A stretch of DNA of 20,046 nt, taken from positions 1-20,046 of the IMG/VR virus record IMGVR_UViG_3300036830_000113. The stretch is one strand, 5' to 3'. The notes under the pieces are model-generated. The model was not told the origin of the DNA and did no database searches. It saw only the letters and a list, made by a program, of their open reading frames with translations. Numbering within the stretch: the first letter of the stretch is position 1; each line of letters starts with the position of its first letter. Source of the stretch: a virus. Positions 1 to 20,046 of the stretch are shown here, in pieces. The position numbers and the translations under genes are program-made.

Positions 1-603
1 AGCCCGCGATTGGTATTCACTTATGCCGACACTCCTGATGACGTTGAGCGCTTAGAGCGTGGCCCTGAATTTTTCTTTATGGGGATCGACCAAGGGGAGC
101 AATTAAGTGAACGAGACCTGCAACGCCTGAATTCTCCGAATCGCTGGCCGGATACTCTTCCGAATGCCGCGAAAACCGGGTACTTCTACAACCCCGGCGG
201 CCCAGGTACGCCGTACCTGAAGCGGGTTTTCTACGACCGAAAGTTTCACGATAATGAACGCCCTGGCGACTTTGCCTTTATCCAAGCGTACGGGTGGGAT
301 AACGCGAGTTGGTTTCTGAATCAAGGAATAGAAATCAACGGCGAGGCGCTCACGTGGGAGACTTTTTACGATCTCCCAGGGGATATCGAAGTCCCCGGCG
401 ATGGAAAATACAATCAGGCGTGGCTCCGATCACTTCCGAAGTTTCACCGCTTCAGAATGTTTGTCGAACAGACTTCCGAGGGTCGCAAGCATTGGGCGAA
501 ACCGGAAGCTATCCGCATGGGTGATCTGTTTGGGCGTTTTGACCAGTTCAGCGGGCAGGCCTTTGCTGGATCGTGGGACGAGAGAAAGATGGTTTTGAGA
601 TGA
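1..603 (+). CDS. terL: Terminase large subunit, ATPase-domain ORF (5' partial)
   Basis: The reading frame is open from the first base, so the N-terminus with the Walker A motif lies outside the window. The visible part resembles the second half of a phage packaging ATPase. A Walker-B-like strand ends in Asp-Gln (88-93) where many terminases have Asp-Glu. It is followed by a leucine-rich helix, an NPGG segment at 190-201 typical of the coupling region, and 'AFIQAYGWDN'. The ORF then ends in the 'GxFDQFSGQAF..WDE' stretch that normally leads into the nuclease domain. Here it stops at 603, and the stop overlaps the next start (ATGA, 600-603). The nuclease half reappears at 1323. The Gln for Glu change could be a subfamily trait. 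The terminase assignment is firm; whether this half is active alone is unknown. Confidence 0.85.
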   Translation, partial: SPRLVFTYADTPDDVERLERGPEFFFMGIDQGEQLSERDLQRLNSPNRWPDTLPNAAKTGYFYNPGGPGTPYLKRVFYDRKFHDNERPGDFAFIQAYGWDNASWFLNQGIEINGEALTWETFYDLPGDIEVPGDGKYNQAWLRSLPKFHRFRMFVEQTSEGRKHWAKPEAIRMGDLFGRFDQFSGQAFAGSWDERKMVLR

Positions 604-1326
604 GCGAAGTAACCGAGATTAGCTGGAGCGATAGCACTTTTAACCCTTGGGCCGGATGCACAAAAGTCTCCCCGGCCTGCGACAACTGCTATGCCGAAAA
701 AGACACGGCGTTTCACAAGTACGTCGTTTGGGGTAAAGACGCGCCTCGGCGCCGGACCTCAGTTGGATACTGGAATCAACTGGAGAAGTGGAATCGCACC
801 GCCGCGATGGAGCCGCGCAACCGCCGCGTGTTCATCGGCTCGTGGTGCGACATCATGGAAACCACGATTGGAAGCGTGCTCGCACCTCGACAAACTCCTG
901 TTGACGAAGCGCCCACAGAACTACCGTAAATATCTTCCGCCGGAATGGATAGCGCGGCCGCTCCAATCGGTTTGGGGTATGACGACCGTCGAGAGTCCGG
1001 AATACAACTGGCGCATCGACGCGCTACGAGACACGCCGTTCGCCGTACGTGGATTGAGCATGGAGCCGCTACTGGCCGCCCCGAAGAACCTTGACCTTCG
1101 CGGTATCGATTGGGTTATCGTCGGTGGCGAAAGTCAGCACGGCGCAAGGCCGATGCAGATTGAGTGGGCTCGTGAAATTCGCGACATCTGCATCGCTTGT
1201 AATATTCCCTTTCACTTTAAGCAATGGGGTGAGTACAACTCCGAACTCATCAAGATCGGCAAGAAGAAAACAGGCTCCGAGCTTGACGGGCGCGAGTGGA
1301 AAGAATTCCCTCGGACCGCCGCGTGA
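600..1326 (+). pseudogene. DUF5131 / phage Gp37-Gp68 family gene, frameshifted
   Basis: The family carries a radical-SAM-like three-cysteine signature and has no established function. The ORF from ATG 600 begins with the family hallmark 'TFNPWAGCTKVSPACDNCYAE' split as TFNPWAGC and CDNCYAE, then reads RRVFIGSWCDIMET. It leaves the family pattern at about 860-885 and stops at 929. The rest of the family is in the next frame: HLDKLLLTKRPQNY, LSMEPLL, DWVIVGGES, ARPM, and a FHFKQWGE ending, stopping at 1326. About 20 residues usually found between the two blocks are missing, so a deletion that shifted the frame is likelier than a single-base error. It overlaps the terminase ATPase ORF by ATGA upstream and the terminase nuclease ORF by GTGA downstream. 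It could be a pseudogene or two expressed fragments. Confidence 0.82.
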
Positions 1327-2123
1327 GCCCCGCTCTCTCGGAATACGAATTTGAGCGGCTCGCAAAATACTGGTGGACGTGCTGGATCGGTTTGAGTTGG
1401 GGATTCCGCCGCAACGCCGTCTGTTACTGGGCCTGCACCGGAAGAATCTCACCGCAGGAAGCATGGGAAGTTCTCGGGATCAATCACGAGTTCCCGCTTG
1501 ATGTGGTGATCTTCTACCGGGAACTCATCACGACGTTGACCCCCGAAGCGGAACTGGCGCAAATGATCGTGGACGCAACCCCCATCCCGGAGCGCGCGAA
1601 CATCCGCAGGCTCTATGCCGGCCGCAACGTATTCGACCGCGAAGAAGAGACAAAGCGAACCGTGGCGGATCTGCTGAACCCGGTTTTCGTCGCCGGGAAA
1701 CTTCCACGTTTGAAACTCTCCGACGACGGCCCCGCCAGTCGCGTTCCAGGCTTCCGTATGGTCGCCGCAAGCTCCCGGCGAACAATCACCATGCGGAGCG
1801 ACGACCCGCCGCCAGAGAAGAGTGATACCCCGCTTCTGTTCATCTCGAAAGATTGCCCGGAGTTGATATCCACGATCCCCTCTTTGATTTCGACGGACCC
1901 GAAGAACCCGGAAGATGTTAACCGCGTCGGAACGGTCCAGGACGAAATCTGGCAGGCATGCATGAACACTTTCACGCAATACCCTTCGGCCATCAAAGCG
2001 GAGCCGTTGAAGATCCGCCGCCAACGCGCCATTGACGCCGCCGATTCTCCCATTCACAAGCGATTAAAGATGATTGAATTTGACTTCAAAAACAAGCAGT
2101 TACGGCGAACTAAGCGCATCTGA
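1323..2123 (+). CDS. Terminase large subunit, detached nuclease-domain ORF
   Basis: This 266-residue ORF matches the C-terminal RNase H-like nuclease half of a large terminase. It has a tryptophan-rich opening (YWWTCWIG), 'WGF..NAVCYW', 'VVIFYREL', a central helical region, 'PLLFISKDCPELISTIP', and a closing 'NPEDVNRVGTVQDEI'. GTG 1323 is chosen because it overlaps the preceding stop as GTGA and starts where the linker to the ATPase half would lie. Two expected metal-binding acids are replaced. The usual 'DWG' reads SWG (Ser codon 1395-1397), and the second acid of the closing D-x3-D pattern is Gln (1953-1955). The nuclease is probably weak or dead unless other residues compensate. The homology call is strong; the residue comparison is from memory of the family, without an alignment. 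Confidence 0.78.
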   Translation: MSPALSEYEFERLAKYWWTCWIGLSWGFRRNAVCYWACTGRISPQEAWEVLGINHEFPLDVVIFYRELITTLTPEAELAQMIVDATPIPERANIRRLYAGRNVFDREEETKRTVADLLNPVFVAGKLPRLKLSDDGPASRVPGFRMVAASSRRTITMRSDDPPPEKSDTPLLFISKDCPELISTIPSLISTDPKNPEDVNRVGTVQDEIWQACMNTFTQYPSAIKAEPLKIRRQRAIDAADSPIHKRLKMIEFDFKNKQLRRTKRI

Positions 2124-2142
2124 CTTGTTCGATTTCATCCAT

Positions 2143-2175
2143 TGGTTGACAGTCAACCAGTAGCCTTGTTAGTGT
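2143..2175 (+). promoter_or_regulatory. Promoter with palindromic operator for the replication operon
   Basis: A -35 box TTGACA (2146-2151) lies inside a perfect 17-bp inverted repeat TGGTTGAC-A-GTCAACCA (2143-2159). After an 18-base spacer comes TAGTGT (2170-2175), a fair -10 box. The GTG of the HTH gene follows 6 bases later, so transcription should start at or next to the start codon. A repressor bound to the palindrome would cover the -35 box. The neighbouring HTH protein is the obvious candidate, by position only. Confidence 0.6.
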
Positions 2176-2181
2176 GGTTCC

Positions 2182-2409
2182 GTGCAAACGGAATCGGCAC
2201 TTTCTGAGGCCGAAATAATCCACCTTTGGCTCCGTCGTAATCGTGGCGTTTGCGCCACAATTGCACGGGATAATAAAGTCTCCCGTGAATTCGTTCGGAA
2301 AATCCTCTACGGTCTTCGGGGCGTAAAATCTCTTGATTGTCGTATTGAACGGGCACTGGCCGACGCGGGCGCTCCCTGTATGTCGGAACGGATGGCGGTG
2401 TCGGTATGA
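2182..2409 (+). CDS. Small helix-turn-helix DNA-binding protein
   Basis: This is a 75-residue protein whose centre (about residues 8-60) reads as a helix-turn-helix: 'AEIIHLWLRR', then 'VCATIARDNKVSREFVRKILYG', then a basic turn and a final 'IERALADAG' helix. The pattern resembles small phage regulators. GTG 2182 is the only start that keeps the full domain. No Shine-Dalgarno precedes it and the predicted transcription start coincides with it, so the mRNA is probably leaderless. Its stop overlaps the replication-initiator start as ATGA. It sits directly behind a palindromic operator, which suggests autoregulation of the replication operon. It could instead act as an accessory initiator. Confidence 0.72.
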   Translation: MQTESALSEAEIIHLWLRRNRGVCATIARDNKVSREFVRKILYGLRGVKSLDCRIERALADAGAPCMSERMAVSV

Positions 2410-3470
2410 AACGAGGTGCCCCAGACCACTGGAAGATGGTGGACCTAGCGAAGCGCCTCCACGTGCCAGACCGTTATGCAATTGCATGGGCAAACGGGGT
2501 ACTTGAAAGGCTTTGGCATTTTACGGCCAACTATGCTCCTCGCGGCGATATAGGAAGAATCCCGGATGAAGCTATCGCCCGCGCATGTTCGTGGCCAGAA
2601 GAAGAATCCTCTGTCCTCATAAAAGCTTTCATTGACGCGCGGTGGGCAGATCCATCCGATGACTACCGAGTAGTAATCCACGACTGGTCCGACCACTGCG
2701 ACGATTCAGTCCACTCCAAGGTAGCCCGACTGAAGCAATGGTTTACCGACGGCAAATCGCCCAAACTGACAGGCCTGCGGAAATACGAAAAAGAGGAACT
2801 GGAGAGGTTTTATTTGGCGGCAACCCCGGTGCAACCCGTTGCAACCCCGGTGCAACCCGTTGCAACCCCGGTGCAACCCGTTGCAACCCCGGTGCAACCC
2901 GTTGCAAATTCGCAAGTTGTTGAAAATAAACAAAGTGACATGCAACCCCAGTGCAACCCCGTTGCAACCCCAGTGCAACCCCAGTGCAACCCATTAGCCA
3001 TAGCCTTTGCCTCTGCCTTAGCCACTGCCACTACCAAACCAAATACACAACACACACGAGCAGAGGAAAGTACAGGTATTGTGGCGAACGGGAACGGAAA
3101 TCCTCCTGTGTGTATTCGGTGGCCGTACTTGGCCGACCCGGACTTTTCACCGTTCGTCGTGGCGGCTCTCGAATACTGGCCGGATTTGATCGAGGAGGAT
3201 TTGCAGAACTCGTGGCACTTCACGTGGAAGAAACTGGACTTCGAGCAACGGGTCGATGTGGTCAAACGGCTACGTGTTCGTATCGAGGCCGGAGAGCCAG
3301 CCCATTTTGTTAAAAGGCCGCCAAAGTATTTGGAGAACGGCGACTGGAAGAGGCCGCCGCGGAAGGCGGTAAATGGCAACGGAAACGGAAATGGCAGAGC
3401 ACTTCCGGATGGCCCGACGAAATCCACGTACCAGCCACTGCCGATTTATAGACCAGGGGAGGACTCATGA
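2406..3470 (+). CDS. Phage replication initiator-like protein with internal iteron array
   Basis: This 354-residue protein has the architecture of phage replisome organisers. The N-terminal part (about 1-110) is globular and winged-helix-like. A low-complexity linker follows with repeated 'ATPVQPV' and a second Gln/Cys/Asn/Pro-rich stretch. Next is a C-terminal globular part (about 235-310, 'PDFSPFVVAALEYWPDLIEEDLQNSWHFTW' in pieces) and a basic Asn/Gly-rich tail. The DNA encoding the linker is an ordered repeat array. Its stop overlaps the DnaB-type helicase start (ATGA), the usual initiator-then-helicase order. The start ATG overlaps the HTH stop. By analogy with lambda O it would bind the repeats and load the helicase. 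No family was recognised with certainty, so the role rests on context and architecture. Confidence 0.65.
   Translation: MKRGAPDHWKMVDLAKRLHVPDRYAIAWANGVLERLWHFTANYAPRGDIGRIPDEAIARACSWPEEESSVLIKAFIDARWADPSDDYRVVIHDWSDHCDDSVHSKVARLKQWFTDGKSPKLTGLRKYEKEELERFYLAATPVQPVATPVQPVATPVQPVATPVQPVANSQVVENKQSDMQPQCNPVATPVQPQCNPLAIAFASALATATTKPNTQHTRAEESTGIVANGNGNPPVCIRWPYLADPDFSPFVVAALEYWPDLIEEDLQNSWHFTWKKLDFEQRVDVVKRLRVRIEAGEPAHFVKRPPKYLENGDWKRPPRKAVNGNGNGNGRALPDGPTKSTYQPLPIYRPGEDS
2820..2992 (+). repeat. Iteron-like tandem array, candidate replication origin
   Basis: Four identical 21-bp units run from 2820 to 2903, each made of two near-copies: GCAACCCCGGT (11) and GCAACCCGTT (10). An AT-rich 38-base gap follows (2904-2941, including TTGTTGAAAATAAACAAAG). 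A second block of 11-bp copies runs from 2942 to 2992 (GCAACCCCAGT or GCAACCCCGTT, the last one partial). The 10/11-base period is about one helical turn. Position inside an initiator gene, beside an AT-rich segment and upstream of a helicase gene, matches the lambda O/ori layout. It also encodes a Pro/Gln linker, so a purely protein-level repeat is possible. Confidence 0.6.
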
Positions 3471-4825
3471 GAACGAGCGAATTGGAAACTGGACTTCCAT
3501 CATCCGTGGACGCGGAAAAAATGGTCCTCGGATCGATTCTGTTGCGGGGGTCTTCGTGCTTTGAGGTCATTGCCGGGATCATTAATCGCCCGGATTTTTC
3601 TTTAGCCAAACACCAGACGATCTGGGGACGGATGGACGGATTGCACGAGCGGCAATCAGCAATCGACCGCATCACGCTTACGGAAGAGTTGATCAAGTAC
3701 GGCGAGTTGGAGTCAGTGGACGGTTTGACTTATCTGATTTCGCTTGACGACGGGATGCCGTTCATCTCAAACGTCGAGTCCTATGCGGAGATCGTCCGCG
3801 AGAACGCTTCTCTTCGCCGGATCGTACTCCTGTGTCAGCAGACCATGAATCGCGCCATGTCGCGACTGGAGAGTTCAACGGACATTATCGCCTCGCTGGT
3901 TCCCGGTGCACTTGAGATTGAAACTTCCGGAGGGACCCCAGAGTGGCAAACGGCCACGGATGTAATTCGTGAGTATCCAGGTGGGTGGCAATCGCTCGTG
4001 TCGCCGGCCGCGAATGGAAACGCTACCGGAATTCAACTGCCGTGGCCGCGAGTGCAGCAGGTTATCTGCGGACTCCAGAAAGGCGAATTGATCGTACTGG
4101 CTGGGAGACCGTCAATGGGAAAGTCCGCGATTGCCATGCAGATTGCCATGTGTGCTGCGGTGCAGGATTACGGAGTGGCCTACGTGTCACTCGAAATGAC
4201 AGCGCCAGCTTTAGTGCGCCGCGAAGTGGCCCAAACCGCCCGCGTGGATTCCGTGAAAATGAAACTTGGTTACCTCGGACCAGGGGAGCGGGCGAGGATG
4301 ATGGAGAGTCGCGCGATGCTTGAGCAATTACCGATTCACATAGAATCCCGGCAATCGCGCGGCAGGACTGCCGTTTCTATCATGGCGTCCCTGCGATACC
4401 TGAGTGCGCGCCATCCCATCGGGCTCGTCGTGATCGACCACATGCATCTGGTGGACGGTCCCGAACGTGAAGAGCGAATCAAGTTCAGCCGAATAATTGA
4501 CGCCTTCCAGCGCGGCGCTAAGGATATGCATGTTCCGTTTCTGGTACTCGCGCAGTTGAGTCGTAAATGCGAGGAAGAGAGGCGCGAGCCGAGTCTGGTG
4601 GACCTGAAGGAAACCGGATCAATCGAACAGAACGCCGACGTCGTGATGTTTATTCATCGGGACGAAATGTACGGCCATCTTCGCGACAGGGAGGACTTGC
4701 GTGGCATCGCCAAATTAATCATCGGCAAACAGCGGGACGGGCAAACCGGAGTCGCGAATCTAATCTTCATCAAACAGCAAACACGCTTCGAATCCATGGC
4801 TGAGGATATTGAGGGACTCCAATGA
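3467..4825 (+). CDS. dnaB: DnaB-type replicative DNA helicase
   Basis: This is the ring helicase that unwinds DNA at the phage fork. The 452-residue length is normal for DnaB. The N-terminal domain (about 10-130) has the family start 'DAEKMVLGSILL' and 'YAEIVRENASLRR'. The RecA-like domain has 'GLQKGELIVLAGRPSMGKS' with Walker A at about residues 213-220. It is followed by 'YVSLEM', Walker B 'GLVVIDHMHL' at about 317-326, 'PFLVLAQLSR', 'DLKETGSIEQNADVV' and a C-terminal 'IIGKQRDGQTG' loop-4 region. The ATG overlaps the initiator stop (ATGA) with GGGGAGG just upstream as ribosome site. It is encoded directly after its presumed loader/initiator. It appears intact. Confidence 0.95.
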   Translation: MRTSELETGLPSSVDAEKMVLGSILLRGSSCFEVIAGIINRPDFSLAKHQTIWGRMDGLHERQSAIDRITLTEELIKYGELESVDGLTYLISLDDGMPFISNVESYAEIVRENASLRRIVLLCQQTMNRAMSRLESSTDIIASLVPGALEIETSGGTPEWQTATDVIREYPGGWQSLVSPAANGNATGIQLPWPRVQQVICGLQKGELIVLAGRPSMGKSAIAMQIAMCAAVQDYGVAYVSLEMTAPALVRREVAQTARVDSVKMKLGYLGPGERARMMESRAMLEQLPIHIESRQSRGRTAVSIMASLRYLSARHPIGLVVIDHMHLVDGPEREERIKFSRIIDAFQRGAKDMHVPFLVLAQLSRKCEEERREPSLVDLKETGSIEQNADVVMFIHRDEMYGHLRDREDLRGIAKLIIGKQRDGQTGVANLIFIKQQTRFESMAEDIEGLQ

Positions 4826-5154
4826 TTCGGATCATCAGGGTCTCTGGTGGCGAAGCCGTCCCGCAGTTGTGCTGCGACGTGTGTTTAGGGCCGGTAAACA
4901 CTGTTGATCTTGCAATGGCGATCTGGTTTGAGGATTTGGACCGTAAAGGCCAATCGACCGCCCTGTATGTGGTCCACAAGGGTCTGTGCGATGAAAAACT
5001 TCAACTCCAGAACGGAAGCAATGGTGGCTGGCATGAGTTGCGTCACGGATTCGAGTTGATGATGGGACGCCTGAAACTGCGCTACCACGAAGACGGCAAG
5101 TCATTCCGGCCCGTGGTTTTCGAAGGACTCGAAAGTATACCGGAATCTCATTGA
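4822..5154 (+). CDS. Hypothetical protein with N-terminal zinc-knuckle cysteines
   Basis: A 110-residue protein, not recognised. Near the N-terminus it has 'QLCCDVCLGPV', a C-x2-C pair that could be half of a metal site; a further Cys lies at 'KGLCDEK'. The rest is mixed alpha/beta with no membrane segment. Its start overlaps the helicase stop as ATGA, so it is translated from the replication operon and is its last gene before a new promoter at 5151, which begins inside its last codons. A small accessory role in replication is only an inference from position. Confidence 0.65.
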   Translation: MIRIIRVSGGEAVPQLCCDVCLGPVNTVDLAMAIWFEDLDRKGQSTALYVVHKGLCDEKLQLQNGSNGGWHELRHGFELMMGRLKLRYHEDGKSFRPVVFEGLESIPESH

Positions 5155-5188
5155 CAAATAATGTACACATCGTGGACACTGTAAACAC
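5151..5188 (+). promoter_or_regulatory. Promoter and repeated operator for the ribbon-helix-helix gene
   Basis: TTGACA (5151-5156), an 18-base spacer and GACACT (5175-5180) form a plausible sigma-70-type promoter that ends 8 bases before the ATG at 5189. Three similar blocks lie between the boxes and the start: TGTACAC (5162-5168), TGGACAC (5173-5179) and GTAAACAC (5181-5188). Their ACAC ends are 11 and 9 bases apart, on about the same DNA face. Such half-site arrays are typical of ribbon-helix-helix autorepressors. No Shine-Dalgarno is present. Confidence 0.55.
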
Positions 5189-5329
5189 ATGAGCAAATTA
5201 ATCTCGTCGCGAATAGACGACGAATCAGCGCGGAGGTTGGCGCAACTTGCAAAGCGTGTTGATCGAACAATCAGCTCCCTAGTCGCCAAGGCCGTGAAGG
5301 TTTTTCTGGCGACAAAGAAGAAATCATGA
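5189..5329 (+). CDS. Ribbon-helix-helix (CopG/Arc-like) regulator
   Basis: A 46-residue protein: MSKLISSRIDDESARR, LAQLAKRVDRTISSL, VAKAVKVFLATKKKS. The pattern is a short beta strand with alternating residues (LISSRID), a helix (ESARRLAQLAKRV), a 'DRTISSL' turn and a second helix, which is the ribbon-helix-helix fold at the family's usual minimal length. It would bind DNA as a dimer. A promoter and repeated half-sites abut the start codon, so autoregulation is likely. There is no leader to hold a Shine-Dalgarno site. The stop overlaps the next gene as ATGA, so this protein opens and may control the 5189-8739 operon. Confidence 0.8.
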   Translation: MSKLISSRIDDESARRLAQLAKRVDRTISSLVAKAVKVFLATKKKS

Positions 5330-5583
5330 GCGCCCACGAAATCACCTTGGCCGACCGCCTGCGAGCCTCAGTCTCAAATCCGCGCCCGCCAGTTCGCGAA
5401 CGGGTAACCTGCGAAAGCGAAGGGCGGGAATCGTTCGACGAGCAGGAACTGAAAAATAACTCGTGCCACATCTGCGGCGATCCACCCGATTACTGCGTGG
5501 CGTGCGACGAGTGCCGGAAGCCTGTTTGTGACAAATGCCGGCTGCTGGGCGAAATCCCGATTTGTTTTCGGTGCGCGATATGA
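5326..5583 (+). CDS. Small cysteine-rich zinc-finger protein
   Basis: An 85-residue protein. The N-terminal half is basic and acidic, probably unstructured. The C-terminal 40 residues hold four cysteine pairs: 'CHIC', 'CVACDEC', 'CDKC' and 'CFRC'. Eight or more cysteines in this spacing suggest two zinc ions bound in a cross-brace, as in RING, B-box or FYVE folds. In a phage this could mediate nucleic-acid or protein contact with the host machinery; no function is assigned. Start and stop overlap both neighbours by ATGA, making it part of the same operon as the ribbon-helix-helix regulator. Confidence 0.7.
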   Translation: MSAHEITLADRLRASVSNPRPPVRERVTCESEGRESFDEQELKNNSCHICGDPPDYCVACDECRKPVCDKCRLLGEIPICFRCAI

Positions 5584-5858
5584 AAACAGCCACCATGGAA
5601 GACGCGATCCGGGCGAATGGTCTCGGCGTTTCTCTCGAGTGCGGGAACTGCAAAGCGGCAAAGGCAATGGACGATCTCCAGCGGACACACATTGGGAAAC
5701 TCTACGAAGCGGCTTCAGAGGCAGACGTGTACCAGCAATTTCTGGTGGACAGAATCCAATCCCTGCACGCTCGGGTTTTGGAATATCGCCTGTCCCTGTT
5801 CGCCATGTCGTTAGTCGCGATTTTGGCGCTTGCGCAGGATGCCGGGTGGTTCAAGTGA
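5580..5858 (+). CDS. Hypothetical protein with one C-terminal membrane segment
   Basis: A 92-residue protein, not recognised. It begins MKTATMEDAIRANG, contains a C-x2-C pair ('ECGNCKAAKAM'), then a long amphipathic helix ('LYEAASEADVYQQFLVDRIQSLHARVLEY') in pieces that could form a coiled coil. It closes with a hydrophobic stretch 'LSLFAMSLVAILALA' of about 15-18 residues. This looks like a tail-anchored inner-membrane protein. ATG 5580 is chosen because it overlaps the upstream stop (ATGA); the frame is open further upstream, but that part is inside the zinc-finger gene. It overlaps the next gene as GTGA. Confidence 0.65.
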   Translation: MKTATMEDAIRANGLGVSLECGNCKAAKAMDDLQRTHIGKLYEAASEADVYQQFLVDRIQSLHARVLEYRLSLFAMSLVAILALAQDAGWFK

Positions 5859-6373
5859 AACGGAATCCGCTGCCGCCACGGTCAAAACCGCTGGTCCGTG
5901 TGGCCATCAAACGTCCGCGTATTGCCACTTTTGAGCGCGTTGGTGAGATCGGAGACGGTTCGGAGGTAGTGGAGGTGCGGAAAGTTACAGTGACGCGCCA
6001 CGGGGCCTTGAAATCGAAAAAACGGAAACCAACCCGGTTCGGTGGCGTGCCTCAGAATCCGAAGTACCTTGCGTTTGTGCGATGCTTCGCCTGTATTTTG
6101 AGTGGATTACAGTCGAAAAAAGACTCCGTCCCGCATTCCTGTAGCGGAAAAATCGAAGCGGCCCACACTGGCAGGCGCGGGCTCAAGCAGAAAGCGGCAG
6201 ACGAAACAGCTCTTCCGATGTGCACGAACGGCCATCGAACCGGGAAATTTTCCCATCACCGTCTCGGTAAAAACTTCTGGAAGTTCTGGGGATTGGATCA
6301 GTTGAAACTTACCTCCAGTTTCAACGAGATGGCGCGTGAATCTGAAGTACTGGTTCAGGAGTACAAGTCGTGA
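5855..6373 (+). CDS. Ref/DUF968-like HNH nuclease domain protein
   Basis: A 172-residue basic protein. The N-terminal third is Lys/Arg/Pro rich. The C-terminal part has 'CFACILSG', then 'CSGKIEAAHTGRRG', 'ADETALPMCTNGHRTGKFSHH' in order, and 'NFWKFWGLD'. The Cys pairs, the EAAH motif, the PMC..GH motif and the final SHH match the zinc-supported HNH fold of the phage P1 Ref / DUF968 group, which cut DNA in recombination with RecA. GTG 5855 overlaps the upstream stop as GTGA. The family call rests on motifs only. A role in recombination or lesion processing fits with the PD-(D/E)XK nuclease and RusA in this window. Confidence 0.7.
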   Translation: MKRNPLPPRSKPLVRVAIKRPRIATFERVGEIGDGSEVVEVRKVTVTRHGALKSKKRKPTRFGGVPQNPKYLAFVRCFACILSGLQSKKDSVPHSCSGKIEAAHTGRRGLKQKAADETALPMCTNGHRTGKFSHHRLGKNFWKFWGLDQLKLTSSFNEMARESEVLVQEYKS

Positions 6374-7059
6374 CCGAGCGCCCCATCCTCTTTTCCGCTC
6401 CAATGGTCCTCGCCCTGCGCGAGAACCGAAAGACGCAAACCCGTCGCACTCGCGGCCTGGACAAGATCAACGCGGAGCCGGATGCGTGGGAGCTGCTCGG
6501 CGAGGTTAACCAGCAATCAGGACGCGGGAAGTGGTGTTTTGGAAATTCCGCAGAGCCTGACGATGACGCCTCGATTGTCACAATCCGCTGCCCATGCGGC
6601 GTGAGCGGCGACAGGCTTTGGACGCGCGAGAACTGGCGCGCACTGGCCGATTACGACTTTCGCATGCCGCGAGAGTTAGTTGGTGACTGGATTGAGTTCT
6701 TTTATGAGGCGGATGGGCCGCTCACTGCGGAGATTATGCACGGCGAGCCAGGTAAGTTGCGCCCCGGCATGTTCCTTCCCCGCTGGGCCAGCCGCGACAC
6801 GCTGGAGGTTGTGAGCGCACGACCGGAGCGGTTGCAGGCGATCACAAAGGATGATGCGCTTGCCGAGGGAATACAGGTGCTCCCGTTGCAATCATCCGAT
6901 GATCCGAGCGCGTGGTATCAGAGTGCGCCAGGCGTTCATCAGTGCCGCACGGCGGTCGATAGCTTTCGGCAACTCTGGGATTCTCTGAATGGCAAGACTC
7001 TCCCGTGGTCGAAGAATCCTTGGGCCTGGCGCGTGGAGTTTCGGGGGATGACCGCATGA
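6370..7059 (+). CDS. ASCH-domain phage protein
   Basis: A 229-residue protein with the standard phage ASCH-like layout. 'RPILFSAPMVLALRENRKTQTRR' appears at the N-terminus (read in pieces). Then come 'RCPCGVSGDRLWTRENW', 'FYEADGP', 'MFLPRWASRDTLEVV', 'RPERLQAITKDDALAEGI', and a closing 'FRQLWDSLNGK..PWSKNPWAWRVEF'. ASCH domains are RNA- or nucleotide-binding beta barrels related to PUA, and these phage members are common but functionally uncharacterised. GTG 6370 overlaps the upstream stop; the stop overlaps the nuclease gene as ATGA. All conserved blocks are present, so it appears intact. Confidence 0.88.
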   Translation: MTERPILFSAPMVLALRENRKTQTRRTRGLDKINAEPDAWELLGEVNQQSGRGKWCFGNSAEPDDDASIVTIRCPCGVSGDRLWTRENWRALADYDFRMPRELVGDWIEFFYEADGPLTAEIMHGEPGKLRPGMFLPRWASRDTLEVVSARPERLQAITKDDALAEGIQVLPLQSSDDPSAWYQSAPGVHQCRTAVDSFRQLWDSLNGKTLPWSKNPWAWRVEFRGMTA

Positions 7060-7850
7060 GGCGCGAAACCCGCGAAGTAGACGCCGAGCGCGGCATCATT
7101 CAAACGACCACGGAAGATCAACGCTGGTATTCCCGGCGAGTGTCGATCGATGGACCGGGAGTGCGACCGTGGGAGTTCGTTCCTTCGGTGACGTGGATAT
7201 CCAGTTACTACCCGAAGAACGACCGCTTCGTGAAGTGGGTCGGTCGCGTCGGAAACGAACAGGCCGAAGAAGCGAAAGAAGCCGGCGGAGAAAAAGGCTC
7301 CAAGGCCCACCAGGCCATCAAGACAATCCTGAACGGCGGTACGGTCGATATCCAAACCTCCGAGTTCGAGGGCCGCGATGGCGAGATGTCCACGCTGAAC
7401 GCATCCGAAATCGAATGCGTCATGTCGTTCATCGAATGGTTCGAGAAGTATCGGCCCGAGGTTATCGCCTTCGAGTTCACGGTCTGGAGCGAGAGATACC
7501 GATACGCCGGGACGGTGGACTTGTACTGCCTGATCGGCGGCGTGCCGTGGATCGTAGACTTCAAGATCAGCGGCCAGATTTACCCGTCGATGGAGATTCA
7601 AGTCTCCGCGTACAAGTTCGCTGATGCGCGGTTCCCAAAGAACACGCGGCTCGCAATCCTGCAGTTGAATTACAAGCACAACAAAAAACAGAAGTACAAG
7701 TTTACACAGGTGAAAGCGCAGTTCACTCTGTTCCTTTCTGTGCGCCGAACGTGGCAGAAAGAAACAGATGGAATGAAGCCGTACCAGAAGGATTTTCCGC
7801 TGACGCTTTCTCTTGCGCCGGAACTTCTCCCAAAGAAAGAGGCCGCATGA
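7056..7850 (+). CDS. PD-(D/E)XK (RecB/Cas4-like) nuclease
   Basis: A 264-residue protein. The core is 'VIAFEFTVWSERYRYAGTVDLYC' followed by 'VPWIVDFKISGQIYPSMEIQVSAY'. This gives the Glu helix upstream, Asp in 'GTVD' (about residue 153), the 'DFK' acidic-x-Lys (about 168-170) and the 'QVSAY' motif (about 182), the order of RecB-family nucleases used as phage exonucleases. An upstream 'KGSKAHQAIKTIL' helix matches the family's N-terminal His motif (KG..H). No cluster of four cysteines for an iron-sulfur site is seen, unlike Cas4. ATG 7056 overlaps the ASCH stop. It probably makes single-stranded DNA for recombination. No single-strand annealing protein was recognised beside it. Confidence 0.8.
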   Translation: MRRETREVDAERGIIQTTTEDQRWYSRRVSIDGPGVRPWEFVPSVTWISSYYPKNDRFVKWVGRVGNEQAEEAKEAGGEKGSKAHQAIKTILNGGTVDIQTSEFEGRDGEMSTLNASEIECVMSFIEWFEKYRPEVIAFEFTVWSERYRYAGTVDLYCLIGGVPWIVDFKISGQIYPSMEIQVSAYKFADARFPKNTRLAILQLNYKHNKKQKYKFTQVKAQFTLFLSVRRTWQKETDGMKPYQKDFPLTLSLAPELLPKKEAA

Positions 7851-8323
7851 ATATCGAGAACGTAAAAAAGCTGGCACTGTTAGCCGAGGAGTACAGTGTA
7901 ACGGCGGAGCCTTCGTTGTATTGCGACGGGAGGATCATATGCCCCTCCGGAGATATGCCGCTGGAGTCTTGTCGATTCGGACAAAGGGCCACTGAGTTAT
8001 GGAACAAGACTCAGGGTGAGCCCGATTCAGGCGTCACCGTTACACCCGGCGAGATGCGCGGCAGCTTTCCCATTTACGTCCGCTACCTGCACGGAGAAGG
8101 CATCAGAGTAGCAATAAGCGAGCATTTTCGAAGGTGCTTCAATGACAATGCGCGCTTCACGGCAACAGCGAAGCACAAGCAGGTTCTGGCCTACGAAGGC
8201 GATGCGCTCGTCGGAATCATAATGCCCATTAAAACGTGGACCCCACCAGACGTAATCGACGACATTCCGATCATCTCTTTTGTTGATGACGGAGCACTAT
8301 ACCACTATTGCGAGGCCGCATGA
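7847..8323 (+). CDS. Hypothetical protein
   Basis: A 158-residue soluble protein, not recognised. ATG 7847 overlaps the nuclease stop as ATGA, with AAAGAGG upstream as ribosome site. It starts with a helical segment (NVKKLALLAEEYSV), has a 'CDGRIICPSG' strand pair, a central alpha/beta part (FPIYVRYLHGEGIRVAISEHF) and 'HKQVLAYEGDALVGIIMPIK', a beta-hairpin-like motif, before an acidic end. There are no membrane segments or obvious catalytic motifs. Its place behind a recombination nuclease hints at DNA metabolism, but nothing in the sequence proves this. Confidence 0.7.
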   Translation: MNIENVKKLALLAEEYSVTAEPSLYCDGRIICPSGDMPLESCRFGQRATELWNKTQGEPDSGVTVTPGEMRGSFPIYVRYLHGEGIRVAISEHFRRCFNDNARFTATAKHKQVLAYEGDALVGIIMPIKTWTPPDVIDDIPIISFVDDGALYHYCEAA

Positions 8324-8739
8324 TTCCCCTCCGGGAACAAGCAGTACTGACAGCGAATGCGTTAAGAAATGGAGCGGACGAACCGGGAGTTCCGGCGTCG
8401 CTACGGGAACGTCTCCACGAACACGCAGACGATCTGATGAGAGCAGCGTCACTGGAGCCACTGCCTGCGGCGGTTGCGAGCCCGCAACCTTGCGGAGGTA
8501 TGGTTTCGGATGCCGATATGATCGAGTGGATTGATCGTCATGATTGCGCGGAATTGATATTGAAGCCCGACGCAGCGGGAGAATCCGAAGACCGATTTTA
8601 CTTCGGGGCTTTAATGGGAGACTTCGGTTCAGCCGTTTCACTTCGTGAGGTGTTGGCTGATCGCGTACGCGCAGGCAGGACGGTTCCGCAAGGGGAGCGG
8701 CTGCGACCCGCCGCAGGCAAGAGCGAGGTTGCGGGATAA
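8320..8739 (+). CDS. Hypothetical two-part protein carrying two copies of the 32-bp repeat
   Basis: A 139-residue protein, not recognised. The first part (about 1-47) is helical and charged ('LRERLHEHADDLMRAASLEPLPAA'). The second (about 61-122) is acidic alpha/beta ('VSDADMIEWIDRHDCAELILK'). The joint between them and the C-terminal end are each encoded by a copy of the dispersed 32-bp repeat, in opposite orientations (8462-8493 and 8688-8719). The second part therefore looks like a small module bounded by an inverted repeat pair. ATG 8320 overlaps the previous stop (ATGA); the TAA overlaps a following ATG (TAATG, 8737-8741). Confidence 0.65.
   Translation: MIPLREQAVLTANALRNGADEPGVPASLRERLHEHADDLMRAASLEPLPAAVASPQPCGGMVSDADMIEWIDRHDCAELILKPDAAGESEDRFYFGALMGDFGSAVSLREVLADRVRAGRTVPQGERLRPAAGKSEVAG
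8462..8493 (-). repeat. 32-bp dispersed hairpin repeat, copy 1 (reverse)
   Basis: Read on the reverse strand: GCAAGG, arm TTGCG, loop GGCT, arm CGCAA, then CCGCCGCAGGCA. The arms pair perfectly over 5 bases. It lies in frame inside the 8320-8739 gene and encodes 'PAAVASPQPC' on the forward strand. It is inverted relative to copy 2, which ends the same gene. Confidence 0.8.
8688..8719 (+). repeat. 32-bp dispersed hairpin repeat, copy 2 (forward)
   Basis: GCAAGG, arm GGAGC, loop GGCT, arm GCGAC, then CCGCCGCAGGCA. The arms give G-C, tandem G.A/A.G, G-C, C-G. It encodes 'QGERLRPAAGK' at the C-terminus of the 8320-8739 gene and forms an inverted pair with copy 1. Confidence 0.8.
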
Positions 8740-9314
8740 TGATCTTGTCGGGGCTTCGCGTTCACTGTTCCATTTCCGGTGTCCACGAGGTTGCTACCCG
8801 TGCAGGCTGGTCACGGCCCGACAGGGACCAGCCAAACTTTTCTGTTGCATTCAGCACAAAGCAGGTTTATCATTCAGGCGTGGGCGTAGCAGCCTGCGAT
8901 AAATGGGAACGTTCCGAAAAGTCAACCGATCCGATTCATCAGGAAAACATCCTCTCGCTACTGCTACGCCTATCGGACAGTCAGGCGCAGCCGTCGAAAG
9001 GGACGCAAGGGAACAACGGGTCTAACAGCCCGCTTGCGGGCGGCATTAAGTCAAGAGCCGTCCGTAGCCACTTGTCGTTAGCGTTGGGGGAGTTCGTCAG
9101 GTGTAACTCCAGATCCCCCAGAAGAGGAAACGGGCAGGTACGGCCAAAGATCGAACGTACCCGCCGAAGCGAAGCGCGCGGCTCCAAACTTCGAACTCGA
9201 ATCGACGCGAAACCGAGCGGAAGTCAGGTTTCGTGCGCCTCTCTCTCGCACTCACCACCTGCGAATAGAAAGAATAAAAAGTTTCCGCTGAATCCAAAAT
9301 GCAACCGCCAGTAG
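8739..9314 (+). CDS. Doubtful ORF across the structured region
   Basis: An open frame of 191 codons starts at ATG 8739, overlapping the previous stop as TAATG, a spacing used for coupled translation in this operon. The product resembles nothing known. It is rich in Ser, Arg, Pro and Asn, lacks a clear hydrophobic core in its second half, and its last 80 residues look like translated non-coding DNA. The same DNA contains seven strong stem-loops. Either a fast-evolving protein or, more likely in my view, a chance frame through an RNA-structured segment. Only the first 50 codons look somewhat protein-like. Confidence 0.3.
   Translation: MILSGLRVHCSISGVHEVATRAGWSRPDRDQPNFSVAFSTKQVYHSGVGVAACDKWERSEKSTDPIHQENILSLLLRLSDSQAQPSKGTQGNNGSNSPLAGGIKSRAVRSHLSLALGEFVRCNSRSPRRGNGQVRPKIERTRRSEARGSKLRTRIDAKPSGSQVSCASLSHSPPANRKNKKFPLNPKCNRQ
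8784..9235 (+). ncRNA. Candidate large structured RNA (seven strong stem-loops)
   Basis: Stem-loops in order follow. 8784-8802: CACG-A-GG with CC-CGTG. 8805-8833: GGCTGGTC with GACCAGCC, perfect 8 bp, 13-base loop. 8883-8892 with 8961-8970: GGCGTAGCAG with CTGCTACGCC, perfect 10 bp, closing 68 bases that include an AGGA/TCCT hairpin. 9028-9041: GCCCG-CTTG-CGGGC. 9085-9120: TGGGGG with CCCCCA plus inner AGTT/AACT. 9133-9165: GGCAGGTACG with CGTACCCGCC, 10 bp with one mismatch. 9206-9235: CGCGAAACC with GGTTTCGTG, 9 bp with one G.U. No U-tract terminator or own promoter is evident. It matches no RNA family I can name. It sits between two operon segments and upstream of the SNF2 helicase gene, so it could be a free RNA or a long 5' leader. 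Confidence 0.45.
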
Positions 9315-9397
9315 CTCTTATGACGGAGGGGTCTGAAGTAAGAAATGGACTGGCTGTTGCATCCAGCGGGAAAAATCATGGATTTAAGAAAGGCCGC

Positions 9398-10801
9398 ATG
9401 AGAACCGCCGAATACGCAGAGTTTCTGAACCACAAAACACAGTACAGCGGCGACAGCGGATTCAAGCCTGTCTTTATGCCGGATTGCATGTTCGACTTTC
9501 AGAAACGACTTACGGAAGAGAACTGCCGTGCCGGAAGGTTTGCGGACCTCACTGATTGCGGGACCGGGAAAAGCCTGCTGGAATTGGTGTACGCCCAGAA
9601 TATCGTCGAGACAACAAACGGGCGGGTTCTCCTGATGACACCGAACGCGGTATCGGCCCAGACGGTAGCGGAGGGCGAGAAATTCGGCATTGAGTGTGCG
9701 CGGTCCAAAGGTGGCAACCTGGCAGCGGCGAAAATCATCGTCAGCAACTACGAACAGTTGAGCCACTTCGACCCAAATGATTTTGTGGCCTTCGTGGGCG
9801 ATGAATGTAGCATCCTGAAGAACGCGCAAGGCGTGACGCGCAACAAGGTGACGGAGTTTATCCGGCACATGCGGTATCGCCTGATGGCAACGGCGACCCC
9901 TGCACCCAACGATTTCTTCGAGCTGGGAACATTGAGCGAGGCCCTCGGTTATCTGGGCCACATGGACATGCTGAATCGTTTCTTCAAGAACGATCTAAAC
10001 AATTCCGCATCAGGACGCATGCACGGCAAGATTATCGAGTGGCGATTCAAAGGACACGCGGAGGAGCCCTTCTACCGATACATCTGTTCATGGGCGCGAG
10101 CGGCCCGTAAACCATCGGACCTTGGATTCGATGACATGGTGGATGCGGACGGGCGGAAGCGTCCATTCGTTCTCCCACCACTCGAAGAGATCGAGCACAT
10201 CGTGGAGTCCGACAATCTTCGTGAGGGTATGCTGTTCGCTACGCCAGCGTTCGGGATGCGCGAGCAGCGCGAGGAGCGGCGCGTTTCGCTTGTGGAGCGT
10301 TGCCGAAAGGTGGTTGAGTTGGTTCAACCGCATCCGTCCTCAATCTGCTGGTACACGCTGAATCCTGAAGGGGATTTACTGGCAAGGACCGTTCCTGATT
10401 GCGTCCACGTCAGCGGCCGGGATTCCGACGAAGAGAAAGAAGAGAAGTTCGCGGGGTTCGTGGCGGGACATTTTAAGCGGCTGGTCATCAACGACAAAAT
10501 CGGGGCATTCGGCTTAAACTTTCAACACTGCGCACATCAAACCGGATGGCCCGATCATTCATTCGAACGCTATTACCAGAAAGTGCGGCGGTCCCTCCGC
10601 TTCGGGCAGCTCGCCGAGAAAGTCACCATCGACATGGTTATGACGGAAGGTGACCGCGCAGTAATGAACAACATGAAGCGTAAGGCGAACCAGGCCGTGG
10701 AGATGTTTGCAAAAATGATCGAACGAATGAACGAGGCGCTCGGAATTGAGCGCGGCCAGAAGTTCACCCAAACGGAGGAGGTTCCAGCGTGGCTACAGTA
10801 A
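9398..10801 (+). CDS. SNF2-type DEAD-like helicase
   Basis: A 467-residue superfamily 2 ATPase of the phage SNF2 type. Walker A is 'DCGTGKS' (about residues 53-59) and Walker B 'GDECSILKN' (about 134). Motif III is 'MATATPAPNDFFELGTL' (about 163), with the long phage insertion after it. The C-terminal RecA domain has 'KRLVINDKIGAFGLNFQ' and motif VI 'YYQKVRRSLRFGQ' (about 391-403). ATG 9398 is preferred over the upstream in-frame ATG at 9299. It has GAAAGG nearby and begins the conserved part, whereas the extension lacks helicase features. The usual partner, a beta-class methyltransferase, follows after an inserted HNH gene. It could act in DNA translocation for replication, recombination or modification. 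Confidence 0.88.
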   Translation: MRTAEYAEFLNHKTQYSGDSGFKPVFMPDCMFDFQKRLTEENCRAGRFADLTDCGTGKSLLELVYAQNIVETTNGRVLLMTPNAVSAQTVAEGEKFGIECARSKGGNLAAAKIIVSNYEQLSHFDPNDFVAFVGDECSILKNAQGVTRNKVTEFIRHMRYRLMATATPAPNDFFELGTLSEALGYLGHMDMLNRFFKNDLNNSASGRMHGKIIEWRFKGHAEEPFYRYICSWARAARKPSDLGFDDMVDADGRKRPFVLPPLEEIEHIVESDNLREGMLFATPAFGMREQREERRVSLVERCRKVVELVQPHPSSICWYTLNPEGDLLARTVPDCVHVSGRDSDEEKEEKFAGFVAGHFKRLVINDKIGAFGLNFQHCAHQTGWPDHSFERYYQKVRRSLRFGQLAEKVTIDMVMTEGDRAVMNNMKRKANQAVEMFAKMIERMNEALGIERGQKFTQTEEVPAWLQ

Positions 10802-11361
10802 ATTTCAACTGCCAGCACTGCGGAATATCTGTATCGACCTACAGAAGCCCCAGCCAATTAATTGTGCAACCGCCCAGGTTCTGCTCGCTTAAATGCCTCG
10901 GCGCACACCAGCGCGGCGCAGCGAACCCCGCGTTCACTGGAGGTCGTCACAAACTCTCAAACGGCTACATGGTCGTGTTAATGCCTGATCACCCCAATGC
11001 AGATCCACGGGGGTACGTATACGAGCATAGGCTCGTTATGGAGCGAATGACTGGTCATCCCATCCCACTGCGGGCGGTGGTTCACCATAAAAATGGGATT
11101 AAAGACGACAACGATCCCTTGAATCTGGAACTCCACGTTACCCACGGGGATCATATGCGGGAGCACCACCAGCACAAGGGAAATTTAGCGGCCCCGAAAG
11201 GCGAGAACCACGGCATGGCCAAGATGACCTCGCAGGCGGTAGCGCTACTTCGAGCCAAGTATTCTGCTGGAGAAAAGCAATCAGCGCTCGCTGGGCTGTT
11301 TTCTATCAGTAGATCGCAAGTTAACAATATTGTTCACGGGAGACAGTGGAATGGTAATTGA
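10789..11361 (+). CDS. HNH homing endonuclease
   Basis: A 190-residue protein in three parts. The N-terminus has a zinc finger ('CQHC'...'CSLKC'). The middle (about 75-125) is an HNH_3-type domain: 'YVYEHRLVMERMTG', 'AVVHHKNGIKDDNDPLNLEL' and 'GDHMREHH', with His-His, Asn and His in the expected order. The C-terminus is a DNA-binding helix-turn-helix typical of homing enzymes ('SAGEKQSALAGLFSISRSQVNNIVHGRQW' in pieces). GTG 10789 overlaps the helicase end by 13 bases. The stop overlaps the methyltransferase. It is free-standing; no intron or intein is seen in either flanking gene. It appears intact and has inserted between two genes that usually travel together. Confidence 0.9.
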   Translation: MATVNFNCQHCGISVSTYRSPSQLIVQPPRFCSLKCLGAHQRGAANPAFTGGRHKLSNGYMVVLMPDHPNADPRGYVYEHRLVMERMTGHPIPLRAVVHHKNGIKDDNDPLNLELHVTHGDHMREHHQHKGNLAAPKGENHGMAKMTSQAVALLRAKYSAGEKQSALAGLFSISRSQVNNIVHGRQWNGN

Positions 11362-12370
11362 CCAGAAAATAACGCATGATTATGCGGTATACAACGGAGA
11401 CTCTGTTGAGGTCATGCGGAGTTTTGCGGACGGCTCAATCAGAATGTCGATTTACTCTCCACCGTTCGGGACACCGAAGGCCAGCGGCGCTGGCCTCTAC
11501 GTCTACAGTTCCAGCGAGCGCGACTTATCGAACTGCGTGGATTACCCGACGTTCATGAAGCACTACCAGTTCTTCGTGGATGAGATCCGGCGCGTCACGA
11601 TGGCCGGCCGATTCTCCTGCGTGCATTGCTCCGAAGTCCCGAGCGGTAACAGTGGTGGCGATTCCCTGACGGACTTCCCTGGCGATATCATCCGCCTGCA
11701 CGAGCGCAACGGGTTCTCCTACAAGGGGCGCCACATCATCTGGAAAGAACCGCTGTGGGTTCGCAACCGGATGTTGACGAAAGACCTGGCGCACAACACC
11801 ATCGTCGTCAACTCTCTCAATGGCGGCATTGCGGGTGCCGATTATCTGCTTCTTTTTCAAAAGCACGGCAAATGTCCCATTCCCGTTCGGCATCCAACCG
11901 GTCTGGTCCACTACGCAGGCGAAACGAAGATGCCGGCTGAACTGCTGCGCTATCGCGGATGGACCGGAGATCAGAAACTCAATCGCTACTCTCATTGGAT
12001 CTGGCGACAGTACGCCTCATCGATATGGGACGACATCCGCATGGGAAACGTGCTCCCGTTCGAAGAAGGCAAAGACGAAGACGACGAGAAGCACGTCCAC
12101 CCGTTGCAGAAAGACATCGTGGAGCGCTGCTGTATCCTCCGGAGCAACCCAGGCGAAAACATCCTGACGCCATTCGCTGGCGTCGGCACGGAAGTCTGCG
12201 GCGCCCTCGCGACGGATCGCCGCGGAATCGGGATCGAGTTGAAACCTTCGTATTTCAAGCAACTCGTCAAGAATGTCGAACTGAATCCGTGGTACGAAGA
12301 ATCGGAACAGCAAAGCCTGCTGCCCGAAGACGAAGAGGAAACGGAAGAGGTTCTGGAAGCCGCCCGATGA
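11351..12370 (+). CDS. Beta-class DNA methyltransferase (N4-cytosine/N6-adenine type)
   Basis: A 339-residue protein. The catalytic 'SPPF' motif IV lies near the N-terminus (about residue 35), and the AdoMet-binding motif I 'LTPFAGVGTE' followed by 'RRGIGIELKPSYF' lies near the C-terminus (about 272-295). This circular order defines the beta class. 'PF.GVG.E' with Thr before it occurs in phage members of this family. ATG 11351 has GGAG 8 bases upstream and overlaps the HNH stop by 11 bases. The acidic tail (EDEEETEEVLEAA) is unusual. It probably methylates phage DNA against host restriction. No cognate restriction enzyme is nearby. The target sequence cannot be read from the protein. Confidence 0.9.
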   Translation: MVIDQKITHDYAVYNGDSVEVMRSFADGSIRMSIYSPPFGTPKASGAGLYVYSSSERDLSNCVDYPTFMKHYQFFVDEIRRVTMAGRFSCVHCSEVPSGNSGGDSLTDFPGDIIRLHERNGFSYKGRHIIWKEPLWVRNRMLTKDLAHNTIVVNSLNGGIAGADYLLLFQKHGKCPIPVRHPTGLVHYAGETKMPAELLRYRGWTGDQKLNRYSHWIWRQYASSIWDDIRMGNVLPFEEGKDEDDEKHVHPLQKDIVERCCILRSNPGENILTPFAGVGTEVCGALATDRRGIGIELKPSYFKQLVKNVELNPWYEESEQQSLLPEDEEETEEVLEAAR

Positions 12371-12849
12371 CGCTCCGCGCAATGGGGCATGACAAAAGCC
12401 ACGCGAACGCAGGCGGCCAAGTAGCCGTTGCGGTAAGCCTCAGAGGGCGCGAGGGAGGCGGAACAGCGGAACTTGGCGGAGAGCAATCCGGTGCTTTGCG
12501 TGCTGGCGGCGGCGGCGGCGGCGATAAGGCCCACGTTCTCGCGCAGACATTGACAGCCGATATGTACCGGAGTGGGGGTGCGACAGCGGGGAATAACCCC
12601 GGCATGCGCAACTGCTTTCCTTCTGAATCGGCGGTGCGGCGCCTGACACCGCGAGAGTGCGAGCGGCTACAGGGATTTCCTGACGATTACACGCAGGTTC
12701 CATATCGCGGCAAGCCAGCAGCGGACGGGCCACGATACAAAGCGCTTGGGAATTCGATGGCCGTGCCCGTGATGGAATACATCGGATCGCGGATCAATGC
12801 GCTGGAGCTGGAGCAAGGCCAGCAGGCGGACACCGCAGGCAAAGAATGA
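12367..12849 (+). CDS. C-terminal fragment of a cytosine-C5 DNA methyltransferase
   Basis: A 160-residue ORF holding only the C-terminal end of a Dcm-type enzyme. After a glycine-rich start like a target-recognition region ('AVSLRGREGGGTAELGG') come 'VRRLTPRECERLQGFPDDYTQVP' and 'RYKALGNSMAVPVMEYIG', motifs IX and X. The AdoMet-binding FxGxG, the catalytic Pro-Cys and the ENV motif are absent. It cannot methylate alone; it could complement an N-terminal half encoded elsewhere, or be a remnant. ATG 12367 overlaps the beta-class enzyme's stop (ATGA). A (GGC)6 run (12505-12522) encodes six glycines. Its 3' end carries a degenerate copy of the dispersed repeat (12813-12841). Confidence 0.82.
   Translation: MTLRAMGHDKSHANAGGQVAVAVSLRGREGGGTAELGGEQSGALRAGGGGGGDKAHVLAQTLTADMYRSGGATAGNNPGMRNCFPSESAVRRLTPRECERLQGFPDDYTQVPYRGKPAADGPRYKALGNSMAVPVMEYIGSRINALELEQGQQADTAGKE
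12813..12841 (+). repeat. Degenerate 29-bp copy of the dispersed hairpin repeat (forward)
   Basis: GCAAGG, CCAGC, then AGGCGGACA and CCGCAGGCA: the ends of the 32-bp repeat are kept but 3 bases are missing and the GGCT loop is altered. It encodes 'QGQQADTAGK' at the C-terminus of the C5-methyltransferase fragment, the same gene position as copies 2 and 4. A very weak possible partner lies near 12409-12433. Confidence 0.5.
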
Positions 12850-13343
12850 CAGAAACCGAATATCAGGAACTCTGCCAACGCGCAGGCGCAATCGCCGAAG
12901 CATCATCGACTCGTACATGCACACCAAAGCGAACGATTCGCCCCGTGCCTGTTTCCGGCCCATTGTCAGTACGTCTGACACTGCATGGGCATTGCCCGTC
13001 AAAGAAGAATTTGTGGCAAAGGGGAGTATCCGGGAAGATGTTCCTGGACTCCTCAGTAAAGCGGCAAATTGACGACCTCACAATGCAGGCCATGTTTCAC
13101 TGGCGAGATTCAGGGCCAGTCGAGCACCCGGAGTTAACAGTACGATTCTTCGTGCATCACGCAAGACGAGATCGAGACGGCATGTTCACGACACTACTGG
13201 ACTGCTTACAGGCGGCTGGAGTGCTAGTTAACGACAATTTAGCCAACAACAACGGGCGAACGATTCTGGAGCCTGCGGAGTTCGTTTCCGAAGCAGAGGA
13301 GAGAGTAGAAATTCTGGTGGTAAAGGAACTATCCCATGTCTGA
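12846..13343 (+). CDS. rusA: RusA-type Holliday junction resolvase
   Basis: A 165-residue protein. RusA is a dimeric metal-dependent endonuclease that resolves recombination junctions. The family start 'GHCPSKKNLWQRG' is at about residue 48. 'VRFFVHHARRDRDGMFTTLLDCLQAAGVLVND' (read in pieces; Asp residues near 108, 110 and 118) carries the catalytic acidic cluster, in the 'RDRDG' rather than 'DxDN' variant seen in many phages. It closes with 'EERVEILV'. ATG 12846 overlaps the upstream stop (ATGA). It lies at the end of the helicase-methyltransferase operon and fits with the PD-(D/E)XK nuclease and Ref-like protein in recombination-dependent replication. Confidence 0.85.
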   Translation: MTETEYQELCQRAGAIAEASSTRTCTPKRTIRPVPVSGPLSVRLTLHGHCPSKKNLWQRGVSGKMFLDSSVKRQIDDLTMQAMFHWRDSGPVEHPELTVRFFVHHARRDRDGMFTTLLDCLQAAGVLVNDNLANNNGRTILEPAEFVSEAEERVEILVVKELSHV

Positions 13344-13404
13344 TCTTATGGCCTTGGTGTTGTGGGTTCGGATTTATCAAAGTAAACGGAAAAGAAGGAT
13401 TTGA
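13336..13404 (+). CDS. Possible 22-residue micropeptide
   Basis: ATG 13336 overlaps the RusA end by 8 bases and has AAAGGA 8 bases upstream, a good ribosome site. The peptide is MSDLMALVLWVRIYQSKRKRRI: a short hydrophobic stretch followed by a very basic tail, which could insert in a membrane or bind nucleic acid. No homologue can be judged at this length. It may be a leader peptide that keeps ribosomes on the mRNA until the next ORF. Confidence 0.35.
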   Translation: MSDLMALVLWVRIYQSKRKRRI

Positions 13405-13406
13405 AG

Positions 13407-13463
13407 ATGCCTGCGGCGGCCATCAGCCGATGGCCTTGCGAAGAAGGAAAAACAGTTGAATAA
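13407..13463 (+). CDS. Possible 18-residue micropeptide overlapping a repeat copy
   Basis: ATG 13407 has AAGGA 7 bases upstream, a near-ideal ribosome site. The peptide MPAAAISRWPCEEGKTVE is encoded largely by copy 3 of the dispersed repeat, in the same frame in which copy 1 encodes 'PAAVASPQPC'. It overlaps the DUF3310 start by 8 bases. It may be a coupling leader ORF, or simply a by-product of the repeat. Confidence 0.3.
   Translation: MPAAAISRWPCEEGKTVE
13408..13439 (-). repeat. 32-bp dispersed hairpin repeat, copy 3 (reverse)
   Basis: Read on the reverse strand: GCAAGG, arm CCATC, loop GGCT, arm GATGG, then CCGCCGCAGGCA. The arms pair perfectly over 5 bases and differ completely from those of copy 1 while the rest is identical. 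It lies 16 bases before the DUF3310 start and is inverted relative to copy 4 at that gene's end. Confidence 0.8.
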
Positions 13464-13713
13464 ATCTCCCAAGGCCGCTGAGGCGGTCAATCATCCGGCC
13501 CACTACACGAACGGAGGTATCGAAGTCATCGACGCCATAGATGCGTGGGGATTGGGATTCTGCGACGGCAATGCAGTGAAGTACATCGCGCGGGCGGGAA
13601 AGAAAGATCCGACGAAAACTGTTGAGGATTTACAAAAGGCGCGCTGGTATCTGGACCGCCTGATTTCTCAATTGCAAGGCGAGCGGCTGCGAGACGCCGC
13701 AGGCAAAGGCTGA
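13456..13713 (+). CDS. DUF3310 family protein
   Basis: An 85-residue protein with the whole DUF3310 pattern: 'AVNHPAHYTNGGIEVIDAIDAWGLGFCDGNAVKYIARAGKKD' (in pieces) and 'DLQKARWYLDRLI'. The family is widespread in phages; its exact function is not settled, though a nucleotide-metabolism role has been suggested. TTG 13456 has GAAGGA 7 bases upstream and gives a full-length protein. The gene is framed by two inverted copies of the 32-bp repeat: one just before the start, one encoding the C-terminal 'QGERLRDAAGK'. Confidence 0.9.
   Translation: MNKSPKAAEAVNHPAHYTNGGIEVIDAIDAWGLGFCDGNAVKYIARAGKKDPTKTVEDLQKARWYLDRLISQLQGERLRDAAGKG
13674..13705 (+). repeat. 32-bp dispersed hairpin repeat, copy 4 (forward)
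   Basis: GCAAGG, arm CGAGC, loop GGCT, arm GCGAG, then ACGCCGCAGGCA. The arms give C-G, tandem G.A/A.G, G-C, C-G. Compared with copy 2 the outer pair is swapped from G-C to C-G, so pairing is kept. It encodes the last residues of the DUF3310 protein. Confidence 0.8.
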
Positions 13714-13720
13714 TTCTGAA

Positions 13721-14047
13721 GTGAGCATCTCCACATGCAAGCACTGTAAGGGAGCGTTCTGGCGCTACCGCTCCGACCACCCGCCGAAGGGGTACTGCTC
13801 CGTCCCACATGCCGAACTCGGACCAGCGAAGAAAGTTCTGAATCCGCCCCCCCTGAAACCCGATGCGGTTTTGTTTGAATACCGCGCCCACCGGATTAGC
13901 ATTCATCGGGACCAATTCTATCTTCAGGACTACGACTGCGAGGAATGCGAAAGGATCTGGGGAGTCTACATAGAGTCGATGTCATTCTGGCTTGATCATC
14001 CATTGAATTATGGCGGCACGGAAAAGACTGCCAGTCCATTTTCCTGA
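13721..14047 (+). CDS. Hypothetical zinc-finger-like protein
   Basis: A 108-residue protein, not recognised. The N-terminus reads 'CKHCKGAFWRYRSDHPPKGYCS': a C-x2-C pair plus Cys/His residues, like the treble-clef zinc fingers seen on many small phage proteins. A second possible pair, 'DCEEC', lies near residue 78. There are no membrane segments. GTG 13721 starts 7 bases after the DUF3310 stop, with only a weak ribosome site (TCTGAA), so coupling is likely. Confidence 0.6.
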   Translation: MSISTCKHCKGAFWRYRSDHPPKGYCSVPHAELGPAKKVLNPPPLKPDAVLFEYRAHRISIHRDQFYLQDYDCEECERIWGVYIESMSFWLDHPLNYGGTEKTASPFS

Positions 14048-14417
14048 TATTCTGTTTCTGTTAGCAAATTCACACAAGGAGGTCGTTCCGCCGCCGATTT
14101 CAGAACAGAGCACGCGGCCCCAGGGGGAAACAACCGGGGCCGCACAACTTCCCGGAGCCACCACTGAAATGGATATCGACGACTACGGCACCGCAATCAT
14201 GAAGGCCGCACGCGATCTTCTCGCCGACAGCCCGGAACTCAGTAAACTGTGCGGCGCCGCCGCACGAGAGCATGGAATTCTGGTTACCGTGGAAGTGGAC
14301 GTAAACGTAATATTCGCGACGATGGATGAGCCATCCACAGACGAAGCGGTGGACACTCAGAAACTGACGGATCGGGACAAATCATTCCTGAAGGCACTCC
14401 GAATCAGTGACGAGTAA
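14010..14417 (+). CDS. Hypothetical acidic protein
   Basis: A 135-residue ORF, not recognised. The C-terminal part (from 14168) looks well-formed: 'DDYGTAIMKAARDLLADSPELSKL', 'AAREHGILVTVEVDVNVIF' and an acidic end, with a helix followed by a beta strand. The N-terminal 52 residues are Pro/Thr/Gly rich and overlap the previous gene by 38 bases. ATG 14168 may be the true start instead (82 residues, GGAG about 10 bases upstream). A strong AAGGAGGT site (14076-14083) has no ATG or GTG at proper distance. A GC-rich hairpin lies at 14114-14143. Confidence 0.5.
   Translation: MAARKRLPVHFPDILFLLANSHKEVVPPPISEQSTRPQGETTGAAQLPGATTEMDIDDYGTAIMKAARDLLADSPELSKLCGAAAREHGILVTVEVDVNVIFATMDEPSTDEAVDTQKLTDRDKSFLKALRISDE
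14114..14143. repeat. GC-rich inverted repeat
   Basis: GCGGCCCC (14114-14121) pairs perfectly with GGGGCCGC (14136-14143) around a 14-base purine-rich loop. No T-run follows, so it is not a standard terminator. It lies 30 bases after a consensus-quality Shine-Dalgarno and before ATG 14168, where it could influence translation. Confidence 0.6.
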
Positions 14418-14435
14418 CGTAAGTTCTGATACAAT
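14407..14435 (+). promoter_or_regulatory. Promoter for the small-membrane-protein unit
   Basis: GTGACG (14407-14412, four of six matches to TTGACA), a 17-base spacer and TACAAT (14430-14435, five of six matches to TATAAT). The start codon at 14445 follows 9 bases after the -10 box with no Shine-Dalgarno between, so the transcript is probably leaderless. The -35 box lies in the last codons of the upstream gene. Confidence 0.6.
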
Positions 14436-14444
14436 AACCACCAC

Positions 14445-14876
14445 ATGAGCCGCCTTCCAGTTTTTCTTCTCGTAGCGGTCTTGCTTCCGATTTTCTGCCC
14501 CTCGGCCCATGCGGGCGATTGGCGGCATCGTCTCCTGTTTGGCGCGCAGTCAACCGCGTGCGTAGCGTCAGCCTTCGATGGCGCAACCACATCCGCGGCT
14601 GTTGGAATCGGTGCCCATGAAACAAATCCGTGGCTGGTGAAGTCCGGAACGTCGGAACTGCGCATGGGGCGCCTGATCGGGACGAAGGCCGCTTTCTGCG
14701 CCGCGCCGATCATTATCGCAATCGTGGCCCACCACAAAGTTCCGAGCGACCGCAACGCCGATATCACCGGGTTCATTCCGGCCCTGACATCGACCGGATA
14801 CTATACCTGGGCGGGTATCCATAACCTGGGTGTGATTCACGAGATTCACGCGCAAAATCCGGCGCGACTGAAATGA
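14445..14876 (+). CDS. Exported or membrane protein of unknown function
   Basis: A 143-residue protein. A signal peptide is clear: MSRLPVFLLVAVLLPIFC then 'SAHA' before a likely cleavage at about residue 24. The mature part has 'FDGATTSAAVGIGAHETNPWL', a 'DxxTT...E.NP' pattern seen in small membrane proteins (DUF5658-like, low certainty), then a hydrophobic helix 'AAFCAAPIIIAIVAHH' and a second weaker one. The ATG is the first gene of its transcription unit and lacks a ribosome site, with a -10 box 9 bases upstream. It overlaps the next gene as ATGA. Confidence 0.7.
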   Translation: MSRLPVFLLVAVLLPIFCPSAHAGDWRHRLLFGAQSTACVASAFDGATTSAAVGIGAHETNPWLVKSGTSELRMGRLIGTKAAFCAAPIIIAIVAHHKVPSDRNADITGFIPALTSTGYYTWAGIHNLGVIHEIHAQNPARLK

Positions 14877-15082
14877 AAGACCACACGGCCACACTGGCAG
14901 GACTCGCGGCCATCATCATGATCCTTGGCGCGGCCATTGTGATGACAGTCCACGGCATCAAGGAAGACGCCCTGCTGATTATCCTGCTCACTGGAGCGGT
15001 TGAGATCGGCAAGGCAATCGTGGGAATCAAGACCGCAGCGCCAGTTGCGCCAACGCAACCGGAAGCCCCAAAGGAGCCATAA
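14873..15082 (+). CDS. Small two-span membrane protein (holin candidate)
   Basis: A 69-residue protein with two hydrophobic helices: 'LAGLAAIIMILGAAIVMTV' (about 8-26) and 'ALLIILLTGAVEIGKAIVGI' (about 33-52), joined by a short charged turn (HGIKED), and a Pro/Ala/Glu-rich tail. Size and topology fit a class II holin, but no endolysin is nearby and many phage membrane proteins look alike. ATG 14873 overlaps the upstream stop; the TAA directly abuts the following ATG. Confidence 0.7.
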   Translation: MKDHTATLAGLAAIIMILGAAIVMTVHGIKEDALLIILLTGAVEIGKAIVGIKTAAPVAPTQPEAPKEP

Positions 15083-15247
15083 ATGGTGAGCGGAGAGGCG
15101 GTATTGATCGCCGTGGCCTTCGCGGCACTGTGGTACGCGGGACACGAGACAGTGAAAGGCGTGAAGAAAATGGACCACGCCATCGCGGCGAAGTTACATC
15201 GCCACAAGCAGCAACCAGCGGTCCAGCCGCAGAAAGAGACACCGTGA
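15083..15247 (+). CDS. Small single-span membrane protein
   Basis: A 54-residue protein: MVSGEAVLIAVAFAALWYAG is one membrane segment, followed by a basic His/Lys/Gln-rich cytoplasmic-type tail ('KKMDHAIAAKLHRHKQQ'). GGAG (15073-15076) lies 6 bases before the ATG, and the start abuts the upstream stop. It overlaps the next gene as GTGA. It may partner the preceding two-span protein, for example in lysis, but there is no sequence proof. Confidence 0.6.
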   Translation: MVSGEAVLIAVAFAALWYAGHETVKGVKKMDHAIAAKLHRHKQQPAVQPQKETP

Positions 15248-15417
15248 ATACCCTTTGGATTCAAATCCTCGAGCAGATCGGCATCGCCGACATGAACGCC
15301 TACATCTCCTATGTGATTGCCAACAGCAAGAATGGCCCGCAGTTCAAGGCCGCAGCGCAAAACGCGCTACAGGCAAACGAAGCCCTCGCTCTCGCGGCGC
15401 AGAACCCGAGCGCCTGA
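15244..15417 (+). CDS. Small hypothetical protein
   Basis: A 57-residue soluble protein (MNTLWIQILEQIG..., ending AAQNPSA). It is predicted to be mostly helical, with Ala/Asn-rich repeats in the second half. GTG 15244 overlaps the upstream stop (GTGA), which is preferred to the far upstream start at 15130 inside another gene. The next ATG follows its stop directly. Not recognised; a small virion or lysis accessory is possible by context. Confidence 0.6.
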   Translation: MNTLWIQILEQIGIADMNAYISYVIANSKNGPQFKAAAQNALQANEALALAAQNPSA

Positions 15418-15573
15418 ATGTACGAGATCGGCCACATCAACAAGCGCGGCGACTGGGATAGCGCCTATGGCCCGTATCCGACGATGGAGGGCGCCGAAGC
15501 GATAATGGCCATGTTGTCTGTCAGCCCCATCCCTGGGGTCACGTGGGAGATCAGGCCGCTGGCCTTGACCTGA
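15418..15573 (+). CDS. Small hypothetical protein
   Basis: A 51-residue protein: MYEIGHINKRGDWDSAYGPYP, a helix 'MEGAEAIMAMLSV', and a strand 'VTWEIRPLALT'. It starts right after the previous stop without a gap. The beta-alpha-beta shape is compact and looks coding, but nothing is recognised. Its frame is free of stops only within these limits. Confidence 0.6.
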   Translation: MYEIGHINKRGDWDSAYGPYPTMEGAEAIMAMLSVSPIPGVTWEIRPLALT

Positions 15574-15618
15574 ATCCACCGTGAAAACCAGTCGAGCGGG
15601 ATTGGCCGTGATCAAGCA

Positions 15619-15861
15619 GTGACACTCCGGCTCTACTTCAATCGGTGCGGCGGTAAACCGTGGAGTGTCGATGCCGGAGACGGGAGCCCGGAGTTCCAGT
15701 TCGCCGCCGTAAAAGTAGGTTACGTCGGAACGACAGTCTATAAGCCGCTGGCGATTGATCGGAATCCCGCTGAAGTGCCGTGCGCGTGGATCGAATTTGA
15801 GAACGCGCAACTTCTCGTGACGGGAGAATCGGCGGCCATTCTGATCGACACGCGAATGTGA
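15619..15861 (+). CDS. Small hypothetical beta-rich protein
   Basis: An 80-residue protein: 'LRLYFNRCGGKPWSVDAGDGSPEFQF', 'VGYVGTTVYKPL', 'PCAWIEFENAQLLVTGESAAILI'. Alternating strands suggest a small beta sandwich. GTG 15619 is the first ordinary start after the upstream stop, though its ribosome site is weak and a start at 15601 (ATT) cannot be excluded. It is the last gene before an intrinsic terminator. The 45-base gap upstream holds only a 13-codon frame (15581-15622) that I do not call. Confidence 0.6.
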   Translation: MTLRLYFNRCGGKPWSVDAGDGSPEFQFAAVKVGYVGTTVYKPLAIDRNPAEVPCAWIEFENAQLLVTGESAAILIDTRM

Positions 15862-15888
15862 ATTCAATCTCACCACGATGAACAATGG

Positions 15889-15926
15889 GGCCGACTCCGC
15901 TTTGTCACGGATCGGCCTCTTTGTTT
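15889..15926 (+). terminator. Intrinsic terminator
   Basis: GGCCGA (15889-15894) and TCCG (15896-15899) pair with CGGA (15908-15911) and TCGGCC (15912-15917), leaving one bulged C and an 8-base loop. The tail TCTTTGTTT follows. It ends the 14445-15861 unit just before a new promoter. Confidence 0.85.
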
Positions 15927-15929
15927 CGT

Positions 15930-15935
15930 TACAAT
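15930..15935 (+). promoter_or_regulatory. -10 box for the beta-helix gene
   Basis: TACAAT, identical to the -10 box before 14445, lies 7 bases before the ATG at 15943, so the transcript would be leaderless. No good -35 box is seen at 16-18 bases; TTGTCA (15902-15907) is 22 bases away, inside the terminator loop. Confidence 0.45.
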
Positions 15936-15942
15936 AGTTAGG

Positions 15943-18603
15943 ATGCGTACATATCGAGTTGTGGCATTTCTGTTGTGCCTGCTGGCGCGATCCGGGGATG
16001 CGCAGGCGGTGCGATTCGATCAGGTGTCGTCCACGACGAGCGCCCAGTGTGTTTCAGGGCGGCAGTGCCCGATTTTAGCCCTTCCCGGTACGCAGGTGAA
16101 CTTCTGCGGCGGAACCGTCACCACGCTGTCCACGTGCCTCGCAGCGCCAGCCACGACCTATACAGACGCAGGAGCGGGGACGCCATGCGCGACAACCTCG
16201 CAACTGACTCCGCAGACGGGCGGGGCCTGCCTCGCAACGGCCGACGCCCAGGGAGGATATGGGGCGTGGCTTCTGCCGGGATCGTACAATTACTTCCTCC
16301 GGGTCCCGACTACGGCGGGGGGGGGGACGTATGGGCCGTATCCGATATCGGTCGGATCAAGCGCGGGATGCCCGGAAGACGCAGCCTGTGATGCGAACTT
16401 TTTGACGCTCGCGGCGGCCTGCACCGCAGCGGGGTCGGCAACGCTTTACGTAACACGCAACTGGAATGCTCTGGTGACGGCAACCTACACGTGCGCCATG
16501 ACGTTTCTGGGGCCAGGGAGATTAAAGCCCGCCTCGGGGCAGACCGTTACTCTCACAGGATCGCTGTCTGCCGGCCTGTCTCAGATTTTCGACACGTCTG
16601 CTGGTGGCGTTGTGTTGCCGTATAACGTTCCGATCCTGTATCCGCAATGGTGGGGTGACATCCCGAATAACACTAACACCGATCACAGTACGGCGATTCA
16701 AGCGATGGTGGATGCGGCCCATGCGATGGGGGGAGGGACGATGTACTTCACCAGCTCCAACGGCTGCCACATGGCGCAAAACGTCACGTACTATTCCAAC
16801 GAGACGTTCGACGGCGACAAGACGGCCTGCGTGAAGAAGCCTGGGGCGAACCCTGGAGGAATCTTTCAGATATTCACGAGTGCCAACGGCAGCGGAGTAA
16901 GCGGAGCCCAGCCACTCACTAATGTCCACTTTCGGAATTTCACCATCGACGGCAACCAGGCGAATCAAGGCGGACTCGCCACGGACCAAAACGGACTGTA
17001 CGGTATCTTCATGGCGGGCTGCTCGAATTGCTCGATCGAAGGCATGACGATCCAGAACAACTATACAGATGGCATCGAAACGAGTGGATACGGAATCAGG
17101 GTACTGACTGGCACAGCAGACACTTCAGTTAACACAGTAAATGTCTCCGGGGTCACGTGGATTGGAGGGATCGCGACGTATACAACAGATGCACACGGTC
17201 TTGTAACCGGCGCTCCAGTAATCGTCGCAAGCGTGAACCCTACCGGGTACAACTTTACTTCTGGCTCTCCCTGTTTTGTGTTCGTTGTCAGCACGACAAC
17301 GTTTACCTGCTCAATAGCGATGAATCCCGGAGCCTACGTCAGCGGCGGCACAGTGACCAGTTACGCGGTGACCAGCATCAGCGGAACGGGACTGCAAAAT
17401 CTGGCAGACGGCGCAACACTCACGATCTCCTCCGTCGCTTATGCGGTAAACGCCTATGTCAGCGCCACGAGCGTGTTCCTGAGCACGGCGACGAGTCCCG
17501 GAAATCAATCTGGCGCGGCGATCTCTACGAACGCTTATATTGGCGTCGGGAATAACCTGCTCATCCAGAACAACCTGATCACGCAGAACCGGCGCAATAA
17601 CATTAGCGTCGTAGGTGGACCTAATACGCGAATTATCGGCAACCACCTATCATATGCCGGTCTGACCGACTGCTCTGGAGTCTCCCCAATGGCAGGGGTC
17701 GACCGGGAACCATTCTTCTATGGCGCATATCTGAACGGATACCAGTCCATTGGAAACGAGATCGATCACAATTGTGGAAACGGGGAAGACCTTTATGCTG
17801 AAATTACATTTGACCCCGCTGACAGTCCGATCCTGTCCGACTATGTACACGACAACGTAGGCATTGGCTCATTTAACGCAAACTTTGAGGCCAGCACGGG
17901 AATTCTTAAAGTAGGCGGCACAATGATGAACAACGGTGGCGTGGCGGGGATCACGATGTCAGGATGGACCAGTCCGGTTATCGACGCCGTTTCCATCGGC
18001 TCGGCACGCGGCATTTTACTTTCAGCAAATATCGTCAACGCGCAATTCGGAGCGGGGGCGTCGATGAACGGCAACACCTACGATATCTCTCTCGATGGAC
18101 CGCACGCCAATGCGTACCTGAGCACGCCGGATAACCTGGCGCACCTTGGAGTGCAGGCGGGGGAAGAGGGGTCAGTGCAGAAAAATATGCTCGGCAGCCC
18201 CATCTCTTGGGGGTCAAGTTGCATCCCAATCTGGCTCGGTACGTCCGGCACTACTGGACGAATACCGGCTATGAGTTGCTTCGGGCAGATTTACTCCGTA
18301 GGCGGCTCTGGTGCAAGCACTAGTCCGGGTATCGGCGTGACAGATGGAACGAACATCGGGAAGCTACAGTACTCCGCCAATGCTGGAGCGGTTCTGGTTG
18401 GCTCTCAAAATGGTATTGGAGTCTGCCTGTTCGCGGACAATCAAACCGGATCTGGCATCTGTATTGATGACAGTGGCACCAAATTTCAGGTGTTCGGGAT
18501 TCAGGACTTCGCCAACAACGCGGCGGCGGTAGCGGGCGGCTTGACTCAGCGGGGCATGATGTATCGCATCACCGGGGCTGACACGATGGGAGTCGTTCAC
18601 TAA
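15943..18603 (+). CDS. Exported right-handed beta-helix protein (tail-spike/pectate-lyase-like)
   Basis: An 886-residue protein. Residues 1-23 form a signal peptide (MRTYRVVAFLLCLLARSGDAQA). A Cys-containing beta domain follows (about 30-145). From about 225 comes the tail-spike signature: 'ILYPQWWGDIPNN', 'DHSTAIQAMVDAAHAMGGGTMYF', and many turn repeats of parallel beta helix ('FRNFTIDGN', 'CSIEGMTIQNN', 'NLLIQNNLI', 'TRIIGNHLSY'). A Gly/Thr-rich domain (about 400-455, 'GGIATYTTDAHGLVTG') interrupts the helix. The last 140 residues form a separate Gly/Ser-rich end. Such proteins bind or cut surface polysaccharide. The signal peptide is odd for a virion protein. A tract of ten G (16317-16326) lies near codon 126. 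Confidence 0.85.
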   Translation: MRTYRVVAFLLCLLARSGDAQAVRFDQVSSTTSAQCVSGRQCPILALPGTQVNFCGGTVTTLSTCLAAPATTYTDAGAGTPCATTSQLTPQTGGACLATADAQGGYGAWLLPGSYNYFLRVPTTAGGGTYGPYPISVGSSAGCPEDAACDANFLTLAAACTAAGSATLYVTRNWNALVTATYTCAMTFLGPGRLKPASGQTVTLTGSLSAGLSQIFDTSAGGVVLPYNVPILYPQWWGDIPNNTNTDHSTAIQAMVDAAHAMGGGTMYFTSSNGCHMAQNVTYYSNETFDGDKTACVKKPGANPGGIFQIFTSANGSGVSGAQPLTNVHFRNFTIDGNQANQGGLATDQNGLYGIFMAGCSNCSIEGMTIQNNYTDGIETSGYGIRVLTGTADTSVNTVNVSGVTWIGGIATYTTDAHGLVTGAPVIVASVNPTGYNFTSGSPCFVFVVSTTTFTCSIAMNPGAYVSGGTVTSYAVTSISGTGLQNLADGATLTISSVAYAVNAYVSATSVFLSTATSPGNQSGAAISTNAYIGVGNNLLIQNNLITQNRRNNISVVGGPNTRIIGNHLSYAGLTDCSGVSPMAGVDREPFFYGAYLNGYQSIGNEIDHNCGNGEDLYAEITFDPADSPILSDYVHDNVGIGSFNANFEASTGILKVGGTMMNNGGVAGITMSGWTSPVIDAVSIGSARGILLSANIVNAQFGAGASMNGNTYDISLDGPHANAYLSTPDNLAHLGVQAGEEGSVQKNMLGSPISWGSSCIPIWLGTSGTTGRIPAMSCFGQIYSVGGSGASTSPGIGVTDGTNIGKLQYSANAGAVLVGSQNGIGVCLFADNQTGSGICIDDSGTKFQVFGIQDFANNAAAVAGGLTQRGMMYRITGADTMGVVH

Positions 18604-19082
18604 TGAAGAAGATTCTGATTATGGCCCTAGCGGCGCTCTACGTATTGGCTGATCCGGCGCCGCGGAGCCTTACCACCGACCAGCAGGCGGCACTGGCAAC
18701 CCTGATGAAGACGGCCTCTCTCCCAGCGGGGCTTGCGGTCAGTATCCACACGCTTAACGCCACGGAATCAGCAGCCCTGTCGAGCAACATTCAGGCGGCA
18801 CTATGCGCCCCTGCATCAGGCTCGGCGGGATGGACATGTACTGGAGTCACGGACAGCCTGCCGGGGCCAACATCCGGCGTTCTGGTGGAGATCAGGACAA
18901 GCGCTCCACAGGCGCAGAAAGACGCGCTCGCGGCTGTTACACAATTTCTGAGAGATAACGGAGTCATCGCAAACTTCCGATCAGCTCCCGATTTCATCAA
19001 CCACGCTGTAGACGGCGAAGGTCATGCCATCCAGAGCGACCCTTCCGAGATGAGACGCATTACGATTGGCACAAATCCTTAA
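18603..19082 (+). CDS. Exported hypothetical protein
   Basis: A 159-residue protein. It starts with a signal peptide (MKKILIMALAALYVLA, cleavage near residue 16-20). The mature part has a helix 'TTDQQAALATLMKTASLP', a pair of cysteines (ALCAPASGSAGWTC) that could form a disulfide, and a helical 'SAPQAQKDALAAVTQFLRDNG'. Not recognised. The ATG overlaps the beta-helix stop as TAATG (18601-18605), so the two are co-translated and probably partners, for example a chaperone or an assembly factor of the exported spike. This pairing is an inference. Confidence 0.7.
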   Translation: MKKILIMALAALYVLADPAPRSLTTDQQAALATLMKTASLPAGLAVSIHTLNATESAALSSNIQAALCAPASGSAGWTCTGVTDSLPGPTSGVLVEIRTSAPQAQKDALAAVTQFLRDNGVIANFRSAPDFINHAVDGEGHAIQSDPSEMRRITIGTNP

Positions 19083-19097
19083 AGAAAGTTGACAATA

Positions 19098-19268
19098 ATG
19101 CCAGTTATCGGAAGTAAATCAAACAAAGTTATCTGTATTACAAAGCTGATTCCGGCATGGCGAGCAAGGCAAATTGAGGCTGCAGGAAGGCTGGCTTACA
19201 TGCGTGAAGTAATGGAACGGTCCATTTCGGCAAAGAACGCGAAAGCGCAAAGTGGACTGCGGGCGTGA
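19098..19268 (+). CDS. Small basic hypothetical protein
   Basis: A 56-residue ORF: MPVIGSKSNKVICITKLIPAW, then RARQIEAAGRLAYMREVMERS, then a Lys/Ala tail. It is strongly basic with a single long helix, compatible with nucleic-acid binding. The ribosome site is weak (AAAGAAAG about 10 bases upstream). It starts 15 bases after the upstream stop. TTGACA (19089-19094) lies before the ATG but no -10 box fits. The frame is short enough to be chance; the helical periodicity favours coding. Confidence 0.45.
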   Translation: MPVIGSKSNKVICITKLIPAWRARQIEAAGRLAYMREVMERSISAKNAKAQSGLRA

Positions 19269-19286
19269 AGCATAAGCGCACCACCC

Positions 19287-19694
19287 TTATTTCCTCGGCC
19301 GTCCCGGAGAACGATACCTAACCGCCCCAAGATCCCGGCGCCGTATCCTCCACAACCGCGGATTAACCGCCACGGCTTTCAGCCACCCGGCAGAGATAAG
19401 GGCCCTGACACGTTGCGGCGACACCTGAAGCTCGAGAGCCGCCTGGGAAACACTCAGGAACTTCCCATCCGGCGCCGCCGTCGATCCAGAGAGATTGACT
19501 TCGGATGGCCGGCGCGCTCGCGGCGCACGCCCGCAAACAAGGCACTGAGAGCCACGCCGTACCGGATTGAGACACGTTGGGCAGTCCCGCCACGCCGATG
19601 CGTCCTGCGATCCCGCAGACGGCAAGGAATCGGCAGCACCGGCATCGTCGACGTCCGAGAACTCGGGTGACGAATCGTAAGTTAGATCGGCCAT
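19287..19694 (-). CDS. Zinc-ribbon plus helix-turn-helix regulator
   Basis: A 135-residue protein, the only clear gene on the reverse strand. Residues 1-35 are acidic and probably disordered. A zinc ribbon 'CPTCLNPVRRGSQCLVCG' follows (about 38-55). Then comes a MerR/excisionase-like helix-turn-helix 'LSVSQAALELQVSPQRVRALISAGWLKAV' (about 79-107, in pieces) with the 'RLWRIRRRDLGAV' wing, and a basic tail. The start overlaps a near-consensus -10 box at 6 bases, without ribosome site. It is divergent from the promoter at 20003 and could control it. Excisionase or repressor roles are both possible. Confidence 0.8.
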   Translation of the reverse strand: MADLTYDSSPEFSDVDDAGAADSLPSAGSQDASAWRDCPTCLNPVRRGSQCLVCGRAPRARRPSEVNLSGSTAAPDGKFLSVSQAALELQVSPQRVRALISAGWLKAVAVNPRLWRIRRRDLGAVRYRSPGRPRK

Positions 19695-19700
19695 GACTCA

Positions 19701-19730
19701 ACTATAGCGGCAGTCGCAATAGATATGCAA
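19701..19730 (-). promoter_or_regulatory. Promoter of the reverse-strand regulator
   Basis: On the reverse strand: TTGCAT (19730-19725), an 18-base spacer and TATAGT (19706-19701), five of six matches to the -10 consensus. The ATG follows 6 bases later at 19694, with no Shine-Dalgarno, again fitting a leaderless mRNA. Confidence 0.6.
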
Positions 19731-20002
19731 CCTAACGCCTGACAGGTTTGTGACGCAAAGCTACCTATCGACCGTTAGGCAAGTCGCAGAGTACACGAAA
19801 CCGCAAAGTAGCGCCAGCGCTGGAGACTGGCAGGCGAAGCGCAGCGAGCGCCCTAACCCACCATCGGCCAGGGCGGCAGCAGAGATAGACCGCAATGGCG
19901 CAGAGAAGCCCGCCAGCGCATCGACGCCGCGAAGCAAGGCAAGGTATGGACCGGACTGGGCGAAGCGCGGGAAAGAGCCCCACGAAAGCAGGGGGGGTGG
20001 GG
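19731..20002. other. Non-coding control region with inverted repeats
   Basis: About 270 bases between the divergent regulator and the last promoter. CCTAACG (19731-19737) and CGTTAGG (19773-19779) form a 7-bp inverted repeat 35 bases apart, a possible operator pair. A perfect palindrome CCAGCGCTGG lies near 19814-19823. A frame from GTG 19750 is open for 91 codons but its product is a Ser/Arg/Ala-rich chain without recognisable structure; I do not call it. No tRNA or att core is evident. Confidence 0.5.
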
Positions 20003-20031
20003 TTGACAAAACCACTCACAACTAATACACT
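20003..20031 (+). promoter_or_regulatory. Strong rightward promoter at the window edge
   Basis: A perfect -35 box TTGACA (20003-20008), an optimal 17-base spacer and TACACT (20026-20031). CTCAC (20014-20018) and GTGAG (20034-20038) form an inverted repeat around the -10 box, a possible operator. GTG 20034 follows almost immediately, but the gene it serves lies outside the window. Confidence 0.65.
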
Positions 20032-20046
20032 AGGTGAGCACCGAGA

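Follow-up and report, generated by a model that had tools for sequence, protein, structure and literature searches.

The large terminase (TerL) at the left end of this viral contig most plausibly lost its DNA-cutting activity first and was then divided by a DUF5131 cargo gene; today it is probably defective or non-cutting, a reading to which we assign a probability of about 0.55. The window, by which we mean the whole 20,046-base stretch analysed, is identical to its record, and its left end lies inside the ATPase gene, with the Walker A motif and the terminase N-terminus upstream of base 1 and off the contig. The locus encodes the terminase large subunit of a tailed phage, and among the relatives of this phage are prophage-like sequences in Acidobacteriota genomes.

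A large terminase gene divided at its domain joint

The locus comprises the following features, all on the + strand.

1..603, +: TerL ATPase domain, C-terminal ~200 aa (tblastn to TerL relatives)
598..1334, +: inserted segment with no terminase homology and with ATGA/GTGA overlaps at its bounds (alignment to unsplit TerL; Rfam)
600..929, +: N-terminal part of DUF5131, CX6CX2C motif kept (Pfam E 2.6e-16; 66% identity to the DUF5131 homologue L044)
857..863, +: deletion point, where the frame changes from 3 to 1 (net loss of 38 bases against L044)
862..1326, +: C-terminal part of DUF5131, out of frame with the N-terminal part (Pfam E 5.5e-46; 69% identity to L044)
1323..2123, +: TerL nuclease domain (RNase H-like) in an ORF of its own with a GTG start, 266 aa, predicted fold complete (tblastn; AlphaFold; Foldseek; VIA-align)
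1395..1397, +: first catalytic Asp replaced by Ser (AGT); D in 83/83 relatives with a residue there
1626..1628, +: second catalytic Asp replaced by Asn (AAC); relatives have D in 67/82, E in 7 and another residue in 8
1953..1967, +: third catalytic motif, with D to Q (1953), R to M (1962) and Y to N (1965)

Single-sequence searches of viral_contigs, genome_contigs, phages and plasmids returned no close relatives, and neither ORF 1-603 nor ORF 1323-2123 on its own matched Pfam, PHROGs or NCBIfam. The first relatives recovered were three distant gut-phage terminases. Relatives were gathered with hand-written DNA patterns for two ATPase motifs and then with a profile, yielding ~120 TerL loci (84 distinct) that include three prokaryote contigs (Bryobacterales, Granulicella mallensis and a Patescibacteria bin). 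The full-length TerL in the collection hit PHROG terminase families 979 and 2. By tblastn, the identity of the window to these TerL relatives is about 33-49% in the ATPase domain and about 20-37% in the nuclease domain. The nearest rows are L124 for the ATPase half and L203 for the nuclease half; a mosaic origin of the two halves is unsupported (AU p 0.06 and 0.24).

The sequence-only reading had proposed that a DUF5131 gene splits TerL at the joint between ATPase and nuclease with no obvious loss of terminase sequence, and the ORF coordinates, the Pfam match and alignments to unsplit terminases bear this out. In those alignments, which the same reading had called for, each ORF maps to one half of the same TerL. 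Residues 109-279 and 285-536 of the unsplit L125 protein correspond to window positions 7-597 and 1353-2120, and residues 124-315 and 321-566 of unsplit L124 to 7-597 and 1353-2099. The foreign DNA between the terminase halves is 720-755 bases long and only ~5 terminase residues are unaccounted for, with no domain lost. The ATPase ORF ends in a TGA stop one codon past the homologous boundary. In every relative tested the two domains are adjacent, with ATPase and nuclease matches spaced by -2 to 58 nt; in the window they are found not in one chain but in two ORFs, 720 bases apart. The predicted ATGA and GTGA junctions are present, at 600-603 and 1323-1326. No second TerL copy was found within the 20,046-base window. 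The sequence TGAGC, which occurs at 601 and 1324, was considered as a target-site duplication and rejected: it is a common 5-mer that the window contains 30 times, below the expected number, and across the repeat the two flanks do not share a frame.

The ATPase half carries the Walker B sequence GIDQGEQ and the coupling motif YNPGG, both of which align with the motifs of the clade, and it retains 32 of the 36 near-invariant ATPase columns. The Walker B of the window (85-102) and its relatives, DQAEQ, differs from the DEATQ of L003 and L004. The usual position of the catalytic Glu is occupied by Gln in 72 of the 84 distinct TerL, with a Glu two residues further on, and because this Gln is so prevalent we rejected the reading of it as the mark of a dead ATPase.

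Downstream of the split TerL lie replication genes (Rep-like, DnaB, exonuclease, helicase and a weak RusA-like match), whereas in the relatives a portal-like gene comes after TerL; it is missing here. The replication genes seen in this incomplete genome are DnaB-type and unlike those of phi29. Tandem GCAACCCCGGTGCAACCCGTT-type repeats at window 2820-2995, within the Rep-like ORF (2406-3470), encode VQPVATP repeats.

A nuclease domain without its catalytic acids

All three metal-binding acids of the nuclease site are missing, with Ser, Asn and Gln in place of three Asp residues. Because the second catalytic position shows some variation among clade members, weight is placed on the first and third. 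Among relatives with a residue at the positions concerned, the third motif has D in 78/78, R in 73/77 and Y in 72/77. Seven of the 19 nuclease columns conserved at 95% are lost in the window, and five of these seven lie in or beside the catalytic motifs. The sequence-only reading had also raised the possibility of a split terminase working as two subunits; for a terminase of the ordinary kind this is unlikely, since the nuclease half lacks all three acids.

The fold tells a different story from the active site. An AlphaFold model of the nuclease half reached a pLDDT of 90.6, a value that indicates compatibility with the fold rather than proof of folding, because the model was built on an alignment of relatives. 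Its best structural matches are the TerL nucleases of D6E, P22, SPP1, Sf6, G20c and HK97 (Z 16 to 12), with Z 16.1 and an rmsd of 2.7 over 164 residues for D6E and Z 15.1 for P22. The predicted model thus has the C-terminal RNase H-like nuclease fold of TerL.

The rate of divergence was compared between the two halves. The ratio of nuclease to ATPase distance is 1.51 for the window against a median of 1.83 in the relatives, and the window end branches under a mixture model, 1.99 for nuclease and 1.05 for ATPase, give a similar ratio. The length of both end branches means that the whole protein is divergent; the nuclease half is not running faster. As counted from the genetic code, the changes at the five active-site codons need at least 7 base substitutions, and no stop or frameshift interrupts the 266 codons of the ORF. 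Neutral drift long enough for that many changes would almost surely have left stops or indels; with neutral divergence set at 0.05, the frame would stay open with a probability of ~0.005 (assuming 0.1 indel per substitution). Given the intact fold and a divergence no faster than that of the ATPase half, simple neutral decay does not explain the loss of the acids. On these sequence comparisons, the nuclease half appears to be CATALYTICALLY dead, not decayed. Decay had been put forward earlier as the other possible outcome of the split, and this idea holds for the frameshifted DUF5131 gene and fits badly for the nuclease half, whose fold and rate look constrained.

The DUF5131 insert and the broken translational chain

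The middle gene belongs to DUF5131 (PF07505), with matches of 60.3 and 157.5 bits against a cut-off of 28.9. This identification, together with the absence of Rfam matches, supports the earlier suggestion that the intruder is unlike the introns, inteins or HNH genes known from terminase genes. No intron was detected by Rfam at E<=1 in 500-1500, and there were no Rfam matches across the 20 kb contig. An intein was likewise rejected, given the stops at 601-603 and 1324-1326, the lack of an intein domain and the presence of DUF5131 only.

The middle gene is not the single open frame it had been taken for: 600-929 is read in frame 3 and the rest in frame 1. Between ATGGA and CCACG there are 40 bases in L044 and two in the window. 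The net 38-bp deletion near 860 shifts the frame, and the gene is therefore a pseudogene. The deletion aside, DUF5131 shows good conservation, which makes the lesion look recent. Translation initiated at 600 would terminate at 927-929, short of the GTG at 1323, and no Shine-Dalgarno-like sequence precedes that GTG. Coupled stop-start translation of the three ORFs from a single mRNA, as proposed, therefore fails for the sequence as given.

The same arrangement was sought in related contigs and is absent: DUF5131 was found neither in any of the relative loci nor in 24 whole related records, each of which carries a single TerL. In annotated phages DUF5131 stands free as an accessory gene in the neighbourhood of recT and other early genes. 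The insert belongs to the same family as the DUF5131 / Gp37_Gp68 genes of Gordonia, Mycobacterium and other phages (PADLOC candidates PDC-M41B and PDC-M30B); these are free-standing, whereas the window copy lies inside a terminase gene and is frameshifted. The homologue L044 has a predicted TIM-barrel-like fold with weak structural matches, the best being lysine 2,3-aminomutase (E 0.005). A radical-SAM-family match, itself weak and far below the cut-off, would agree with this fold and is suggestive only. In L044 (5361-5948) and L045 (5349-5904), an HNH-type ORF overlaps the DUF5131 3' end and is followed by a ~31-codon copy of the DUF5131 tail, which looks like the insertion of an HNH gene near the 3' end.

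Proposed origin of the split locus and its significance

Three steps may account for the present locus. Nuclease catalysis would have been lost while the fold stayed under selection, a loss of cutting in a protein that was still useful, as has been proposed for phi29 gp16. A DUF5131 cargo gene of the phage early-operon kind would then have entered the domain linker, producing three head-to-tail ORFs. Finally, a partial deletion of DUF5131 would have cut the stop-start chain feeding ribosomes to the nuclease ORF. We infer this order, from loss of catalysis through DUF5131 entry to DUF5131 breakage. As it stands, the locus can most likely supply no more than a piece of a motor that does not cut, and the phage (or provirus) is probably either defective or dependent on another nuclease. 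Several observations sit less comfortably with this explanation. The ATPase and nuclease frames are open and constrained, as those of a fully dead locus need not be, and the ATG/TGA and GTG/TGA overlaps resemble a tidy operon more than a random break. Moreover, the deletion in DUF5131 may have arisen recently or represent a minority variant, and the locus is known from one contig with the rest of the genome missing.

Those same open frames also speak for a working motor made of two chains, in which the ATPase and a pseudonuclease reassemble as separate polypeptides, with DUF5131 as an expendable passenger and the pseudonuclease perhaps serving for DNA or portal contact, by analogy with the vestigial nuclease domain of phi29 gp16. 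We rank this alternative next and hold it only tentatively. The retention of nearly all near-invariant ATPase columns speaks for it, as do the intact nuclease fold, the unraised rate and the clustering of losses on the active site. There is also a precedent, in that the C-terminal domain of phi29 gp16, although only the vestige of a nuclease, has kept its ability to bind DNA (PMC7672431). Another two-ORF TerL, described below, is conserved in two related lineages. However, the DUF5131 frameshift removes the translational coupling to a nuclease ORF that has no Shine-Dalgarno-like site, the 20 kb hold no sign of a terminal protein or pRNA beside the DnaB-type replication genes, and the split has been seen only once. 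The fuller proposal, that a tailed phage with DnaB-type replication packages its DNA by a two-chain, non-cutting terminase of ATPase and structural or DNA-binding pseudonuclease, with cutting handed over or needless and DUF5131 in the joint, is in our estimate unlikely.

The nuclease half of the window, like the corresponding domain of gp16, is an RNase H-like terminase domain without catalytic residues, a trait of phi29-like packaging ATPases. The gp16 protein, though, is one chain serving a unit-length terminal-protein genome, whereas the window domain is a separate ORF beside DnaB-type replication genes and, unlike gp16, is still recognisable by sequence as a TerL nuclease. As for a phi29-like pRNA, no Rfam match was obtained in the 20 kb of this incomplete genome. 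The DQAEQ-clade TerL (relatives in PHROG 979 and PHROG 2, from viral contigs, Bryobacterales and Granulicella) share the domain order and RNase H fold of the window, with identities reaching about 51% in the ATPase and about 34-37% in the nuclease; they are single ORFs that keep the catalytic acids, whereas the window TerL is split and has lost them.

An assembly chimera or contig error, in which DUF5131 DNA was artificially joined into an intact terminase, is improbable. The single record, the lack of close relatives in viral_contigs and the contig start inside TerL would all suit such an error, but it would have to spare all but ~5 terminase residues and create start/stop overlaps on both sides. 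The nuclease half is also abnormal in itself, having lost its catalytic acids, and third-position G+C is similar in DUF5131 and nuclease (~0.7).

Ordinary decay of a defective prophage, with all parts drifting neutrally after the insertion, we consider distinctly improbable. It would accommodate the broken DUF5131, the lost catalytic residues, a gene order unlike that of the relatives and the existence of a related contig, L181, whose TerL is broken by a transposase-like insertion. Yet the nuclease ORF remains open along its whole length, at odds with the low chance calculated above, is not accelerated relative to the ATPase and has lost conserved residues that cluster on the active site. Finally, a spliced group I/II intron or intein carrying DUF5131 as a passenger, so that whole TerL is made, is barely credible here: TerL genes are often so interrupted, but no Rfam match or intein domain was detected, stop codons stand at both joints and the DUF5131 ORF fills the insert almost completely.

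Interruptions of other kinds are found in both published and related terminases. Jug phages carry group I introns in terL, with splicing seen in RNA (PMC12363816), and terL of Campylobacter phage IBB_35 has an intein plus an intron (PMC3322345). The window TerL is likewise interrupted, by a plain ORF with stops at both joints and no splicing element detected. Among the relatives, intein-like in-frame inserts lie at the P-loop in L024 and L026 and directly ahead of the LRYG motif in L038. In L181 (897-2900) the TerL nuclease domain is interrupted by an IS1595/ISXO2-type transposase-like ORF, identified by eye. A further split, with the ORF stop within the nuclease domain, is seen in L194 (1910-3394), L195, L010 and L032 and also in L200 (5842-7285) and L030. 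In the L194/L200-type split the second ORF begins from an ATG at or just after the stop (MWLIA..CHELLDA..) and carries the third catalytic motif. Identity between the two lineages is 65% in the first ORF and 72% in the second, and this split is therefore conserved.

In the literature covered, which is incomplete, we found no paper describing a splicing-free cargo gene at the TerL domain joint together with a pseudonuclease. Interrupted terL genes are already known; this combination is new. Outside phi29-like phages, nuclease activity is regarded as a universal property of TerL (PMC7672431). If the two-chain reading were true, a classical TerL with its fold and constraint preserved, without catalytic acids and with its nuclease half in a separate ORF, would mean that cutting and pumping are separable, and the locus would offer a natural split point for rebuilding the motor as two chains. 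Even a merely defective locus would indicate that the domain joint of terminase genes is open to plain cargo genes and not to introns and inteins alone.

Follow-up and report, generated by a model that had tools for sequence, protein, structure and literature searches.

A noncoding stretch with local hairpins upstream of a phage helicase gene is probably an untranslated leader

Phage genomes have few intergenic gaps, and regulatory hairpins are kept in them. The described systems closest to the locus studied here are the large structured RNAs GOLLD, ROOL and OLE, for which extensive covariation is documented (PMC12286853), and the early region of T7, in which RNase III processing of the polycistronic early mRNA is established (PMC4858673). 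In this study, we performed a computational analysis of a window of 20,046 nt (IMG/VR virus record IMGVR_UViG_3300036830_000113, positions 1-20,046), in which a preliminary description had placed a new large structured RNA at 8784-9235. The region proved to be noncoding and some of its local hairpins were borne out, but one large ornate RNA was not supported. On balance, the whole stretch 8740-9397 is probably a lineage-specific untranslated intergenic leader whose local hairpins may act in processing, at a boundary or in translation control, and not one large folded RNA.

The + strand carries nearly all genes of the window, which encode a replication protein, a DnaB-like helicase, an exonuclease (phrog_298), a second helicase (phrog_62), an HNH endonuclease, a DNA methylase and others. 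The last gene of the block preceding the reported region is an ORF at 8308-8739 (+ strand) without known relatives; the peptide-word search found none for it or for the neighboring gene 7005-7850. The gene that follows, at 9398-10801 (+ strand), encodes a DNA helicase that matched phrog_62 (E 4e-33) and, weakly, ResIII. No match for it was found in GTDB genomes; related helicases were found at 31 loci, the nearest of which (L002) is 73% identical. Between the helicase and methylase genes sits an HNH endonuclease gene (10789-11361), which is absent in L002 and looks like a homing-type insertion because the helicase and methylase genes adjoin directly there.

Several repeats were also observed in the window. 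Tandem repeats of 21 nt (GCAACCCCGGTGCAACCCGTT) at 2820-2995, within the replication protein gene (2406-3470), encode ATPVQPV repeats and are potential hairpins as well. A dispersed repeat of 33 nt, CGCAAGG.GAGCGGCTGCGA..CGCCGCAGGCAA, has copies at 8687-8720 and 13674-13706, inverted copies at 8462-8496 and 13408-13440, and a short copy at 12833. Its best two copies are 91% alike, and its + copies lie at the 3' ends of ORFs, encoding GERLR.AAGK tails. CCGCAGGC is found 8 times, where 1.2 occurrences would be expected, and is absent from L002-L004. In addition, a 21-nt inverted repeat, ACAGAAACCGAATATCAGGAA, flanks genes 12846-14047, its two arms (12849-12869 and 14041-14061) being 95% complementary and 1.2 kb apart. 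The stretch 2124-2405, between well-supported genes upstream of the replication gene, holds top-ranked local folds (2141-2240, z -4.5). The reported region itself contained no CRISPR-like or tandem repeats.

The only open frame across the region (8739-9314, + strand, 191 codons) had been described as poorly protein-like, and our composition measures agree. Its period-3 chi2/kb, a statistic independent of genetic code, frame and strand, was 4.6, compared with 34-262 in twenty comparison genes and about 10 in shuffles; its base composition by codon position was flat and under the shuffle mean, and its codon log-odds were 0.001 versus 0.08-0.33 in genes. When the frame was divided into segments of 160-210 nt, none showed period-3 clearly over the chance level. 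The wider stretch 8740-9298 likewise gave no period-3 signal, with codon log-odds near zero or negative in all frames. Searches of Pfam, PHROGs, phage and plasmid collections and IMG/VR, among them tblastn and peptide-word searches, revealed no protein relatives of the frame. Because of the flat periodicity, the codon log-odds and the lack of protein relatives, 8740-9298 is taken as noncoding.

The helicase ORF could start as early as 9299. Among helicase relatives with readable N-termini, nearly all begin a few residues before a conserved YxxFL motif, and in many cases an in-frame stop lies a short distance upstream of that start. In the window this corresponds to ATG 9398, with AAGAAAGG ahead of it at 9386-9393, which reads as a Shine-Dalgarno-like sequence. 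Since the helicase start is set at 9398 from the relatives, the gap extends from 8740 to 9397 (+ strand, 658 nt), a noncoding intergenic spacer or untranslated helicase leader. The boundaries 8784-9235 given earlier thus lie inside a noncoding gap but are too narrow, and the strongest hairpin falls outside them.

That hairpin, at 9282-9372 on the + strand, stood out when both strands of the whole window were scanned for local folds in steps of 72 and 98 nt window length. The segment 9276-9373 ranked first among 98-nt windows (z -5.7) and 8876-8973 third (z -4.6), although these values overstate significance because they are scan maxima. Further peaks lay between genes or at gene edges (about 2141-2300 and 15866-15978), and some were intragenic (1436, 12956). 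The hairpin 9282-9372 consists of an outer 9-bp stem, a core with arms 9299-9312 and 9349-9362 (13 of 14 positions paired) and an inner stem. No ungapped stem in the window with a loop of up to 60 scores better than its core, which shares first place, and the core stem score was reached in 0.25% of gap shuffles. It ends 25 nt upstream of ATG 9398; a stable hairpin thus stands in untranslated sequence a short way ahead of a start codon. The second strong fold, a 98-nt rod at 8878-8975 (+ strand, z -4.5), is closed by the perfect 10-bp long-range stem noted previously (8883-8892 with 8961-8970, 68 nt apart), which reaches 13 bp when G.U and flanking pairs are counted. The analysis supports the conclusion that some local hairpins, namely these two, are beyond chance.

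The stretch 8740-9397 separates the preceding gene block from the helicase-(HNH)-methylase genes of a phage. We suggest that it would be transcribed on the + strand, either within a polycistronic mRNA or at the 5' end of the helicase mRNA as its leader. Its hairpins, chiefly 9282-9372 and 8878-8975, may serve as local elements for mRNA processing (RNase III-like), stabilization, transcription boundaries or translation control; by position and shape the two rods resemble the intergenic processing and control hairpins of phage mRNAs, and they would be transcribed and act in a similar way. Several observations are in favor of this reading. First, the region is noncoding by periodicity and codon scores, and the helicase start at 9398 has its own Shine-Dalgarno-like sequence. 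Second, the strongest or near-strongest local fold in the window stands directly upstream of that start, and other intergenic stretches (about 2141-2300 and 15866-15960) also carry top-ranked hairpins. Third, 8740-9397 shows no conservation as a separate RNA, and RNase III processing has its precedent in the T7 early mRNA (PMC4858673).

The helicase relatives offer further support. In four distant ones (L020, L022, L023, and L024), predicted folds judged by eye showed a strong hairpin, then six or seven T, before the helicase start, and these terminator-like hairpins suggest that a transcription-unit boundary may precede the helicase in part of the family. They are located before 332 in L020, just before 3856 in L022, before 3995 in L023 and before 2083 in L024; those of L022 and L024 were not reported by a simple terminator scan, which takes short loops only. 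All four lie only about 5-12 nt from the start codon of the helicase, so that a ribosome-binding site would have little space, and attenuation or a leaderless start is possible for this arrangement.

Some points speak against an untranslated leader. Neither a promoter-like site nor a terminator-like site on the + strand came out of a search of 8200-9600, and an intrinsic terminator on the + strand was rejected, as a simple scan of this interval showed no G+C-rich hairpin with a T run. Unlike the terminator-like hairpins of the relatives, 9282-9372 has no run of T after it on the + strand. Only on the - strand is the hairpin followed by a T-rich tract, CTTTTTATTCTTTC, and it would therefore look terminator-like only for leftward transcription. 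Most helicase relatives have no notable feature at the corresponding place, and 658 nt is long for a leader. Moreover, the + strand ensemble is more defined than that of most shuffles, which a mere spacer need not be.

Alternatively, the stretch may be functionless, either a decayed gene or an inserted foreign spacer of recent acquisition in which hairpins arose by chance; we consider this rather unlikely. The absence of relatives at any level is what this explanation would predict. Nothing like 8740-9397 was found at any of the 31 helicase relatives or in 19 whole relative records, and in L002, from which the region is absent, only about 145-157 nt separate the end of the preceding gene from the corresponding start of the helicase. 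A blastn search of the region in phages and plasmids gave nothing beyond chance; exact 18-mers in IMG/VR gave a single match (L033), an 18-base coincidence within an unrelated ORF; and the strict test of an exact 25-mer in GTDB genomes gave no match. An open frame without coding signal and the neighboring HNH insertion, which indicates that the locus takes up inserts, are in agreement as well. However, a recent pseudogene would be expected to retain periodicity in the 160-210-nt segments, of which there is no residue, and 9282-9372 is hard to obtain by chance, given the rarity of its stem score in gap shuffles.

A new large structured phage RNA on the + strand, an independent molecule running from about 8745 to 9240 or 9372, seems unlikely. 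It is favored by the 658-nt noncoding gap, the two strong local rods and the overall fold. Against dinucleotide shuffles, 8784-9235 scored z -2.1 on the + strand and -2.0 on the - strand, and 8740-9298 (559 nt) scored -2.4 and -1.9, its + fold being matched by 1 of 100 shuffles. The excess over shuffled controls is modest, about 2 SD and nearly equal on both strands. Two measures of relative stability disagree. When 88 windows of 452 nt were regressed on G+C, the region reached only z -0.7 (rank 21 of 88 on the + strand, 11 on the -), and the most stable 452-nt stretch at equal G+C began at 8363 and is mostly coding; in a separate test with 25 shuffles per segment, the region was the lowest of 30 (z -2.9), with the mainly coding segment 7481 at -2.7. 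The only strand-specific sign of structure was a hint from ensemble diversity, which was low on the + strand, where just 2 of 40 shuffles fell below it, and not on the - strand (24 of 40).

The individual stems named in the preliminary description are all present where it had placed them. Apart from the rod, the + strand carries a perfect 8-bp hairpin with a loop of 13 (8805-8833, z -2.4), two weak neighboring stem-loops (9005-9063, z -1.8), a stem-loop GGGGGAG...CTCC...CCCCC with two alternative pairings (9085-9120, z -1.4), a hairpin of GGCAGGTACG and CGTACCCGCC with one mismatch (3+6 bp) and a loop of 13 (about 9133-9165, z -2.4), and a 9-bp hairpin with one G.U, a perfect core CGAAACC / GGTTTCG and a loop of 12 (9206-9235, z -2.6). 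Perfect hairpins with loops of 10-13 bases were also confirmed. Their density, said to be far above that of coding DNA, was not: we counted 4 perfect, non-overlapping hairpins whose arms reach 6 bp or more, shuffles gave 1.5-2.0 (P 0.05-0.12), and the same number is attained by 11% of window stretches of this size.

The Rfam covariance search, which had been proposed as a check on a large ornate RNA, gave no match of that kind. At gathering score there was no credible match in the window, and over 8600-9450 neither GOLLD, ROOL or OLE nor anything else credible appeared at E up to 10; a tRNA or tmRNA reading of the region was considered and rejected. Single-sequence covariance models of three sub-elements, which are low-power models, were run against 27 sources and, besides recovering the window, gave one weak match, in L030 (E 0.17). 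No homologue was found, hence no covariation, and the region is absent even from the nearest helicase relative. As neither a model match nor a homologue was found and the fold excess is modest and alike on both strands, an RNA like GOLLD, ROOL or OLE is unsupported.

A variant of this proposal, a singleton RNA of several structured domains (8745-9000, 9000-9065, 9085-9240 and the rod 9282-9372), either independent or acting in cis as a helicase leader, is in our opinion quite improbable. Least credible is an orphan protein gene at 8739-9314 coupled to the upstream gene, to which we give very little weight: the frame overlaps the upstream stop (TAATG), spans the reported region with 191 codons and is stop-free over a length (at least 180 codons in any of six frames) that 2.3% of dinucleotide shuffles reach (P 0.023), but the gene was rejected on its flat periodicity, and its position-specific base composition, codon log-odds and lack of relatives in every collection searched are against it too.

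An independent large RNA would be a new class where very few are known, whereas a leader only would be ordinary. The practical gain of the present analysis is that the helicase start is corrected to 9398 and that the hairpin 9282-9372 is better defined than the structure originally reported.

Compared with known systems, the locus shares with GOLLD, ROOL and OLE a large noncoding stretch with several stems on a virus contig; it differs from them in having no covariance-model match or conserved family, only a modest fold excess and mostly simple hairpins. The hairpins of the four distant helicase relatives are unrelated in sequence to those of the window and have the T run that the window lacks on the + strand; as in the window, each is a strong hairpin just upstream of a homologous helicase start. 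The RNase III sites of the T7 early region show no sequence relation either, and the window hairpins are known from predicted folds; in both cases, however, strong imperfect rods of about 60-100 nt lie between co-directional genes and near the downstream start codon.
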